From Rhizobiales bacterium dw_265 (GTDB taxonomy: Bacteria; Pseudomonadota; Alphaproteobacteria; Micropepsales; Micropepsaceae), in the NCBI GenBank assembly GCA_018449595.1, contig JAAVUU010000003.1, forward strand, positions 310,001-374,000: a stretch of 64,000 nucleotides of DNA, given 5' to 3'. Below are positions 1 to 64,000 of the stretch, in pieces (the first letter of the stretch is position 1; the number at the start of each line of letters is the position of its first letter). The notes under the pieces were generated by a model, which was not told the DNA's origin, searched no databases, and saw only the letters and a program-made list of their open reading frames with translations. The position numbers were made by a program, and so were the translations under genes.

Positions 1-992
1 TGACTTACAGCCAGTGGCACCGCGGCAAAGGCCTCATTGATTTCCACTCTTTGCAGATCGGCGATGGTCCAACCGGCTCGCGCCAGCGCGTCCTGCACAG
101 CCGGCACGGGCCCCAAGCCGAACATGCCTGGCTCAACCGCAGCGATGCCATAAGCCGCCAGCCGGACGGCGGGGCCTGCGGGCAGCTTATCGGCAAAAGA
201 CCGCGTAGACACGATCATTGCGGCAGCGCCGCTATTCAGGCCGGGAGCATTTCCGGCTGTGATGGAGCCATCCGGCCGGAAAGCCGGCCGCAATTTCACG
301 AGACCTTCGAGCGTGGTTTCCGGTCGTGGGGCCTCATCGTGCGCAAAGAGAGTGGAGCCTTTCTTGCCGTCGATGCTGACCGGCACGATCTCGGCGTCGA
401 ACAGGCCCGCATCCCGGGCCTTGGAAAAGGCGAGTTGCGAGCGTAGCGCCCACTGGTCCTGCTGTTCCCGGCTAAGGCCGGCGGATTTTACAAGATCTTC
501 TGTGTGCCAGCCGGAATGCTGGCCGGAAAAGGCGTCCTCCAGACCGTCCCGCAACATGCTGTCGAAGATCTCCGCCGGGCCCATGCGATAGCCCCAGCGT
601 CCACCGTCAAGCAGATAGGGCGCCCGGTCCATGTTCTCCATGCCGCCTGCCACCGCCGCCGCGTAGCGGCCGAGGAGCACTTCCTGCGCGGCGCTCACGA
701 TCGCCTGGGCGCCTGAGCCGCACACGCGATTCACGGTGAGGGCGGGAACGGACACGGGCACGCCGCCGCCAAGCGCTGCCTGCCGGGCGGGATTCATGCG
801 ATTTCCCGCCTGGACGACATTTCCCATGATTACGGCGCCGATTTCGGTTGGCGCGAGGCCGGCCCGGCGAATGGTTTCCCGCACGACAGTAGCGCCGAGC
901 TCCGTCGCTGGCTTGGATTTGAGGGCACCGTTAAAGGCGCCGATCGCTGTCCTCACGGGCACGGAGAGCACGATGTCCAGGGATTGGGTCAA
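1..992 (-). CDS. Thiolase (acetyl-CoA acetyltransferase family), C-terminus cut by window edge
   Basis: Reading leftward from TTG 992, which is preceded by a strong GGAGGAAA ribosome site, an open frame runs to the edge. It encodes about 330 residues of a thiolase. Visible marks are the N-terminal PVRTAIGAFNGAL segment, the nucleophile-cysteine motif NRVCGSGAQAI near residue 90, and the NEAFA motif near the left edge. The last 60-70 residues, including the C-terminal CxGGG cysteine, lie outside. Thiolases cleave or condense acyl-CoAs (beta-oxidation, acetoacetyl-CoA formation). The gene is divergent from a TetR regulator and shares an operator-bearing intergenic region with it, so it is probably controlled by that regulator. 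The substrate cannot be read from sequence. Confidence 0.9.
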   Translation of the reverse strand, partial: MTQSLDIVLSVPVRTAIGAFNGALKSKPATELGATVVRETIRRAGLAPTEIGAVIMGNVVQAGNRMNPARQAALGGGVPVSVPALTVNRVCGSGAQAIVSAAQEVLLGRYAAAVAGGMENMDRAPYLLDGGRWGYRMGPAEIFDSMLRDGLEDAFSGQHSGWHTEDLVKSAGLSREQQDQWALRSQLAFSKARDAGLFDAEIVPVSIDGKKGSTLFAHDEAPRPETTLEGLVKLRPAFRPDGSITAGNAPGLNSGAAAMIVSTRSFADKLPAGPAVRLAAYGIAAVEPGMFGLGPVPAVQDALARAGWTIADLQRVEINEAFAAVPLAVS

Positions 993-1054
993 ATTTCCTC
1001 CATCCGCGCGGGCCTTGGCGCCTCGGGAGGTCTGAAACCTCGCGCGCCGACCGT

Positions 1055-1078
1055 GTGACCAATATTTGTATGAGTCAC
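1055..1078. promoter_or_regulatory. Operator 1 of the TetR regulator (thiolase/TetR divergent promoter)
   Basis: A 24-bp inverted repeat has half-sites GTGACCA and GAGTCAC around a 10-bp spacer. The outer five bases of each half (GTGAC/GTCAC) are identical to those of the site at 1762-1785. A minus-strand TTGACA at 1082-1087 lies beside it and would place the thiolase -10 inside the operator. This position fits repression of both divergent genes. Confidence 0.7.
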
Positions 1079-1110
1079 CAATTGTCAACGCAACAGGAAG
1101 ACATTAATTT

Positions 1111-1749
1111 GTGCGCCAGATGGAAAAGAAATCGAGTGGCTCCGTTACGGTCGACGCGGGACAGCGGGGACCGGCTGAACATGAACGCCGCCAGCAAATT
1201 GTCGCAGCCGCGAAGCAGTATTTTCAGCACTATGGATATGAAAAGACCACCGTCGCCGAACTGGCCGAGGCGATAGGCTTTTCAAAGGCATACATCTACA
1301 AGTTCTTCGATTCCAAACAGGCCATCGGAGAGGTTGTCTGTTGTGGCGGGCTATCCGAGATTTCGGCGGTCATCGAGGCCATAGCGCACGAAAAAAAGCC
1401 GGCGGCCGATCGGTTAAGGCTTATTTTTCGCGGTTTGGCGCGCCAAAGCTCGGACATGTTCTTCAAGAACCGCAAGATGCACGACCTGGCCGCGACAAGC
1501 TTCCTGGAAAACTGGCAGTCCTCGCGACGCCATCGTGAAAAGCTCACGAATATCATCGAGGAACTGGTGCGCGAGGGCCGGGCGGCGGGCGAATTCGAAC
1601 GTAAGACCCCGCTGAAGGAAACAGCCAAGGCGATCATGGAAGCCCTCGACCTGTTTCAGCATCCCGTCCTACTCCAGCATCGGCTGGACACCGCCGACGA
1701 AGATGCGGTGCGGATGGCAAATCTGGTTCTCCGGAGCCTGGCACCCTAA
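1111..1749 (+). CDS. TetR/AcrR family transcriptional regulator
   Basis: 212 residues from GTG 1111, chosen because AGGAAG lies 10 nt upstream; the in-frame ATG at 1120 is too far from it. Residues about 25-70 form the TetR helix-turn-helix (QIVAAAKQYFQHYGYEKTT... IGFSKAYIYKFFDSKQAI). The rest is a helical ligand-binding domain with a C-terminal region like TetR_C proteins. It is flanked on both sides by copies of the same inverted repeat: one in the divergent thiolase promoter, one in front of the efflux operon. It is therefore very likely a local repressor of the thiolase, itself and the RND pump, released by a substrate of that pump or pathway. The ligand is unknown. Confidence 0.92.
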   Translation: MRQMEKKSSGSVTVDAGQRGPAEHERRQQIVAAAKQYFQHYGYEKTTVAELAEAIGFSKAYIYKFFDSKQAIGEVVCCGGLSEISAVIEAIAHEKKPAADRLRLIFRGLARQSSDMFFKNRKMHDLAATSFLENWQSSRRHREKLTNIIEELVREGRAAGEFERKTPLKETAKAIMEALDLFQHPVLLQHRLDTADEDAVRMANLVLRSLAP

Positions 1750-1761
1750 AAAAAAGCAGTT

Positions 1762-1785
1762 GTGACCAGTTGACAATATGGTCAC
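1762..1785. promoter_or_regulatory. Operator 2 of the TetR regulator, upstream of efflux operon
   Basis: A perfect inverted repeat, GTGACCA-N10-TGGTCAC, with a consensus -35 (TTGACA, 1770-1775) inside its spacer. A bound dimer would block RNA polymerase. It matches operator 1 in half-site sequence and in the 10-bp spacer, which supports a single regulator acting on both. Confidence 0.75.
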
Positions 1786-1824
1786 TCGTATCCAGCTTCC
1801 CTCCGAGGGCCATCGGAGGCGAAA

Positions 1825-2028
1825 ATGTTTATCGGCTATCTGCCGTCACTTCCCCTGGAAGACGGGGAACGCGGCGTCGAAACGCAGCTGTGGCGCAAGG
1901 CCATGGCGTCTGCCTCGTCAATCGCCGTAGCGGTAGGAAATCTCTTTCGTCCAGCGAATAGCGTCCCGCAGGCAACCGGCCTGACGGCATACGGCTTGGA
2001 GAAAAATATGGGGGCGGCGCCATGCTAG
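1825..2028 (+). CDS. Possible small leader ORF in front of the efflux operon
   Basis: A 67-codon frame from ATG 1825 with a well-placed GGAGG (1815-1819, 5 nt spacing). It ends in a TAG that overlaps the start of the membrane fusion protein by 7 nt. I recognise no domain and there is no clear signal peptide or membrane segment. The good ribosome site and stop/start overlap make translational coupling to the adaptor gene possible, since that gene's own ribosome site is weak. It could equally be untranslated leader. Confidence 0.3.
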   Translation: MFIGYLPSLPLEDGERGVETQLWRKAMASASSIAVAVGNLFRPANSVPQATGLTAYGLEKNMGAAPC

Positions 2029-3257
2029 TCACGCCCCCCAGGTTTTTGGGCAAGGGCGCAAGGCGCCGGACTTTCCGGATTGTGCCCGCCAATCGCTGGA
2101 TCGCCGCTGGCTGCGCGGTCGGTGTGGTCCTGGCTATCTGGCTGATCTATTCCCATGCGGGTGGCGACACATCAGCGGGCGCGGCGCCAGCAGCGCCACA
2201 GGTGGTGACCAGCAAGCCATTGGTCCGCAAGCTGGATTCAAAACTGGGCTTTCTGGGTCAGTTCTCGGCGGTCGATCAGGTCGAACTGCGCGCCCAGGTT
2301 GGTGGCACCCTTGCCGAAATACATTTCAAGGACGGCGACATCGTTCATGCCGGCGATCTGCTCTTCGTCATCGATTCGCGTCCCTATGACATCAAGCTTG
2401 CCCAGGCCAGGGCGCAACTCGTGACCGCGAGCGCCAAGCTTGTGCTAGCCAGACAGGAACTGCGCCGCGCCAACTCTCTGTTTCAACAGCAGGCCGGCAC
2501 GGCCGAGAATCTGGATCAGCGAACTGCAGACCAATTGAGCGCCCAGGCGGCGGTGGAAGATGCCCAGGCCGCGATCCGCGATGCGCAATTCGATGTGACG
2601 CACTGCAGGATCACGGCACCCTTCACCGGACGCATCGGCGCACATCTGGCTTCCGTCGGAAGCCTTGTGGCGGGCAGCCGCGCTGCTTCCAGCCCGACGA
2701 CATTGCTAGCGACCCTGGTGTCGCTGGATCCCATCCATCTCGACTTCGACATGAGCGAGACCGATTTTCAGGCCTATACGCAATACCGCACCCAACTTCG
2801 CGGTACTGGCGCCGACAAGGTGGAGATCGCGCTGAACGGGGAAACGGCCTATACCCGCCAGGGCAGTCTCGATTTCCTGAACAATGTGCTGGATCGTTCC
2901 AGCGGCACGCTGCATGCGCGCGCGACGGTGGCGAACCCAGATCTTGCTATCACGCCGGGCCAGTTCGCCCGGGTAGAGTTGGTTGCAAGGCCGCCGGTGC
3001 CGACGCTGCTGCTTCCCGATGCGGCCGTCCTGCCCGACCAATCCGAACACCTTGTCATGACCCTGTCTGACGCCGGCACAGTGACCCCCAAGCATGTGGA
3101 GGTCGGAGATCTGCGGGGCGGCCTGCGGGTCATCCGGTCGGGACTGAGCCCGAACGATCATGTGATTATTGACGGCATCGCCTATGCCACGCCGGGGACG
3201 AAGGTTGCCGCCCGGGTCGGCCAAATCCGCTACGCCAATGACGCGGGCCAGGACTGA
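2022..3257 (+). CDS. RND efflux periplasmic adaptor (HlyD/AcrA family)
   Basis: 411 residues. An N-terminal signal anchor (about residues 28-45) is followed by the membrane fusion protein pattern: a first beta strand with FLGQFSAVDQVELRAQVGG, a biotinyl-lipoyl-like domain (GGTLAEIHFKDGDIVHAGDLLF), a coiled coil about 125-185, the second lipoyl half (ITAPFTGRIG) and beta-barrel and membrane-proximal domains. It should link the inner-membrane pump encoded next to an outer-membrane channel. The pump gene begins 15 nt downstream. No outer-membrane factor gene is present here, so a TolC-type channel must come from elsewhere. Likely repressed by the TetR protein. Confidence 0.93.
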   Translation: MLVTPPRFLGKGARRRTFRIVPANRWIAAGCAVGVVLAIWLIYSHAGGDTSAGAAPAAPQVVTSKPLVRKLDSKLGFLGQFSAVDQVELRAQVGGTLAEIHFKDGDIVHAGDLLFVIDSRPYDIKLAQARAQLVTASAKLVLARQELRRANSLFQQQAGTAENLDQRTADQLSAQAAVEDAQAAIRDAQFDVTHCRITAPFTGRIGAHLASVGSLVAGSRAASSPTTLLATLVSLDPIHLDFDMSETDFQAYTQYRTQLRGTGADKVEIALNGETAYTRQGSLDFLNNVLDRSSGTLHARATVANPDLAITPGQFARVELVARPPVPTLLLPDAAVLPDQSEHLVMTLSDAGTVTPKHVEVGDLRGGLRVIRSGLSPNDHVIIDGIAYATPGTKVAARVGQIRYANDAGQD

Positions 3258-3271
3258 GCCGGGATCCACCG

Positions 3272-6200
3272 ATGCGCTTGACCCACTTCTTCATCGACCA
3301 CCCCCGCTTTGCGATCGTGTTGAGCGTCTTTGTCACCCTATTCGGGCTGGGCGCACTGCTGGTCCTTCCTGTCGCCCAGTATCCCGAAATCGTGCCGCCC
3401 ACCGTGCAGATAACGACGTCTTATCCCGGTGCATCGGCGGAGACAGTGGCGCGCACGGTCGCCACGCCACTCGAACAACAGATCAACGGCGTCGAAGACA
3501 TGCTCTATATGAGCAGTCAGTCCACGGGGGACGGCAAACTCGCCATCACGGTCACATTTCGCATCGGGACCGACCTGAATGTCGCCCAGATGCTGACGCA
3601 GAACCGCGTTCAAGATGCTTTGCCGCGATTGCCCGAGGATGTGCAGCGGCTTGGCGTGCAAGTCCGCAAGGCGACCCCTACCATCCTGCTGGCGGTTCAT
3701 CTTTTCTCGCCCGATCAGTCCCGCGACATCCTTTATCTGTCGAACTATGCCACCTTGCACGTCAAGGATGTTCTCGCCCGGCTCCAGGGCGTTGGCGATG
3801 TGCAGTTTCAGGGCGCGCGCGAATATGCGATGCGCATATGGCTTGACCCCGACAAGGTCGCGGCCCGAAATCTCAGCGCGGGCGAGGTGCTTGCGGCCTT
3901 GCGCGCGCAAAACGTCCAGGTGTCGGCCGGCGTCCTGAACCAGCCGCCCGCGCCTGGCGCATCCGCCTATCAGATAAACATCGAGGCCCTGGGCCGTCTT
4001 TCGACCCCCGATGAATTTGCCGATATCGTCGTCAAGTCGGACGACCAGGGCAGGGTGACCCGGATACGCGACATAGGACGTGTCGAAGTCGGTGCGGCCG
4101 ACTACGGCTCGACCGCCTACATGGACCACGCCAATGCGACGTCCTTGCTGCTATACGCCCAGCCCGGCGCCAATTCGCTGGCGGTGGAGGGCGAAGTCCT
4201 TGCGGCGATGAAGGACCTGCAAAAGGATTTTCCCCCAGGTGTCGATTACAAGATCATCTATGACCCCACGATCTTCATTGGAAAATCGGTGGATGAGGTC
4301 ATCGTCACGATCTTTGTGGCGATCCTGCTGGTCGTCGGCGTCGTGTTCCTGTTCTTGCAGACCTGGCGCGCCACGATTATTCCCGTCATCGCGATTCCGG
4401 TGTCGCTGATCGGGGCCTTTACGGTTCTTGCGGCCTTCGGAATATCCCTAAACAACCTATCGCTGTTCGGCCTGGTATTGGCGGTGGGGATTGTGGTCGA
4501 CGACGCCATCGTGGTGGTCGAAAATGTCGAGCGCAATATCCGAGCCGGCATGTCGCCCTTGGAAGCGGCCCACAGGACGATGGACGAAGTCGGCGGCGCG
4601 CTCATCTCCATCGCGCTCACCCTGTGTGCGGTGTTCGTGCCGGCGGCTTTCATCTCCGGCATTTCCGGTCTGTTTTTCCGTCAGTTTGCGGTTACGATTG
4701 CCGCATCGACCATCATTTCCTGTTTTGTATCCCTCACGCTTAGTCCGGCTCTCTGCGCCATCCTGTTCAAGGCGCATGATTCGCATGCCGCCATGGGCGG
4801 CAGGTTCAGTGCGTGGCATGCACTGGCGTTCGGTCGTTTCAACACCTGGTTTGAAGATATTTCGGATCGCTATGGCGCGTTGACGCGGCGGCTTGTGCAG
4901 GGCACGGCGCTGGTGCTTGCCATATATGTCGGCTTGATCGCGGTCGCTGGGTTGGAATTCTGGCGTACGCCCACCGGGTTCATTCCTGAACAGGACCAGG
5001 GGTTCCTGATCACCGTAGTCCAGCTACCTCCCGGCGCGACGCTGGACCGCACAGAAAAGGTGGTCAAGCAGGCGATTGATATCATTCTATCCACCAAGGG
5101 CATCGAGCATGTGGCGCCGTTTGCCGGCCTCGATGCCACCACGTCGACGGTCGCATCCAATTCAGGCACCATCTTCTCCGGACTGCCGTCGCTGTACAGC
5201 CATTCGCTTCCGGGCGTAACCGCCACGTCCGTTCTGGCTGACCTCCGCAAGAGGCTCTCCGTAATCAAGGACGCCTATGTCATCACGGTACCACCACCAC
5301 CTGTGCAGGGACTGGGGAGTGCCGGCGGCTTCAAGATGATGCTGGAGGATCGCGCTGGGTTGGGCTCGCGGGCCCTGGTCCAGGCCGCCAACGCCTTGGT
5401 CGTTGAGGCCAATAAGGATCCGGATTTTTCCGGCGCATTTACGCTGTTCAACGCCGGCTCGCCGTCAATCTACGCCGATATTGACCGCGTCAAGGCGGAG
5501 AAAGTGGGGCTGACTCCCACAGACGTTTTCTCGACACTGCAAGTTTATCTGGGTTCGCAGTATGTAAATGACTTCAATTACCTGGGGCGCACCTATCAGG
5601 TGGTTGTCCAGTCCGACGGCGTATTCCGGCGAGGGCCCGACGATATCGCGCGCCTGAAGACGAGGAACGGGCTTGGCGAGATGGTGCCAGTGGGCACGGT
5701 CGCGCAACTGCGGGACAATACTATTCCCTACCGCGTGCCGCGCTACAATCTCTATCCCGCAGCCGAGGTGCAGGGTGTCGTGGCGCCCGGGGTAGCGACC
5801 GGCACCGGCCTCCACCGCATGGAGGAACTGGCCAAAAAGGTGCTTCCGCAGGGAATCGGATTTGAGTGGACCGAACTTGCCTATCAGCAGCAGGAGCGCG
5901 GCACTCCGACATTGCTCGTTTTTGGCGCCGCAGCACTATTCGTTTTTCTGGTTCTGGTGGCGCAGTACGAAAGCTGGAAGCTGCCCTTGGCGATCGTGCT
6001 GATCGTGCCGATGTGTCTGCTGGCATCGGTTACCGGGCTACTGGTTCGCGGGATGCCGATCGATATCCTGGCCCAGATCGGCTTTGTCGTGCTTGTGGGA
6101 CTGGCGGCCAAGAACGCCATCCTGATCGTAGAATTTGCGCGGCAGAAGGAAGACGAGGGCGTGGCTGCCGGAGAGGCTGCGGTACATGCGGCGCGCACAC

Positions 6201-6409
6201 GGCTGCGTCCAATCCTGATGACATCCTTTGCCTTCATTCTGGGGGTCGCCCCCTTGGCGGTCGCGTCGGGGGCTGGCGCCGAAATGCGTCAGTCGCTGGG
6301 CACGGCTGTTCTGTTTGGCATGTTGGGCGTCACGGCATTTGGCCTTCTCTTCACACCAGCCTTCTACACCGTGGTGCGAAGGTTCGGCGGCGGAGGCAAG
6401 TCCTCATGA
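3272..6409 (+). CDS. RND multidrug efflux transporter (AcrB/HAE1 family permease)
   Basis: 1045 residues, full length for an AcrB-type proton-driven drug exporter. TM1 follows the start (HFFIDHPRFAIVLSVFVTLFGLGAL). The TM4 aspartate pair is seen in LVLAVGIVVDDAIVVVENVER, as expected for the proton relay. Two large periplasmic loops flank the second membrane half (YESWKLPLAIVLIVPM, GFVVLVGLAAKNAILIVEFA). The start is an ATG 15 nt after the adaptor stop. With the adaptor it forms an inner-membrane/periplasm pump for hydrophobic compounds. The substrate range cannot be inferred beyond the family. Confidence 0.96.
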   Translation: MRLTHFFIDHPRFAIVLSVFVTLFGLGALLVLPVAQYPEIVPPTVQITTSYPGASAETVARTVATPLEQQINGVEDMLYMSSQSTGDGKLAITVTFRIGTDLNVAQMLTQNRVQDALPRLPEDVQRLGVQVRKATPTILLAVHLFSPDQSRDILYLSNYATLHVKDVLARLQGVGDVQFQGAREYAMRIWLDPDKVAARNLSAGEVLAALRAQNVQVSAGVLNQPPAPGASAYQINIEALGRLSTPDEFADIVVKSDDQGRVTRIRDIGRVEVGAADYGSTAYMDHANATSLLLYAQPGANSLAVEGEVLAAMKDLQKDFPPGVDYKIIYDPTIFIGKSVDEVIVTIFVAILLVVGVVFLFLQTWRATIIPVIAIPVSLIGAFTVLAAFGISLNNLSLFGLVLAVGIVVDDAIVVVENVERNIRAGMSPLEAAHRTMDEVGGALISIALTLCAVFVPAAFISGISGLFFRQFAVTIAASTIISCFVSLTLSPALCAILFKAHDSHAAMGGRFSAWHALAFGRFNTWFEDISDRYGALTRRLVQGTALVLAIYVGLIAVAGLEFWRTPTGFIPEQDQGFLITVVQLPPGATLDRTEKVVKQAIDIILSTKGIEHVAPFAGLDATTSTVASNSGTIFSGLPSLYSHSLPGVTATSVLADLRKRLSVIKDAYVITVPPPPVQGLGSAGGFKMMLEDRAGLGSRALVQAANALVVEANKDPDFSGAFTLFNAGSPSIYADIDRVKAEKVGLTPTDVFSTLQVYLGSQYVNDFNYLGRTYQVVVQSDGVFRRGPDDIARLKTRNGLGEMVPVGTVAQLRDNTIPYRVPRYNLYPAAEVQGVVAPGVATGTGLHRMEELAKKVLPQGIGFEWTELAYQQQERGTPTLLVFGAAALFVFLVLVAQYESWKLPLAIVLIVPMCLLASVTGLLVRGMPIDILAQIGFVVLVGLAAKNAILIVEFARQKEDEGVAAGEAAVHAARTRLRPILMTSFAFILGVAPLAVASGAGAEMRQSLGTAVLFGMLGVTAFGLLFTPAFYTVVRRFGGGGKSS

Positions 6410-6544
6410 TCAAAATGCAAGAGCTTTCACTACCTCACATTGCCGTAGCCGATGTTTGCGAAGAACGGAGGCTCGGCGGTCCTGATTTCTCGAGTAGGGG
6501 AGCCGGTCAAAAGACACCCCAAAAGCCGGTTCTCTTGCGTGTGT

Positions 6545-6586
6545 GGCCCCGAATCCCACCCCCAAAATGCACCGGGGTTCGGGGCC
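6545..6586. terminator. Long GC-rich hairpin after the efflux operon
   Basis: A 13-bp stem (6545-6557 with 6574-6586, one T-G wobble) has a 16-nt loop and starts with GGCCCCGAA/TTCGGGGCC. There is no T-run, so it is either a factor-dependent terminator, an mRNA-stabilising hairpin or a REP-like element. It sits in the 220-bp gap between the pump gene and the oxidoreductase gene. Confidence 0.5.
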
Positions 6587-6630
6587 GCACTCCCCAAAGA
6601 ACAACACCAACATGATGCGAGGAAAGTAGG

Positions 6631-7743
6631 ATGAGGCACACGCTTTTCGAACCGGTATTGGTTGGCTCCCGTAAACTAAGTCACCGGATCGTGATGGCAC
6701 CCCTTACCCGCATGCGGTCCACCGTGGGCGACCTGCCGAATGACCTTATGGTCGAGTATTACACGCAGCGCGCGTCCGAGGGAGGCCTGATCATCGCCGA
6801 GTCGGCGACCGTCTCCTTGCGGGGCCGAGCCTATCTGGGCGCACCCGGCATTTATAACAACCAGCAAGCGAGCGCCTGGCGAAAGATCACCGCAGCGGTG
6901 CATGCCAAGGGTGGCAAGATATTCCTGCAGATTTGGCACGGCGGCCGTCAATCCCATCCCGATAATGAGCCCAATCACGACCTGTGTATCGCACCATCGG
7001 CCATCGCCGGTGAAGGTGCCGCACATACCATAAGCGGTTGGAAGCCAGTCGAGATGCCCAGGGCGCTGGAGCGCCATGAGATTCCAGCCATCATCGAGGA
7101 ATTCCGCATCGGCTCGCTGCATGCGCTCGAGGCGGGATTCGACGGAGTCGAACTCCATTCTGCGAACGGTTATCTCCTGGACGAATTCCTGCAGGATGGG
7201 TCGAACAGGCGCACAGATGAGTATGGTGGGCCAATCGAGAACCGCGCCCGGCTTCTTCTCGAGGTGACCCGGGCGGCTGCGAGTGTCTGGGGCTTCGACC
7301 GGGTTGGAGTGCGCATCAGCCCAAGCACCAAGTTCGGTGGTATATTCGATAGCGATCCCGCTGCTACCTTCGGCTATATCGCCAAAGAACTCGACAAACT
7401 GGACCTCGCGTACCTCCACATTATTGAACCGCGCGTTTCAGGTGACGCGGCGGTCGAAGATCAGGGCCCGGCGACGGCGGCGGCGAACCTTCGCCCACTG
7501 TTCAAGGGGATCATTATCGCTGCTGGCGGCTTCTCGCCGAAATCGGCCGAAGAGATCATCGCGGCGGGAAACGCCGATCTTGTAGCCTTCGGACGCAGCT
7601 TCATTGCAAACCCGGATTTGCCGGAGCGCATCCGTGCCGGCTTGCCTTTCAATGTCCATGATCGCGCCACTTTCTACGGCGGCGACGCGCGAGGCTATAT
7701 CGATTACCCATTTCACAATGTCGGCACCAGGAAAACCGCGTGA
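6631..7743 (+). CDS. Old Yellow Enzyme family NADH:flavin oxidoreductase (NemA-like)
   Basis: 370 residues, the family's usual length. FMN-binding TIM barrel with the typical N-terminal RIVMAPLTRMRS, the active-site strand QIWHGGRQSHP (WHxGR), GFDGVELHSANGYLLDEFLQ, and NRRTDEYGGPIENRARLLLEV. The family reduces activated C=C bonds, nitro groups or nitrate esters with NAD(P)H. It precedes the tautomerase/monooxygenase fusion and the MFS exporter on the same strand, suggesting a small detoxification operon for electrophilic compounds. The exact substrate is not predictable. Confidence 0.93.
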   Translation: MRHTLFEPVLVGSRKLSHRIVMAPLTRMRSTVGDLPNDLMVEYYTQRASEGGLIIAESATVSLRGRAYLGAPGIYNNQQASAWRKITAAVHAKGGKIFLQIWHGGRQSHPDNEPNHDLCIAPSAIAGEGAAHTISGWKPVEMPRALERHEIPAIIEEFRIGSLHALEAGFDGVELHSANGYLLDEFLQDGSNRRTDEYGGPIENRARLLLEVTRAAASVWGFDRVGVRISPSTKFGGIFDSDPAATFGYIAKELDKLDLAYLHIIEPRVSGDAAVEDQGPATAAANLRPLFKGIIIAAGGFSPKSAEEIIAAGNADLVAFGRSFIANPDLPERIRAGLPFNVHDRATFYGGDARGYIDYPFHNVGTRKTA

Positions 7744-7812
7744 AATCTGCTGCCGGCGCGATCTGATCATCGTCAGTCGGCGGCACCAACTCCATCGAAA
7801 GGTAGAAACTCA

Positions 7813-8532
7813 ATGCCGCTCGTTCGTGTCACAATGATAAAGGGAAAATCTCCCGACTACATAAAGAAGATGTCCGACAGTATTTATGAGGCTCTCGTCG
7901 AGGCGTTCCAGATGCCCGAGAACGATATGTTCCAGATCATCGAACAGCTCGAGCCAGGGGGGCTGATTTACGACCGCAATTATGGTGTAGGCAAGTCCCG
8001 CTCCGAAGACTTCCTCTTCATCAATATTGAGTCCGATGCGCGTCGCCGAGATGAGAAGGAGGCCTTCATAAGGTCTCTTTCGGAAAAGCTTGCGGCCTCG
8101 CCTGGCATCGCGCCCAACGATATTTTCGTGCGCCTTTCGGTCAATACGGTGCTTGATGACTGGTCGTTCGGCGACGGGGTGACGGCGGCGAATGGCTTTC
8201 CCGAGTTGCGAGACGCACCAGCAGAAAAGGATGTCACTGTTACAGTCTCACTTAAGTTGAAACCCGAGGAAGCAGAACAATTTTGCAACGTGATGTTGCC
8301 GGAACTCCAGAAGCAGACCCGGGTATTCAAAGGCGTGAAATCCGCCAGGGCGGTAAGGCAGGCCGAAGATCCGACCCGGCTGTTGTTTATCGATGTCTTC
8401 GCTTCGCGCAAAGACGCCGACGCTTATTTCGAGTGGCGCAGGGCAACCGGCGCTCTCGATTTGTTGGCCACACTGCTAAGCGAGCCGCCGTCGGTCGAGA
8501 TATGGCCGGTCAATGCTGGCAACGTCGGCTGA
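7813..8532 (+). CDS. Two-domain protein: tautomerase + antibiotic biosynthesis monooxygenase-like domain
   Basis: 239 residues. The first ~125 residues match the tautomerase superfamily: Met1-Pro2 leaves the catalytic N-terminal proline (MPLVRVTMIKGKSPDYIKKMSDSIYEALVEAF), and a typical C-terminal part reads IAPNDIFVRLSVNTVLDDWSFGDG. Residues ~138-235 resemble a YgiN/ABM ferredoxin-like domain (VTVSLKLKPEEAEQFCNVML, LLFIDVFASRKDADAYFEWR). Such domains usually occur as separate small proteins. It lies 69 nt after the Old Yellow Enzyme gene, so it probably acts on the same compounds. The fusion call is from sequence pattern only. Confidence 0.75.
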   Translation: MPLVRVTMIKGKSPDYIKKMSDSIYEALVEAFQMPENDMFQIIEQLEPGGLIYDRNYGVGKSRSEDFLFINIESDARRRDEKEAFIRSLSEKLAASPGIAPNDIFVRLSVNTVLDDWSFGDGVTAANGFPELRDAPAEKDVTVTVSLKLKPEEAEQFCNVMLPELQKQTRVFKGVKSARAVRQAEDPTRLLFIDVFASRKDADAYFEWRRATGALDLLATLLSEPPSVEIWPVNAGNVG

Positions 8533-8623
8533 TAGACGCTCTGGGTAGAGAAACGATCTCATACGACGGGCCGCTCGGATGCGTCGTCGATGCGGGTATC
8601 CGCAATAGAAAATCGGAGTGTTC

Positions 8624-9847
8624 GTGACCACCAACGTCGCACTGCAGAGAGGAAGCGACCGGATACCAGCCGCGGTCCTCATCTTGACGCTAAGTACCTT
8701 CGCGCTTGGCACTTCCGAATTCGTTATTATGGGTCTGTTGCCAGAGGTCGCACACGATCTTCATGTTTCAATTCCTTCGGCTGGCTGGGTCGTTACCGCC
8801 TATGCGCTTGGAATTGCTATTGGCGGTCCCATCATGGCCCTGGCGTCGGCGCGCCTTTCCCGGAAGCGTGCCTTGATTTTACTGATGGGCGTGTTCGTTC
8901 TAGGTAATGTTCTATGCGCACTATCATTTGACTACGGGTTTCTGATTTTTGCGCGTGTCGTTACTGCCATGGGGCAGGGCTCATTCTTCGGAATTGGCGC
9001 TGTGTTGGCGGCAAGCCTGGTGTCTGATCATCGAAAGGCATCGGCCATAGCCACTATGTTTGCCGGTCTTACCCTCGCCAATGTTGCCGGAGTGCCGCTC
9101 GGTACGGCCTTGGGAAATTGGGCTGGCTGGCGGATGCCGTTCTGGGCGATTTCAATTTTTGGTACCGTGGTCTTGATTGGGCTTATCGCCGTGCTGCCGG
9201 AAAAACATGACGAGGAGCGTGCTGACTTCATCGCGGAATTTCGCGCTCTTTCTGATCCGCGCATCTGGGCCGCCCTCGGAACGACTATTTTGTTCACTGG
9301 ATGCGCGTTTTCTCTTTTCACTTATATTGTTCCAATGATGGAAGGCCTCTCTGGCCTCTCTGCGGAGGCCGCAACGGTCAGCCTTCTTTCGGTTGGCATA
9401 GGTCTGACAGCGGGGAATTTCCTCGGTGGCAGGTTGGCCGACTGGAATGTCAACCGGGCCCTCGCTTGCATTGCAATCGCGATCGCCATCGTGTCAGTGG
9501 CGTTGCGCTGGACGAGCGCCGATTTCATTCCAGCGGAGACAAATTGGTTTCTCTGGGGTGTCGTAACATTTGCCGCCATTCCGGCATCCCAAGTCAACGT
9601 CATGAGATTCGCCTCTCAGGCACCAAATCTTGTGTCCACGCTGAACATCTCTGCCTTCAATGTCGGGATAGCACTCGGAGCCTGGATCGGCGGCGCGGTC
9701 TTGTCTTCGGGCTACGGGCTTATCGGCATCCCCGTCGCCGCAGCCGCCATGGCTATATTCGGCTGGATCGCAACTTTTGCCGCGGAAAAGCTCAACCGCG
9801 ATTTCACCAGCCGAGAGGCTACGTACGAGAGTCCAAGGCGCAAATAG
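8624..9847 (+). CDS. MFS transporter, AraJ/YdhP-type drug or sugar exporter
   Basis: 407 residues from GTG 8624, which has CGGAG 5 nt upstream; an in-frame GTG at 8618 overlaps that site. There are about twelve hydrophobic segments. The first cytoplasmic-side motifs are typical of the DHA1 group: LSTFALGTSEFVIMGLLPEVA in TM1 and GGPIMALASARLSRKRALIL in the loop 2-3 A motif. Members export drugs, sugars or metabolites by proton antiport. It follows the oxidoreductase and tautomerase genes and may export a product or toxic substrate. Confidence 0.9.
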   Translation: MTTNVALQRGSDRIPAAVLILTLSTFALGTSEFVIMGLLPEVAHDLHVSIPSAGWVVTAYALGIAIGGPIMALASARLSRKRALILLMGVFVLGNVLCALSFDYGFLIFARVVTAMGQGSFFGIGAVLAASLVSDHRKASAIATMFAGLTLANVAGVPLGTALGNWAGWRMPFWAISIFGTVVLIGLIAVLPEKHDEERADFIAEFRALSDPRIWAALGTTILFTGCAFSLFTYIVPMMEGLSGLSAEAATVSLLSVGIGLTAGNFLGGRLADWNVNRALACIAIAIAIVSVALRWTSADFIPAETNWFLWGVVTFAAIPASQVNVMRFASQAPNLVSTLNISAFNVGIALGAWIGGAVLSSGYGLIGIPVAAAAMAIFGWIATFAAEKLNRDFTSREATYESPRRK

Positions 9848-10071
9848 GGAGTTGAAAGGGGGCGTGCCTAACTTGCCGGCACCATTTTCCTGCGGAGGTC
9901 CGCCGCTGTCGCTTCCGTAGCGCATGCCTCGCTGTCCGTCATCAGCAGCAACAATTGATGCGATGGAACATTCGCTTGAGACTTTGACGATGTGTAGAAC
10001 GATCTCGGAGTGGCGTGGCGTTCGCGAGACAGGAGTGACGATAACATCAGACACATAATAAGGAGGTGAAC

Positions 10072-10197
10072 ATGGCGAGAGAATCGAGGGAGCCGGCCGG
10101 GCAAAGGTGCTCGGCTGGTCTTGTGGCGTTGGTGTACGTCCGGCACTTCGTCGAAACTAGCAGGCAGCACGATCTGCAATGCATGCCGAGTTGTTGA
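10072..10197 (+). CDS. Possible 41-aa leader peptide
   Basis: An ATG with a near-perfect anti-16S match (AAGGAGGTGA, 10060-10069) starts a 41-residue frame that ends 10 nt before the next gene's ATG. Its stop overlaps that gene's ribosome site (GAGGG, 10196-10200). No domain is recognisable. The strong ribosome site and position point to a translated leader controlling the DUF2285 gene by coupling. Confidence 0.4.
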   Translation: MARESREPAGQRCSAGLVALVYVRHFVETSRQHDLQCMPSC

Positions 10198-10207
10198 GGG
10201 ACGCACC

Positions 10208-11023
10208 ATGTCGGATACCAATGACAATATCAGCCGCTTTGGTCATGTTGCCTTGGCCCAGGCGCTCGCATACACCAGCCGCGAATGGGCCTGGGAATTC
10301 CTGCGCGAAAATTCCCAATTCGTCGATGCCTGGAAGCAGGCCACCGCCAATTTCGAAATCAGTGACGTGACGGACTTGCGCCGCAAGATTGTCGAACAGG
10401 GTGCTGTCTCAACCTTATCGCGGTTCGGTGTGCGCTACAGCAGCGCGCCCGAGCAGGATGCGCGTACCGCCGCTGTGTTCTGGAGTCCGGAGATGACCGC
10501 CGATGTGCTGCGGCTTTACGCCATCTGCCAGTGCAAGGGACTGGCAACGCCGCCGCTGTTTCATCTGACCACCGTCGCCTGCCAGGTCACGACCCTGTCC
10601 GGCGCCGATGGCGTGCAGCATCTGCTGTTTCAGGACGGCGCCCGCGCCTTGCAGGTGCGCGTCGCCGGCGCCTCCCTGGACGAGCCGGTCCATCTGTTCG
10701 CCGAGGCCATCGTCCATCCCGATCAGGAGCCCGCCTATCTGCGGGCCTTGCATTGTTTCGAGGATCTGCGGCTCACGGGGCGTCTGCTGGAGCGGCATTT
10801 TGCGACCGAGCCCTACGGCCGCCGCCTGGCCGAAGTGCTTGATGCGATCAAGGTCTCCCGCGTCAAGCCGCGCCATCGCGATATCGCGGTTGCGCTCTAT
10901 GGCGAGGCGCGGGTCGAGCGGGATTGGGTGAATCCTCAGAGCGGTCTGCGCGACCATGTGCGCAACACGCTCAAGCGGGGCCGCTATCTGGTCTCGGGCG
11001 GCTATCGCGAGTTTCTGGCTTAG
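10208..11023 (+). CDS. DUF2285-type putative DNA-binding regulator of the ICE
   Basis: 271 residues from ATG 10208 (GAGGG 7 nt upstream); an upstream in-frame GTG/ATG lacks support. The N-terminus (YTSREWAWEFLRENSQFVDAWKQA) resembles the transcriptional-regulator-like domain found ahead of DUF2285. The C-terminal third carries the DUF2285 pattern (RHRDIAVALYGEARVERDWV... RNTLKRGRYLVSGGYREFL), a helix-turn-helix-like fold common in rhizobial integrative elements. It is probably a regulator of ICE genes. It overlaps by 4 nt, tail to tail, a second DUF2285 gene on the other strand. Confidence 0.75.
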   Translation: MSDTNDNISRFGHVALAQALAYTSREWAWEFLRENSQFVDAWKQATANFEISDVTDLRRKIVEQGAVSTLSRFGVRYSSAPEQDARTAAVFWSPEMTADVLRLYAICQCKGLATPPLFHLTTVACQVTTLSGADGVQHLLFQDGARALQVRVAGASLDEPVHLFAEAIVHPDQEPAYLRALHCFEDLRLTGRLLERHFATEPYGRRLAEVLDAIKVSRVKPRHRDIAVALYGEARVERDWVNPQSGLRDHVRNTLKRGRYLVSGGYREFLA

Positions 11024-11289
11024 TCGGGCCTGCGCGCCAGTTCGCGGTAGCCGGTCTCCGTCATCCAGCGCGCCCGCTTCATGTGGCGCGCCAGGACGGT
11101 GCGCGCCCGCTCCGGCTCGCGGGCCGGATCGATGCCCAGGACTTGGCGGCACAACTCATCGTCGGGGACGCCGGCCTTGCTCATCTTGATAAGCCGCAGA
11201 TAGACCGCCAGATGGCCGTCATCATAGGCCGTGAGCGAGTCGGACCAGGGTACTTCGTCGGCAATCGGTTGGTTGCGGTCGATCGGCAA
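11020..11289 (-). CDS. Small DUF2285 domain protein
   Basis: 89 residues almost entirely filled by a DUF2285-like domain (HLAVYLRLIKMSKAGVPDDELCRQVLG... RTVLARHMKRARWMTETGYREL). The family is frequent in alphaproteobacterial conjugative elements and is presumed to bind DNA. It is divergent from the Xre gene, so the 143-bp gap at 11,290-11,432 should hold both promoters. That gap is AT-rich around 11,380-11,420. Confidence 0.7.
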   Translation of the reverse strand: MPIDRNQPIADEVPWSDSLTAYDDGHLAVYLRLIKMSKAGVPDDELCRQVLGIDPAREPERARTVLARHMKRARWMTETGYRELARRPD

Positions 11290-11432
11290 TGGTCTTTGCC
11301 CTTCAAACGACGCGGCAAACTATATCAAAAATGCGACACTTTGGCGTAGGGGCCGCCGGCCTGGGTGTCCCCTATGTAATCCTTCTACTATAATTCATAG
11401 AACAATAGTTAACAATCACCTTGCTTTGGCGC

Positions 11433-11741
11433 ATGGATTTGCTGAAGCAGGTTGGCCTCAATATCCGCAAATTGCGCCTCGCCCGCGACATGTCCCAGGA
11501 GAGCGTCGCGCTCGAAGCCGATATCGCCATGAACTATCTGAGCGGCATCGAGCGCGGCACCCGCAACGCCTCGTTGCGCGTCATCGGCCGGCTGGCCGCC
11601 GTCCTCGGCGCCCAGGTGATCGAGTTTCTTGCGCCGGTCTCCCCCAGGGATGTGCTGGGCCCGACCCTCCGGCCCGGCCGGCGTCCGCGCAATGTCGTGC
11701 GCCAGAAAAAGCCTTCGGTGCCGCGCCGCCCGCCGCGTTAG
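11433..11741 (+). CDS. Xre-family helix-turn-helix regulator
   Basis: 102 residues from ATG 11433. Residues ~3-65 form a standard HTH_3 domain (LLKQVGLNIRKLRLARDMSQ, ALEADIAMNYLSGIERGTRN). A basic proline/arginine tail follows (about residues 80-102). Proteins of this size are typical repressors that keep ICE transfer or excision genes silent. It lies opposite a DUF2285 gene. The target operator is not identified. Confidence 0.85.
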   Translation: MDLLKQVGLNIRKLRLARDMSQESVALEADIAMNYLSGIERGTRNASLRVIGRLAAVLGAQVIEFLAPVSPRDVLGPTLRPGRRPRNVVRQKKPSVPRRPPR

Positions 11742-11841
11742 GGACCGCGGCGCGGCCCTCTGATTTCACGACGATTGTCGCCGCCGCGATTGACGCCGGG
11801 CGCCTGGCAAGGGGATGGTCGCGGTGGACGGAGGTAGCCCC

Positions 11842-12192
11842 GTGGCAGTCAAGCGTATCGTCGCCAACATCGCGTGCCCCGACCCCGGCAAGGCCGAAGC
11901 CTTTTACGGCGGCATTCTGGGCATGAAGCCTGCAATGGATCTGGGGTGGATCGTCACCTTCGCAACCGGCGCCAGAACGACGCCGCAAGTGAGCTTCGCC
12001 ACTGAAGGCGGCTCCGGGACACCCGTGCCCGATCTTTCGATCGAGGTGGACAATCTGGACGAGGTTCAGGCCAGGCTCGCAAAGGCCGGCATCGCCCTCG
12101 AATATGGGCCGGTATCGGAGCCGTGGGGCGTGCGCCGCTTCTATGTCCGTGATCCCTTCGGCCGATTGCTGAACGTCCTGTCCCACGACTGA
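11842..12192 (+). CDS. VOC/glyoxalase family protein
   Basis: 116 residues from GTG 11842 (GGAGG 7 nt upstream); an ATG at 11815 is in frame but has no usable spacing. One glyoxalase/bleomycin-resistance domain, with strands VKRIVANIACPDPGKAEAFYGGILGM and RFYVRDPFGRLLNVLSHD. This superfamily covers metal-dependent lyases, dioxygenases and drug-binding proteins. Here it is probably cargo or a small resistance protein. No substrate can be given. Confidence 0.85.
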   Translation: MAVKRIVANIACPDPGKAEAFYGGILGMKPAMDLGWIVTFATGARTTPQVSFATEGGSGTPVPDLSIEVDNLDEVQARLAKAGIALEYGPVSEPWGVRRFYVRDPFGRLLNVLSHD

Positions 12193-12218
12193 GACGATGG
12201 GCGCCCCCGCCGGGGCGG

Positions 12219-12358
12219 GCCAGGCTGTCGCGCACGGAGCCCGCACGCGGTCTCCGCCCTTGCGGGGCTCCATCCCTGGCGCAAGACACCAGACAACCAA
12301 AACCAAGACATAGGGACAGCGCGGGCCGAACGGCCCGCGCTGACTTTGTTGGAAGGCC
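12219..12358. repeat. Non-coding repeat module A (partner of 19562-19672)
   Basis: The gap 12,193-12,750 (558 bp) contains no convincing gene. Its first part shares a scattered but clear alignment with 19562-19672: GGCTGTCG-G-ACG-AGCCC, TCTCCGCC, CCATCCCTGG, then a CTTTGTT...GGAAGGC tail. In between sits a perfect 10-bp hairpin (12318-12327 with 12332-12341, GAAC loop). It looks like a recurring ICE intergenic module that ends transcription units. Confidence 0.5.
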
Positions 12359-12524
12359 ATTCCCCGGAACGTCGGGTTGCGGCGTACCGGCTTAATCGAA
12401 GCGCGCTCTAATGCGGCCAACCCGTCGCGTGGGGTTTCCCCAATCTTCCGCGGGCCTGGCGGCCCTTGTGCAGACCGGGGCCCCTTTCCCACGCTCGGGC
12501 AGGACCGCGGCGGGGCCTTGCCAT

Positions 12525-12554
12525 GTGGGGCGGCGGAGTAATCCGCCGCCCCAC
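12525..12554 (+). terminator. Strong hairpin terminator before the DUF2958 operon
   Basis: A perfect 13-bp stem (12525-12537 with 12542-12554), loop GTAA, followed by TTTCATTT. The stem core GGCGGCGGA/TCCGCCGCC is the same as in the terminator after parB (15426-15449), so this is a second copy of one terminator type. Confidence 0.75.
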
Positions 12555-12750
12555 TTTCATTTGCCCGCCGCGGCTTGACCGCGAGCACGCCTCGATACGC
12601 CGGGAAGACGCCGCCCCCCTCCATTCCGGGAAATGTGTGTGGGCGGGGTCCGAGCCGGAGGCAGCAGATGCGTTCAACCCGTCACCAGCCCACCAGCGCA
12701 GAAGCCCGCGCCCACCAAGGCGGCACCCAACCCCAACCTTGGAGGCTTCC

Positions 12751-13143
12751 ATGATCCTTATTCCCGACGAACTGCGACCGCGCCTGTTGGCGAATGGCAG
12801 CGATCCCGGCCATGACCATGTGCCGCTCATCAAGCTGTTCGATCCCACCGGGCCGGATGCTTGGCTTATCAGCGAAATCCAGCCCTACGACCCTGACGTT
12901 GTGTTCGGGCTTTCCTGTTGCGGCGGCGCGGTCTCGGTTGGGCCTTTCAACCTTGCCGAACTGCACGACCTGATCCGCAGTTATGGTTTCGAGTTACGCC
13001 GCGATGCGCAGTTTGCAGGCCGCCATCCGCTTTCGGTTTATGCCGAGGCCGCCCGCGCACAAGGCGCGATCACCGAAATCCCCACCCTGCTGGACGCCGC
13101 CGCCGTGCGGCTGGCGCTGCGCAAGAATGGAGGCGCGTTGTGA
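12751..13143 (+). CDS. DUF2958 domain protein
   Basis: 130 residues from ATG 12751 with GGAGG 5 nt upstream; a longer frame from 12466 runs through a terminator hairpin and is rejected. The DUF2958 pattern is clear: MILIPDELRPRLLANG at the start, LIKLFDPTGPDAWLISEI, and FAGRHPLSVYAEAARAQGAI near the end. The family is widespread in conjugative elements of proteobacteria but its role is unknown. It overlaps the next gene by 4 nt (GTGA). Confidence 0.85.
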   Translation: MILIPDELRPRLLANGSDPGHDHVPLIKLFDPTGPDAWLISEIQPYDPDVVFGLSCCGGAVSVGPFNLAELHDLIRSYGFELRRDAQFAGRHPLSVYAEAARAQGAITEIPTLLDAAAVRLALRKNGGAL

Positions 13144-13592
13144 CCAGCTACACCGTGCAATTGGGCTATGCCCTTTATTACTTCTGCATCCGCACCGTCG
13201 AGGGCCGCACCCTCACAGAGGCTTTGAACAAGGCCATCGTGGAGGCGAATGACTGTAGCGGCTGGTCTTCGACCGATGTGTGCGGCAACACCTTTGTCGA
13301 TGCGGTGGCCGAAGGCGCGGGCGTCGATCTGTGGTCGGATGACACCAAGCAATTGGCTGTGCCGTCCTACTTCGCGGAAGGCGGCGAAGGCCCGCGCATG
13401 ATCGCCTCGCTCAAGAACGCCAAGGTGCTGTCGGTGGAAATCCCCCACGGCACCGCGCGCCTGGAAATCCGCTGCTACGACACGGACGGGATCGATCCCG
13501 ACAGTCCCTATCTCCTGACCGACGCAAAAGGCGAGACGTACCTCGCTTGCGAATGGTCGAACGTCATTCCGACCGCCGAGGCGGCGGAATAG
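13140..13592 (+). CDS. Conserved hypothetical ICE protein
   Basis: 150 residues from GTG 13140, which overlaps the DUF2958 stop, so translation is probably coupled. It is soluble and acidic, with no domain I recognise. The sequence includes YALYYFCIRTVEGRTLTEALNK and a C-terminal YLLTDAKGETYLACEWSNVI. It sits in the conserved maintenance cluster DUF2958 - this gene - ParB, so a role in ICE maintenance is possible but unproven. Confidence 0.7.
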   Translation: MTSYTVQLGYALYYFCIRTVEGRTLTEALNKAIVEANDCSGWSSTDVCGNTFVDAVAEGAGVDLWSDDTKQLAVPSYFAEGGEGPRMIASLKNAKVLSVEIPHGTARLEIRCYDTDGIDPDSPYLLTDAKGETYLACEWSNVIPTAEAAE

Positions 13593-13610
13593 GTGCAATC
13601 CCGCACCACC

Positions 13611-13658
13611 CCGGCCTCGCGCGCTGTGACATTGGAACCGTCAGACACGCGAGGCCGG
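13611..13658 (+). promoter_or_regulatory. Stem-loop in front of parB
   Basis: An 11-bp perfect stem (13611-13621 with 13648-13658) encloses a 26-nt loop, followed by TTTC. It lies between the hypothetical gene and parB. It may attenuate or protect the parB message. Confidence 0.45.
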
Positions 13659-13683
13659 TTTCACTCCAAGAAGGAGCATTGAC

Positions 13684-15420
13684 ATGCAAATCACGCAAAT
13701 CCCCTTTGAGCAACTGAAAATCTCAAAGCTCAATCCCCGCTACAGCGAGCCGCCGCCCGACACCAGCCATATCAAGCCCACCATCAAGGCCAGGGGCATC
13801 CTGCAACCGCTTCTGGTCCGCCTGGAGGACAAGCATTATGGCGTGGTGTTCGGGCGTTCGCGCTGGTTCTCCGTCAAGGAAATCCGCGCGGAAGGGGGCA
13901 GCTTCGAGACGGTGCCCTGCGTCATCATGAAATCGGGTGATGACGCCGACGCGCTGGAAGCCGGGATCATCGAGAACTGCGCCCGCAGCAACCCGGCACC
14001 GATGACCGAGTATGAAAATTTCGTACATCTCATCAAGATGGGCCGCACCATCGAAGGCATCGCACAGACCTTCGGCATCAAGCCCCATGAGGTCAAGCAG
14101 CGCCTCGCACTCGGCAATCTTCTCTCCAAGATCAGGGAGGGTTACCGCCAGGGCGACATTGACGACGACACGGTGTGCCATCTGACCATGGCGAGCAAGG
14201 CCCAGCAGAAGGAATGGTGCGAATTGTGGGAGAAGCGCAGGGCTCCGCACGGCCACCAGTTGAAGATGTGGCTGTTGGGCGGTCAGCCGATCTCCACCAA
14301 GGTGGCGCTATTCCCGCTCGACGACCACAAGACCAACATTGTGGAAAATCTGTTCGAAGACGGCGGCTACTTCAAAGACCCCAAGAAGTTCTTCTGGCCA
14401 TTGCAGAGCCAGGCGATTGCCGCCAAGGCCGACGCCATGCGGGCCGAGGGGTGGGCCAATGTCATCGTGCAGGAAATCGGGCGTCACTTCGACGAGCATG
14501 ACTACGAAAAGACCCCGAAGGAGAAGGGCGGCTCCGTCTATATCACCGTGTCCCATCACGGCGATGTGGAAGTCCATGACGGCTGGATGACCCGGAAGGA
14601 GGCCCGCCACGCCGCCAAGCTGGCCGAGAAGGCTGAGAAGGCCAAGGAGAAGGGCAAGAAGGCCGACACGGCGAAGGAGGCGGCTGATCCCACCATCACC
14701 AGCGCGATGCAGAGCTATCTCGATCTGCACCGTCACGCCCTGGTGCGGGTGGCGCTCACCAAGCAGCCGGGCATGGCCTTCCGGCTTCTGGTCGCCCATG
14801 CCGCCGCATCGTCGGGCAACTGGCGGGTCAAGGCCGATCCGCAGGTGGCTCGCAGCCCGGAGGTCAAGGCCAGTGTCACCAAGGCCCCGGCGCAAAGCGT
14901 GTTCGATGCGGAGCGCAAGGCGGTGCAAGCGTTGTTGCGCGGCACCGGCATCGCGGGCAACGGCACCGAGGCGATGTTCGCCCGGCTGCTGAAACTCACC
15001 GACGCCCAGGTGATGCGAGTGGCGGCTTGGGCCATGGCCGAAACGCTGGCCGCAGGCAGCGAGGTAGTGGACGCGGCAGGCACCGTCCTCAAAGTGGACG
15101 CCCGCACCTTGTGGAAACCGGACGACACTTTCTTTGATCTGGTGCGCGACCGGGCCAGCCTCAACGCCATGTTGGCCGAAGTGGGCGGCAAGGAACTTGC
15201 CAAGGCCAATATCGCGGAGAAGGGCAAGACGCAGAAAGCCATTATCCGCGACTTCCTGGCCGGGAAGAACGGCCGGAAGAAGGTCGAGGGCTGGCTGCCG
15301 GGCTGGATGGCCTTTCCCTTTCGCCAGCTTGGGGCCGCGCCGGTCCTCAAGGTGATCGCCAAGGGCAAGGACGCACTCAAGGGCAAAGCCAGGAAGGAGC
15401 CGCAGCGTATCGCGGCCTGA
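13684..15420 (+). CDS. Large ParB/RepB/Spo0J nuclease-domain protein of the ICE
   Basis: 578 residues. Residues ~5-110 are a ParB/Srx domain (IPFEQLKISKLNPRYSEPP, GRSRWFSVKEIRA, IENCARSNPAPMTEYENFVHLIK), followed by a KorB-type HTH region (TFGIKPHEVKQRLALGNLL). A charged linker (~300-335, Lys/Glu/Ala-rich) leads to a long C-terminal part without a known domain. It is about twice the length of chromosomal ParB, as is usual for the ParB-like proteins of these ICEs. No parA is adjacent. It probably acts in element stability or as a regulator. AAGGAG precedes the start, and a strong terminator follows the gene. Confidence 0.9.
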   Translation: MQITQIPFEQLKISKLNPRYSEPPPDTSHIKPTIKARGILQPLLVRLEDKHYGVVFGRSRWFSVKEIRAEGGSFETVPCVIMKSGDDADALEAGIIENCARSNPAPMTEYENFVHLIKMGRTIEGIAQTFGIKPHEVKQRLALGNLLSKIREGYRQGDIDDDTVCHLTMASKAQQKEWCELWEKRRAPHGHQLKMWLLGGQPISTKVALFPLDDHKTNIVENLFEDGGYFKDPKKFFWPLQSQAIAAKADAMRAEGWANVIVQEIGRHFDEHDYEKTPKEKGGSVYITVSHHGDVEVHDGWMTRKEARHAAKLAEKAEKAKEKGKKADTAKEAADPTITSAMQSYLDLHRHALVRVALTKQPGMAFRLLVAHAAASSGNWRVKADPQVARSPEVKASVTKAPAQSVFDAERKAVQALLRGTGIAGNGTEAMFARLLKLTDAQVMRVAAWAMAETLAAGSEVVDAAGTVLKVDARTLWKPDDTFFDLVRDRASLNAMLAEVGGKELAKANIAEKGKTQKAIIRDFLAGKNGRKKVEGWLPGWMAFPFRQLGAAPVLKVIAKGKDALKGKARKEPQRIAA

Positions 15421-15425
15421 CCATC

Positions 15426-15456
15426 GGGCGGCGGAGCAATCCGCCGCCCATTTTTT
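15426..15456 (+). terminator. Rho-independent terminator after parB
   Basis: A perfect 10-bp stem (15426-15435 with 15440-15449, loop GCAA) followed by six T (15451-15456). It ends the 12751-15420 operon. Confidence 0.9.
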
Positions 15457-15816
15457 CCATGCGACAGTTGGACGAGGACTCTGAATATCGACTTTGCATT
15501 TCGCCGCGCGCTGCTGGCGCCATGAGCGCCGCTGGGCCGGACGAAACCGTTGCCACGCGGACGAACGCAAATAGTTACCAAAATCTTTCGCGGATGATCG
15601 AGACAGCGCGAGAAGAAAATCCATCCCAATCCGCAAGTGCGATCTGTTCTGATTCATTTTGCGCTGCGCATCACGCGCGCCGTCTCACGCTGAGATGCGG
15701 AAGAAATGTGACAGATTCATTTTCCTCTTCCGCACACGGAGGAATTTTGCCAGCGTGTCAGACGGGGCGGGAGCGTTCCATCGTTCTCGCAAGTGTTTTG
15801 ACATGCGAGGTGAACA
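15457..15816. promoter_or_regulatory. Intergenic region before the TraF/transglycosylase operon
   Basis: 360 bp without a convincing gene; a 125-codon frame across it has no domain or fitting composition. It is more AT-rich than its neighbours. A consensus-like -35 (TTGACA, 15798-15803) lies just before the HTH gene but has no good -10. The ribosome site GAGGTG at 15807-15812 serves TTG 15817. It should contain the promoter of the downstream operon. Confidence 0.35.
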
Positions 15817-16110
15817 TTGGAAAAGGATCACGATAGATCGCCATATCTCAATACCGTGCAGGCCGCACATTATCTCAATATATCGCCCAAGACTCTGGAG
15901 AAGATGCGCGTCGTGGGCGGCGGCCCGAATTTTCGCAAGCATGGCGGACGTGTCGTCTACACCAGACCCGATCTCGATCTCTGGTCCGAGCGCCACAAGC
16001 AGGACATCACCCACTCGCCGCAGCTCCCGCATGATCCTCACGACGACGATCCGACTGACCCAACGACGCCGCCAAGATCGCAGACTTCGTGTCCCGAACC
16101 GTCGCTGTAA
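15817..16110 (+). CDS. Small HTH (excisionase-like) DNA-binding protein
   Basis: 97 residues from TTG 15817 (GAGGTG upstream); no ATG lies before the domain. Residues ~9-58 are an HTH_17/MerR-like winged helix (YLNTVQAAHYLNISPKTLEKMR, FRKHGGRVVYTRPDLDLW). The tail is rich in Pro, Asp and Thr. Proteins of this type regulate ICE transfer genes or act as excision factors. Its end overlaps the peptidase gene by 22 nt, so the two are cotranscribed. Confidence 0.75.
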   Translation: MEKDHDRSPYLNTVQAAHYLNISPKTLEKMRVVGGGPNFRKHGGRVVYTRPDLDLWSERHKQDITHSPQLPHDPHDDDPTDPTTPPRSQTSCPEPSL

Positions 16111-16580
16111 TCAGCGTCCTGGCGGTGCTGGCGCTCGCCATCGGCCCGCGTCCGCCACGGCTGATCTGGAACGCGACCGCGAGTGCGCCGGTGGGACTTT
16201 ACCGCGTGGAATATGGTAGCGCGCTCGCCAAAGGCTCGCTTGTTCTGGCCGTGCTGCCGCCGCGCCTTGCCGCTCTCGCCGCTACGCGCGGCTATCTTCC
16301 GGTGCATGTGCCGCTGGTCAAACCCATCGCGGCGTTGCCCGGCGACCGGGTTTGTCGTGAGGCGGAAGCCGTTTCCATCAATGGCATTCAAATCGCCCGA
16401 AGTCTCGCGCGGGACACCCATCTTCGACCGCTGCCGCGCTGGCAGGGCTGCATCACCCTTCATCCGGGCGAGGTGTTTCTGCTCAATCCGCACGTCGCGG
16501 ATTCCTTCGATGGCCGGTATTTCGGCGCGGTCCCGGCATCCTCCATCCTCGGAAATCTGGAGCCCATATGGACGCGCTGA
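16089..16580 (+). CDS. traF: TraF-type S26 signal peptidase (conjugal transfer)
   Basis: 163 residues from GTG 16089. An N-terminal membrane segment (VAVISVLAVLALAIG) precedes the S26 catalytic pattern: Ser32 in ASAPVGLY and Lys78 in the VKPIAALPGDRV box. TraF of RP4/Ti systems is the peptidase that matures and cyclises the TrbC pilin, and trbC is present at 27922. The C-terminal GHGDSRDSR-like box is replaced by DSFDGRYFGAV, as usual for TraF. The gene overlaps the lytic transglycosylase gene by 13 nt. Confidence 0.85.
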   Translation: MSRTVAVISVLAVLALAIGPRPPRLIWNATASAPVGLYRVEYGSALAKGSLVLAVLPPRLAALAATRGYLPVHVPLVKPIAALPGDRVCREAEAVSINGIQIARSLARDTHLRPLPRWQGCITLHPGEVFLLNPHVADSFDGRYFGAVPASSILGNLEPIWTR

Positions 16581-17218
16581 CGCTTTCGACAGTGTGTATT
16601 CTTTGCGCCACGTCGCCTGGGCCGCACCCAGAATCCGTGGCGCAATGGCAGCCTCTGATCGCCCAAGCGTCCCAGCAGTTCGCCGTGCCGCCCGCTTGGA
16701 TCGCGGGCGTGATGGGCGGCGAGAGCAGGGGCCATACCCATTTGAATGGCCGCCCGATCACATCACCGGCAGGCGCGATGGGGCTGATGCAGGTGATGCC
16801 GGATACCTATGCCGCGCTCCGGCAACGCTATCGCCTCGGCCCCGATCCCTACGATCCCCATGACAATATTGTTGCCGGAGCGGCGTATCTGCGCGAGCTT
16901 TATTGCCGCTATGGCTATCCCGCCATGTTCGCCGCCTACAATGCCGGACCCAAGCGGTACGAGGATTTCCTGTTGCGGGGCACGGCCTTGCCGCGCGCCA
17001 CGTTGGCCTATGTGGATACCATAGCACCGGGTCTGTCGGCGGCATTTGGCGGGAAGGGCGCGACCGCTTCATCCCCGCCGCGCGCGGCGGCAGACGGATT
17101 GTTCGTCGCTCTCACGATCGCATCCCCGGCATCGGGGCCGCCGCCGCAAGCCCCGTTATCGGCGTGGCGTTCGCCCGCATCCGGCCTTTTTGTGCGCCTG
17201 ACCGGCTTGGCACGATAG
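16568..17218 (+). CDS. Lytic transglycosylase (SLT, VirB1-like)
   Basis: 216 residues. The SLT domain spans ~30-145, with catalytic Glu52 in VMGGESRGH, then SPAGAMGLMQVMPDTYAAL and the AYNAG motif near residue 118. The start is hydrophobic but only weakly signal-peptide-like. The enzyme cuts peptidoglycan so the conjugative T4SS channel can cross the wall. It overlaps traF, forming an operon with it. The C-terminal ~60 residues are low-complexity Ala/Pro/Ser. Confidence 0.9.
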   Translation: MDALTLSTVCILCATSPGPHPESVAQWQPLIAQASQQFAVPPAWIAGVMGGESRGHTHLNGRPITSPAGAMGLMQVMPDTYAALRQRYRLGPDPYDPHDNIVAGAAYLRELYCRYGYPAMFAAYNAGPKRYEDFLLRGTALPRATLAYVDTIAPGLSAAFGGKGATASSPPRAAADGLFVALTIASPASGPPPQAPLSAWRSPASGLFVRLTGLAR

Positions 17219-17515
17219 CGCCTTTGCATGTCGTCTTCGCCGCGCGGACGCGGCGATGGTCGGTGTTGTTGCCGGGTTAACGGCCTTTCGCGGGCGGCCG
17301 ATCCTCAAGAAACTTGCATCGTTTGGGCATCAGGCCAGAGCGCGCGGGGGCGTCAAGCCCGCTCGCTTCCGCGCCCCAGGGGCTTGTGCAGCTCCGCGCC
17401 GCTATCGCGGGGCCGATGGCCGCCTTTGAGACCCCCGCCACCTGCGCCCCGGCTCTTTCACCCCACGATGCCGCGCATTGGGTGCGGCCTCGATCAACGC
17501 GAAAGGACTTCTCCC
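17219..17515. other. Intergenic region with hairpin
   Basis: 297 bp. A 7-bp perfect hairpin (17238-17244 with 17249-17255) shortly after the transglycosylase stop may be a weak terminator. The rest holds no gene I can support. It ends with the ribosome site GAAAGGA of the next small gene. Confidence 0.4.
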
Positions 17516-17710
17516 ATGAGCAACAAACCCTCCTTCATCGCCTATGCGGTGCGCCAGCGCGGCGAAAACGAAAAGGCCAACTGGACCGCCATCGGCGTGG
17601 CCTGGGCGCACAAGAAAGGCGGCGGCTTCAATGTCGAACTGGAAGCCACCCCGCTCGATGGTCGCATCGTCTTGATGCGGCCCACCGACGCCGAGGACGG
17701 CGACAGATAG
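17516..17710 (+). CDS. Small conserved ICE protein (64 aa)
   Basis: 64 residues from ATG 17516 with GAAAGGA 9 nt upstream. The sequence FIAYAVRQRGENEKANWTAI and a C-terminal GGGFNVELEATPLDGRIVLM pattern recur in small proteins next to transfer genes in rhizobial-type elements. The pattern resembles a short beta-rich fold similar to DUF736 proteins. Function unknown. It is followed by a strong terminator, so it is a single-gene unit or the end of one. Confidence 0.7.
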   Translation: MSNKPSFIAYAVRQRGENEKANWTAIGVAWAHKKGGGFNVELEATPLDGRIVLMRPTDAEDGDR

Positions 17711-17732
17711 CAGCCGACATCGCAATCCGGGA

Positions 17733-17778
17733 GCCGCGCCGCTCGCCCCACGGGGCGGGCGGTCGCGGCCTTTTCTTT
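17733..17778 (+). terminator. Hairpin terminator after the 64-aa gene
   Basis: A 17-bp interrupted stem: outer GCCGCG/CGCGGC (17733-17738, 17764-17769) and inner 11 bp (17739-17749, 17752-17762), followed by TTTTCTTT. The CTTTGTTGGGAAGGC tail is shared with 12342-12358, and a similar stem follows the methyltransferase gene. Confidence 0.8.
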
Positions 17779-17834
17779 GTTGGGAAGGCAAGGGGCTCCG
17801 CCCCTCACGCCGTCAAGCCGGGGGCCGTCGTGTC

Positions 17835-17979
17835 CCCGATTTTCTTTGAACGAGTCGGCACTGGACGCACCGCCTCCACAAAAATCAGGTGATCCCCCTC
17901 GCCAGCCCCCAGCTTGACCGCGCTACCCCCGGTCTCGCCGACGGGCAGGGGTTCAGCGCGGCTTTTGGGCGCTGAACCC
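17835..17979 (+). ncRNA. Structured leader RNA motif, copy 1 (upstream of DNA methyltransferase)
   Basis: This leader shares long stretches with 19717-19867: CCCCGATTTTCTTT, AACGAGTCGGC, CCGCCTCCA, and GGTCTCGCCGACGGGCA. Two stems can form. One pairs 17835-17843 with 17881-17889 (one mismatch). The other is an 11-bp stem, 17949-17959 with 17969-17979. The second ends 6 nt before the ribosome site GAGGA. A G-C pair here (17951/17977) replaces a T-A pair in copy 2, supporting a conserved RNA structure. The setting, 5' of DNA-acting genes in an ICE, resembles that reported for the radC RNA motif, but I cannot confirm membership. Confidence 0.6.
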
Positions 17980-17997
17980 TGCATCGAGGAATCTCCC

Positions 17998-18657
17998 ATG
18001 ACGACGATCACCACACCCCGCAACACGATATGCCATGACGATTGCACCAGTTTGATGCGCAGTTTCGATACCGCATCGGTGGATTTTATTTTGACCGACC
18101 CGCCTTATATCGTCCGCTATCGGGGGCGAGACGGGCGCAGCGTACACAATGACGACAATGGCCGATGGCTGTATCCGGCCTTTCACCAGATGTACCGCCT
18201 CCTCAAACCGGGCGGCTTCTGTGTCAGCTTTTACGGCTGGCACAGGGTCCACCTGTTTGCAGATGCGTGGCGTGCGGCAGGCTTCCGCATTGTCGGGCAC
18301 CTGGCATTTCGCAAGGACTATGCTTCTGGGTGCCGTTTTTTACGCTATCAGCATGAGACAGCGTATCTGCTGGCGAAGGGTGATCCCGTCCCGCCCGTTC
18401 AGCCCATTCCCGATATTATCGAGTTCGGCTACACCGGCAACAAGCTGCATCCGACCCAGAAACCCGTGCTGGCCTTGTCGCCGCTGATTGCTTGTTTTTC
18501 CAAGCCCGGCGACTTGGTTCTCGATCCCTTTTGCGGCTCCGGCTCGACCTTGGAGGCGGCGCACAGGCTGGGGCGGGATTGGCTGGGCATCGAGTTGAAC
18601 GCGGAGCATCACGCCACCGCAACCCAGCGGCTGCAATCGCTTCCGAAGGCCGCCTAG
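17998..18657 (+). CDS. Orphan DNA adenine/cytosine-N4 methyltransferase
   Basis: 219 residues from ATG 17998 (GAGGA 7 nt upstream). The catalytic motif IV, DPPY at residues 34-37, comes before the AdoMet-binding motif I (VLDPFCGSGSTLEA near residue 180), the order of the beta class. GNKLHPTQKPV lies between them. It methylates N6-adenine or N4-cytosine in DNA. No restriction endonuclease gene is near, so it is probably protective (anti-restriction during transfer) or epigenetic. A structured leader motif lies upstream and a terminator hairpin follows. Confidence 0.92.
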   Translation: MTTITTPRNTICHDDCTSLMRSFDTASVDFILTDPPYIVRYRGRDGRSVHNDDNGRWLYPAFHQMYRLLKPGGFCVSFYGWHRVHLFADAWRAAGFRIVGHLAFRKDYASGCRFLRYQHETAYLLAKGDPVPPVQPIPDIIEFGYTGNKLHPTQKPVLALSPLIACFSKPGDLVLDPFCGSGSTLEAAHRLGRDWLGIELNAEHHATATQRLQSLPKAA

Positions 18658-18683
18658 CGTCGTCATCACAATTCGCAGCCGCA

Positions 18684-18707
18684 CCGCTCGCCCCAAGGGG
18701 CGAGCGG
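18684..18707 (+). terminator. Terminator hairpin after the methyltransferase gene
   Basis: An 11-bp perfect stem (18684-18694 with 18697-18707) and a T-rich stretch 14 nt later. The stem sequence is nearly that of 17739-17762, so it is another copy of the ICE terminator type. It separates this gene from the convergent vapC. Confidence 0.7.
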
Positions 18708-18759
18708 TCGCGCTGCGCGCTTTCCTTTCTTGGGTCGATGGAGGACAGCTTTTCGGCTG

Positions 18760-19203
18760 CTATTCCGGCGGCAGACCCAAAAAGGGATCGAGCGCCGCGA
18801 CGCCCAGCGGGGCAAAATCTTTGAGATTGCGCGTCAGGACGGTGAGGCTGTTGCGCTGCGCCGTGGCGGCGATGATGATGTCGGCGAAGCCCGGCGATTG
18901 GCCCTGGCCGCGCGCCAGGTCGGATAGCTCGCCCGCGATCCGTGCGGTGGCCGTGTCGAAGGCCAGGATACGGTCGCCGTAAAGATGCAGGACGGCCTCC
19001 AGCCAAGCGGCGAGGTCTTCGCTCTTGCGGCTCGCGCCCTCGCGCCGGAGTTTGGCGATGCCGTCCTCGATTTCCGCGACGGTCACCGCCGAGAGAAACA
19101 GATTCTCAGATTGCGCGTCCATCCAGGCGACGAGTCCGGCCGGCGCGGGCCGCGCCGGCGCCGCCGACGAGATCACATTCGTGTCGATCAAATAGCCCGT
19201 CAT
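18760..19203 (-). CDS. PIN-domain toxin (VapC/FitB type)
   Basis: 147 residues spanning a complete PIN domain: Asp7 in YLIDTNV, Glu44 in TVAEIEDGI, and the later acidic site FADIIIAATA. VapC/FitB proteins are RNases, often cutting tRNA or rRNA, held inactive by a partner. Its ATG directly follows the TGA of the antitoxin gene, so the two are coupled. A toxin-antitoxin module inside the ICE probably stabilises it. Confidence 0.92.
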   Translation of the reverse strand: MTGYLIDTNVISSAAPARPAPAGLVAWMDAQSENLFLSAVTVAEIEDGIAKLRREGASRKSEDLAAWLEAVLHLYGDRILAFDTATARIAGELSDLARGQGQSPGFADIIIAATAQRNSLTVLTRNLKDFAPLGVAALDPFLGLPPE

Positions 19204-19446
19204 TCAGAGGTCGGTGGCGCGTGGGGGTTTGCTGTTACGGGCCGGTAGATCGTCGGGCGATAGCGGCGCGGCCGTCAGAAAGCGACCGAAGGAGGGGACA
19301 TGCGACAGCCGCTCCCATTCCTCAAAGCCCAGGATCACCGCTTCCCGCTTGCCGTGCCGGGTGATGATTGCAGGCTTGCCATGAACCGCATCGTCCACCA
19401 CCGCAGATAGGCTCGCTTTGGCGTCCCGAAGCTGAATTTCCCGCAT
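19204..19446 (-). CDS. Phd/YefM-type antitoxin
   Basis: 80 residues. The N-terminus MREIQLRDAKASLSAVVDDA followed by HGKREAVILGFEEWERLS is the Phd/YefM DNA-binding fold. The C-terminal ~30 residues, Pro-rich, should wrap the toxin. It is upstream of, and coupled to, the PIN toxin, the usual antitoxin-first order. It probably represses the operon through the palindrome at 19469-19483. Confidence 0.9.
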   Translation of the reverse strand: MREIQLRDAKASLSAVVDDAVHGKPAIITRHGKREAVILGFEEWERLSHVPSFGRFLTAAPLSPDDLPARNSKPPRATDL

Positions 19447-19468
19447 GAAACTGGTCCTCGCAGAGCCG

Positions 19469-19483
19469 TGACTACTGTAGTCA
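19469..19483 (-). promoter_or_regulatory. Promoter/operator of the toxin-antitoxin operon
   Basis: A perfect palindrome, TGACTAC-T-GTAGTCA, 23 bp before the antitoxin ATG. It overlaps the likely minus-strand promoter (TTGCCA, 17 nt, TATATG). This is the expected place for autorepression by the antitoxin. Confidence 0.65.
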
Positions 19484-19561
19484 TATAATCCGATTGCCCA
19501 GGGCTGGCAAGTCCAGCCGTCCGTCCGTCAGGCATGGGCCACCCCGCGCGCAGCGCGGCCG

Positions 19562-19672
19562 GGCTGTCGTGAACGAAGCCCCGCTCTGGATGCGCGGATC
19601 TCCGCCTGGCGGCTTCCATCCCTGGTGGAAGAGATGATGCGCTCCGCACTTTGTTATTTGAAGGAAGGCTTG
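19562..19672. repeat. Non-coding repeat module B (partner of 12219-12358)
   Basis: Shares GGCTGTCGtGaACGaAGCCC, GATCTCCGCC, TTCCATCCCTGG and the CTTTGTT...GAAGGAAGGC tail with 12219-12358. It sits in the 442-bp gene-free stretch 19,447-19,888, directly ahead of leader motif copy 2. Confidence 0.5.
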
Positions 19673-19716
19673 GGGGCGCTGCCCCCCGGCGCGGTCAAGG
19701 GGGGCGCGGCGGTCTC

Positions 19717-19867
19717 CCCGATTTTCTTTTAACGAGTCGGCGCTGGGCGCGCCGCCTCCAGAAAATCGGGTGATACCCCTCCGCCGCTGACCCCGTTGAC
19801 CTTTGCACCCCCCGGTCTCGCCGACGGGCAAGGTTTCAGCGCGGGCGCTGTGCTTGCGCTGAAACCT
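19717..19867 (+). ncRNA. Structured leader RNA motif, copy 2 (upstream of DUF932 gene)
   Basis: A perfect 10-bp stem (19717-19726 with 19761-19770) is followed by the conserved GGTCTCGCCGACGGGCA and a perfect 12-bp stem (19831-19842 with 19856-19867, 13-nt loop). The ribosome site AAAGGAG follows within 10 nt. Sequence and both helices match copy 1, with one compensatory pair change. This indicates a cis-acting RNA element rather than a chance repeat. Confidence 0.65.
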
Positions 19868-19888
19868 AACCCTTAAAGGAGACTTGTT

Positions 19889-21073
19889 ATGGACATTCAG
19901 AACCAGCAGAGCGTGAACGGTGCCTATCGCGTGGACATTACCAAGGGCCAGCGCATCGGGCGCGTTTCGTCCGAATGGTGGACACGGCCCGACGATGAAA
20001 AGTATCTCAGCCTTTCGGACCTTTATGCGGACGTGAAAGCCCGCGCCGACCGCGCCACCACCCGCACCGTGGAAAGCCGGGAAATCAGAGTCGAAGCCAC
20101 CCGCGACGATGCCGAGCGGCTGGAATTGATCGTGCCGGGACGCGAGCAGCCCGTTTCCGCGACCCATTGGAGTTTCGGGCAATTGTGCAGTCTGGTGGGC
20201 GCACCTTCCACTTACATGCGCCAGCTTCCCGCACCCTTGGCCGGGATCAACCTGCAATATGGTCTTTCCAATCATCGCGCCGAACTGGTCAAGACGCTGG
20301 AAGCCGAGGACGGCAATGTGGAATTGCGCGCCGTCACCGGCCCCGATTACGGCCGCATCTGGGACCATGAACTTGTCGCCGCCGTGCAGAAGATCGCCGG
20401 CAACGGCAACGGGGACACCCGCTGGAAGGTGCCGGGCGTCCTGAATTGGGCGGACATGACCTACAATCCGTTCGTGGACGTGAGCAAGGAAACCACCACC
20501 TTGTACGCCAGCGACCGGGACGTATTCCTGTTCCTGGTGGACGACACCAATCCCATCGAGGCGGGTTGCCTCGCGGATGGATCGCCGGACCTTTATTTCC
20601 GGGGCTTCTATGCTTGGAACAGCGAAGTGGGCAGCAAGACGCTTGGCATCGCGTCGTTCTATCTTCGCGCCGTGTGCCAGAACCGCAACCTTTGGGGCAC
20701 GGAGAATTTCGAGCAGATCACTATCCGGCACTCGAAATTCGCCGGGAACCGCTTCGCCCAGGAAGCCGCACCGGCCCTGACCAGCTTCGCCAATTCCAGC
20801 CCCAAGGCGTTCCTGGCGGGTATCCAATCGGCGCGGGAACTGATCGTCGCCCGCACCGACGAGGACCGGGACAGCTTCCTGCGCAAGCGGGGTTTCTCGA
20901 AAGGCGAGACGGCCAAGATCGTGGAAACCGTCTTGAACGAGGAAGGCAGGAAGCCGGAAAGCATTTTCGACTTCGTGCAGGGCATCACCGCCCTGGCCCG
21001 CAACAAGGCCCATCAGGACGCCCGGCTTGAACTGGAAGGCAGGGCCAAGAAGCTGATGGAAGCCGCCATCTGA
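19889..21073 (+). CDS. DUF932 (phage/plasmid-like) protein
   Basis: 394 residues, with the DUF932 pattern along most of the length: WSFGQLCSLVGAPSTYMRQLP, ELRAVTGPDYGRIWDHELV, TLYASDRDVFLFLVDDTNPI, YLRAVCQNRNLWG. The family is common on plasmids, phages and ICEs. Its function is not established. It has its own structured leader and an attenuator-like hairpin after it, then two small genes. A 647-codon antisense frame over it is a composition shadow. Confidence 0.88.
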   Translation: MDIQNQQSVNGAYRVDITKGQRIGRVSSEWWTRPDDEKYLSLSDLYADVKARADRATTRTVESREIRVEATRDDAERLELIVPGREQPVSATHWSFGQLCSLVGAPSTYMRQLPAPLAGINLQYGLSNHRAELVKTLEAEDGNVELRAVTGPDYGRIWDHELVAAVQKIAGNGNGDTRWKVPGVLNWADMTYNPFVDVSKETTTLYASDRDVFLFLVDDTNPIEAGCLADGSPDLYFRGFYAWNSEVGSKTLGIASFYLRAVCQNRNLWGTENFEQITIRHSKFAGNRFAQEAAPALTSFANSSPKAFLAGIQSARELIVARTDEDRDSFLRKRGFSKGETAKIVETVLNEEGRKPESIFDFVQGITALARNKAHQDARLELEGRAKKLMEAAI

Positions 21074-21085
21074 CGCCACCGGAGA

Positions 21086-21118
21086 GCCGCGCAGCCCGTC
21101 ATGGGTTGCGCGGCTTTT
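21086..21118 (+). terminator. Hairpin between DUF932 and the 107-aa gene
   Basis: An 8-bp stem (21086-21093 with 21107-21114) extended by an inner CCC/GGG, followed by TTTT. It may be a partial terminator that lowers expression of the next gene, whose ribosome site begins 9 nt later. Confidence 0.6.
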
Positions 21119-21139
21119 CCCCTTATCAGGAGCAAAACG

Positions 21140-21463
21140 ATGACGAACGACGATCAACGGAAAGAAGCATTTCGCCTTATCCGCGAAGCCGAAGAAGCGG
21201 GCGACCGCATGAAGACCGCACCGCTCTACATTCACGGCGGTTATGACGAGGAAGGCGACCCAATCCCCGAAGAAAATATCGGCCCTTGGGACGCCTTTGA
21301 AGAGGCAATCCGGCGGGTGGAGGAAAACGAAACGGCTGTGCGCATCCTCATGGCGCAGGGCCGCACCGAAATCCACTCCCGCCGTTTGTTGAAAGTGTTG
21401 GAAGGGCTGAGAGCGCCGTTCCATCCTGAAACCGATCCCGCTTGCGGTCCCGACACCGATTGA
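21140..21463 (+). CDS. Conserved hypothetical ICE protein (107 aa)
   Basis: 107 residues from ATG 21140 with CAGGAG 7 nt upstream. It is acidic and helix-rich (EAFRLIREAEEAGDRMKTAP, DAFEEAIRRVEENETAVRIL), with no known domain or membrane segment. It follows the DUF932 gene and ends just before a strong terminator. I cannot assign a function. Confidence 0.6.
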   Translation: MTNDDQRKEAFRLIREAEEAGDRMKTAPLYIHGGYDEEGDPIPEENIGPWDAFEEAIRRVEENETAVRILMAQGRTEIHSRRLLKVLEGLRAPFHPETDPACGPDTD

Positions 21464-21475
21464 GGTGCAACTTTC

Positions 21476-21498
21476 GGGGGCTTCGGCCCCCTTTTTTT
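21476..21498 (+). terminator. Rho-independent terminator
   Basis: GGGGGC-TTCG-GCCCCC (21476-21491) followed by seven T. It is a canonical UUCG tetraloop terminator closing the DUF932 operon. Confidence 0.93.
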
Positions 21499-21622
21499 CG
21501 ACTGGCCGCGCCGCGCTCGCGTCATCGTCCCATCGCTGTGGATGGGCCGGTGCAGGGGCTGCTCAGGCGGTCCCATTGTCCGGGACAGATCGGGCCGCCT
21601 CAAGGGACGATGGGGCCCCACC

Positions 21623-21685
21623 ATTTTTTTCGGCGCACAGGCCCTGGCGCTTGCGCGTTCACCACCGCGCCGCGCCGAAAAAAAT
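21623..21685. repeat. 14-bp perfect inverted repeat, possible bidirectional terminator or oriT part
   Basis: 21623-21636 pairs perfectly with 21672-21685 (ATTTTTTTCGGCGC and its complement) around a 35-nt GC-rich loop. T-runs on both strands would also let it terminate both ways. The surrounding 331-bp gap (21,464-21,794) has no gene. It also has a TGGGGCCCCA palindrome at 21611-21620. Confidence 0.6.
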
Positions 21686-21794
21686 CGTGACCCCCATCGC
21701 CGCTAAAGCGGTTCGCGGGCAAGCCCGCGATCCCTTGACCCGACCCGATCCGCCCCAGGAACCACCGCCGTCCTTTCACAAACAGGAGACGGCG

Positions 21795-21953
21795 ATGACG
21801 ATATACGATCATATTCAACAGTTGCGGGCAGAGCTTTCGGCAAGCTGCGATGCGAAGGAAATCCAGCGGATCGAAGCGCAGTTGAAGGCTGCTTTGATCG
21901 AACAAGCGTTGCTCGAAAAGGCGTTCGACGCTTGGTTTCCAGACCTCGAATGA
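21795..21953 (+). CDS. Small coiled-coil-like protein (52 aa)
   Basis: 52 residues from ATG 21795 with AGGAG 6 nt upstream. It is almost wholly helical with a heptad-like pattern (LRAELSASCDAKEIQRIEAQ, LKAALIEQALLEKAF). No family is recognised. Its position just ahead of the relaxase could fit an accessory factor for relaxosome assembly, but that is a guess. Confidence 0.5.
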   Translation: MTIYDHIQQLRAELSASCDAKEIQRIEAQLKAALIEQALLEKAFDAWFPDLE

Positions 21954-22283
21954 GGCCGGAAATCGTGTCGGGAGCGGCGCTTTTCGGGCGTCGCTCCCGG
22001 CGATTTCAGCGGATCGGACGGCGTGGCGGCGCGGGTGCTATCGCGGACCTCGGCAGCGTGGCCGGGGAGACGAGGCGTGCGGAGGCTGAAAAAATTTTCG
22101 CGCGTGGGATTAGGACAAGATAAAGCCCGCGCCCACGGGGCGCGGGAAGTGCTTTGTCTGCACATCGGAAATTCGTGGGCGGTGCCCGTATCGGCGTGGG
22201 CGCACGCGCGAACGTAAATCGTGATGCCATTGCATTGGCGGTGAAGTACGATCGTTGATGCGGGGGCCGATGGACGTAAGGAC
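21954..22283. other. Gene-free region before the relaxase; candidate oriT or promoter
   Basis: 330 bp. It contains a 9-bp hairpin (22126-22134 with 22138-22146) and an imperfect palindrome GCCATTGCATTGGC near 22229. Antisense frames here lack any domain. The stretch just upstream of a MOBP relaxase is a usual place for oriT, but no nick-site consensus could be assigned. Confidence 0.3.
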
Positions 22284-24266
22284 ATGGCACGCGAAAACGA
22301 ATTTGAACCCGACCTCGGCAGGATTGGCGCGCGCCAACCAAAGCCGCCCCGCTCCTTCAAGCGGGCGGTGACGAAGGCGACGGCGCGGGCGGGCGGCTTT
22401 GCCAAGCCGGGCGGTGGCAAGCGCAGCAGCTTCACCGGCGCCCGCATCGGCCGCGGCTCCGGCGCCGGCCGTGTTCTGGCATCACGCGGACCCCAGGCCG
22501 GGCTTCGGTCCCGCCGCGTGATCGTCAAGGCGCATCTGGTCCAGCTCAAGGGCAGCACCGGCGCGGTCATGGCGCATCTGCGTTACCTGCAACGGGACGG
22601 CGTGACGCGCCAGGGCGAACCCGGCGAACTTTATGACGCCGAGCAGGACCGTGCGAATGGGAAAGAATTTCTGGAACGCAGCGATGGCGACCGCCACCAG
22701 TTCCGCTTCGTGTTCTCGCCTGACGATGGCGCCGAATATGACGACCTCAAGGATCTGACACGGCGGTTCATGGAGCGGGTGGAGAGCGATCTGGGAACCA
22801 AGCTCGATTGGGTCGCGGTGGATCATTACAACACCGGCCATCCCCACAGCCATATCATCGTCCGGGGCAAGGACGACACCGGCAAAGACCTCATCATCGC
22901 CCGCGAATATATCTCGCACGGGATGCGGGAACGGGCGCAGGAGATCGTCACCCTCGACCTGGGGCCGCGCGATGCGGTTCAGATCGATCGCAGTCTCAAG
23001 TCCGAGATGGAGCAGGAGCGGTTCACCAGCCTGGACCGCCGGTTGCGGCAGGAGGTGGGCGAGGACGGCATCCTGCGATCCGGCACCGATCCGGGGGACG
23101 GCCTGCGCCAGACGCTACGGGCCGGGCGCTTGCAGAAACTTCAGCGGCTGGGTCTGGCCGACGAGATAGCCCCAGGACAATGGCGGCTGGCCGACGACAT
23201 GGAGCCGGTGCTGCGGCGCATGGGCGAGCGCGGCGACATCCTCAAGGCCCTCCATTACGAAATCCAGCGCCAGGGGATTCCGCGCGGGGCCGCCGATTAC
23301 GCGATTTATGACGCGACCGACCCGAACGCCAAGCCCATCATCGGCAAGCTGCTGGTGCGCGGTCTGTCCGACGAGTTGAAGGACCGCCATTATCTGATCG
23401 TGGACGGGGTGGACGGGCGCAGCCATTACGTTGACATCGGGCGCGGCAATGGGACGGCGCCGATCCCAGATGGCAGCATCATCGCCATCACGCCAAAGCG
23501 CCTGGAGGCGCGCGCGGTGGATCATACCGTCGCCGAGATCGCGTCGGCGCATGGCGGGCGGTATAGCGCCGATATTCACATGCAGCACGACAAGACCGTG
23601 CGCCGTGAGTTTGCCGAAACCCATGTCCGGCGGCTGGAGGCTATGCGCAAGCTGTCCCAGCTTGCCGAACGGGAGCCTGACGGGACATGGATCATTGCGC
23701 CGGATCATGTGGCGCGGGCGGTATCTTTTGAGCGGCAGCAGGCGCGCAACTACCCGGTCAGGGTCGAAACGCTGTCGGTCTTGCCGATAGACCGCCAGAT
23801 CGGGACCGAGGGAGCAACCTGGCTGGACCGGGAATTGATGGCGCGGCAGCCCACGCCGATCCGCGATGCCGGATTCGGCCGGGAGGCCCGCGAGGCGCTG
23901 GTGCGCCGCCAGCAATGGCTGGTGGAGCAGGATTTGGCCCGCCAGGATCAGGACCAGATCGTCTATCGCGCCAATATGCTGTCGGTGCTGCGGCGGCGGG
24001 AATTGGCCCGCGCCGCCGGGCAGCTATCGGCGGAACTGGGGCTTGCGTATCGGGAAGCCAAGTCCGGCGACCGGATCGAGGGTGTCTATGCCCGCAAGCT
24101 CGACCTGGCGAGCGGCAGTTTCGCTGTTATTGAGAAATCCCGCCAATTTACACTGGTGCCGTGGCGTCCGGTGCTGGAGCGCAGCATGGGCAAAACCGTG
24201 GCGGGTATTGCGCGGGGCGACGCGATCTCTTGGACCATCGGCCGGCAGCGCGGGCCGTCAATTTGA
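22284..24266 (+). CDS. VirD2-like relaxase (MOBP, DUF3363)
   Basis: 660 residues. The relaxase core is residues ~75-200, with a candidate catalytic Tyr101 in LRYLQRDG and the metal-binding motif HPHSH (186-190) in NTGHPHSHIIVRG. The remainder is the DUF3363 region typical of ICE relaxases. The first 70 residues are basic and probably unstructured. The enzyme nicks oriT, stays bound to the 5' end and leads the strand into the T4SS through TraG. It is followed after 206 bp by traG. Confidence 0.93.
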   Translation: MARENEFEPDLGRIGARQPKPPRSFKRAVTKATARAGGFAKPGGGKRSSFTGARIGRGSGAGRVLASRGPQAGLRSRRVIVKAHLVQLKGSTGAVMAHLRYLQRDGVTRQGEPGELYDAEQDRANGKEFLERSDGDRHQFRFVFSPDDGAEYDDLKDLTRRFMERVESDLGTKLDWVAVDHYNTGHPHSHIIVRGKDDTGKDLIIAREYISHGMRERAQEIVTLDLGPRDAVQIDRSLKSEMEQERFTSLDRRLRQEVGEDGILRSGTDPGDGLRQTLRAGRLQKLQRLGLADEIAPGQWRLADDMEPVLRRMGERGDILKALHYEIQRQGIPRGAADYAIYDATDPNAKPIIGKLLVRGLSDELKDRHYLIVDGVDGRSHYVDIGRGNGTAPIPDGSIIAITPKRLEARAVDHTVAEIASAHGGRYSADIHMQHDKTVRREFAETHVRRLEAMRKLSQLAEREPDGTWIIAPDHVARAVSFERQQARNYPVRVETLSVLPIDRQIGTEGATWLDRELMARQPTPIRDAGFGREAREALVRRQQWLVEQDLARQDQDQIVYRANMLSVLRRRELARAAGQLSAELGLAYREAKSGDRIEGVYARKLDLASGSFAVIEKSRQFTLVPWRPVLERSMGKTVAGIARGDAISWTIGRQRGPSI

Positions 24267-24472
24267 CAGCGTGATGCACTGACCGCCGAAGCATTGTTCG
24301 TCATGGGCGCTGGAGCATCGCAGTAACTCTTCGCTAACTTATTTGGCGAGCCTTTGCGCGCAGCGAAGTAAAGAACAGCAAAGAAGATCAAAGAATCTAC
24401 CGCGAATAGCGGGTTCTCAATTCCGCATGTGCGGCGGAAGGTGATTCGTGTTGAGACAACTCGGATCGTTCC

Positions 24473-26506
24473 ATGACGCCCACCAAAATTCTAATCGGCC
24501 AGATCGCGGTCGTATTAGCCATCGTGATCGTGGGCGTGTGGTGGGCGACGCAATGGACGGCACTGGAGCTTGGCTATCAATGGCGGCTGGGTGCGCCGTG
24601 GTTCGTCGCGCTGCACTATCCGGTCTATTTCCCCTGGCGCCTGTTTGAGTGGTGGTATGCGTTTGACGCCTACGCGCCGACGCTGTTCAATCGCGCCGGC
24701 ACGATGGCGGCGGCCAGCGGCTTTGTCGGGATAGCTGCCGCGATCATCGGTTCGCTGTGGCGGGCACGTCAGACGAAGCGGGTCACTACCTACGGTTCGT
24801 CGCGCTGGGCCACCACCCAGGAGATCCAGCGCGCCGGCCTGTTCCGCCCGTCGGGCGTTTTCCTGGGCCAGCGCGGCAACAGGTTTTTGCGCCATGACGG
24901 TCCCGAACACGCGATAGCGTTTGCCCCAACGCGTTCGGGCAAGGGTGTGGGGCTCTGTATCCCGACGTTGCTGTCATGGACCGGCAGCGCCGTCGTTCAC
25001 GACATCAAGGGCGAAAACTGGCAGATCACTGCTGGCTGGCGCGCGCTGTTCTCCCATTGCCTGCTGTTCAACCCCACCGATCCACGTTCCGCCAAGTACA
25101 ATCCGCTGCTGGAAGTCCGCAAGGGACCGAACGAGGTCCGCGATGTTCAGAACATCGCCGACATCCTGGTCGATCCCGAAGGGGCGCTGGAACGCCGCTC
25201 GCATTGGGAGAAGACCAGTCACAGTCTGCTGGTCGGGGCGATATTGCATGTGCTGTACGCCGAGGAAGAAAAGACCCTCGCGCGGGTCGCCAGCTTCCTG
25301 TCCGATCCACGCCGCTCCTTCGAGCATACCCTGCGCGACATGATGGCGACCAACCATCTGGGCACCAAAGATACGCCCCTGGTTCACCCGGTCGTCGCCA
25401 GCGCCGCCCGCGAGGTCTTGAACAAGTCCGAGAATGAGCGGTCGGGCGTGCTGTCCACCGCCATGTCGTTCCTGGGCCTGTACCGTGACCCCATCGTGGC
25501 AGCGACCACGGCGGCCTGCGACTGGCGCATTGCCGATCTGGTGGACGCCAAGCAGCCGGTCTCGCTGTATCTGGTGATCCCACCGTCCGACATCTCCCGG
25601 ACCAAGCCGCTGGTGCGGCTGGTCTTGAACCAGATTGGCCGCCGACTCACCGAGAAGCTGGAAGGCGATCCCGCCAAGAGCCGCAAGCATCATTTGTTGC
25701 TGATGCTCGACGAATTCCCGGCGCTGGGTCGGCTGGATTTCTTCGAGACGGCGCTGGCGTTCATGGCGGGCTACGGCATCCGCGCCTATCTGATCGCGCA
25801 GTCCTTGAACCAAGTGTCCAAGGCATACGGCGAGAACAATTCCATTCTCGACAATTGCCATGTCCGTGTCGCGTTCAGCAGCAACGACGAGCGCACCGCC
25901 AAGCGGATTTCCGATGCCCTTGGCACCGCCACCGAACTTCGCGCCCAGCGCAACTACGCCGGTCACCGTCTCTCGCCCTGGCTGGGCCATGTGATGGTCA
26001 GCCGCCAGGAGACAGCCCGTCCGCTGCTGACGCCGGGTGAAGTCATGCAACTGCCGCCCAAGGATGAACTGGTGCTGATCTCCGGGCTGGCGCCGATCCG
26101 CGCCAAAAAGGTGCGGTACTACGAGGATCGGAATTTCATCGAACGCATCCTGCCGGCGCCGCCGCTGGTGGATGGCGGCTATCCCGATTGCCCGCCGCCG
26201 CGCCCCAATGACTGGAGCGGGCAGGTGCGCGGTCTCGACGCTCGCCTGCAACAGCAGCAAGCCGATGGCGCCGCAGGGGCCGACGACGAGGAAGGCGGCT
26301 TGCAGCAGCAGCGCCATCCCGGTCTGCCGGAAGAAGCCAAAGCGCGGCCGCAGCGGGCGACGCAGCCGACACTCTCGCTGTTCGATGATGACGATTCCGC
26401 CACCGATACCCGCGCCCCGCAGCGTGGACGCCAGGCTGTTGCCCGCGCCCGCGCCATGAACGAAGGCGACCGCCGCGACCGCGACGGTCTTCTTCCGGCC
26501 TTTTGA
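24473..26506 (+). CDS. traG: Type IV coupling protein TraG (VirD4 family)
   Basis: 677 residues. Two N-terminal membrane segments (about 8-28 and 80-96), then the Walker A motif in APTRSGKGVG near residue 150, the LLLMLDEFPALGRL Walker B near 415, and the AQSLNQVSKAYG region. The C-terminal ~100 residues are Gln/Arg-rich and variable. The hexameric ATPase brings the relaxase-DNA complex to the channel. The order traG - RHH gene - trbB is the standard one for this ICE class. Confidence 0.96.
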   Translation: MTPTKILIGQIAVVLAIVIVGVWWATQWTALELGYQWRLGAPWFVALHYPVYFPWRLFEWWYAFDAYAPTLFNRAGTMAAASGFVGIAAAIIGSLWRARQTKRVTTYGSSRWATTQEIQRAGLFRPSGVFLGQRGNRFLRHDGPEHAIAFAPTRSGKGVGLCIPTLLSWTGSAVVHDIKGENWQITAGWRALFSHCLLFNPTDPRSAKYNPLLEVRKGPNEVRDVQNIADILVDPEGALERRSHWEKTSHSLLVGAILHVLYAEEEKTLARVASFLSDPRRSFEHTLRDMMATNHLGTKDTPLVHPVVASAAREVLNKSENERSGVLSTAMSFLGLYRDPIVAATTAACDWRIADLVDAKQPVSLYLVIPPSDISRTKPLVRLVLNQIGRRLTEKLEGDPAKSRKHHLLLMLDEFPALGRLDFFETALAFMAGYGIRAYLIAQSLNQVSKAYGENNSILDNCHVRVAFSSNDERTAKRISDALGTATELRAQRNYAGHRLSPWLGHVMVSRQETARPLLTPGEVMQLPPKDELVLISGLAPIRAKKVRYYEDRNFIERILPAPPLVDGGYPDCPPPRPNDWSGQVRGLDARLQQQQADGAAGADDEEGGLQQQRHPGLPEEAKARPQRATQPTLSLFDDDDSATDTRAPQRGRQAVARARAMNEGDRRDRDGLLPAF

Positions 26507-26518
26507 CGGGGGATGACC

Positions 26519-26941
26519 ATGAAAAAATCCCGCCGTCACGTCTATCTCGACAAGGCCATCTTCGAGCAATTGGACCAGCTCGCCGCCACGCCAGGCGCCA
26601 CGCAGTCGTCCATCGTGGAAGCCGCACTACGCAGCTATTTCCAGACCCAGGGCGCGGGCGACGTGGACGCCAAGATCAAGACCCGGCTGGAGAAGTTCTC
26701 CGGCCAGCTTGGGCGGATCGAGCGTGATGTCGGCATCGTCATGGAAAGCCTGGCGCTGTTCGTGCGGTTTGAATTGATGGTGACGGCGCCCTTGCCGGAG
26801 GCCGATCAGGCCACCGCCCGCGCCTTGGCGCATGACCGTTTCGAGGAGTTTGTCACTTCCGTCAGCCGCCGTCTTGCCAATGGCAAGAATTTCCGCGCCG
26901 AACTTCTGGCCCGCGCCACCGATCAGGGAGCGCAGCCATGA
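26519..26941 (+). CDS. CopG/ribbon-helix-helix protein between traG and trbB
   Basis: 140 residues from ATG 26519 (GGGGG 6 nt upstream); ATG 26513 sits directly on that site. Residues ~3-45 look like a ribbon-helix-helix DNA-binding fold (RRHVYLDKAIFEQLDQLAAT, SSIVEAALRSYF), followed by a helical C-terminus. Such genes are fixed in position between traG and trbB and are often annotated as CopG or conjugal transfer regulators. It may repress the trb operon. It overlaps trbB by 4 nt. Confidence 0.8.
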   Translation: MKKSRRHVYLDKAIFEQLDQLAATPGATQSSIVEAALRSYFQTQGAGDVDAKIKTRLEKFSGQLGRIERDVGIVMESLALFVRFELMVTAPLPEADQATARALAHDRFEEFVTSVSRRLANGKNFRAELLARATDQGAQP

Positions 26942-27909
26942 GCGTCGTCCATCCCCTGACGCTGGAACGCCGCCGGATCATGCTGCGCACCGCGATGGGG
27001 CCGGAGATTGCCGCCGCCCTGTGCGATCCCGCCGTCATCGAGGTGATGGTCAATCCCGATGGCGCGTTACGTCTGGATCGGCTGGGCGAGGGGCGGGTCG
27101 ATACCGGGATGCGCCTGGGCGCCGAGGAAGTCGAACGCATCATCCGGCTGGTCGCCTCGCACATCTTCGCCGAAGTTCATGCCGGCAATCCCATCGTCAG
27201 CGCCGAACTGCCGGGGACAGGCGAGCGTTTCGAGGGACTACTGCCGCCGGTCGCCATGGGACCGTGCTTCTCGATCCGCAAGCCCGCCGCCAAGATTTAC
27301 ACCCTGGAGGATTACATCACCGACCGGATCATGTCGCCCGGCCAGGCCGACATGCTGCGCCGGGCGGTGGCTGACCGCCGCAATATCCTGGTGGTGGGCG
27401 GCACCAGCTCCGGCAAGACCACGCTCACCAATGCGCTGCTTGCCGAACTCGCCAAGCACGACGAGCGGGTCATCATTCTGGAGGATACCCGCGAACTGCA
27501 ATGCGCCGCGCCCGATTGCGTCGCGCTGAGGACCAAACAGGGCGTCGTGACGCTTGCTGCCCTGGTGCGCTCGACCCTTCGGATGCGTCCCGACCGCATC
27601 ATCGTGGGCGAGGTGCGCGGCGCCGAGGCGCTGGACATGCTCAAGGCGTGGAACACCGGCCATCCCGGCGGCATCGCCACGGTCCATGCCAATTCCGCGC
27701 GCGCCGCACTCTATCGGATCGAACAACTGATTCAGGAAGCCGTTGTCAGCGTACCGCGCCGGCTGATCGCAGAAGCCATCGACCTAGTGGTGTTCATCCA
27801 GGGGCGCGGGGTTTCCCGTCGCGTGGACACCATCGGGGAGATCAAGGGCCTGGACGCCAGCGGCGACTACGCCCTCATCGAAACCAAATCCAGCAGGTGG
27901 CAACCATGA
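26938..27909 (+). CDS. trbB: Conjugal transfer ATPase TrbB (VirB11)
   Basis: 323 residues, the usual length. Walker A VVGGTSSGKTTLTNA near residue 155, Asp/Walker B region ERVIILEDTREL, the TLRMRPDRIIVGEVRGAEA box and TGHPGGIATVHANSA His box. This cytoplasmic hexameric ATPase powers pilus assembly and substrate passage. The start ATG overlaps the stop of the RHH gene, so the trb operon is read as one coupled unit. Confidence 0.97.
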   Translation: MSVVHPLTLERRRIMLRTAMGPEIAAALCDPAVIEVMVNPDGALRLDRLGEGRVDTGMRLGAEEVERIIRLVASHIFAEVHAGNPIVSAELPGTGERFEGLLPPVAMGPCFSIRKPAAKIYTLEDYITDRIMSPGQADMLRRAVADRRNILVVGGTSSGKTTLTNALLAELAKHDERVIILEDTRELQCAAPDCVALRTKQGVVTLAALVRSTLRMRPDRIIVGEVRGAEALDMLKAWNTGHPGGIATVHANSARAALYRIEQLIQEAVVSVPRRLIAEAIDLVVFIQGRGVSRRVDTIGEIKGLDASGDYALIETKSSRWQP

Positions 27910-27921
27910 AAGGAGAACGCT

Positions 27922-28236
27922 TTGCGTTGCCACCACCTTGTCAGAACGATTCCGTCCGCCGCCATCCTGTTGTTGATGTCGGCCCCCGCCTGGGCCACCG
28001 GCACCAACATGCCGTGGGAGCAACCGTTACAACAAGTCTTGGACTCCATTCAGGGTCCGGTCGCCAAGATCATCGCCGTTCTCATCATCATCGTCACCGG
28101 CCTGTCGCTGGCCTTCGGCGAGACGGCGGGCGGCTTTCGCCGGCTGATCCAGATCGTGTTCGGCATCTCCATCGCCTTCGCGGCGTCGAGCTTCTTCCTG
28201 TCGTTCTTTTCGTTCGGCGGTGGGGCGCTCGTCTGA
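27922..28236 (+). CDS. trbC: Conjugal transfer pilin TrbC (VirB2)
   Basis: 104 residues from TTG 27922 (AGGAG 6 nt upstream). A signal peptide (residues ~8-25, cut after WA or AWA) and two hydrophobic helices (KIIAVLIIIVTGLSLAF, LIQIVFGISIAFAASSFFLS) give the pilin pattern. It is probably matured by the TraF peptidase at 16089. Its stop overlaps the trbD start (TGATG). Confidence 0.9.
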   Translation: MRCHHLVRTIPSAAILLLMSAPAWATGTNMPWEQPLQQVLDSIQGPVAKIIAVLIIIVTGLSLAFGETAGGFRRLIQIVFGISIAFAASSFFLSFFSFGGGALV

Positions 28237-28496
28237 TGGACAATATCGAAGGCTTCGAGGTGCCGCTGCACCGCTCCCTGACCGAACCGATCCTGCTGGC
28301 GGGTGCCCCGCGCGCGCTCGCCATCGTCAACGGCACCATTGCCGCCGCGCTTGGACTCGGATTGCGGCTGTGGATCGTGGGCCTCCTGATCTGGATCATG
28401 GGTCATTCGCTGGCGGTGTTCGCGGCCAAGCGTGATCCCGACTTCGCCCAGGTTCTTGCCCGGCATCTGCGGCAGAAGGGGTGGCTGTCATGCTGA
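28236..28496 (+). CDS. trbD: Conjugal transfer protein TrbD (VirB3)
   Basis: 86 residues. The N-terminal VPLHRSLTEPILLAGAPRAL is the VirB3 hallmark, followed by two adjacent membrane segments (LAIVNGTIAAALGLGLRLWI, VGLLIWIMGHSLAVF). It is an inner-membrane T4SS component that works with the VirB4 ATPase encoded next. It overlaps trbE by 7 nt. Confidence 0.93.
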   Translation: MDNIEGFEVPLHRSLTEPILLAGAPRALAIVNGTIAAALGLGLRLWIVGLLIWIMGHSLAVFAAKRDPDFAQVLARHLRQKGWLSC

Positions 28497-30019
28497 ACCT
28501 TTCCGAATACCGCGCCCAGGCCGAGCGCCTCGCCGACTTCCTGCCCTGGGCGGCGCTGGTCGCGCCCGGCGTGGTGCTAAACAAGGATGGCAGTTTCCAG
28601 CGCAGCATCCGGTTTCGCGGTCCCGATCTGGAAAGCGCGACCGAGGCCGAACTGGTCGGGGCATGCGCCCGCCTCAACAATGTGCTGCGCCGCTTCGGTT
28701 CCGGCTGGGCCTTGTTCTTTGAGGCGGAGCGTTTCGTCACCCCGGACTATTCAGAATCCAAGTTTCCCGATGCCGCCTCCTGGCTGGTGGACGCGGAACG
28801 GGCCGCAGCCTTCCGCGGAGAGGACAGCCTGGACGGCGAGGGCAGGACGGCGCCCCGCCAGCATTACGAGAACGCCTATACCCTGACACTCTTATATATG
28901 CCGCCGCCCGACCAGACGGCCCGGGCCGAGCGGGCGTTGCTGGAACGGGAAGAAGGGAACCAGGCCCGCGACTGGCGGCAGGAACTGGCCGGCTTCGTCG
29001 CCGAAACCGACCGGGTGGTCGATCTCCTCCAGGGCATCATGCCGGAGGTTCATGCCCTCGATGACGGCGAGACGCTGACCTATCTGCACGGCACCATCTC
29101 CACCAAACGCCACGCCGTCGCCGTCCCTGAAACACCGCTCTACCTCGATACTATCCTGCCGGACGAGCCCTTGAGTGGGGGCATCGAACCGATGCTGGGC
29201 GACGCCCATGTCCGCACCCTCACGGTGCTGGGATTCCCCAACACCACCAGGCCCGGAATCCTCGATGCACTCAACCATCTGGATTTTCCCTACCGCTGGA
29301 TGACGCGCTTCATCGCGTTGGACAAGACCGAGGCCAACAAGGCGCTGACTAAGCTGCGGCGGCAATGGTTCAACAAGCGCAAATCCGTCTCCCAGCTTTT
29401 GCGCGAGGTGATGCACAACGAGCCGGTCCAGCTTCTCGATAGCGACGCCGACAACAAGGTGGTGGACGCCGACGAAGCCTTGCAGGCCCTGGGCGGCGAT
29501 CATGTCTCCTTCGGCTATCTCACCACCACCGTCACGGTGATGGACACCGACCGGCACGCCGCAGACGAGAAGCTGCGCGCCGTGGAACGGGTCATTCACG
29601 GCGCGGGCTTCACCACCATTCGGGAAAGCGTCAATGCGGTGGAATCCTGGCTGGGCTCCTTGCCCGGCCATGTCTACGCCAATGTTCGCCAGCCGCTGAT
29701 CCATACCCTCAATCTGGCGCACCTGTTGCCGTTCTCCTCGGTCTGGGCCGGGCCGGAGGGCGACGAACGTCTGCAAGGCCCGGCGCTGTTCCTGGCCGAG
29801 ACCAGCGGCTCGACGCCGTTCCGCTTCTCCATCCATGTCAGCGATGTCGGGCACCTGTTGATCGTCGGGCCGACCGGGGCCGGCAAATCGGTCCTGCTGG
29901 CGCTGATGGCGATGCAGTTTCGCCGTTATCCCAAATCCCAGGTCTATGTCTTCGACAAGGGCAATTCGGCGCGGGCCTCCATCCTGGCAATGGGAGGGCA
30001 GCACCATGTCCTCGGTTGA
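28490..30019 (+). CDS. trbE: TrbE (VirB4) N-terminal part, cut by a frameshift
   Basis: 509 residues from ATG 28490 (MLNLSEYRAQ, the canonical TrbE start); GTG 28481 is less likely. It contains the VirB4 N-domain and Walker A (IVGPTGAGKSVLLALMAMQF), and stops at TGA 30017-30019 just after GNSARASILAMGG. Intact TrbE is about 820 residues. The remainder continues in the +1 frame from 30006. Removing one T at 30015-30016 would join the parts as ...VLG-DGPLAFQPL. So this is a real disruption, an assembly error or a split gene. Confidence 0.85.
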   Translation: MLNLSEYRAQAERLADFLPWAALVAPGVVLNKDGSFQRSIRFRGPDLESATEAELVGACARLNNVLRRFGSGWALFFEAERFVTPDYSESKFPDAASWLVDAERAAAFRGEDSLDGEGRTAPRQHYENAYTLTLLYMPPPDQTARAERALLEREEGNQARDWRQELAGFVAETDRVVDLLQGIMPEVHALDDGETLTYLHGTISTKRHAVAVPETPLYLDTILPDEPLSGGIEPMLGDAHVRTLTVLGFPNTTRPGILDALNHLDFPYRWMTRFIALDKTEANKALTKLRRQWFNKRKSVSQLLREVMHNEPVQLLDSDADNKVVDADEALQALGGDHVSFGYLTTTVTVMDTDRHAADEKLRAVERVIHGAGFTTIRESVNAVESWLGSLPGHVYANVRQPLIHTLNLAHLLPFSSVWAGPEGDERLQGPALFLAETSGSTPFRFSIHVSDVGHLLIVGPTGAGKSVLLALMAMQFRRYPKSQVYVFDKGNSARASILAMGGQHHVLG

Positions 30020-30947
30020 CGGCCCGCTGGCCTTCCAGCCCTTGCGCCACATCGACGATCCCGCCGAACGAAGCTGGGCCTCCGAATGGATCGCGGGGGT
30101 TCTCGCCCATGAGAAGGTGGTGATTACCCCAGAACTGAAGGAATCCCTGTGGTCGGCGCTGTCCAGCCTGGCGACCGCCCCCATCGGGGAGCGCACCCTG
30201 ACGGGATTGAGCGTGTTGCTCCAATCCAATGCGCTGAAGGCGGCGCTGGCGCCTTACACCCTGGACGGCCCCTATGGCCGGCTGCTCGACGCTGCCGAGG
30301 ACGATCTGGCCCTGGGCGATGTGCAGTGCTTCGAGACGGAAGCACTGATGCACGAAACCGGCGCGCTGCTGCCGGTCCTGACCTACCTGTTTCATCGGCT
30401 GGAGGCGCGCTTTGACGGCAGGCCCACGCTGTTGGTCCTCGATGAAGCCTGGATCTATCTCGACAACCCGCTGTTCGCCGCCCGTATCCGCGAATGGCTG
30501 AAGGTTCTCAGGAAGAAGAACGTCTCGGTTGTGTTCGCCACCCAATCCCTGGCCGACATCGCCGGCAGTCCGATTGCCTCAGCGATCATCGAATCCTGTC
30601 CGCAACGCTTCTTCCTGCCCAATGACCGCGCCATCGAGCCCCAGGCCCGCAGCGCCTATGAGGGCTTCGGGCTTAACGACCGCCAAATCGAGTTGATCGC
30701 CCGCGCCACGCCGAAGCGCCATTACTATCTGCAATCGCGCCGTGGCAACCGGCTGTTCGAGTTGGCGCTGGGCGATCTCGCGCTGGCCTTCTGCGGCGCT
30801 TCGGACCCTGCCAGTCAGGTTCTGATCGACGGCATCCTGGCCGAACACGGCGCCTCGCTGTTCGCCGTCCGCTTCCTGATCGCCCGCGGCCTGGAATGGG
30901 CCGTGCCGCTGCTCGCCCATTACCCCCAGACGGAGAACACCCCATGA
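30006..30947 (+). CDS. trbE: TrbE (VirB4) C-terminal part, separate frame
   Basis: 313 residues from ATG 30006, with GGAGGG (29993-29998) 7 nt upstream, inside the end of the N-terminal part. It carries Walker B (PTLLVLDEAWIYLD), KKNVSVVFATQSLADIA and the terminal VirB4 region. The ribosome site and 14-nt overlap would let ribosomes restart here, giving a two-piece ATPase. Whether such a split enzyme works is unknown; if not, the T4SS is dead. It overlaps trbJ by 4 nt. Confidence 0.85.
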   Translation: MSSVDGPLAFQPLRHIDDPAERSWASEWIAGVLAHEKVVITPELKESLWSALSSLATAPIGERTLTGLSVLLQSNALKAALAPYTLDGPYGRLLDAAEDDLALGDVQCFETEALMHETGALLPVLTYLFHRLEARFDGRPTLLVLDEAWIYLDNPLFAARIREWLKVLRKKNVSVVFATQSLADIAGSPIASAIIESCPQRFFLPNDRAIEPQARSAYEGFGLNDRQIELIARATPKRHYYLQSRRGNRLFELALGDLALAFCGASDPASQVLIDGILAEHGASLFAVRFLIARGLEWAVPLLAHYPQTENTP

Positions 30948-31669
30948 AACGCAGGCTCATATCCGTTCTGCTTTGCGGCGCCCTGGCGTCTTGCGCGCTC
31001 GCCGTCCCGGCCCAGGCGCAGTTCGGCAGCGGCATCGTCTTCGATCCCACCAATTATGCGCAAAACCTGCTGACTGCCGCCCGCGAATTACAACAGGTCA
31101 ACAATGAGATTCTGAGCCTCCAGAACGAGGCGACCATGCTGATAAACGAGGGGAAGAATCTTTCTTCCCTCAATCTCTCCACGCTCACCGGCATAACCTC
31201 GGCCCTGACCGACACCAGCAATCTCTTGAATCAGGCGGGCGGCATCGCCCTGACGGTGGATGCGACCAGCACCGCCTTCACCCAGACATTCCCGCAAAGC
31301 TATGCCACCGGGACATCGGCGTCGGGGCTCGCCGCCGACGCTTTGCAACGCTGGCAGAACGCCATGTCGGCGTTCCAGACCACCCTGAAAATGCAGGCCC
31401 AGATCACCCAGAACGTCCAGTCCGACGCGACCACGCTTTCCACCCTGGTCAACGCCAGCCAAGGCGCCGCCGGCAATCTGGAAGCAGTGCAGGCCGGCAA
31501 CCAACTCCAGGCACTCGCCATCAAGCAGCAGCTCCAGCTTCAAAGCCTGATGGCGGCGCAGTACCGCGCCACCTCGCTGGACGATGCCCGCAAGTCCCAG
31601 GACGAGGCCGCAGGTCAAGCAGACTTCACCACCTTCCTCGGCACCGCCAACGGCTACACCCCCAACTGA
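30944..31669 (+). CDS. trbJ: Conjugal transfer protein TrbJ (VirB5)
   Basis: 241 residues from ATG 30944. Signal peptide MKRRLISVLLCGALASCALA, cut near AQA|QFGSG. The mature part, starting GIVFDPTNYAQNLLTAARELQQ, is long and helical, as in TrbJ/VirB5 minor pilus proteins. No trbK entry-exclusion gene lies between it and trbL, unlike Ti and RP4. Confidence 0.93.
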   Translation: MKRRLISVLLCGALASCALAVPAQAQFGSGIVFDPTNYAQNLLTAARELQQVNNEILSLQNEATMLINEGKNLSSLNLSTLTGITSALTDTSNLLNQAGGIALTVDATSTAFTQTFPQSYATGTSASGLAADALQRWQNAMSAFQTTLKMQAQITQNVQSDATTLSTLVNASQGAAGNLEAVQAGNQLQALAIKQQLQLQSLMAAQYRATSLDDARKSQDEAAGQADFTTFLGTANGYTPN

Positions 31670-31678
31670 GATAGCGCC

Positions 31679-33112
31679 GTGAACGACTTCAACGTCATCG
31701 ACAGTTTTTTGCAGACCTTCATCAGCTACATCGACAGTGGCTTCGGTCTGCTGGCTAACGACGTTGCCGGTCTTTCTTCCATCCTGATCGCGCTGGACGT
31801 GACGGTGGCGGCGCTGTTCTGGGCGCTGGACGGCGAGGCCAACATCCTTGCCCGCCTCATCAAGAAGATCATCTATGTCGGGGCTTTCGCCTTCATCATC
31901 AACAATTTCTCCAACCTCGCCAATATCGTCTACAGTTCCTTCTCGGCATTGGGCTTGCAGGCCAGCAACAACAGCCTGAGCGCGGCCGATCTGCTCAAGC
32001 CTGGCAAACTCGCCGGCACCGGCTATCAGGCGGCATGGCCGCTGATGCAGGAAGCGGGCAAGCTGGTGGGCTTCACCAGCATCTTTACCCATGCCGTCAC
32101 CATCCTGGCCCTGCTGGGCGCTTGGTTCATCGTGGTGCTGGCCTTCTTCGTACTCGCGGTCCAGCTATTCATCACCATTCTGGAATTTAAGCTGACGACG
32201 CTGGCGGGCTTCGTGCTGGTGCCGTTTGCGCTGTGGAACAAGACCTCGTTCCTGGCCGAACGGGTGCTGGGCAATGTCGTGTCGTCCGGCATCAAGGTGA
32301 TGGTGCTGGCCGTCATCATCGGCATCGGTTCCAGCTTCTTCGGCCAGTTCACCAGCGCCTTGCAGGGCCATGATCCGACGCTGCTGGAAGCGATGGCAAT
32401 GGTATTGGCGTCGCTGGCGCTGTTCGGTCTGGGCATCTTCGGGCCTGCCATCGCCAACGGTCTTGTGTCCGGCGCACCCCAGCTTGGCGCTGGCGCGGTT
32501 CTCGGTACGGCGGGCGCTTTGATTGGCGGCACTGCGCTGGCCGGCGCTGCCGTGATGGGTGGCGCCCGCCTTGCGGGCGCGGCCGCTTCGGGGAGCATTT
32601 CCGCCGTCAAAGCCGGCGCATCGCTCGGCGGTGCCGCCTCGATGGCCTATCGCATGGGTCAGGCCACCTCCAGCCAGGGCGGCGCGGCTGGCGTCGGCGC
32701 GGGTCTCGCTGGCGTTGCGCGCGGCGCGGCATCCGCAGCCGGCAACAGGGCAAAATCCTTCGCCAGCAATCTGGGCGCCGATCTCAAGAACCGGGCGCAG
32801 GCCGGTGGGCAGGCCGCGTTTTCCGCCACCGGCGGCAGCCGCACGGGTTCGGGATCAGCACCTGGTTCATCAGGTCCAGCTTCAGGATCACCACCGCCCT
32901 CATCCTCACCGTCATCCGCATCCGGCGGGCCGGCCCCCCACGGCCCGGCCGGTGGCGGCGGCGGGTCCAGCGCGACGCCACCCGCCTGGGCCCGCCGCCT
33001 GCAGGGGGAGCAGCGCCGCCGTGGCCATGCCCAGAACGTCCAACAGGCGATCCGCGACGGCGAGCGCCCAGGGCATGGCGCAAACCCCGACCTCGATCAA
33101 AAGGAGCCGTGA
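31679..33112 (+). CDS. trbL: Conjugal transfer protein TrbL (VirB6)
   Basis: 477 residues from GTG 31679. About six membrane segments occur within residues 35-270 (IYVGAFAFIINNFSNL, TILALLGAWFIVVLAFFVLA, LASLALFGLGIFGPAIA), as expected for the VirB6-type channel component. The C-terminal ~180 residues are Gly/Ala/Ser/Pro-rich low complexity. It ends overlapping the trbF start. Confidence 0.95.
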   Translation: MNDFNVIDSFLQTFISYIDSGFGLLANDVAGLSSILIALDVTVAALFWALDGEANILARLIKKIIYVGAFAFIINNFSNLANIVYSSFSALGLQASNNSLSAADLLKPGKLAGTGYQAAWPLMQEAGKLVGFTSIFTHAVTILALLGAWFIVVLAFFVLAVQLFITILEFKLTTLAGFVLVPFALWNKTSFLAERVLGNVVSSGIKVMVLAVIIGIGSSFFGQFTSALQGHDPTLLEAMAMVLASLALFGLGIFGPAIANGLVSGAPQLGAGAVLGTAGALIGGTALAGAAVMGGARLAGAAASGSISAVKAGASLGGAASMAYRMGQATSSQGGAAGVGAGLAGVARGAASAAGNRAKSFASNLGADLKNRAQAGGQAAFSATGGSRTGSGSAPGSSGPASGSPPPSSSPSSASGGPAPHGPAGGGGGSSATPPAWARRLQGEQRRRGHAQNVQQAIRDGERPGHGANPDLDQKEP

Positions 33113-33810
33113 TGTCCTTCAACCGCACCATCCAGCGTTACGGCGCCACGCCTGAGCCCGACACCCGCCACCACCGCGCGGGCCAGGGATGGGACGACCG
33201 GATCGGCACGCCTGTCGTTCAGGCCAGGAACTGGCGCCTCATGGCGTTCGGGGTGCTTGGGCTGTCCGTCCTCTCGGTCGGCGGCAATCTCTGGCAAGCC
33301 TCGCAGAGCCGCGTCGTGCCTTATGTGGTGGAAGTCGACAAGCAGGGTAGCGTCCGCGCGGTCGGCCCCGCCATCCAGCATTACAATCCGACCGATGCCG
33401 CCTTTGCGCGCGATCTCGGCAACTTCATCACCGATGTGCGCGCGCTCTCCATTGATCCGGTGGTGGTCGTCCACAATTGGGACCACGCCGATGCCTTCGC
33501 CACCGACCATACGCAGGCGTTTCTCAACGACTACGCCCGCCAGATCAATCTCGACAAGCTGATCGGCCATCGCACGGTCTCCGTCCAGATCACCAGCGTG
33601 GTGCGCGCCTCCGGCAATTCCTTTGAAGTCAAATGGACCGAACAGGTCTTCGCCCAGGACACGCCCGACCGCACCCAGCATTGGACCGCGATCCTGACCT
33701 ATGTGGTCCAGCCCCCGTCCGACCAGTCCACCATGAACGTCAATCCACTCGGCATCTATGTCAACGGCATCAACTGGTCGCGTGAACTCAATTCCAGCGA
33801 CGCGCCTTAG
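33112..33810 (+). CDS. trbF: Conjugal transfer protein TrbF (VirB8)
   Basis: 232 residues from ATG 33112 (AAGGAG 5 nt upstream). There is a short cytoplasmic N-terminus, one membrane segment (WRLMAFGVLGLSVLSVGGNL) and a periplasmic NTF2-like VirB8 domain (VVPYVVEVDKQGSVRAVG, FEVKWTEQVFAQDTPDRTQHW). It is a scaffold of the inner-membrane T4SS platform. Confidence 0.95.
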   Translation: MSFNRTIQRYGATPEPDTRHHRAGQGWDDRIGTPVVQARNWRLMAFGVLGLSVLSVGGNLWQASQSRVVPYVVEVDKQGSVRAVGPAIQHYNPTDAAFARDLGNFITDVRALSIDPVVVVHNWDHADAFATDHTQAFLNDYARQINLDKLIGHRTVSVQITSVVRASGNSFEVKWTEQVFAQDTPDRTQHWTAILTYVVQPPSDQSTMNVNPLGIYVNGINWSRELNSSDAP

Positions 33811-33819
33811 GAGGACGCC

Positions 33820-34827
33820 ATGCTTCTTCGCACTGTATTACCCGTCTTGAGCGTCAGCGCGATCTGCGCTGCCTGCGCCAGCAACCCGCCGCCGCCACCG
33901 GCGATCACTTACGACCAGGCCAAGTTCAAGCCTGCGCTCGCCCTTCACGATCCCGCACCGCCGCCACCGACGCCGCCGATTCCCATTGGCACCGTGTTCG
34001 GGCCGCTGCCGCCGCTGCCGGACCCCAAACCCGCGCCTGCCGAGCCGCCTGCCGTGCAGGTGGCGCAGGCCAACCGTGCGGCGCTGCACGAACCCTCCGG
34101 CGACAGTTATATCAATGCCGCACAGGTCTATCCTTATTCCGAGAACGCGCTGTACCGGCTGTACGCAGCGCCGGGGCAGGTGAGCGATATTGCCCTCCAG
34201 CCCGGCGAAACCCTGTCCTCGATCTCGGCCGGCGACCCCGTGCGCTGGGCGGTGGGCGACACCTCCAGCGGCAACGGCAAAGACAAGCAGGTACATGTTC
34301 TGGTCAAGCCCTTTGCGGCGGGCCTCACCACCGATCTGGTCATTCTCACCGACCACCGCACCTATCATCTGAAACTCGCCAGCACCGCCAAGACGGCAAT
34401 GGCGGCGGTGTCGTGGAGCTATCCCGCCGACAGTCTAATCACCACCAAAAGCAGCAGTGACGCGACTCCAGCCGCGCTGGCGGTCCCGATCGACAGCGGC
34501 ATCGTCCTCACCGACATCCAGTTTCGCTACGCCATCACCGGCGACAGCCCGCCGTGGCGTCCGCTACGCGCCTTCGATGACGGCAAGAAGGTCTATATCG
34601 AGTTCCCCGACCGTATCGACCAGGGCGAAGCGCCGCCTCTGTTTGTCGTCGGCCCTGACGGCAGCAGCCAGCTCGTCAATTACCGGATGCGGGCCAACTA
34701 CTACATCGTGGACCGTCTGTTCGGCGCCGCCGAACTCCGCCTGGGTCAGGACAAGCAGCAAGTGGTCCGCATCAGCCGCACCGATGGCAAGCCCGCGCCC
34801 AAGGGCGGCGGCATCTTGGATTGGTGA
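33820..34827 (+). CDS. trbG: Conjugal transfer protein TrbG (VirB9)
   Basis: 335 residues. The signal region ends in a possible lipobox (SAICAAC, Cys19). A proline-rich linker (about 22-75) leads to the VirB9/CagX domain (NALYRLYAAPGQVSDIALQP, ITGDSPPWRPLRAFDDGKKVYIEF). It forms part of the outer-membrane core complex with TrbI and probably TrbH-like lipoproteins. No separate trbH is present. Confidence 0.95.
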   Translation: MLLRTVLPVLSVSAICAACASNPPPPPAITYDQAKFKPALALHDPAPPPPTPPIPIGTVFGPLPPLPDPKPAPAEPPAVQVAQANRAALHEPSGDSYINAAQVYPYSENALYRLYAAPGQVSDIALQPGETLSSISAGDPVRWAVGDTSSGNGKDKQVHVLVKPFAAGLTTDLVILTDHRTYHLKLASTAKTAMAAVSWSYPADSLITTKSSSDATPAALAVPIDSGIVLTDIQFRYAITGDSPPWRPLRAFDDGKKVYIEFPDRIDQGEAPPLFVVGPDGSSQLVNYRMRANYYIVDRLFGAAELRLGQDKQQVVRISRTDGKPAPKGGGILDW

Positions 34828-34831
34828 TGCC

Positions 34832-36061
34832 ATGAGCAACCCCGGCAATCCGGCCCCCAAAGCGCCGCCGCCAACCTTGAACCTGCACGCCTCACCCCGG
34901 CGCGTGGTGCGGTTCAAACGCAGCCTCCTGATCGGCGCCGCCGCTATCGGCTCCGTAGCCCTCGCGGGCGCTGCCTGGCTGGCCCTTGGCAGTCACGCCA
35001 AGCCGCAGGCTGGACAAGAGCGGTTCAGCGTCAACGGCAAGTCCAGGCCCGATGCGATCACCAACCTGCCGTCCACTTACGACAAGGTGAAGCTGGGTGC
35101 GCCGCTGCCGGGCGACCTAGGCCCCGGCATCGTTGCCCGCGAGAACAGCCTTGGGGTCTCGCCGACTGCGGGCACCTTCAAACCGAACGCGGAAGATGAC
35201 GCGGCGCGCGCCGAACGCATCCGGCTCGCCCAGCAGGCGCGCCAGGCCGCTGAATCCGGCGTGTTCGTGCAGACCTCCAATCACGGCAGTAGCGCAGGAG
35301 CGCCTGCAACGCCGGCGACCGCCGCTCCAGTTGCGGCTCCGGCTTCCAGCCCGCCGAACGCCGGCTCGCTCAACCTCGATCTCACCAACGACCAGAATAC
35401 CCAGGGCCGCAAGCTCAACTTCGTCAATCAGAAAGACGACAGCGACATCTACAACCCCCATGCGTTGCAGCAGCCCGCATCACCTTACGAAGTCATGGCC
35501 GGGTCGATCATCGCCGGCAGCCTTCAAGGCGGCCTCGATTCCGATCTGCCGGGGGACGTGGACGCCTGGGTCACGGAAAATGTCTACGACACCGTGACGG
35601 GCGAGATTCTTCTCATACCGCAGGGATCGCGCCTTCACGGTCACTATGACAGCGTGGTCGCCTTCGGCCAGAGCCGGGCTTTGGTCGCCTGGCAGCGGAT
35701 CATACGGCCCGACGGTTCATCGGTCGAGATCGACAATTGGCCGGCAACCGATCCATCCGGTTATGCCGGCCTCGAAGATCAAGTCGATTACCACACCTGG
35801 ACCCTGCTCAAGGGCATCGCCATGTCCACACTGCTGGGCGTGGGCACCCAGGTCACGTTCGGCAACGGCAACAGCGATCTGGTCGAGGCGATCCGCGAGT
35901 CCACCCAGGAATCTACCAACCAGGCTGGACAGCGCATTGTCGAGAAGGATCTGAACATTCAGGACACGATCAAGGTGCGGCCAGGCTGGCCGCTGCGAGT
36001 CCTCATCCACAAGGACATCATCCTCACGCCCTATCGGGGAAATCTCCATGCCGGACCTTAA
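34832..36061 (+). CDS. trbI: Conjugal transfer protein TrbI (VirB10)
   Basis: 409 residues from ATG 34832, just after the trbG stop. One membrane segment (LLIGAAAIGSVALAGAAWLAL), a Pro/Ala linker, then the VirB10 domain (PYEVMAGSIIAGSLQGGLDSD, TGEILLIPQGSRLHGHYDSV, GYAGLEDQVDYHTWTLLKGI). It spans both membranes and senses the ATPases. It overlaps the DUF2274 gene by 14 nt. Confidence 0.96.
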   Translation: MSNPGNPAPKAPPPTLNLHASPRRVVRFKRSLLIGAAAIGSVALAGAAWLALGSHAKPQAGQERFSVNGKSRPDAITNLPSTYDKVKLGAPLPGDLGPGIVARENSLGVSPTAGTFKPNAEDDAARAERIRLAQQARQAAESGVFVQTSNHGSSAGAPATPATAAPVAAPASSPPNAGSLNLDLTNDQNTQGRKLNFVNQKDDSDIYNPHALQQPASPYEVMAGSIIAGSLQGGLDSDLPGDVDAWVTENVYDTVTGEILLIPQGSRLHGHYDSVVAFGQSRALVAWQRIIRPDGSSVEIDNWPATDPSGYAGLEDQVDYHTWTLLKGIAMSTLLGVGTQVTFGNGNSDLVEAIRESTQESTNQAGQRIVEKDLNIQDTIKVRPGWPLRVLIHKDIILTPYRGNLHAGP

Positions 36062-36269
36062 GCTAGGCCGCTTGCCCGATCGCACGCCGGTCAAGATCGC
36101 CATCTCCGTCAAGCCCGACTTGAACGCGACCTTGCAGAGCTATGCCGCCTTCTACCGCGACAGCTATGGCGAGGACGAACCCGTGGCCGAACTGATCCCC
36201 TACATGCTGGAAAGCTTCCTCGAAAGTGATCGCGGCTTTCAAAAGGCGCTGAAGGAGAAAGCGGGATGA
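36048..36269 (+). CDS. DUF2274 protein
   Basis: 73 residues covering a DUF2274 domain (VKIAISVKPDLNATLQSYAA, LIPYMLESFLESDRGFQKAL). This family constantly follows trbI in ICEs of this class. It looks like a small RHH-like protein. Function unknown. It overlaps trbI and the following adhesin gene, so all are translationally linked. Confidence 0.88.
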   Translation: MPDLKLGRLPDRTPVKIAISVKPDLNATLQSYAAFYRDSYGEDEPVAELIPYMLESFLESDRGFQKALKEKAG

Positions 36270-38581
36270 CCACTCCAAAAAGCCACGGCTTGCTTTGCGT
36301 CCCGGCGCTGTTCCTCGCCCTGTTGCTTGGGGCGATGCCTGCGGCACACGCGCAAAATATCGGCACGGCGGGAGGATTTGCCGTCGATTTTGGCGAGCAG
36401 GACCAGACCGCGCAGACGGTGCAGGACTCCGTTAACGGAGTAGATTCCGTAACGCTGGGTTGGGGTACGACCAGCAATGGCAATTCTGCGGTCGTGTTGG
36501 GCACGCTATCCAGCGACGACGGTCAGAGCAATGTTGTTTCGGTCGGCAATGCCAGCACCGGCCTGACGCGCAGGATCATCGACCTGGCGCCCGGCATCGC
36601 ATCCACGGATGCAGCGACCGTCGGCCAGCTCCAAAGCGCCATCGGCGGCATCGACTCTCAGGCCAACGCCTATACGGACAATGCCGTCAGCGGCATTCTG
36701 AGCCAGGCCAATACCTATACCAACAACGCCACCGCTGGCATCCTGACTTCGGCGCAGACTTACGCCGCCAGCATCGGGTCTTCCGCCCTCAGTTCCGCCA
36801 ACAGCTATACCGACAACTCCTCTGCCACGACACTCTCTGCCGCGCAGCTATATGCCAACGGTATCGGGTCTTCTACTCTCACATCTGCGAACGCTTATAC
36901 GGACAATAGCGTTAGCAACACGCTGACATCCGCGAATACCTATACCGACAATTCCAGCGCCTCGGCACTTACGGCAGCGAAGACGTATGCCGACAATTTG
37001 AGTTCAACCACGCTCACGTCAGCCAACAACTTTGCGACCAACTACGCAAACAATGTCGCGTCCTCTACTCTCATATCAGCGAACGCTTATACGGACAATA
37101 GCGTCAGCAACGCACTGACATCCGCGAATACCTATACCGACAATTCCAGCGCCACGGCACTTACCGCGGCGAAAACTTATGCCGACAATTTGAGTTCAAC
37201 CACCCTCACAGCAGCCGACAACTTTGCGACCAACTATGCAAACAATATCGCGTCTTCTACTCTCACGTCGGCGAACGCATATACCGATGCATCCAGCGCG
37301 TCGGCGCTGACCGCGGCCAAAACCTACGCCGACGGGGTGGGGACGCAGACGCTGACGGCGGCAAACAGCTTCGCCACGAATTACGCCAATAATGTCGGCG
37401 CCGCCACCTTAACTGCGGCGAACCTCTATACCGATAACATGGGCGTCACCACTTTGAGCGCCGCCAATCTCTATACCGACACCCGGACGCAGTTCTTTGC
37501 CGCGAACTCGGGACTGGCCCCGGCTCAGGCATCGGCCCTGGAGACCCTGGCGCTTGGCGGAGGCTCTATTGCGACCGGAACGAAGGCCGTCGCCTTAGGG
37601 TCAGCCGCTCAGGCCATTGGTGTGGGCTCCTTTGCCGGAGGCTATGGCGCAATCGTGCAAGGGGTTGGCGGGCTGGCTCTTGGCGCCAATGCTAGCGTCA
37701 CGGTGGATAATTCGGTGGCGTTGGGCGCGGGGTCGATTGCCGCGCGGGGCGCGCAGACCAACTACGCCGATGGGATTTCGGGAGCGGACACCAGTTCGGC
37801 GGGCGAAGTCTCCATGGGAAGTCCTGGGGCTGAACGCCAGATCACCAATGTCGCGGCCGGATCGGCACCGACGGACGCGGCCAATGTCGGCCAGGTCCAA
37901 TACGCCGAGTCCCAGGCGATAAACCTGTCCGAATCCTTCACCAATATGACGGCCAATTCTCTGGTCACGCTGTTCAACAGCTACGGCTACAACACCTCGC
38001 CATCGAACGGCTCCAATTCCGTTGCCGTCGGCTCAGGCTCGACAGCAACGGGCACCAATTCGACCGCTATAGGCAGCAACAGTTCGGCACCCGCGAACAA
38101 CTCCGTGGCCCTGGGTGCTGGTTCGGTGGCTTCACGCGGCGGCCAGAGCAGTTACAAAGACCCCATCTCCGGCAAGACCGTCAGTTCGGCGGGCGAGGTA
38201 TCCGTCGGCAGCCCCGGGGCTGAAAGGCAAATCACCAATGTAGCCCCAGGCTCCGCCCCCACGGATGCGGCAAATCTCGGCCAGGTCGAGGCCGCAGTCG
38301 CCAATGCGAACAGCTACACCGATACGATGTTCGGCAAAGCAGCCCGGCAGACTTGGGGTGTGGCCGCCGTGTCGGCCGCGCTTGCCAATCTGCCGCAAGC
38401 CTTCGAGCCTGGAAAATCGATGATCGGGATCGGCATGGGCGCCTCTCATGGCGAGATGGGCATGGCGGTGGGCGCTTCCTACCACATGCCCGACGACAGC
38501 GTGATCTTCAAAGCGTCCGCCAGCTTCGGCTCTGAGGCCGGCATGACGGGCGGCATGGGGGTCGGCTTTGTTCTCAATTAA
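36266..38581 (+). CDS. Trimeric autotransporter adhesin (YadA-like)
   Basis: 771 residues. A signal peptide (residues 1-29) is followed by a head/stalk with YadA-type LGxxSxAxGxxSxALG-like repeats (AVALGSAAQAIGVGSFAG, NSVAVGSGSTATGTNSTAIG) and neck motifs (GERQITNVA.G.A.TDAANVGQ). A C-terminal ~75-residue YadA anchor (FEPGKSMIGIGMGASHGEMG ... GVGFVLN) should make the trimeric barrel. The central stalk holds 64-residue repeats. Its ATG overlaps the DUF2274 stop, so it is coupled to the trb operon, an unusual place for such a gene. A role in mating-pair contact or biofilm is possible. Confidence 0.9.
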   Translation: MTTPKSHGLLCVPALFLALLLGAMPAAHAQNIGTAGGFAVDFGEQDQTAQTVQDSVNGVDSVTLGWGTTSNGNSAVVLGTLSSDDGQSNVVSVGNASTGLTRRIIDLAPGIASTDAATVGQLQSAIGGIDSQANAYTDNAVSGILSQANTYTNNATAGILTSAQTYAASIGSSALSSANSYTDNSSATTLSAAQLYANGIGSSTLTSANAYTDNSVSNTLTSANTYTDNSSASALTAAKTYADNLSSTTLTSANNFATNYANNVASSTLISANAYTDNSVSNALTSANTYTDNSSATALTAAKTYADNLSSTTLTAADNFATNYANNIASSTLTSANAYTDASSASALTAAKTYADGVGTQTLTAANSFATNYANNVGAATLTAANLYTDNMGVTTLSAANLYTDTRTQFFAANSGLAPAQASALETLALGGGSIATGTKAVALGSAAQAIGVGSFAGGYGAIVQGVGGLALGANASVTVDNSVALGAGSIAARGAQTNYADGISGADTSSAGEVSMGSPGAERQITNVAAGSAPTDAANVGQVQYAESQAINLSESFTNMTANSLVTLFNSYGYNTSPSNGSNSVAVGSGSTATGTNSTAIGSNSSAPANNSVALGAGSVASRGGQSSYKDPISGKTVSSAGEVSVGSPGAERQITNVAPGSAPTDAANLGQVEAAVANANSYTDTMFGKAARQTWGVAAVSAALANLPQAFEPGKSMIGIGMGASHGEMGMAVGASYHMPDDSVIFKASASFGSEAGMTGGMGVGFVLN
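36872..37320 (+). repeat. 192-bp tandem repeats in the adhesin stalk
   Basis: Two full units begin at 36872 and 37064, and a third, partial one at 37256, each starting TCTACTCTCA. The period is exactly 192 bp (64 codons). Each unit encodes a stalk segment (ANAYTDNSVSN, SANTYTDNSSA, AAKTYADNLSSTTLT, NFATNYANN). High identity suggests recent duplication, so copy number may vary. Confidence 0.9.
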
Positions 38582-38665
38582 CGGGATGCTCCAACAGTCA
38601 GTACCGCAGGTGCGATGCCTAGTGATGCGAACAATTTCCATTCCTAGCTGAAAGGACAGGTCGAG

Positions 38666-38989
38666 ATGGCGATCATTGGATCACTGCGCGCCACCGCCCG
38701 CGGCGGCTGGGCCGGTCCCGTCTATATCCTGGCGCGGGAAGTGAAAATAACGCTCGCGCCCAACGACAACCAGGCCAATCCCAAGGCGCCAGCGTTCCGT
38801 ATCCTCGCGGGCACTGCGGATATTGGGGCGGCCTGGAGAAGCAAGACGAACGAGAAAGAGCCACGCGACTATCTGGCGGGCGACATCGACTTTCCAGGCT
38901 TACCAGAGCCGCTCTCATTAGCATTTTTCTTCTCGCGCGATGGCCTGATAGCGCGAGCGGTATGGAACAGGCGCAGAGACGCGACTTAA
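38666..38989 (+). CDS. DUF736 protein
   Basis: 107 residues with the DUF736 pattern: MAIIGSLRATARGGWAGPVY at the start, NPKAPAFRILAGTADIGAAW in the middle and DFPGLPEPLSLAFFF near the end. It is a small beta-rich family found in nearly all ICEs of this type, of unknown function. The gene has AAAGGAC upstream. Its 85-bp spacing from the adhesin suggests its own promoter or leader. Confidence 0.9.
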   Translation: MAIIGSLRATARGGWAGPVYILAREVKITLAPNDNQANPKAPAFRILAGTADIGAAWRSKTNEKEPRDYLAGDIDFPGLPEPLSLAFFFSRDGLIARAVWNRRRDAT

Positions 38990-39021
38990 CACAAGCCACC
39001 GTGCTGTCTGGAGATTTCCCC

Positions 39022-39300
39022 ATGCCTATGATTCCCCCGGTCAAGAAATCAGACACCCCTCCGCCCGACCGGAGCGCCGCTGAAAAGCAACGTCTTGAGC
39101 GGATTGCGTCTCTGGACCCTGTCGAAGCCTCCCGCCAGCTCTGGCAGCAAAGGGCGGGACGTGAGATCAGCAGAGAGGAGGCGCGGGCTATGACGCAAAA
39201 CCTTGTCGGTTTCTTTAAGTTGCTCCACCAATGGAGCCTGGAGGCGCGCACGACGACGCGTTCCACCCGCTCTCAATCGCGCATCCGCCGCCAAGATTAG
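39022..39300 (+). CDS. Hypothetical ICE protein (92 aa)
   Basis: 92 residues from ATG 39022 (GGAGA 7 nt upstream); a longer form from 38962 would overlap the DUF736 gene and lacks a ribosome site. It has a proline-rich start (PMIPPVKKSDTPPPDRSAAE) and then a helical region (ERIASLDPVEASRQLWQQ, EEARAMTQNLVGFFKLL). No family recognised. It is the last gene before the recombinase. Confidence 0.5.
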   Translation: MPMIPPVKKSDTPPPDRSAAEKQRLERIASLDPVEASRQLWQQRAGREISREEARAMTQNLVGFFKLLHQWSLEARTTTRSTRSQSRIRRQD

Positions 39301-39454
39301 GCGGCTGTTGCCACACGTCACATATTTAATGGCCCGCCCAAGCCCGGCCCGGCCCCAGATTCACCGGGATTCCCAAAAAGCCCCAATTTTGCTAGGGTTC
39401 GGCTAAGTCGAATCTGGGCTTGACGTAGCTCTTGCGAGGGACGGGCGAAGGGTA

Positions 39455-41005
39455 ATGTCTGTAACCGTGAAGAATCCACCTCTCAATGCCGGCTCCGCCA
39501 AGGCCGTCACATATGCGCGCGTGTCATCGAAGGAGCAGGAGAAAGAGGGGTTCTCGATCCCCGCCCAACTCAAGCTCTTGAATGACTATGCCGCCGGCAA
39601 TGCTCTATCCGTCGTGCGCGAATTCGTCGACGTTGAAACAGCGAAGCAGTCTGGCCGGACCAATTTCAGTGAATTGATCGCCTACCTTCGCAAGCACCCC
39701 AATGTTCGGGTGGTGCTGGTCGAAAAGACCGACCGACTCTATCGTAACCTTAAGGACTGGGTGACGGTTGATGAACTCGACATAGAGATCCATCTAGTGA
39801 AGGAGGGATTGGTCCTTTCTCGTGACTCCCGCTCATCGGAGAAATTTGTCCACGGCATCAAGGTGCTGATGGCTAAAAACTATATCGACAATCTCTCGGA
39901 AGAGGCCCGCAAGGGTCAGATGGAGAAGGCCGAGCAAGGTATTTGGCCGACGAAAGCGCCACTTGGCTATACCAATGTCATGGGGCCGGATGGGAAGAAG
40001 ATCATCACGCCGGACCCGGCAACCTCGCAGATCATAAGCGATCTGTTCGAGTGGTACGCTACCGGCCAGCACTCGATTAAAGATGTTGCAGAGAAGGCGA
40101 GAGGGGCGGGACTCATCTACCGCCGCACTGGTGCGGCTGTGCCGACAAGCACCATTCACAACATCCTTCGCAATCGCATTTACTACGGCGAGTACGAATG
40201 GAACGGCCAGATTTTCCGGGGCAGGCATGAGCCGCTGGTGACGTATGAGGTTTGGGAGCGCGCCCAGAAAGTCTTGTACGGTCGCAAAGACCAGAAGTTG
40301 CGCCGGTCGAAATGGGATTTTGCCTTTTCAGGCATCGTCACCTGCGGACATTGTGGTTGCGCGATGGTCGGGGAGATTAAGAAGGGAAAGTATGTTTACT
40401 ACCATTGCACCGGATTTAAGGGGAAGTGCAACGAGCCTTATGTCCGCGAAGAGGTGTTTGTTGAGCAGTTCGGCCGGCTCCTGCGTGGGTTGAGTTTCGA
40501 CCGCAGTGTTTTGGAAGTCGTTTGCGCCGCATTGCGTGACAGCTACCGGGATGAAAAGCGGGATCACGAGGCCGCGATTGCCGCGCTCCAGATCGAACAG
40601 GAGCGGTTGCAGAAACGGATTCACGCAATTTACATCGACAAGCTCGACGGCACCGTCGATCAGCGGTTTTTTGAGCGCATGTCGCGTGATTGGCGCAACG
40701 AGCAAGAGCTTTGCGCGCAGCAGATTCAGCGGCACCAGTCCGCAGATCAGTCCTATTTGGAGGAAGGTGCGCGCCTTTTGGAATTGGCGCACCAGGCTGA
40801 GACTTTGTTCACGGATCGCGGCGCTCCAGACAAACGTCGGCTACTAAATTTCCTACTATCGAACTCATCTTGGAAGGAAGGCAGCCTCACGGCAAAATTC
40901 CGAGAACCATTTGATTTGATTGCAGAAACTGCGATCTTCGCGGCGGCCAATCCGGTGCAAAACGCGGCCGATTTGGCCGCGCATCCCGGTTGGCTGGGGG
41001 ACTAG
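39455..41005 (+). CDS. Large serine recombinase (ICE integrase candidate)
   Basis: 516 residues. The resolvase domain has the nucleophile Ser24 in TYARVSSKEQ. A Recombinase domain follows (GYTNVMGPDGKKIITPDPAT, TIHNILRNRIYYGEYEWNG), then a zinc ribbon (CGHCGCAM ... YYHCTGFKGKC, about residues 298-325) and a coiled coil (~365-440). Such enzymes integrate and excise elements at short sites. The last 5 codons lie inside the 3' end of tRNA-Gln, as expected if the element's end is in that tRNA. No directionality factor could be identified. Confidence 0.93.
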   Translation: MSVTVKNPPLNAGSAKAVTYARVSSKEQEKEGFSIPAQLKLLNDYAAGNALSVVREFVDVETAKQSGRTNFSELIAYLRKHPNVRVVLVEKTDRLYRNLKDWVTVDELDIEIHLVKEGLVLSRDSRSSEKFVHGIKVLMAKNYIDNLSEEARKGQMEKAEQGIWPTKAPLGYTNVMGPDGKKIITPDPATSQIISDLFEWYATGQHSIKDVAEKARGAGLIYRRTGAAVPTSTIHNILRNRIYYGEYEWNGQIFRGRHEPLVTYEVWERAQKVLYGRKDQKLRRSKWDFAFSGIVTCGHCGCAMVGEIKKGKYVYYHCTGFKGKCNEPYVREEVFVEQFGRLLRGLSFDRSVLEVVCAALRDSYRDEKRDHEAAIAALQIEQERLQKRIHAIYIDKLDGTVDQRFFERMSRDWRNEQELCAQQIQRHQSADQSYLEEGARLLELAHQAETLFTDRGAPDKRRLLNFLLSNSSWKEGSLTAKFREPFDLIAETAIFAAANPVQNAADLAAHPGWLGD

Positions 41006-41064
41006 GATTCGAACCTAGACAACCAGAGTCAGAGTCTGGGGTCCTACCGTTAGACGATCCCCCA
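40991..41064 (-). tRNA. tRNA-Gln(CTG)
   Basis: 74 nt including encoded CCA. Acceptor TGGGGGA/TCCCCCA, D-arm GTCT...GGAC, anticodon stem CCAGA/TCTGG with loop CTCTGAC (anticodon CTG), and T-arm CTAGG-TTCGAAT-CCTAG. All helices pair. It is the insertion site for mobile DNA on both sides: the recombinase ORF enters its 3' end, and its first 22 nt are duplicated at 43469-43490. A minus-strand TTGACG (41110-41115) with TAAGTT 18 nt on could be its present promoter, which would be supplied by the islet. Confidence 0.95.
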
Positions 41065-41065
41065 A
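41043..41065. repeat. attL-like 23-bp direct repeat (in tRNA-Gln)
   Basis: The 5' part of tRNA-Gln plus one flanking base, identical to 43469-43491. The two copies bracket a 2.4-kb islet and are most simply read as att core sites produced by site-specific integration. Confidence 0.8.
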
Positions 41066-41352
41066 AATTGCCTTTTGGGATCAAGAACTTACACGCCATG
41101 TCAGACTCTCGTCAAACTTTGGCGTCAGACTGATCCAAGAGACTTTCTTGGCACCAAGAAACGCCATAGCAGGCAATCACTTAGCGGCGCGTTAGTTAGA
41201 CGACTTGGCGCAAAAGCGCAAACCCGGTGTCAGACTCTTCGGCGCATTTTTTGGCGGAAAAGCTGGGGAGTCCGAACTCCGCCATGCCTTACTTTTGCTG
41301 GTGTTGGGGCGAGTCTGACGCCGCGTTTGGTCAAATATTTCGACGAGGGGAA

Positions 41353-41385
41353 TTGGCAAAACGGGAATTTGTTCCTATATTGTTC
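41353..41385 (+). promoter_or_regulatory. SOS-type promoter of the islet operon (LexA box)
   Basis: A good sigma70 pair, TTGGCA (41353-41358), 17 nt, TATATT (41376-41381). The -10 is embedded in GTTC-CTATATT-GTTC (41371-41385), which matches the alphaproteobacterial LexA box GTTC-N7-GTTC. Transcription should begin near 41388. A hairpin (41416-41422 with 41430-41436) lies early in the transcript. Confidence 0.7.
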
Positions 41386-41387
41386 TC

Positions 41388-41567
41388 ATGAGTAACGCCC
41401 CGCTTACATCGCCGACCGTTAACGCGCCCTTAACGGGCGTGGTACCATCTGTGTACAGGGGCGCGGGCAAATCGATTCGAAGCCTGCGAGGATTTATGGC
41501 GGAAAATCAGGCGAATAAGCAGGTCGTTCGGTTATACGCCGCAGACGCGGGGTATCCATGCCGGTAA
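41388..41567 (+). CDS. Small ORF at the predicted transcript start, possibly leaderless (59 aa)
   Basis: 59 residues from ATG 41388, which falls 7 nt after the -10, so the mRNA may begin at or next to the start codon. There is no Shine-Dalgarno. An internal ATG at 41496 (GAGGA upstream) would give a 23-residue form. The C-terminus (MAENQANKQVVRLYAADAG) is soluble. The stop overlaps the start of the next gene by 10 nt, so translation is probably coupled. No family recognised. Confidence 0.45.
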   Translation: MSNAPLTSPTVNAPLTGVVPSVYRGAGKSIRSLRGFMAENQANKQVVRLYAADAGYPCR

Positions 41568-41989
41568 ATCGCCGAGAACTTGTGCTTGCGGCGATGGCCG
41601 CCGGCGGCGACGGCGCGAGCTTCTTGCCGGTGCAGGCCCAGAAGCTTTTTTTCCTGATTGATCGCGAGGCGCCGCATGTGTTCAACGGCCCGCATTTTGA
41701 TTTTCGCCCGTACGATTACGGCCCCTTCGACCGCGCCGTATACGACTGTATGGATTTTCTGAATGGACAAAAGGCCGTCGATATTTCGACGAATGGTCGC
41801 TACCGCTCCTTTAGGCTGAGCCTGAATGGTTATCAGGAAGGGCGCGCATTGCTAGAAAATATGTCACCGCAAGCGCGTGACTATTTGCAGAGTGTCGCGC
41901 AATGGGTTCGAACGCTGAATTTTCAGCAGCTCGTCACGGCGATCTACGATCGCTACCCCGACATGAAGGTCAATAGCGTTTTCCGCTGA
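41558..41989 (+). CDS. Panacea/DUF4065-like protein (putative antitoxin)
   Basis: 143 residues. VQAQKLFFLIDREA followed by FRPYDYGPFDRAVYDCMDFL matches the core of Panacea (DUF4065/SocA-like) proteins, whose hallmark is a KLLYF helix and a YGPV/F segment. The rest is helical (LSLNGYQEGRALLENM, VAQWVRTLNFQQLVTAIYD). Panacea proteins are versatile antitoxins that pair with unrelated toxins. Here the partner, whose ATG overlaps this stop (TGATG), is a proteasome-like hydrolase. The assignment rests on motif resemblance, so it is moderate. Confidence 0.6.
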   Translation: MPVNRRELVLAAMAAGGDGASFLPVQAQKLFFLIDREAPHVFNGPHFDFRPYDYGPFDRAVYDCMDFLNGQKAVDISTNGRYRSFRLSLNGYQEGRALLENMSPQARDYLQSVAQWVRTLNFQQLVTAIYDRYPDMKVNSVFR

Positions 41990-42768
41990 TGACAGTCGTT
42001 GTCGCTTTCTTTTGCAGTGACGGCGTTGTGATCGCTGCCGACAGCATGATTACGCCCCGAATGGGGAACGTGAATGTCGGGCATCATCACGGTAAGAAAA
42101 TCTATATGACCGCTGGCCCACAGGTTCACGCGTTCGCCGGCGACCCTGGACAGTCTGATCGCTTCAAAATGATTGCCGAATTGAATTCGGCAAACGCGGC
42201 TAATTTTCAAATGCCGCTTCAGTATACTTTGGATCTGACTGCCAAGTTTGTGCAGCAGCTTATTGCCACCGGACTTCAAAACGCATTGGACCTGAACACC
42301 ATATTGGCGTTTGCGCACGGCGGCGAACATCGGTGCTGTGTTTTCGAGGGCCTTATGCAGCCGCGCCTTCTGGATGAAAATCACTTTTATGTCGCGCTAG
42401 GGTCCGGCAAACTTTCAGCAGATCCATTCCTGCGGTTCTTGGTGGACATTTTTTGCAAAAATGGACACCCCAAGGTCAGCGAAGCGATCTTCCTAGCGAC
42501 GTGGACTATCCAACATGTGATCGACACCAATTCTGGAGGCGTCGCTGGTCCAATACGGATCACCACTTTCAAAAAGGACGATGCCGGCGCGTTTCAGGCA
42601 CATGAGTTGACCGACAACGAGCGGGCAGAGCACGAAGAAGCTATGGAAAGCGCGATTGATGCGCTCATTTCCTGGCACGACAAAATGAAAGCTGGTCCGG
42701 CCGCGCCTCAGGAAAACGCAGCGCCGCCGATACCGGAGCCGCCACCGCCAGGCGTTCAAGCCAACTAG
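41989..42768 (+). CDS. Proteasome-like Ntn hydrolase
   Basis: 259 residues. After Met1 the chain begins TVVVAFFCSDGVVIAADSMI, like a mature proteasome beta or HslV subunit. Counting the Thr as 1, Asp17 is in place, and the lysine before Ile in HGKKIYMT matches Lys33. AFAGDPGQSDRF corresponds to the Gly47 region. Met removal before Thr would free the nucleophile without a propeptide. The C-terminal ~40 residues are Pro/Ala-rich. No unfoldase gene is adjacent, so it is not a standard HslVU. It could be an effector protease controlled by the Panacea-like protein. Confidence 0.75.
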   Translation: MTVVVAFFCSDGVVIAADSMITPRMGNVNVGHHHGKKIYMTAGPQVHAFAGDPGQSDRFKMIAELNSANAANFQMPLQYTLDLTAKFVQQLIATGLQNALDLNTILAFAHGGEHRCCVFEGLMQPRLLDENHFYVALGSGKLSADPFLRFLVDIFCKNGHPKVSEAIFLATWTIQHVIDTNSGGVAGPIRITTFKKDDAGAFQAHELTDNERAEHEEAMESAIDALISWHDKMKAGPAAPQENAAPPIPEPPPPGVQAN

Positions 42769-42830
42769 TTTGGCTTGACGCCGCGCGAGACTTTCGAATC
42801 AATCACCTACCGACGAATCGGAGCAGGCCA

Positions 42831-43124
42831 ATGGATTACATTGTGGCCGTTCAAAACGGCGGTACGCCGATATTGGGCGTTGCAGCGGACGGCAATGTGC
42901 TGCTGCCAACCGACGAGAAAGACCGCGCATTCGCATTTGCCGCGCTGACAGATGCTCTGGCGCTTCTCGCTGGTGTTACGCAGCAATACTCCACTGCTTC
43001 CACGGCAGTCGCGTCAATTCAATCCGGCTCAGGAATTGAACCAGATCGCGGCGGCCTAAAAGCTTGTGACGTTGTGCACCTAGCAGAACGGCGGGGCAAT
43101 CAAACCGCGCCGACATTGCCATAA
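42831..43124 (+). CDS. Small hypothetical islet protein
   Basis: 97 residues from ATG 42831 (GGAG 9-10 nt upstream). The first ~65 residues look coding (YIVAVQNGGTPILGVAADGN, FAFAALTDALALLAGVTQQY). The last third is antisense to the gene at 42976-43230 and has poor composition, suggesting a read-through tail. It lies 62 bp after the hydrolase gene and may be cotranscribed with it. No family recognised. Confidence 0.45.
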   Translation: MDYIVAVQNGGTPILGVAADGNVLLPTDEKDRAFAFAALTDALALLAGVTQQYSTASTAVASIQSGSGIEPDRGGLKACDVVHLAERRGNQTAPTLP

Positions 43125-43230
43125 TCATGTCCTCTGCCTCGGAACGACTGTCCAGCAGGCTGTCCCGAACAGTCACGACGACAAAGGTGATGCCTTGCAC
43201 CTTGGTCAGAGCGGCTTGAAAAGTAGTCAT
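42976..43230 (-). CDS. Small hypothetical islet protein, opposite strand
   Basis: 84 residues from ATG 43230 with GGGAG 5 nt upstream. It has an ordered alpha/beta pattern (VQGITFVVVTVRDSLLDSRS, CPAVLLGAQRHKLLGRRDLV) without membrane segments or a known family. It overlaps the end of the plus-strand gene by 149 bp, tail to tail. Confidence 0.5.
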   Translation of the reverse strand: MTTFQAALTKVQGITFVVVTVRDSLLDSRSEAEDMIMAMSARFDCPAVLLGAQRHKLLGRRDLVQFLSRIELTRLPWKQWSIAA

Positions 43231-43650
43231 TGAGCTCCCCATCGCTGTTAGCGAATCAGTTCACGCAAATTGACTCTGACTCCAGGCAATGAACGAGTCG
43301 AATCCATCCGCGATAACGCGAAGTGGAAAGGTGCTACGGCTCGCTCTGCGTAAAGCAAAGAGGCGTCAGACTCGGTTTGTAAAACCCAGTCTTTCTGCGG
43401 CTTTTCAAATGGGCTGTAGAGCAGGGAAAGTCTGACACGCGCCAATAAAATCGACGCGATAATGTAGACCTACCGTTAGACGATCCCCCAACGGGCTTGC
43501 TCCGGTTCCGGAAGCGCCCTTCGGGACCGCCCGTTTAGACCAGCCGCCAACCCCTTGCAAGGACGGCTTTTCACCCGGCTTTTACCCCCCGCCCATGCTA
43601 GCCTTGGCGAAGCGGCGGCGTCAGCCCGCCAGGCCGCGCGACAGGGACAG
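43231..43650. other. Right end of the islet and start of chromosomal core
   Basis: No gene is supported. It contains two GTCAGACT-type motifs (43365-43373 plus; 43429-43436 minus) like the four at the islet's left end, then the 23-bp repeat, then chromosomal DNA leading to ppx. Confidence 0.5.
43469..43491. repeat. attR-like 23-bp direct repeat (tRNA-Gln fragment)
   Basis: Exact copy of 41043-41065, i.e. the first 22 nt of tRNA-Gln and one flanking base, without the rest of the tRNA. It marks the right boundary of the islet; the original tRNA promoter probably lay to its right. Confidence 0.8.
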
Positions 43651-44649
43651 ATGCACGGCAACCGCCAAAAAAACCAGCAGGACGAAGGGCCGCGCCCGGC
43701 GCCGGCCGGTCCCCTGCTGGCGGTGCTGGACCTGGGCACCAACAATTGCCGGCTCCTGATCGCCACCCCGTCCAGGGGCGGGTTCCGGGTGGTGGATTCC
43801 TTTTCCCGCATCGTGCGGCTGGGCGAGGGGGTGGGGCAGACCGGGCTTCTGTCCGATGCCGCGCTGGACCGCACCATCGCCGCCCTGAAGATCTGCGCCG
43901 GGCGCATCGCCAAGCACAATGTGCGGCATGTGCGCTGCATCGCCACCCAGGCGGCGCGGCTGGCCAGGAATGCCGATGCGCTGGTGGCGCGGGCCCGGGA
44001 CGAGGCGGGCCTGACCCTGGACGTGATTTCGCCGGACGAGGAGGCCGACCTGGCCGCCGAGGGCTGCGCCCCGCTGATCGGCCGCAAATACCGCGGCGCG
44101 CTGGTGTTCGACATCGGCGGCGGCTCGACGGAGATCATCTGGCTGCAAAAGGGCCCGCAAGGCCCGCGCAAAAAGCTGGCCGCTTCGGTGCCGGTGGGGG
44201 TGGTCAGCCTGGCGGAAAGCCATGGCGCCGCCGCCACCAGCCGCGCCGGGTTCGAGCGCATGCGCGGCGAACTGCGCGAACGCTTCCAGCCCTTTGCCGA
44301 ACAGATGGACGGCTTCGACATCCGCAAGCACCACCTGCTGGGCACGTCTGGCACCGTCACCACCCTGGCCGCCATCGCCATGAAGCTGCCGCGCTACAAC
44401 CGCGCCAGGGTGGATGGCAGTTGGCACGAGACCGCGCACATGCTGACGGTGGTGGACCAGCTGCTGGACATGGACATCGCGGCGCTGGCCGGGATCGGCA
44501 GCATCGGCACCGAGCGCGCCGACCTGATGCTGCCGGGCTGCGCCATCTTCGCCGCCATCTGTTCCTTGTGGCAAAGTCCGGTCCTGCGAGTCGCAGACCG
44601 TGGTCTGCGCGAAGGCATGCTCAGGCGCTTGAGTCGGGAATTGTCATGA
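43651..44649 (+). CDS. ppx: Exopolyphosphatase / guanosine pentaphosphatase (Ppx/GppA)
   Basis: 332 residues from ATG 43651; a TTG at 43555 would add an unsupported basic tail. ASKHA-fold phosphatase with VLDLGTNNCRLLIA (phosphate 1), a conserved glutamate region, and ALVFDIGGGSTEIIW (phosphate 2), then GTSGTVTTLAAI. It hydrolyses polyphosphate or pppGpp and so affects the stringent response. It overlaps rlmE by 4 nt, a pairing often seen in alphaproteobacteria. Confidence 0.92.
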   Translation: MHGNRQKNQQDEGPRPAPAGPLLAVLDLGTNNCRLLIATPSRGGFRVVDSFSRIVRLGEGVGQTGLLSDAALDRTIAALKICAGRIAKHNVRHVRCIATQAARLARNADALVARARDEAGLTLDVISPDEEADLAAEGCAPLIGRKYRGALVFDIGGGSTEIIWLQKGPQGPRKKLAASVPVGVVSLAESHGAAATSRAGFERMRGELRERFQPFAEQMDGFDIRKHHLLGTSGTVTTLAAIAMKLPRYNRARVDGSWHETAHMLTVVDQLLDMDIAALAGIGSIGTERADLMLPGCAIFAAICSLWQSPVLRVADRGLREGMLRRLSRELS

Positions 44650-45326
44650 AGTCGGATTCGGGAGACGCATCGGGGCGCGGCCGCGTGCCCGTGAAAGTGA
44701 AGAAGGACCGGGGCCGCACCCAGTCCTCGCGCGCCTGGCTGCAGCGCCAGCTTAACGATCCCTATGTCGCCAAGGCGCGGTCGGCGGGCTATCGCAGCCG
44801 CGCCGCCTTCAAGCTGGTGGAGCTGGACGAGAAATTCCGCTTTTTGAAAAAGGGCGCGCGCGTGCTGGACCTGGGCGCCGCCCCCGGCGGCTGGAGCCAG
44901 GTGGCGGTGGCCAGGGGGGCGACCGTGGTCGCCGCCGATGTGCTGATGATGGACGAGATTCCCGGCGTCACTTTCTTTCAGGCCGACCTGACCGATCCGG
45001 CGGTGCCGGCGATGCTGAAGCAGGCGCTGGACGGCCCCGCCGATGTGGTGCTGACCGACATGGCCGCCCCCACCACCGGCCACCGCGCCACCGACCATAT
45101 CCGCACCATCGCCTTGGTGGAGATCGCGCTGGAAGTGGCGGAAGACACGCTGAAGCCGGGCGGCGCCTTTGTCGGCAAGGTCTTCCAGGGCGGCTCGTCC
45201 AACGAACTTCTGGCGCGGCTGAAGAAGCGGTTCCGCGAGGTCAAGCATGTCAAGCCGCCGGCCAGCCGGGCGGAGTCGGTGGAATTGTATGTCGTGGCGC
45301 TGGGATTCAAGCCGAACGGCGGCTGA
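44646..45326 (+). CDS. rlmE: 23S rRNA Um2552 2'-O-methyltransferase RlmE (FtsJ/RrmJ)
   Basis: 226 residues from ATG 44646. The K-D-K-E set is visible: Lys in YRSRAAFKL, Asp in VVLTDMAAP, Lys in GGAFVGKVFQGG, Glu in SRAESVELYVV. The AdoMet site is VLDLGAAPGGWSQVA. It methylates U2552 in the ribosomal A-loop late in 50S assembly. The N-terminal ~25 basic residues are an extension relative to E. coli. Confidence 0.96.
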   Translation: MKSDSGDASGRGRVPVKVKKDRGRTQSSRAWLQRQLNDPYVAKARSAGYRSRAAFKLVELDEKFRFLKKGARVLDLGAAPGGWSQVAVARGATVVAADVLMMDEIPGVTFFQADLTDPAVPAMLKQALDGPADVVLTDMAAPTTGHRATDHIRTIALVEIALEVAEDTLKPGGAFVGKVFQGGSSNELLARLKKRFREVKHVKPPASRAESVELYVVALGFKPNGG

Positions 45327-45361
45327 GCATGGCGTCCGCGGAATTGCCGTCCGCGGAACGG

Positions 45362-46570
45362 CTAGTGCTTGCGAAGAATCGCCATCGAATTGGCCCCAAC
45401 CGGATCGTCGTCGAAGAAAACCGTTCCCCCCTTGAGCCCGATGATTCTCTCGATGTGAAAATACCGGCCGCAAAGGGAGGTGAATTCCTCCAGGCTGTAT
45501 TCCTTCTCGTGGGAAGGCGTCAGCGGAATATGGCCTATGCAATTCTGCGGCGTGGACAGGATCATCAGGCCATCGGGGCGAAGCACGCGCCGCAGCTGCG
45601 TAAGGTAACGCTCGATGTCCGCCATATGCTCCATCGTCTCCATGCTGGCGACGACATCGAATGTGTCGTCGGCAAAGCTCATGTCAAAGATATCCTGGCG
45701 GGAAAAGGTGAGTTCCTCGCGCGGAAACAGCTTGCGGCCCTCATCGAGTTTGAATTGATCGATGTCGGCGCACACAACGCGGCATCCCTGCTCCGCCATC
45801 ATGTTTGCGCCATAGCCCTTGCCCGATGCGATATCCAGCACCAGGTCCCCCGGCGCCGCATATCCGGACGCAATCCGGTAATGGAAAGAAAGCTGGTCGC
45901 CCGACGCGATCAGCTTTTCGGTCACCTCGATATGATCGTCCTTGAAGGCGATGGCCATGTGTTCGCGAATTTCGCGCAAAAGATCGTCCGGCAACGCCGG
46001 CGGTTCGATGCTGGCGGCCCGCAAGCCGGCGATGGGCTTCATGGCGAGAAACTTGGGATGGACATAGTGGGCCGCGGCCTGGTCCGCAGGGAGTTCCTCA
46101 AGCAGCCTGGCCATCTTGCGAAGGGCCCCGGCGCGCCAGACATCGCCGGTCAGTCCGGGCGGGAAGCTGTCTGGTGCGCGCGCCACATCCAGCCCATCGG
46201 CGTGAAGCCTCTCCACCAGGGGCCAGATAACGGCTTCCTGAAAGAAGCTGTGCTGTCCGTCCATGCGCAACACCACCGCATCGTTCGCCAATCCCTCGGC
46301 GGCCTGGAGGAGGCGAAGCAGCGGCTTGTCGTTAAAGCCGTATTGGACGGTGCAATTGGAAACCCGGGAGGCGATCTCATCGAGGTTGTGGCGATCGAAT
46401 TGTGGGGCCGCGATGCGGATCGGCGCCTGCGGCGCCATCGCACGCACGCGGGCGAGGGTATGCGCCAGCAGCGGGGCGCCATCCATGGTCCGCATGCAGG
46501 CGTCGGTTCCCCCCGACCATGAAATCGAACTCGCCTGGACCACGACCAGATCAATCATACGGCTTGACAT
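45362..46570 (-). CDS. Two-domain protein: nucleotidyl/glycosyl-transferase-like + SAM methyltransferase
   Basis: 402 residues from ATG 46570 (GGAGG 5 nt upstream). Residues ~1-190 resemble a cytidylyltransferase/SpsF-type nucleotide-sugar transferase domain (MDGAPLLAHTLARVRAM, MDGQHSFFQEAVIWPLVERL). Residues ~215-402 are a class I methyltransferase (LVLDIASGKGYGANMM motif I, DTFDVVASMETMEHM, LRRVLRPDGLMILSTP). It probably takes part in surface polysaccharide or glycan modification. It stands alone between rlmE and an anti-sigma-like gene. Confidence 0.75.
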   Translation of the reverse strand: MSSRMIDLVVVQASSISWSGGTDACMRTMDGAPLLAHTLARVRAMAPQAPIRIAAPQFDRHNLDEIASRVSNCTVQYGFNDKPLLRLLQAAEGLANDAVVLRMDGQHSFFQEAVIWPLVERLHADGLDVARAPDSFPPGLTGDVWRAGALRKMARLLEELPADQAAAHYVHPKFLAMKPIAGLRAASIEPPALPDDLLREIREHMAIAFKDDHIEVTEKLIASGDQLSFHYRIASGYAAPGDLVLDIASGKGYGANMMAEQGCRVVCADIDQFKLDEGRKLFPREELTFSRQDIFDMSFADDTFDVVASMETMEHMADIERYLTQLRRVLRPDGLMILSTPQNCIGHIPLTPSHEKEYSLEEFTSLCGRYFHIERIIGLKGGTVFFDDDPVGANSMAILRKH

Positions 46571-46705
46571 GTCCGCCTCCAAGCGACAGCAGGACCATGC
46601 GATTTCAGGGTTAAGATGCGGTTACCCCGCAACCGGACAAACGCATCGGCATGGTGAGGTCCGGCTGGTCCGCGCCATATTGCGGGAGACCGCGAAGGAT
46701 TGCCT

Positions 46706-47260
46706 ATGAGTTGCGACAAAAGCCTGCAAACCCGAAGCCCTCTGGACCACCGCCCGGCCCCCGGCTTCTGGAAGGGCGCGGCCGGCGGCGCCGGCGTCAC
46801 CGCGCTGGCGGCGGCCTTGGCGATCTTCGCCGTCCTGCCGCCTTCGGCCTCGACCCTGATCAGTTCGGTCATCGACGCGCATGGCCAGGCCCTGACGCAT
46901 GGTCAAACCATCATGGCGGCGTCCGGCAACCGCCACGCCGTCAAGTCCTGGCTGGCCAGCCATGTCGCGGTTTCGCCGCCGGTCGGCGATTTCGCGGACG
47001 CGGACTTTGCCCTGGCCGGAGGCCGTGTTGACGAAGTGGCGGGCACCCGCGCCGCCGTGGCGGTCTATCATCATGGCAATCACGAGATCGACCTGTTCGC
47101 CTGGCCCGATCGCGGCGCGCGGATGCCCGCGCCCGGCATGACGCATGGCTTCCGCAGCGCCTTCTGGAAAAGCGGCGACCTGGATTTCGCCGCCGTGTCC
47201 GACGCGGATGCCGCCGCGTTTGAAAAATTCGTCAGCCTGGCGAAATCCCGGCGCGAATAG
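46706..47260 (+). CDS. Anti-sigma factor-like transmembrane protein
   Basis: 184 residues from ATG 46706 (GAAGGA 6 nt upstream). There is a short cytoplasmic N-terminus, one membrane segment (~GVTALAAALAIFAVL) and a periplasmic domain (VAVYHHGNHEIDLFAWP, GFRSAFWKSGDLDFAAVSDA) like the C-terminal part of ChrR/RsiW-type anti-sigma proteins. The usual N-terminal zinc-binding sigma-binding domain is missing and no sigma factor is adjacent, so the role is uncertain. Confidence 0.65.
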   Translation: MSCDKSLQTRSPLDHRPAPGFWKGAAGGAGVTALAAALAIFAVLPPSASTLISSVIDAHGQALTHGQTIMAASGNRHAVKSWLASHVAVSPPVGDFADADFALAGGRVDEVAGTRAAVAVYHHGNHEIDLFAWPDRGARMPAPGMTHGFRSAFWKSGDLDFAAVSDADAAAFEKFVSLAKSRRE

Positions 47261-47285
47261 ACCGCCCGCGCGGGCCGCAAAAGCA

Positions 47286-47317
47286 AAAGGCTCCGGCGGA
47301 TGAGCGCCGGAGCCTTT
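47286..47317. terminator. Bidirectional terminator
   Basis: A 13-bp perfect stem (47286-47298 with 47305-47317) flanked by AAAA and TTT, between two convergent genes. Confidence 0.88.
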
Positions 47318-47332
47318 CGGTACATGAAATTC

Positions 47333-47815
47333 TTACGGGACGTATTTCAGGTCGATGGCGCCGATGCCGGCCGCGACATTCAGGCCCTTGTTGCCTTCGA
47401 CGCTGAGGGGCTGAAGCGCGATGGACTTGTCCAGGCCGCCGACCAGCACATTGGCGCCGACGCCCACGCCGACCGTGGCGCTGACGCTGGCGCCGCCATA
47501 GCCGCCCTGCAGCGCGCCGGGACGCACGTCGGAGGAGGGCGCGAACACGCCCCACACCAGGATGCCGCCTTCGGTATAGCCGATATCGACGCCGAACTTC
47601 TTCACGGTGCCGATATAATGCTCACGCGGATGTGCGCTGGGGCGATAGGTGCAATGCAGATCCTTGGACGAACCGAAAATGAAACCAAAGCCGCTGGAAA
47701 CATTGCAGGTCAGTTCGCCGACCTTCACCCCGGCGGGGGCGGCGTCGGCGGCGGTGGCGAGGGCAAGGCCGGCTACGGCAACCGCCGCACCGAGCATCAA
47801 GCGAAATGTCTTCAT
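47333..47815 (-). CDS. DUF992 exported protein
   Basis: 160 residues from ATG 47815 (AGGAG upstream); upstream in-frame starts lack ribosome sites. A cleavable signal peptide (MKTFRLMLGAAVAVAGLALA, cut near ADA|AP) is followed by the DUF992 domain (GVKVGELTCNVSSGFGFIFG, DLHCTYRP). The family is small, periplasmic, typical of alphaproteobacteria and of unknown role. Confidence 0.88.
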   Translation of the reverse strand: MKTFRLMLGAAVAVAGLALATAADAAPAGVKVGELTCNVSSGFGFIFGSSKDLHCTYRPSAHPREHYIGTVKKFGVDIGYTEGGILVWGVFAPSSDVRPGALQGGYGGASVSATVGVGVGANVLVGGLDKSIALQPLSVEGNKGLNVAAGIGAIDLKYVP

Positions 47816-47961
47816 AATTCTCTCCTGGAGGACGATGTTCGAAGGACTCGGCGTAATTGCCGGTCGCTCGGTCGAAACGTGCAGGGAGCCCAGAAGTTCC
47901 GCCTTGCGACGGATCAAAACGCGCGGGCTCCGGGCAAAACTCTTACCATACAAAGGTTTAA

Positions 47962-49536
<1,575 letters not shown>

Positions 49537-49551
49537 AACCCGGCGGGCGAT

Positions 49552-50490
49552 ATGTGGAAAGCAGTCGCCCTTTTATCCCTTCTCCTTGTCCTGCCGCTGC
49601 AGGCGCAACCCGCGCCGCAATGGGCGCAGATCGAACAGGTCGAGGTCAAGGCCAGGCCGGGTCCGGCGGTGTGGCATCTGACGCGCGGCAATTCCGAAGT
49701 CTGGCTGCTGGGCACCGTCGGCGTGATGCCCAAAGACCTGGACTGGAACAAGGATTACCTTTCCGAACTGCTGGACGGGGCGCGCGCCATCCTGATGCCG
49801 CCCAAGGCGGATGTCGGGCTGGTGGACATCGCCTGGTTCCTGCTGATGCATGGCGGCGAACTCAGCCTGCCGCGCGGCCAGACCCTGGAAGCCGGCCTGG
49901 CCGAGCCGCTGCGCACGCGCTTCGTGGCGACGCGCAATGCCGTCAGCGATGACGCGGGCGACTATGCCACCGACATTCCCATCCGCGCCGCCATCCGGCT
50001 GCAGCAGGACATGATGAAGAAAGCAGACCTGACCGGGCGGGAGCCCAACGAGACCATCGCCGACCTGGCGCGCAGGAAACACATTGCCATCAAGCCCGTG
50101 ACCCAGTTCGCGGCCATGGATGCGGTGCGCGATATCCTGAAACTGTCGCCGGAGCAGCAGCGCGCCTGCCTGGCCGAAGCGGTGGAGGATGTGGACTGGA
50201 GCCTGGCCCATGCGGGCAAGGCGGCGCGGGCCTGGGCGGTGGGCGACATCAAGGGCGTGAGGGCCAATTACAGCGAATCCCGGCTGGGCAATTGCGTGAT
50301 GGCGGCGGTGCATGCCTTTGGCGATATGGATGCGCGCAACATCGCCGATACCGGCGCCGCGATAGATGCGGCCTTGAACCAGCCCGGCAAAACCATCGCG
50401 GTGGTCGGCATGCGGCAACTGCTCAAGCGCGGCGGCGTGCTGGAGCGGCTGCAGGCCATGCATGTCACGATAGAAGGGCCTGCCGGGTAG
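49552..50490 (+). CDS. TraB/GumN family protein
   Basis: 312 residues. Signal peptide (MWKAVALLSLLLVLPLQAQ). The first TraB box is NSEVWLLGTVGVMPKDLDW (GTxH-like, with Val in place of His). Conserved blocks NETIADLARRKHIAIKPVTQF and a C-terminal KTIAVVGMRQLLKRGGVLERL follow. The family resembles erythromycin-esterase/Tiki-type metalloproteases, but the missing histidine may mean altered activity. It lies 15 nt after guaB and is probably cotranscribed. Confidence 0.85.
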   Translation: MWKAVALLSLLLVLPLQAQPAPQWAQIEQVEVKARPGPAVWHLTRGNSEVWLLGTVGVMPKDLDWNKDYLSELLDGARAILMPPKADVGLVDIAWFLLMHGGELSLPRGQTLEAGLAEPLRTRFVATRNAVSDDAGDYATDIPIRAAIRLQQDMMKKADLTGREPNETIADLARRKHIAIKPVTQFAAMDAVRDILKLSPEQQRACLAEAVEDVDWSLAHAGKAARAWAVGDIKGVRANYSESRLGNCVMAAVHAFGDMDARNIADTGAAIDAALNQPGKTIAVVGMRQLLKRGGVLERLQAMHVTIEGPAG

Positions 50491-51072
50491 CTAGCCCGCC
50501 AGCTTCGCCGCCTGCAGCAGCAGGACGGTCTTGGCGTCCATGATCGCGCCCGCCGGGATCATGGCCAGGGCGTCATCGAGGCTCATTTCCAGCACTTCGA
50601 TATCTTCGCCTTCCTGCTCCTGGCCGCCGCCCTTGGCGCGCGGCGCGGTGGAATCGTAATCCGCCAGGAACATCGAGACTCGTTCCTTCACGGCGCCGGG
50701 ACTGACGAAGCAATGGGTGACAAGGCGCAGGCTGGAGATCGCCACCCCGGCTTCCTCCATCGCCTCGCGGGTGGCGCAGGTCCGCGGATCGTCGCCGTCC
50801 AGCTTGCCGGCAATCGCCTCGACCAGAAGTTCCCTGCAGCCCCATTCGAATACCGGCCAGCGGAACTGGCGGACCAGCAGCACCTTGTCGCGCGCCCGAT
50901 CCACCGGCAGCACACAGGCCGCATCGCCCAGGTCGTAGGATTCGCGCTGCTGCGCCTGCCATTCGCCGTCGCGCCGCCGATAGTCGAAGTCGGCGCGGCG
51001 CAGGATGAAATGATTGTCCGATAGAAGCTTCATCTCGTGCAGCTTCACCCGGTCGCTGATGTCGTCGCTCAT
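50491..51072 (-). CDS. Nudix hydrolase, NudK-like (GDP-mannose/ADP-ribose pyrophosphatase)
   Basis: 193 residues. The Nudix box GKLDGDDPRTCATREAMEEAGV is intact. The N-terminal KLLSDNHFILRRADFDYRRR ... QQRESYDLGDAACVLP and C-terminal MDAKTVLLLQAAKL match the NudK/NudF group, dimeric enzymes that split GDP-mannose or ADP-ribose. It is convergent with the GumN gene with no gap, and 30 nt after the next membrane protein gene on its strand. Confidence 0.85.
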   Translation of the reverse strand: MSDDISDRVKLHEMKLLSDNHFILRRADFDYRRRDGEWQAQQRESYDLGDAACVLPVDRARDKVLLVRQFRWPVFEWGCRELLVEAIAGKLDGDDPRTCATREAMEEAGVAISSLRLVTHCFVSPGAVKERVSMFLADYDSTAPRAKGGGQEQEGEDIEVLEMSLDDALAMIPAGAIMDAKTVLLLQAAKLAG

Positions 51073-51102
51073 CGGTTCACCGCTCCGGTTGCGGGCGCAA
51101 CG

Positions 51103-52485
51103 CTAGTCACGGATATGCACCACCGCAAGCTTGCCGGTGTAAAAGCGATGCCAGCCCGGTGTCGCATCCAGCAGTTTCACCACCGGGGCGGAGGCGGCAA
51201 AGATCGTCCAGCGCACATGATAGAAAGCGAGCGATGCGGCCAGCGCATCCTTGTCGGGCGCGGTGATGGCGGCATAGTTCTGCAGGAAGATGTCGCCATA
51301 CAGGTCGGCGCGGCTGTCGATGAAGGGCCTGACCCCGTTCCAGATCAGATAGCCGCCGAAGCTGTAATCGTTCAGCACCGGCGTCTCGCGCACAAAGCGC
51401 GGCACATGCGCCAGGGCGGTGACGGGCGATACCGGATCGTCACCGCGAGCCATCGGCAGCATCAGCCGCAGCGCGATCAGCGCCACGAAACCGGCCGCTG
51501 CCAGCACCGCGAACAGCGGCGGCGTGGTGCGGTCTTGCGCGGGCCAGGTTTTTGCCAGGGCAGACGCCAGCAGCAACGGCGCGCAAACGCCCAAAAGCAT
51601 CTGGTGGCGGCCATGGGTCATCGCCAGCCAGACCAGCAGCAACAGGATCGCCAGGCGCGGCGCCGCCAGCCGGACATGGCCCATCAATCCCGCGCCCATC
51701 AGCGCCAGCAGGGCGATGACAAAGGGCGACAGCCGGGAAAGATCGCTGGCCTGCCATTCCCCAATGGCCGAAAGACCGTGCATCGCCGACAGTTTCAGCG
51801 GAAACAGCAGGCCCGAAAATCCGAACGGCGTCAGCAGCGCCGAAGCGATGGCAATCGCCAGGAAAAGTCCCCAGCCCAGCGCCGCCTTTTTGCGGTCGCC
51901 GGATTCGATCACGGCTTCCATCGCCAATGCGCCCGCCAGCGCCAACCCGAAGGCAAAGCTGCCATGCAGGTTGGCCCACAGCGGCATCACCGCGATCAGC
52001 CACCAGGGCGGGGCGCGATCCCGTTCCCGCGCCGCGACCAGTCCCGCCGTCCAGATCGCCAGCAGTGGCAGGCTCAGCACATGCGGCCGCGCCAGAAGGC
52101 TGCCGGTGACACAGGCCAGGCCCAGCACCACCGCCAGCAGGGCGGGAATAAAATCCACCCGGCGGCGCACGCAATATCCCACGACACCGGCGGTCAGCGC
52201 CGCCGCCACGGCGAACAGCAGATGGATGCCCGGCCAGCCGCCACGCCAGGCCAGCGCCATGACGATTTCGGCCAGCCATTCCTGGGTGTGCCAGGGCTGG
52301 CCCGCGACCGTGTAAGAGAAGGGATCGGCGCGCAGCACCTGGCCGTGCGCGATCATCCATTCCCCGGCGCGGATATGCCAATAGGTGTCGCCGTCATTCA
52401 GCAGGCCGGGCGCGAAGGCCCCCAGGGCAAACGCCGCCAGCCCCGCGAACAGGGCAAAACTCATGGCGGAAGAGGCGCGCGGCAT
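51103..52485 (-). CDS. Polytopic membrane protein (GT-C-like)
   Basis: 460 residues from ATG 52485; a GTG at 52533 adds an unlikely N-tail. About ten hydrophobic segments. LLNDGDTYWHIRAGEWMIAH after TM1 has the acidic first-loop pattern of GT-C glycosyltransferases, and a short soluble C-terminus ends FIDSRADLYGDIFL ... HRFYTGKLAVVHI. It may transfer sugars from lipid carriers. Substrate unknown. Confidence 0.75.
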   Translation of the reverse strand: MPRASSAMSFALFAGLAAFALGAFAPGLLNDGDTYWHIRAGEWMIAHGQVLRADPFSYTVAGQPWHTQEWLAEIVMALAWRGGWPGIHLLFAVAAALTAGVVGYCVRRRVDFIPALLAVVLGLACVTGSLLARPHVLSLPLLAIWTAGLVAARERDRAPPWWLIAVMPLWANLHGSFAFGLALAGALAMEAVIESGDRKKAALGWGLFLAIAIASALLTPFGFSGLLFPLKLSAMHGLSAIGEWQASDLSRLSPFVIALLALMGAGLMGHVRLAAPRLAILLLLVWLAMTHGRHQMLLGVCAPLLLASALAKTWPAQDRTTPPLFAVLAAAGFVALIALRLMLPMARGDDPVSPVTALAHVPRFVRETPVLNDYSFGGYLIWNGVRPFIDSRADLYGDIFLQNYAAITAPDKDALAASLAFYHVRWTIFAASAPVVKLLDATPGWHRFYTGKLAVVHIRD

Positions 52486-52593
52486 CGAAAACTCGCTGGA
52501 ACGGGACGCACACTCTATAAGGGCAATCCTCACTTTTACGTTTAAGGAAGTGGGGGCCCGTTTCCGTCATAACGCACTGGTATTCCATATAAA

Positions 52594-53844
52594 ATGACCC
52601 CCGCCGCCCGCCTGCAAATGGCCATCGAAATCCTGGAGGTGCTGGAGCAGACCGCCCAGCCCACCGACCGCTTTCTGAAAGCCTGGTTTCGCAGCCGCCG
52701 TTTCGCCGGCTCCAAAGACCGCCGCGCCATCGCCGAACAGGTGTTTTCGGTGCAGCGCCGCCGCGCCCATTTCAGCCACCGCATGGGCAGCAAGGCACCG
52801 CGCGCCCTGGTGATCGCCGCGCTGCTGGAGGCGGGCGAAAACATCGAAGTCCTGACAGATTTGTTTCTTGGGGGCGGCTATGGCCCCGCGCCCTTGAGCG
52901 ATGCCGAACGCGCCGCCGTCGCCGCCACGCCGACGCCGGAGCCGCGCTGGATCGCGGGCGAATATCCCCAATGGCTGGATGCCGAATTGCGGCGCAGTCT
53001 TGGCGACAGGTTATTGGACGAGATGCAGGCTTTTATCGGCCGCGCCCCCACCGATATCCGCGTCAACACCCTCAAGACCACGCGCGAGGCGGTGATCGCC
53101 GCCTTGAAGGCGGCGGGCATTGCCTGTGCGCCTACGCCTTATGCGCCGCATGGCATCCGCATCACGGGTGACGCCACCAACCTGTCCAAATCGGCGCTGT
53201 TTGAATCCGGGGCTTTCGAGTTCCAGGACGAGGCGGCGCAGATCGCCGCCGATCTCTGTGACGCGCGCCCCGGCCAGCGCATTCTGGACCTGGCGGCGGG
53301 CGCTGGCGGCAAAAGCCTTGCCTTTGCCGCCGCCATGCAGAACCGGGGCGCGATTGTCGCCTGCGATCTGCGCGGCGAGGCGCTGTTCGAGCTGGAAAAA
53401 CGTGCGGCACGCGCCGGCGTCACCATCATCGCCACGCTTGTTTTACAGGAGGGGGCACTGGACCACGCCCAGCCCTCGGGCACGTTCGACGCGGTGTTCG
53501 TGGATGCGCCCTGCAGCGGCACCGGCACCTGGCGCCGCCAGCCCGAACTGCGCTGGCGGCTGACCCCGGCCCGGCTGGCGGAACTGATGGCGACCCAGGA
53601 CCGGCTGCTGGACCGGGCGGCGGGCCTGGTCGCGCCGGGCGGGCGGCTGCTCTATGCCACCTGTTCCATCCTGGGGTGCGAGAACCAGGACCGGGTGGCG
53701 GCTTTCCAGGCCCGCCATCCCGGCTTTGCGCCGCTGAATCTGGGGGAAAACCGGGTGATTCCAGGCTTGGCGCAGGACTTCCACGCCACCCCGGCCACCA
53801 CCGGCACCGATGGTTTCTACTGCGCAGGTCTCACTCGCGCCTGA
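52594..53844 (+). CDS. rsmB: 16S rRNA m5C methyltransferase RsmB-like (RsmB/NOP family)
   Basis: 416 residues. The N-terminal helical domain is NusB-like in size. The catalytic domain has ILDLAAGAGGKSLAFAAAM (motif I), the releasing cysteine in FVDAPCSGTGTWRRQPEL and the nucleophile cysteine in LLYATCSILGCEN. It methylates a cytosine in 16S rRNA using AdoMet. Shortness of the N-terminus compared with E. coli RsmB leaves the exact target open. It is divergent from the membrane protein gene. Confidence 0.9.
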   Translation: MTPAARLQMAIEILEVLEQTAQPTDRFLKAWFRSRRFAGSKDRRAIAEQVFSVQRRRAHFSHRMGSKAPRALVIAALLEAGENIEVLTDLFLGGGYGPAPLSDAERAAVAATPTPEPRWIAGEYPQWLDAELRRSLGDRLLDEMQAFIGRAPTDIRVNTLKTTREAVIAALKAAGIACAPTPYAPHGIRITGDATNLSKSALFESGAFEFQDEAAQIAADLCDARPGQRILDLAAGAGGKSLAFAAAMQNRGAIVACDLRGEALFELEKRAARAGVTIIATLVLQEGALDHAQPSGTFDAVFVDAPCSGTGTWRRQPELRWRLTPARLAELMATQDRLLDRAAGLVAPGGRLLYATCSILGCENQDRVAAFQARHPGFAPLNLGENRVIPGLAQDFHATPATTGTDGFYCAGLTRA

Positions 53845-53894
53845 CGCATACTTTGGCGCATGGTTCGCGGGCCAAAATGGCTTATGTTCCCGCC

Positions 53895-54284
53895 ATGATC
53901 CCACGCACGATTCCCCTTTGCGCCGCCCTGCTGCTGGTGGCGCCCGCCGCGATGGCCGCGCCCGCCAAAAAGACGCCCAAGGAACAGCCCATCACGGTCG
54001 AGTCCCTGCTGACCCAGGCCCGCGCCGCCACGGCCAAGGGCGACACCGAACTGGCGCTGCGGCTGACGCAGTCGGCCATCGTCGCCGATCCGGCGCGGCC
54101 GACCTCCTATGTCGCGCTGGGCGACATCTATGCCCAGGCCGGCCAGGCCGATTATGCCCGCTCCTATTACGACGCGGCGCTGGGCATCGATCCCGCCGAC
54201 GCCGGCGCCCTGAAGGCGGAGGCGGAACTGGACAGCGGTCATCCTCAAGATTTGGCTGAAACCACGGCGCGCAATTCGAAATGA
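53895..54284 (+). CDS. Exported TPR-like protein
   Basis: 129 residues from ATG 53895 (ATG 53877 is also in frame; neither has a strong ribosome site). A signal peptide ([17 protein letters not shown]) is followed by about two TPR units ([39 protein letters not shown]). It is presumably a periplasmic protein-interaction factor. It overlaps guaA by 4 nt. Confidence 0.75.
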
Positions 54285-55819
54285 GCGTCCTGGTTCTGGA
54301 TTTCGGCAGCCAGGTGACGCAGTTGATCGCGCGGCGGGTGCGCGAGGCCGGCGTCTATTGCGAGATCGTGCCCTACAACAAGGCCGACGCGGCGCTGGCG
54401 AAAAAGCCCCAGGCCATCATCCTGTCGGGCGGCCCGGCCAGCGCGATGGACGAGGGATCGCCCCGTGCGCCCCAGGCCGTGTTCGAGGCGGGCGTGCCCG
54501 TGCTGGGCATCTGCTATGGCGAGATGGAGATGGCGCACCGGCTGGGCGGCAAGGTCGAAGGCGGCCATCATCGCGAGTTCGGCCGCGCCGACATCGTGAT
54601 CGCAAAACAGTCGCCGCTGCTGGCCGGGCTGGGCGCCATCGGCGACCGCGAGCCCGTCTGGATGAACCATGGCGACAAGATCACCGCCATTCCCGCCGGG
54701 TTCGAAGTCGTGGCGACGTCGGACAATTCGCCCTATGCCGTGATCGCCGACGAAGCGCGCCGGATGTACGGCATCCAGTTCCATCCCGAAGTGGCGCACA
54801 CCCCGCGCGGCGCCGACATGATCCGCAATTTCGTGCTGAACATCGCCGGCATCACGCCGGACTGGAACATGCACGCCTTCCGCGCCGCCATGATCGAGAA
54901 GATCCGCGCCCAGGTCGGCAAGGGCAAGGTGATCTGCGGGTTGTCGGGCGGCGTGGACTCATCTGTCGCCGCGGTGCTGATCCATGAAGCCGTCGGCGAT
55001 CAGTTGACCTGCATCTTCGTCGATACCGGACTGATGCGCGCGGGCGAGGCGGATGAAGTCGTCAGCCTGTTCCGGGGCCACTACAACATCCCGCTGATCC
55101 ATGCCGATGCGCGCGAGATGTTCCTGGGGCGGCTGAAGGGCGTCAGCGATCCCGAGCAGAAGCGCAAGATCATCGGCGCCGCCTTCATCGACGTGTTCGA
55201 TGCCGAAAGCCACAAGGTCGGCGGGGCGGAATTCCTGGCCCAGGGCACGCTTTATCCCGACGTGATCGAAAGCGTTTCGGTGTCGGGCGGCCCCAGCGTC
55301 ACCATCAAGAGCCATCACAATGTCGGCGGCCTGCCGGACTTCATGAAGCTGAAGCTGGTCGAGCCGTTGCGCGACCTGTTCAAGGACGAGGTCCGCGCCC
55401 TGGGCCGCGAACTGGGCCTGCCGCCGGCCTTTGTCGGCCGTCACCCCTTCCCGGGGCCGGGCCTGGCGATCCGTGTGCCGGGCGAGATCACCGAGGAAAA
55501 ACTCGACATCCTGCGCAAGGCCGATGTGATCTATCTGGACGAAATCCGCAAGGCCGGGCTGTACGATACGATCTGGCAGGCATTCGCCGTGCTGCTGCCC
55601 GTGAAGACCGTGGGCGTGATGGGCGATGCGCGCACCTATGACCATGTCTGCGCCCTGCGCGCGGTGACCAGCAGCGACGGCATGACCGCCGACTATTATC
55701 CCTTCGAGCACAGCTTCCTGGCCAAGGTCGCGACCCGCATCGTCAACGAGGTGCGCGGCATCAACCGCGTGGTCTACGACATTACGTCCAAGCCGCCCGG
55801 CACGATCGAGTGGGAGTGA
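54281..55819 (+). CDS. guaA: GMP synthase (glutamine-hydrolysing)
   Basis: 512 residues. The class I amidotransferase domain has Cys78 in VLGICYGEM and the His/Glu pair in QFHPEVAHT. The ATP pyrophosphatase P-loop is [13 protein letters not shown]. The C-terminal dimer domain ends KPPGTIEWE. It converts XMP to GMP. The conserved 3' end of guaA is a known chromosomal site for island integration, and an integrase follows at once. Confidence 0.98.
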
Positions 55820-55827
55820 ATTAGGGT

Positions 55828-55844
55828 GGTTTCAGACCGTCCCG
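55828..55844. repeat. 17-bp direct repeat flanking the integrase-relaxase segment (copy 1)
   Basis: GGTTTCAGACCGTCCCG differs at one base from 60771-60787 in the same orientation. This copy begins 9 bp after the guaA stop; the other lies between traA and traC. It may be a recombination or protein-binding site of the island. Confidence 0.4.
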
Positions 55845-55935
55845 CTCCGTGCCAGAAATCGCACGAACTCTTTGACTGACAAGGATTTTTCTTCCTACCC
55901 CGTATCACTGCATGTCACCCCAGCCGAGCCACTTT

Positions 55936-55993
55936 GTTGGTACCGATGTTGGTATGGCGCAGGATGGTCGAGAAACGGGCTTCCGGTACCAAC
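55936..55993. repeat. 9-bp inverted repeat between guaA and the integrase gene
   Basis: GTTGGTACC (55936-55944) and GGTACCAAC (55985-55993) are exact complements 40 bp apart. A third related GTTGGTA lies at 55949-55955. They are placed where integrase arm-type or excisionase sites would be expected. Confidence 0.4.
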
Positions 55994-56040
55994 AGCGCCT
56001 GTTGATGGTATCCGTTCGCCCCCCGACCGGATGCGGATTT

Positions 56041-57390
56041 ATGAGCGAACTCACTGATAAAGAACTGAAAAATCTGAAACCGAGGGCCAAGCTCTACAAG
56101 GTGACGGACCGCGACGGGATGTACGCGGCCGTCACCCCAACGGGGGTCGTTTCGTTCCGGTATCAGTACCGGGTGAACGGGCGGCAGGAGGTCTTGACCA
56201 TCGGCCGGTATAGCGCCGAGGCGGCGCGCAAGCTGACACGGGCACCCGACGCGCTGGAATACGGCATGGAGGTGTCGCTTGCGGAGGCAAGGGCGCTGCT
56301 GGCACGCGCCAGGCGTCAGGTCGAGCGCGGCGAGTCGCCGTCCAAAGCCAAGGTGGAGAAGCGCACCGCGTCAGCCGAGGCGTTGACGTTCGGCGGGTGG
56401 GCGGAAGCCTATTTCAAGCACAAAGCCGATCCTAAGTCGGGGGCCGAGAGACTGGCTGACAGCACCTTGGCGATGCGCCGATCCGTCTATGACCGCGCTA
56501 TCGCGGGCGAGTTGTCGAAGCTCAAGCTGGGGGAGGTGACGCCGCAACGTCTCAAACGCCTGTGCGACGAGGTTAAGGAGAAGCGCGGGCCGGCCGTCGC
56601 CGTGCATGTTCGCGAGGTCGTGTTGCTGGTGTTCCGCCATGCTCAGGGAAGCGGGCTGGACGTGAGCAACCCGGCCGAGTCGATCCGCACCAGCGCTATC
56701 GCCACCTTCGAGCCGCGCGAGCGCGCTCTTTCGCCATCCGAGGTCCGCGCGGTCCTGGCGGCCTTGGATCATGTGTCGGCGGCGCCCACGCTGCGCTTAG
56801 CTGTAAAGTTTGTCCTGATGACCGGCGTCCGCAAGTCGGAGTTCATCGACGCTACACGGAAGGAAATCGACTTCGCCGCCGCGCGCTGGACGATCCCGGC
56901 CGAGCGCATGAAGGCTGGCAAGGCGCATGTCGTCCCGCTGAGCGATCAGGCGCTCGACATTCTGACGGTGTTTCGCACCATGTTCGGCACCAGCCGATAC
57001 CTGCACCCCGGCCGATACGACAGCGACACGCCGATTAGCAACGCCACGCTCAACCGCGTGATAGACACGGTGGTAGAGCGTATCCGGGAGAATGACCCGG
57101 ATTTTCAGAGCTTCGGCGTTCACGACCTGCGCCGCACGTTTTCGACCGGCCTGAACCGCGCCAAGTTCGATGATCGCTGGATCGAGATGAGCTTAGCCCA
57201 CGCGCCCCGGAACCGGATCGCGGCCGTCTACAACGTGAACCGCTACCTCGCTGAGCGGAAGATCATGCTTCAGTGCTGGGCTGATATGCTCGACGCCTGG
57301 GCGAAGGGCGAATCCGCGAAAGACCTGATTGCCGACGCGAAGCGACGTGCCGCTGAGGTCCACGACGACGAACTCGACGACGATCTCTGA
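56041..57390 (+). CDS. Tyrosine integrase (P4-like, DUF4102) of the guaA island
   Basis: 449 residues from ATG 56041; the longer frame from 55912 crosses the inverted repeat. The N-terminal DUF4102 arm-binding domain is ELTDKELKNLKPRAKLYKVTD ... LTIGRYSAE. The catalytic domain has Arg in TGVRKSEFID, the HDLRRTF box, His in LAHAPRNRI and the nucleophile Tyr in AAVYNVNRYL. It would catalyse integration at guaA. The C-terminus is acidic (DDELDDDL). Confidence 0.95.
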   Translation: MSELTDKELKNLKPRAKLYKVTDRDGMYAAVTPTGVVSFRYQYRVNGRQEVLTIGRYSAEAARKLTRAPDALEYGMEVSLAEARALLARARRQVERGESPSKAKVEKRTASAEALTFGGWAEAYFKHKADPKSGAERLADSTLAMRRSVYDRAIAGELSKLKLGEVTPQRLKRLCDEVKEKRGPAVAVHVREVVLLVFRHAQGSGLDVSNPAESIRTSAIATFEPRERALSPSEVRAVLAALDHVSAAPTLRLAVKFVLMTGVRKSEFIDATRKEIDFAAARWTIPAERMKAGKAHVVPLSDQALDILTVFRTMFGTSRYLHPGRYDSDTPISNATLNRVIDTVVERIRENDPDFQSFGVHDLRRTFSTGLNRAKFDDRWIEMSLAHAPRNRIAAVYNVNRYLAERKIMLQCWADMLDAWAKGESAKDLIADAKRRAAEVHDDELDDDL

Positions 57391-57391
57391 A

Positions 57392-57625
57392 CTACGTGGT
57401 GCGGCTTGCGTCCATTCTGTCAGTCGTCGTCATCGGTGGTCGCCAGCCGGCAGGATCGGCGATCCAGCGGTCGATGTCGGATTCTTTCCATCCTGCGCCG
57501 TTGATGCTGATCTTGATCCGGGGCGGGAACGTGCCCTCGGCGATTTTGCGGTAGATGGTGGACCGGGACAGCCCGGTGCGGGCGAGAACGGTTTTCATGC
57601 GGACGATACGGTCTGCTACGAGCAT
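57392..57625 (-). CDS. AlpA-family excisionase/regulator
   Basis: 77 residues. The AlpA pattern: RIVRMKTVLARTGLSRSTIY, RKIAEGTFPPRIKI, GWKESDIDRWI. AlpA-like proteins act as excisionases or activate the island integrase. It is convergent with the integrase gene, with one base between stops. Confidence 0.92.
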   Translation of the reverse strand: MLVADRIVRMKTVLARTGLSRSTIYRKIAEGTFPPRIKISINGAGWKESDIDRWIADPAGWRPPMTTTDRMDASRTT

Positions 57626-57754
57626 GGCTGCGCTGCCTCCTGCCGGGTGTTTCTGATGGCTTCCGAGACAAGACGGAGCGAGGATTTGTTGTTGCGCAAG
57701 AGTGATTTAGGCGTCGTAGCGCTGTGGCGTAGAGGAGGTTAAAAATAGGCGGGG

Positions 57755-60682
57755 TTAAAATCCGATGCCCCGGCCTCTACCGAGGTCGATGCCGTGGCTG
57801 AACGCGAGTTCCCGACCAAGGCTGCGGCCCGAGTCGATCCCGATACCGAGGTCTCGCTTGCGGCCTTCGAGGATGGATTCAAGCTGGGGATCGCGTTCAA
57901 GGCTCTTCGCCATGTCGCCCATCGCCGACCGTGTGGTCTTGTAACCGGACATATCGCCCGCCTGATACTGGCGCTCGCTGGCGCGGGTGAGTTTCCGCCA
58001 ATCATCCACGAAGCGGTCGGCGCGCCGTACCGGGTCGGCGCGGATTTCGGTTTCCAGTTGGAGGGCGCGAATAGCGCGGCTGACCCGGCCCGTTGCAGCT
58101 TCCCGGGCGAGTTCCGGGTTTTTCTTGTAGGCGGCTTCGGTGTCGTGCGGGCCGTAGGGCCGCACGTCGTCGAAGGCTTTGCGGGCGTCCTGCAATTCCG
58201 TCACCTGCTCCGGGCTGGCCCTGCCGCCCCGCTCCTGCGCCTCGAAGATCGTATCCACGGCGCGGGCATGGCGGACGAGCGCTCTGGTCCGGGCGCGCAA
58301 AGCCTCCTCCGGGTCTGCCGCCTTCTCCCTTTCCGGCGCCGCCCGTTCCTGCTCCTGCCCGCCATCGGCGGGCAGGAGCAGGCCATCGAACATGCCGCGC
58401 ACATTCTCGGGAACCTGCCTGACGATCTCGACAACCCGCTCCACCCGTTCGCGGAAGCTGATGCCGCGCCGCTCGGCGTATCTCTGTGCCGGCTCGTAAT
58501 CCGTCGCCATGTCCTTGGCCCGGTCGCGCGATAGGGTGCGGACAAGCCTGCTGTCGTCGGCGAAGTCATCGCGGCCGTAATGCAGGTCCATGCCGTCGCG
58601 GTGCCGCGACAGAGCGACATAGCTACCGTGGGCGTCTAGGCCCGGCGTCGCCAGGACATGGGTGCGGTCCACGGTCATGCCCTGCGCCTTGTGGATGGTC
58701 GCGGCATAGCCGTGGTCGATGCGGTCGTAATCCTTAAGGTCGAACGCGACGCTGCGCCCGTCGTCGGTGCGCACGGACATGGATCGTTCGCTGACCTGCT
58801 CGACGGTCCCGAGCGTGCCGTTCTTCACGCCAAGGCCGCGCTCGTTTTGCAGGAACATGATGCGATCCCCGCTGGCGAAGCTGCGCGCGCCGCGTTCGAC
58901 AGCCACGCGCACGTCATCGCCCAAATCGCCGGCTTCCCGCATCCGCTCGCGCGCCGCCTCGTTGAGCGCGCGCACCTCATCGTTGGTGTGGGTGAGGATG
59001 ATGCGGCTCTTATCTGGCGACGCGTGCCGGTCGCGATCCCAGCCCTCGATCAGATCATAGCGCGCCTGTTCTCGCGTCGGGGCGGCATGGACCATGCCAT
59101 GATCGCGATAGGCGTCGAGCGCATCGCCGGTTCTGCCGGTCGCCAGATCGCGCGTGGCGTCGCGCTGCCAGTCTTCCCGCTGGCGACGCACCTCGCCGAT
59201 CTCCGCGCCGCCGTGGCGCTCAAAAATGGAGCGGAACGCCGCGCCCGCCTCGATGGATTGCAACTGCTGCGGATCGCCGACCAGCACGACCTTGGCGCCG
59301 GCCTCGGCGGCATGGGACAGCACGCGCTCCAACTGGCGCGTGCCGACCATGCCCGCCTCGTCGATGACAAGCACATCGCGGGAAGTGAGCCCGTCGCGGC
59401 CCTGTCCCCAACCGTGTTCCATGCTGGCGATGGTGCGCGACGCGATGCCCGATCCACTTTCCAGATTCTCGGCCGCGATGCCGGACAGCGCCACGCCCCG
59501 GACCTCATAGCCCGCCGCTTCCCAGGCTTCGCGCGCCACGCCCAGCATCGCGCTCTTTCCCGTCCCGGCATAGCCGACGACGACGCCCAGATCGCGCCCG
59601 TCCGTGACATGCGCAAGCGCCTCTGCCTGCTCCCCCGAAAGCACAAGGCAGCGCGCTTCCGCCAGCGCCAGCGCCGCTTCGCGGTCCCGGTCGCCGACCT
59701 CATGGCGTTCCTTCTCGGCCATGAGTTCGGCGGCGCGGTGCAGGCGCTGTTCGGTCTCGATCATCTCGCGGGTGGTGAACCGATCCTCGCCGCGTCCGTC
59801 CTTGCCGAGTTCGACCAGATCGGGCGAACTGCGCATCGCGCCCATGACCGCGTTGAACTGCTCGATCCCGTCGCTGTGCCGATGCGCGAACATCGCCATG
59901 TTGCGGCGCGTGAAAGTCGATTGCTGATGCGTGATCGCGTCCAGTGCGACGGAAGGATCGGCGATGATGCGCGCGCCATTGTTGCGCGCGATCTCACGGT
60001 GCATGTCCGCGCGGTCGGCGGCCTCGATCCCTTCGCCCTCGATGCGCTGCGCGGGCGCGCCGATCTGGCTTTGCGGCTCCAGCGCGATGCCCTGTGCCTC
60101 CAGGCTGCGATGGTCGATGCGGGCGTCGATGTCGAGTTCGGCCAGCCGCTCGTTGGCCAACTCCGCCCAGCGTTCCCGCCAACGCTCGACCATCTCCGTG
60201 CGATTCCACTCCCGCACCTTTTGGCCGAAGCCGTTTTCGTCCACGGATCGCATGGTGAGCATGACATGGGCATGGGGCTTGGGCGTCCCGTCCTCGGCCG
60301 TGTCCCAATGCACATTGAGGTCGGCGATCATGCCCTGATCGACGAATTCAGACTGCACAAAGTCGCGGGCGAGTTCGATACCCTGTGCCTGGGTCATCTC
60401 GCGCGGAAGGGCGAACTCCACCTCGCGGGTAAGCTGCGCGTCCTTCCTAACCTCGAAGGCTTCGACATCGTTCCAGAGCCGTTCGCGGTCGCTCCATTGC
60501 TCGGGCGCATCCTCCGGCAGCATGACCTCGGAATGGACGACGCCGCGCTTGTTGGAGAAGTCATGGCTGCGCTCAAGCCGGTCGTCGCGCAGCCGCGAGG
60601 CCGAGCGGTAGGCGGCGGAGGCCACCGCGCTGGAGCCGGCCTTGCGGCCGATGACCTTGACGTGAAGATGATAGATCGCCAT
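57755..60682 (-). CDS. traA: TraA relaxase-helicase (Ti type, MOBQ)
   Basis: 975 residues. The N-terminal MobA/MobL relaxase has IYHLHVKVIGRKAGSSAVAS, AAYRSA and the PHAHVMLTMR His motif. Next comes a RecD-like helicase with Walker A VGYAGTGKSAMLG, the DEAGMVG Walker B, LVGDPQQLQSIEAG, and GYAATIHKAQGMTVD, then a helical C-terminus. It nicks oriT and unwinds DNA for transfer. This is a different relaxase family from the MOBP enzyme at 22284, so the window holds two transfer systems. traC/traD are divergent from it. Confidence 0.96.
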   Translation of the reverse strand: MAIYHLHVKVIGRKAGSSAVASAAYRSASRLRDDRLERSHDFSNKRGVVHSEVMLPEDAPEQWSDRERLWNDVEAFEVRKDAQLTREVEFALPREMTQAQGIELARDFVQSEFVDQGMIADLNVHWDTAEDGTPKPHAHVMLTMRSVDENGFGQKVREWNRTEMVERWRERWAELANERLAELDIDARIDHRSLEAQGIALEPQSQIGAPAQRIEGEGIEAADRADMHREIARNNGARIIADPSVALDAITHQQSTFTRRNMAMFAHRHSDGIEQFNAVMGAMRSSPDLVELGKDGRGEDRFTTREMIETEQRLHRAAELMAEKERHEVGDRDREAALALAEARCLVLSGEQAEALAHVTDGRDLGVVVGYAGTGKSAMLGVAREAWEAAGYEVRGVALSGIAAENLESGSGIASRTIASMEHGWGQGRDGLTSRDVLVIDEAGMVGTRQLERVLSHAAEAGAKVVLVGDPQQLQSIEAGAAFRSIFERHGGAEIGEVRRQREDWQRDATRDLATGRTGDALDAYRDHGMVHAAPTREQARYDLIEGWDRDRHASPDKSRIILTHTNDEVRALNEAARERMREAGDLGDDVRVAVERGARSFASGDRIMFLQNERGLGVKNGTLGTVEQVSERSMSVRTDDGRSVAFDLKDYDRIDHGYAATIHKAQGMTVDRTHVLATPGLDAHGSYVALSRHRDGMDLHYGRDDFADDSRLVRTLSRDRAKDMATDYEPAQRYAERRGISFRERVERVVEIVRQVPENVRGMFDGLLLPADGGQEQERAAPEREKAADPEEALRARTRALVRHARAVDTIFEAQERGGRASPEQVTELQDARKAFDDVRPYGPHDTEAAYKKNPELAREAATGRVSRAIRALQLETEIRADPVRRADRFVDDWRKLTRASERQYQAGDMSGYKTTRSAMGDMAKSLERDPQLESILEGRKRDLGIGIDSGRSLGRELAFSHGIDLGRGRGIGF

Positions 60683-60770
60683 CGCGATCCGAACATCACC
60701 ACGGCGAAGCGCACGTCGGAACGACGTATAAGCGCGCCCTCGAAACTAATTTCTCGGGACAGTCCGCGCG

Positions 60771-60787
60771 GTTTCAGGCCGTCCCGG
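60771..60787. repeat. 17-bp direct repeat (copy 2), traA-traC intergenic region
   Basis: Near-identical to 55828-55844. The region 60,683-60,853 between divergent traA and traC is where oriT lies in Ti-type systems. CGGGAC/GTCCCG also forms a short inverted repeat around 60756-60787. Confidence 0.4.
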
Positions 60788-60853
60788 CAAGCTTACAGCA
60801 TTGCTGCAGGCGCTCAACTATCATTACTCCATCGATAGCTTATGGAGGACACG

Positions 60854-61180
60854 ATGCGTAAGCCACGGGACTTCGACGCGGAACTGAAGTCGCTCGAAGA
60901 CAAGACGCGAGACCTGAAAGCCCGCAAGGTGCAGCAACTTGGCGAGCTGGTCACCTCGACCGGAGCCGACGCCCTCAGCGCCGAGGAACTGGCGGGCGCG
61001 CTGATCGTGCTGGCCGAAACCAAAGACGCCGGAAAGAGGGAGGCGTGGGCGAAACGCGGGGCTGCGTTCTTTCAAAGCCGGTCACGGCGATCTGCGCCAT
61101 CGCCTGACCGCGACGGTGGCGGCGCTCCGGCGCAACCGGGCAGCGCGCAACCGGCATCAGGCGGCGCAGGCGCGTCATGA
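60854..61180 (+). CDS. traC: Conjugal transfer protein TraC (Ti type)
   Basis: 108 residues from ATG 60854 (GGAGG 5 nt upstream); an ATG at 60842 sits on that site. MRKPRDFDAELKSLEDKTRD and LKARKVQQLGELVTSTGADA is the conserved TraC start, followed by a low-complexity C-terminus. It is a relaxosome accessory protein. It runs into traD. Confidence 0.85.
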   Translation: MRKPRDFDAELKSLEDKTRDLKARKVQQLGELVTSTGADALSAEELAGALIVLAETKDAGKREAWAKRGAAFFQSRSRRSAPSPDRDGGGAPAQPGSAQPASGGAGAS

Positions 61181-61181
61181 C

Positions 61182-61400
61182 ATGCGCACCTGGCAGGTCG
61201 AGCGCCGCAAGCGCACACGGCATCTGATCGAACTCGGCGGCCTCGTCGTCAAGGCCGGGATCGTGGACCTGACCGGCGACGACCGCGCCATGATCTACGG
61301 CGCGCTACTCTGGATGGCCGACAAGCTCAAAAGCGAGCAGGCCGAACACGCACGGGCGCTCTGGACCGCGAAGGGAAAGCGGGTGTTCGAGGATGGCTAG
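61182..61400 (+). CDS. traD: Conjugal transfer protein TraD (Ti type)
   Basis: 72 residues from ATG 61182, directly after the traC stop; a GTG at 61116 would extend it by 22 basic residues. RRKRTRHLIELGGLVVKAGI followed by DDRAMIYGALLWMAD is the TraD/TraC_RP4-like hallmark. It is an accessory factor for DNA processing. It ends overlapping the tail of the AbiEii toxin gene. Confidence 0.85.
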   Translation: MRTWQVERRKRTRHLIELGGLVVKAGIVDLTGDDRAMIYGALLWMADKLKSEQAEHARALWTAKGKRVFEDG

Positions 61401-62257
61401 ACTCCAAACCGTTCCCGCATTTCCCCGGCCTTCGCCCATTCGTCGCCGGGTATCAGGTCGATCAGTTCGTTCATCACCCTGACGAAGGTGGCCTTGAGCG
61501 TTTCGTCGTTCAGCGCCTTGGCGCGATCTGTCTGAAGCAGCGGACGCATATCGGTGAAGAAGGTCGGGTTGACGAGTTTCTGGAACATGCGCTGCTGCGC
61601 CTCAGCCCTCGAAATCGCTTGCTCTGCCTTTTCGAGGTAGAGCCGGAAACATTCGACGATCCGGGCCGTGTTCAACCCCTCGAACACAGTGAGCGCGTGA
61701 TCGAGATCGAACAGATCACGGCCCTTGTTGCGTTGAAGCAAAGCCCGCAACTTGGTCGCCAGCATTTCCTCCCGCGAGAAAGTCGGGATCGCGGCCTCGC
61801 CGGCGAACCACGGATTTTCGATGCCGAACGGAATCTCGATGGGCGGATCGTAGGCTTCCCGCTCGCGTGTGTTGATTTCGATCTTGAGCCTTATCGGGCT
61901 CGGCGAATCTCTGTCTTCGGCTTCGACCGTGTATTTGAGCTTGGGTGCAACGGGGCTTTGATCGAAGCGCGGCTTGCCCAGCCACGGATCAAGAATGTCA
62001 TGCAGGCGATCCAATAGCGGTCTGATGGGACCGGCGGTCGTCCGGACAAGGTCGATGTCCTCTGAATAGCGCAGTGGGGCAGGGAAATGCAGCTTGTTGA
62101 GCGCCGTGCCGCCACGGAAGCGCAGTTCGCCGCGCAGGAACGGATCGGAGAAGATGGCGACAAGCGCACGGCTGATGATGAGGTCCTGCTCGACCTGCCG
62201 CTGGCTTGCCCACGGCGCGACGCGGCTCCAGGCGGTGATATAGTCTTGCGGGATCAT
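61397..62257 (-). CDS. AbiEii-type nucleotidyltransferase toxin
   Basis: 286 residues. The AbiEii/AbiGii domain has the nucleotidyltransferase signature FRGGTALNKLHF and YSEDIDLV, then an IRLKIEINTRE strand with the third acidic residue, and later SREEMLATKLRALLQRNKGRDLFDL. Such enzymes are bacteriostatic NTP transferases of type IV toxin-antitoxin systems and can abort phage infection. It is coupled to its antitoxin by a 4-nt overlap. Confidence 0.93.
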   Translation of the reverse strand: MIPQDYITAWSRVAPWASQRQVEQDLIISRALVAIFSDPFLRGELRFRGGTALNKLHFPAPLRYSEDIDLVRTTAGPIRPLLDRLHDILDPWLGKPRFDQSPVAPKLKYTVEAEDRDSPSPIRLKIEINTREREAYDPPIEIPFGIENPWFAGEAAIPTFSREEMLATKLRALLQRNKGRDLFDLDHALTVFEGLNTARIVECFRLYLEKAEQAISRAEAQQRMFQKLVNPTFFTDMRPLLQTDRAKALNDETLKATFVRVMNELIDLIPGDEWAKAGEMRERFGV

Positions 62258-63081
62258 TCGTCGATCTCCGGCGGTCGGCGAACGATCACGCGCCAGCGTT
62301 CATCGCGTTCGGATGACGGCGGCGACAAATCGGGATCGCCCGCCTGTTTGGGATCGAGTTCGACCCACGGAAGCGGGCCACGCGCCGACAACGCCGCGAA
62401 CATCGGCTCCGCTATCTGCGGGTGCCACAGCCTTCCGAGCAGATGCCCAAGGCGCTGCGCGACCGCCTTCTCAAAAGCGCCCGATAGGGAGGCGAGCTTT
62501 TCCGGTTGCAGCCGTTCGGCAAGCTCGGAAAGCACCGTCGCAATGTTGTCCAGGCCCGCGCCGGATTGCGGATAGCGCACCAAGTCGAGCGCCGTCAGTT
62601 CCGGCGAGGACAGCTTCATATAGCCCGATTGCGTCTTGCGATCCTCGATCCCCGCCGACACCGCCACCATGTCCTTGCGGTAGGAAAAGACGATCCGCGT
62701 CCGTCCGGCCTCAATGTCGGGCAGGAGTTTGTCCGTGACGACCTGAAACTCCATGACAGCCTGATGGGAAGCTCCGTGGGCCGCCGCCGCCGTCAGCAGC
62801 CCCACATAGTAGGGCCGCTTCTCATGGCGCATCAGGGCGTCGATGTACCACTCCGGCGGCGGCGCTCCCGTCGCGGAATGCTGGGGCGGCACGACCACGT
62901 AGAAGCCGCGCCGGGGCCGGATAAGCTGGCCGCGCCGCTGCAAGCGCTCGGCGGCGTCGAGGAACGCGCCCCGGCTGACGCCGATCTCCTTCTGCGCTTC
63001 GTCCGCAGAAAAGACTCCCCGGCCCGCAGCAAGCAGGCCGGAAGCGTAGGAGGACAGGGCTGATCGTTCTACTCGGATCAT
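62254..63081 (-). CDS. AbiEi-type antitoxin / repressor
   Basis: 275 residues. An N-terminal winged helix (GRGVFSADEAQKEIGVSRGA, RRGQLIRPRRGFYVVVP) precedes the C-terminal antitoxin domain (KTQSGYMKLSSPELTALDLV, ELAERLQPEKLASL). It represses the operon and counters the toxin. The twin repeats at 63091-63177 are the likely operator. Confidence 0.92.
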   Translation of the reverse strand: MIRVERSALSSYASGLLAAGRGVFSADEAQKEIGVSRGAFLDAAERLQRRGQLIRPRRGFYVVVPPQHSATGAPPPEWYIDALMRHEKRPYYVGLLTAAAAHGASHQAVMEFQVVTDKLLPDIEAGRTRIVFSYRKDMVAVSAGIEDRKTQSGYMKLSSPELTALDLVRYPQSGAGLDNIATVLSELAERLQPEKLASLSGAFEKAVAQRLGHLLGRLWHPQIAEPMFAALSARGPLPWVELDPKQAGDPDLSPPSSERDERWRVIVRRPPEIDE

Positions 63082-63090
63082 ATCTCATTA

Positions 63091-63177
63091 TCCGCTCTTA
63101 GCGCGGAATTTTCAATATGATTCTTATGTGGAGTCATCCTCGAAAATCCGCTCTCAGGGCGGATTTCTCAATATGAT
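63091..63177. promoter_or_regulatory. Twin 31-bp operator repeats of the AbiE operon
   Basis: 63091-63121 and 63147-63177 are direct copies (TCCGCTCT-AG-GCGGA, then TTCTCAATATGAT-like), with a start-to-start distance of 56 bp. Each contains a short dyad CCGCTCT..AG.GCGG. Two such sites match the known AbiEi mode of autoregulation through two repeats. Confidence 0.75.
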
Positions 63178-63322
63178 GCCATAGCGCTTTCTGCGCCAGA
63201 GCCGCATGGAGACGCCTAGCCGTAAGATCGCCTCCGCCTTGAGGCTCAGGTCATCATCTTATTTCCTCGATTTTCTCCAATTTTCTCTTGCGAGCGGCGA
63301 GTAATCGAGTCAGGGTTAGGAT

Positions 63323-64000
63323 ATGGTCGAGAATATTCTGACAATCCGGGAGGTCGCAGACCTCCTCAAGATCAACGAGAAGACGGTCTACAAGCTGGCC
63401 GCCGACGCCAAGATTCCTGGATTCAAAGTCGGCGGATCGTGGCGCTTTGACCGTGTCACCATCACCAAGTGGATCGAAAAGGGATCGGCTACCGCTAATG
63501 ACGGCCCGCAGCCGATGGCGGCGGAGCCGGAAGCGCCGGGCCGCGCAACGCTCGCCTCGGCTTACTATTCCCCGCAGCAGGCGACCTTCTTCGCGCACCG
63601 CCTTACGCTCGAAGGCACAGGCGAAGATGCTCTCGCGCAATCGCTTTCCACTGCCCGCGTGGATATGAACCCGCACCAAGTGGACGCCGCCCTGTTTGCG
63701 ATGGCCTCGCCGTTGTCCAAGGGCGTGCTACTCGCCGATGAAGTCGGCCTTGGCAAGACCATTGAGGCAAGCCTTGTCATCGCCCAGAAGTGGGCGGAAC
63801 GCCGCCGCCGCATCCTGCTGATTGTTCCGGCATCGCTGCGCAAACAGTGGAGCCAGGAGCTTTACGACAAGTTCTCGCTCCCCTCCGTCATTGTCGAACG
63901 CAAGAGCTACATCGACGCGCGCAAGAAGGGCATCGCCAAGCCCTTCGAGCAGGGCGAAAACATCATCATCACGTCCTATGAGTTCGCGGCCCTAAAGGCC
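63323..64000 (+). CDS. Excisionase-type HTH fused to SNF2-like helicase, C-terminus cut by window edge
   Basis: 226 residues visible from ATG 63323 (TTAGGAT upstream). Residues ~1-55 are an HTH_17/excisionase domain (LTIREVADLLKINEKTVYKL, GSWRFDRVTITKWIEKG). After a linker, an SF2/SNF2 helicase begins: VLLADEVGLGKTIEASLVIA is Walker A, and RILLIVPASLRKQWSQEL is motif Ia. SNF2 helicases of this kind are core parts of defence systems such as DISARM and related islands. The fused DNA-binding domain is unusual. Downstream partners lie outside the window. Confidence 0.85.
   Translation, partial: MVENILTIREVADLLKINEKTVYKLAADAKIPGFKVGGSWRFDRVTITKWIEKGSATANDGPQPMAAEPEAPGRATLASAYYSPQQATFFAHRLTLEGTGEDALAQSLSTARVDMNPHQVDAALFAMASPLSKGVLLADEVGLGKTIEASLVIAQKWAERRRRILLIVPASLRKQWSQELYDKFSLPSVIVERKSYIDARKKGIAKPFEQGENIIITSYEFAALKA

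Follow-up and report, generated by a model that had tools for sequence, protein, structure and literature searches.

Two leaders in the window, a 64,000-nucleotide stretch of DNA from Rhizobiales bacterium dw_265, are two instances of a structured element that is unlisted, spans approximately 200 nt and is composed of helices P1 to P7. The element is probably an Frpo-like single-stranded-DNA (ssDNA) promoter (or priming) element that represents a new sequence family and belongs to the leading region of an integrative and conjugative element (ICE) from an alphaproteobacterium. The initial annotation, which had described a repeated structured leader with two named helices, is confirmed, and the element is larger than first described: the copies begin at about 17787 and 19667 with the hairpin P1, followed by the long-range helix P2, P4/P5 and the core hairpin P6.

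Copy 1 (P1–P6, 17787–17946; coordinates of the plus, sense strand, the minus strand being the one expected to fold) is made up of P1 (17792–17804), P2 (GTCAAGC, 17812–17818, with GCTTGAC, 17912–17918), P4 (GGGGGC, 17820–17825, with GCCCCC, 17905–17910), P5 (17834–17843 with 17880–17889) and P6 (17928–17945). It precedes a plus-strand N4/N6 DNA methyltransferase gene (17998–18657; PF01555, and NCBIfam NF010253 above its cut-off). Copy 2 (P1–P6, 19667–19829, plus strand, with the minus strand again expected to fold) comprises P1 (19672–19686), P2 (GGTCAA, 19693–19698, with TTGACC, 19796–19801), P4 (19706–19712 with 19781–19787), P5 (19716–19725 with 19762–19770) and P6 (19811–19828), and precedes a plus-strand gene for a DUF932-like establishment protein (19889–21073). 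Both copies thus stand before ICE genes acting on DNA, as had been proposed; the name DUF932 is taken from how relatives are annotated and from appearance; neither Pfam (E ≤ 1e-3) nor NCBIfam matches the protein. It belongs to a cluster holding 15 of 121 genes found downstream of the element, itself counted.

The leaders are 82% identical over approximately 145 nt and share the final stem, P7, which is read from the sequence in both copies and covaries in the alignment. In copy 1 (17949–17979, plus strand), GGGTTCAGCGC at 17949–17959 pairs with GCGCTGAACCC at 17969–17979; in copy 2 (19832–19866, plus strand), GGTTTCAGCGC at 19832–19842 pairs with GCGCTGAAACC at 19856–19866. The compensatory change noticed earlier is found at the third pair of this stem, G-C in copy 1 (17951–17977) and T-A in copy 2 (19834–19864). 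The stem ends 6 and 9 nt upstream of ribosome-site-like sequences at 17986–17991 (ATG at 17998) and 19876–19882 (ATG at 19889), respectively.

Further covarying examples, asked for at the outset, are numerous, and covariation is strong. Model R1, built from 21 short sequences of a 48-sequence alignment, cut at the end of the core and with both window copies omitted on purpose, finds copy 1 with 62.8 bits (E = 1.8e-10) and copy 2 with 85.7 bits (E = 9.5e-15). Across 52 pairs in the 48 sequences, 88.6% are standard pairs, compared with 79.0% after shuffling and 34–50% when slid; by these E values and this excess over shuffles, the element is far above chance. Public genomes, mainly of Alphaproteobacteria, contain its invariant 20-nt core in at least 117 stretches, and several copies occur per mobile element; a viral home was rejected, the core being present in only 2 IMG/VR stretches. 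By cluster representative, the 121 downstream genes include 52 ParB-like, 31 DUF932 or DUF932-like, 11 methyltransferase, 7 ArdA and 7 ArdC genes (108 in all), and the spacing from core to start codon is nearly constant (median 73 nt, 121 instances).

Mismatches within P1–P6 bear on which strand folds. In class A, sense-strand A-C and G-T cells at the 70% paired threshold numbered 41 and 14 (50 sequences), 38 and 17 (47 sequences) and 43 and 22 (48 sequences, tool alignment), and A-C was ahead of G-T at all four thresholds in the three alignments. The first set came from 77 class-A or A-like instances, less 3 near a contig end and 4 that by script had no 5′ hairpin, with 50 of 70 kept at 88% identity; for the second, 71 of 80 were kept and reduced to 47 at 85% identity; the tool alignment holds 48 of the 50, omitting L109 and L140. 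Events counted on trees gave A-C/G-T ratios of 42/13 and 39/16 for class A (65 of 70 and 68 of 71 sequences, 97% identity) and 13/8 for class B. The same pipeline gave the opposite result for the radC motif, with 6/17 cells and 5/18 events in a set gathered by short motif from 34 loci; most of these belong to a single genus, and the 39 sequences were reduced to 11 at 90% identity, with 21 used for the tree. Eight tRNAs gave 0/9. The sense-strand tolerance of G-T that marks the radC motif is not seen in the element. A sense A-C is a T-G in the template, so it is apparently the template strand whose fold is maintained. The post-transcriptional control first proposed is therefore not borne out for P1–P6: the class-A drift runs opposite to that of an RNA and of the radC motif, and position and strand fit instead the transferred strand of conjugation.

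Class B alone showed 7/4 cells, which is not significant (bootstrap 0.24) and is tied or reversed at the 90% threshold, and class C, with 2/1 cells in only 6 sequences, is too small for a strand test. In P7, A-C/G-T counts were 13/6 in class B and 11/11 in class A at the 70% threshold; the class-A stem is neutral or leans to G-T, so P7 by itself could possibly have an RNA role. In unpaired columns, drift (G-to-A versus C-to-T) is mixed: class B gives 0.090/0.065, the radC motif 0.064/0.099 or 0.104/0.133, and the three alignments of class A, in turn, 0.070/0.070, 0.106/0.065 and 0.045/0.069. Part of the contrast with the radC motif could thus be drift.

Folded as minus-strand DNA, copy 1 has a z score of −4.18 and copy 2 of −4.42 (0 of 200 shuffles in each case), with 0.84 and 0.78 of the tested consensus pairs present, respectively. 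The energy advantage of the minus strand was −4.9 kcal/mol for the real sequences against −3.8 kcal/mol for shuffled ones with DNA parameters (p = 0.03), and −8.8 against −6.1 with RNA parameters (p = 8e-5); according to the shuffles it mainly reflects composition, and it was set aside as strong evidence. Covariation, the class-A strand bias and the folds point to a conserved secondary structure in the transferred strand.

The elements are located on the leading side of relaxase genes. In the window, a relaxase gene with PF03432 and DUF3363 (22284–24266, plus strand) is preceded by approximately 160 nt by a minus-strand nic-like sequence, CTTTATCTTG (22116–22125), and an adjoining inverted repeat (22126–22146), which together (22116–22146) form the predicted oriT, where the transferred strand would begin. 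The relation to relaxase genes was counted in 50 of the loci fetched, hand-picked for contig size and spread. Within 10 kb of a PF03432 relaxase gene lie 31 elements (27 genomes), every one of them co-directional with it and upstream; within 30 kb this is true of 45 of 47, with 2 exceptions, and 36 of 87 elements have no such gene within 60 kb. The position count comprises 45 relaxase rows on element-bearing contigs, and the ICEs in it are not independent, as many share one backbone, some pairs having identical spacings. A MobA/MobL relaxase was found in 7 of 15 genomes examined from the 50 and lies on the contig of the element in two: in one (G748) it is co-directional with the element and downstream, and in the other (G764) it is the same gene as an exception in the relaxase count.

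Template-strand nic-like sites were found in the window and in 8 of 15 other DUF3363-type loci, with the pattern TATC[CT]TG picked after shared k-mers had been seen and with 3 of 18 regions left out as they have no DUF3363-type relaxase. Such sites are also present in pDE2, pCB4 and FWC26 p2, and in three MOBQ plasmids with class-B-like elements; the RP4-type nic pattern matches elsewhere in each plasmid too (for example, 6 matches in a 26-kb stretch of pDE2). These sites suggest that in the window, as in several relatives, it is the template strand that is transferred. With the relaxase counts, and as far as the predicted oriT is correct, they place the element on the leading side, its template being the transferred strand. 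As a counterexample, two Caulobacter plasmids have one of four copies beside the nic site in the opposite orientation.

On this arrangement, the minus strand, which is the template of both genes, would enter the recipient first during conjugative transfer, and each copy would fold into P1–P6 in the incoming single strand. The fold may then be recognized by the transcription (or priming) machinery of the recipient, so that the adjacent gene, for the methyltransferase or the DUF932-like protein, would be expressed from ssDNA before or during second-strand synthesis; conversion to duplex would remove the fold and switch the element off, and the transcript would carry P7 directly before its ribosome site. 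One point against this reading is that a scan of the linear sequence of 17400–22300 with the E. coli consensus gave no sigma-70-type promoter match; a sigma-70 box within the element was accordingly discarded.

The closest parallel is plasmid F, in which Frpo is proven and in which methylase, antirestriction, SSB, ParB-family and DUF932 genes run in one direction with a repeat of its own in two copies. As with Frpo/ssi, a repeated folded element stands before leading-region genes with the transferred strand as template, and a toxin–antitoxin locus lies between two copies, here a PIN toxin and Phd/YefM antitoxin (18760–19446, minus strand) and in F, as described, flmAB (PMC9849209). Frpo is reported to have −10 and −35 boxes (PMC9849209); the present element differs in showing, in the linear scan with the E. 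coli consensus, no −35 and −10 boxes of the kind that an ssDNA promoter rebuilds in its fold, in its multi-helix, G+C-rich fold P1–P6 and in its other host groups, mainly Alphaproteobacteria. R1 has no match in the F leading region at E ≤ 1. Frpo homologues were too uniform for use as positive controls in the strand test, the plasmid matches listed being mostly from E. coli at 80–100% identity. Tested ssDNA promoters are described for F and ColIb-P9. More tentatively, and with slightly less than an even chance in our estimation, the family may be a widespread new class of ssDNA gene switch. In this view the transferred strand, lacking sigma-70 boxes, would adopt a multi-helix fold akin to a riboswitch; when ICEs and plasmids conjugate across Proteobacteria, this fold would activate recipient expression of genes for anti-restriction, methylation and partition, and it would be erased by second-strand synthesis, with the mRNA hairpin P7 marking the 5′ end of the transcript.

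A structured mRNA leader, in which P1–P7 would fold in the 5′ untranslated region and control translation or stability of the ICE genes, as the radC motif may do, would account for the constant spacing to the start codon, for P7 directly 5′ of the ribosome site and its even class-A counts, and for the sense RNA of copy 2, which folds nearly as well as the minus strand (0.74 of tested consensus pairs, z = −3.62); it is nevertheless unlikely, given the excess of A-C over G-T in P1–P6, the reverse of the radC motif, and the tie to a position on the leading side of relaxases. That position and the strand would suit just as well a site at which the folded transferred strand mainly starts complementary-strand synthesis, through a primase or an RNA polymerase primer, and Frpo/ssi transcripts are described as doubling as primers (PMC7736820). 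Priming alone requires neither a gene at near-constant spacing after each copy nor several copies per mobile element, and we regard it as a quite unlikely main function.

If minus-strand transcription across the leaders produced a structured antisense RNA, the same A-C bias would be expected, and of the two strands the minus strand gives the lower z score when RNA energies are used (mean −2.60 versus −1.95). Such an RNA would leave the leading-region position unexplained, and a simple scan found neither a promoter-like site in 17400–22300 nor, within either leader, a terminator-like site on the minus strand; with no Rfam family matched either, this origin is very improbable. Least probable of all is a signal in duplex or cruciform DNA to which a protein would bind, for example one of the ParB-like proteins often encoded downstream: the invariant core and the repeated copies would suit it, but A-C and G-T should then occur in about equal numbers, and the full helix covariation would be left without a reason. 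The Frpo-like ssDNA element thus remains the preferred reading.

At the gathering score and at E ≤ 10, no Rfam family matched the element, and nine related loci matched only tRNAs at E ≤ 1. In Proteobacteria the radC motif, itself structured, precedes genes of mobile elements that are DNA-related, a setting that the element shares. The comparison called for by the initial annotation shows the two to be distinct in sequence and fold, the variation of the radC motif being RNA-like: 16000–25000 has no RF01754 match at E ≤ 10, R1 has none in 12 radC loci at E ≤ 1, and the best RF01754 match in the same genome (17 bits, E = 0.92) is on another contig, C18. With no cross-match and opposite mismatch drift, the radC motif was rejected as a parent family. 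STAXI (RF01728) likewise occurs near SSB, antirestriction and integrase genes, but consists of tandem pseudoknots in Enterobacteriales; it has no match in the window at the gathering score, nor in 16000–25000 at E ≤ 10. It was not found in plasmid F and so could not serve as a control in the role of an Frpo equivalent. Its authors are reported to have weighed action as ssDNA and then judged RNA more likely (PMC2864571).

If the fold acts in the incoming strand, protective genes may be read before a second DNA strand exists. A study of RP4 describes zygotic induction of leading genes, with such promoters not identified in its account (PMC7314908). A family searchable by sequence and structure in Alphaproteobacteria and beyond would make the expression of ICE anti-defence genes before double-strandedness directly testable, and could flag leading regions and the transfer strand in many genomes. 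Comparing A-C with G-T mismatches can also serve, for STAXI and further ‘RNA motifs’ of mobile elements, to separate ssDNA from RNA.

Two further sites in the window resemble the element. A large hairpin at 21602–21704, an inverted repeat of similar layout before a 52-residue open reading frame, has a minus-strand DNA fold with z = −5.47 and was considered as a possible divergent copy; the resemblance is in shape only, with no R1 match at E ≤ 10, and a MIR7510 match there, far below the family cut-off, reflects the long hairpin. A candidate third copy, partial or degenerate and limited to the P4–P5 part, lies on the plus strand at 12423–12493 (R1 score 23.7 bits, with E = 0.0039 for the window and 0.25 for the whole genome), upstream of a plus-strand DUF2958 gene (12751–13143; PF11171, E = 1.2e-24).

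The leaders of the methyltransferase gene (17787–17998) and of the DUF932-like gene (19667–19889) are copies of one element. The repeated leader proposed in the initial annotation thus holds as two copies of one element, but its extent had been underestimated, only the 3′ half having been noticed. In sense-strand letters (the plus strand of the window copies), the element comprises a hairpin, P1 (GGGGCNCNGCCCC), a long-range helix, P2, around GGGCAAGGG/CCCTTGCCC, a variable hairpin, P3, the helix P4 (CCGGGGCGG/CCGCCCCGG), P5 (CCCCGACCT...AGGTCGGG), next to which lies a conserved strand, GGGTGATCCCCCT, the core hairpin P6 (CCC-G-GTC-TCGCC-GAC-GGG) and P7, the last stem ahead of the ribosome site. 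Over 52 pairs in 48 sequences, 88.6% are standard pairs, against 79.0% in shuffles and 34–50% in slid versions; both sides have changed in 28 of the 52, and in 9 of 11 pairs of the P4 helix. P2 differs between the window copies (GTCAAGC/GCTTGAC in one, GGTCAA/TTGACC in the other). P6 is invariant in instances picked by the core word itself, and reads GCC/GGC in plasmid pCB4 and CTC/GAG in pDE2.

The letters preceding P1 also co-vary with those preceding the core (17789–17792 with 17924–17925 and 19669–19672 with 19807–19808 in the window; the same places in relatives). CTTG before P1 goes with AC before the core in 49 instances, versus 1 other, and CTAA, CTAG, CTCA, CAAG or CTAT goes with TA in 42; 12 have other letters, one being GCACG. 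One window copy is of the CTTG/AC type and one of the TA type, and this joint switch could possibly reflect a tertiary contact or pseudoknot.

A covariance model, R1, built from 21 sequences with both window copies left out, scored those copies at 85.7 and 62.8 bits and the next best matches in their own genome at 23.7 and 22.1 bits, leaving the window copies as the only clear ones in that search. Relatives of copy 1 were found by BLAST in 12 of 96 genomes of the order, all of one genus and the own genome among them. A 20-nt core is present in 5 of 385 genomes of the class (an even draw, own genome counted), and R1 matched at E≤1e-4 in 17 of 398 genomes of the phylum (own genome counted), 16 of them from the same class. 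In a collection of 84,980 species genomes, at least 117 stretches contain the 21-nt core CCCCGGTCTCGCCGACGGGCA; by record title, carriers among the matches listed are mostly Alphaproteobacteria, many of them MAGs, the remainder being in part Beta- and Gammaproteobacteria, plus one record each under the labels Solidesulfovibrio and Myxococcales. The core-found instances number 136 (133 distinct, both window copies included), which simple text patterns divide into classes A (71), B (34) and C (6) and 25 unsorted, among them window copy 1, which was assigned to class A by hand. Because pAgK84 (L165:14480–14545) and comparable sites of Sinorhizobium and Agrobacterium plasmids pair a class-B-like central part with another core, the family probably extends beyond what the core word shows; the gene clusters downstream of these sites include a ParB-like gene. 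The core is also present in two contigs classed as viral (IMG/VR; L143 and L144), of which L143 may be a mis-sorted conjugative element, since the gene that follows its core looks ParB-like by eye.

Downstream of 121 of the 136 instances is a gene that has a ribosome-site-like sequence and codes for 60 aa or more; the median core-to-start distance is 73 nt (5–95% range, 64–79). Clustered, with each cluster named by one representative, these 121 genes are ParB-like (52, with weak ParB HMM scores), DUF932 (PF06067; 16), the window's DUF932-like family (15), N4/N6 methyltransferases (11, the window's included), ArdA (7), ArdC (7), DUF2958 (2) and others (11).

The strand that folds can be approached through pairing intermediates. 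In an RNA helix, a change from G-C to A-U goes via G-U, which is G-T in DNA letters; for a fold in the opposite strand, the tolerated intermediate T-G reads A-C on the sense strand. Counts were restricted to pairs that emerged from folds of both strands and whose paired fraction was 70% or higher. In class A, A-C exceeded G-T in P1–P6 by 41 to 14 in 50 sequences (bootstrap P 0.0004) and by 38 to 17 in 47 sequences (bootstrap 0 of 5000), as it did in the alignment tool's own alignment (43/22; 40/7 at an 80% threshold) and among tree-placed changes (42/13, binomial 1e-4; 39/16, binomial 0.003). Class B also leans to A-C, if weakly, with 13/8 events and 7/4 cells; a 90% threshold brings a tie or a reversal. 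The same pipeline gave A-C 6 and G-T 17 for the radC motif (RF01754) in 11 non-redundant sequences (5/18 tree events; 25/50 in 39 sequences); 8 tRNAs gave 0/9. The radC motif loci (L145–L148, L176–L205), with this RNA-like sense-strand variation, frequently have several copies per genome.

Drift in unpaired columns, given as G-to-A/C-to-T, was 0.070/0.070, 0.106/0.065 and 0.045/0.069 in three class-A alignments and 0.090/0.065 in class B, and tilted to C-to-T in radC (0.064/0.099; 0.104/0.133). As it has no single direction across alignments, drift does not explain the class-A bias, although it could account for some of the difference from radC. P7 is neutral or G-T-leaning in class A (11/11 with a threshold of 70%, 13/29 with 60%) and A-C-leaning in class B (13/6). 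From the class-A pattern, the template strand therefore appears to be the one in which P1–P6 are under selection, and P7 may have its role in the transcript. Minus-strand DNA folds of the window reached z −4.18 with 0.84 of the tested consensus pairs (copy 1) and z −4.42 with 0.78 (copy 2), and sense-RNA folds z −2.97 with 0.48 and z −3.62 with 0.74, copy 1 misfolding in P5 as sense RNA. Mean consensus-pair fractions over 50 sequences were 0.77 (minus DNA), 0.73 (minus RNA), 0.68 (sense RNA) and 0.66 (sense DNA); the difference in folding energy between strands is largely a matter of composition.

Position relative to PF03432 relaxase genes was surveyed for 87 core sites (at most one mismatch) in 50 genomes. 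All 31 sites within 10 kb of such a gene (27 genomes) lie upstream of it on the same strand, as do 45 of the 47 found up to 30 kb away and 46 of the 51 up to 60 kb away, counts whose independence is limited by ICE backbones common to several loci; the other 36 of the 87 have no PF03432 relaxase within 60 kb. The element is also co-directional with relaxase genes in Nitrosospira and Defluviicoccus plasmids, and in pDE2 three copies are directed toward a relaxase gene at least 12 kb off. Nic-like sites were called in the window and plasmids with sequences that we take to be nic consensuses. TATCCTG adjoins a mobC-like gene on the template strand of the three pDE2 copies, and the strand of mobC-adjacent TATCCTG is likewise the template of three copies each in the Caulobacter plasmids pCB4 and FWC26 p2. 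The MOBQ plasmids pAgK84, pSR6 and pSINME02 have class-B-like partial matches only, which R1 did not detect; a TAAGTGCGCCCT-type nic lies on the element's template strand in all three, the leading-side position in pSR6 holding only if that record, labelled linear, is circular. The window has CTTTATCTTG and an accompanying inverted repeat on the minus strand, some 160 nt ahead of the relaxase gene. Among 15 further loci whose relaxase is of the same type, the pattern is on the same strand in 8, on the opposite strand in 1 (apparently within a gene) and missing in 6, against a background of 0.046 per 930 nt and strand. If nic is at the CTTTATCTTG site, the minus strand would enter first, moving leftward through the DUF932-like and then the methyltransferase gene as the template of both.

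This arrangement resembles that of plasmid F, whose leading region encodes a methylase, antirestriction, SSB, ParB-family, psiB and DUF932 proteins, a set like that downstream of the element. PMC9849209 describes two Frpo copies in F, single-stranded-DNA promoters that share 92% identity, lie about 5 kb from each other on either side of flmAB and drive early expression in recipients. Repeats at L175:10411–10622, before ssb, and 15801–16012, before the gene preceding DUF932, are by position presumably Frpo2 and Frpo1. The window follows the same plan, with two element copies 1.9 kb apart and a PIN/Phd-type toxin–antitoxin pair between them. According to Samuel et al. (PMC11541004), the T-strand encodes the anti-defence genes of the leading region, and the relaxase gene typically belongs to the lagging region; PMC7736820 describes a methyltransferase transcribed from a folded single strand until conversion to duplex. 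By analogy, the element folded in single-stranded DNA would drive transcription of the adjacent gene, and conversion to duplex would end it. Weak points of the single-strand-promoter proposal are that a priming role would fit the strand and place equally well and that a search of the element found no sigma-70 boxes. A further weak point is that in both pCB4 and FWC26 p2 one copy, adjoining a nic-like TATCCTG site, has the orientation opposite to the other three (L167:20000–20159, plus; L170:10297–10455, minus).

No Rfam family matches the element, and among the open-access full-text matches listed, no description was recognized as this element. Single-stranded-DNA promoters are a known kind; relative to the sources covered, the sequence and fold family, the hosts and the missing standard boxes are new. 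A very stable hairpin with A/T-rich arms (21602–21704), located after the DUF932-like gene and ahead of the relaxase gene, has a P4/P5-like layout and no sequence match to the element, and an AbiEii-type toxin gene (61397–62257, minus strand) lies near the window's end.
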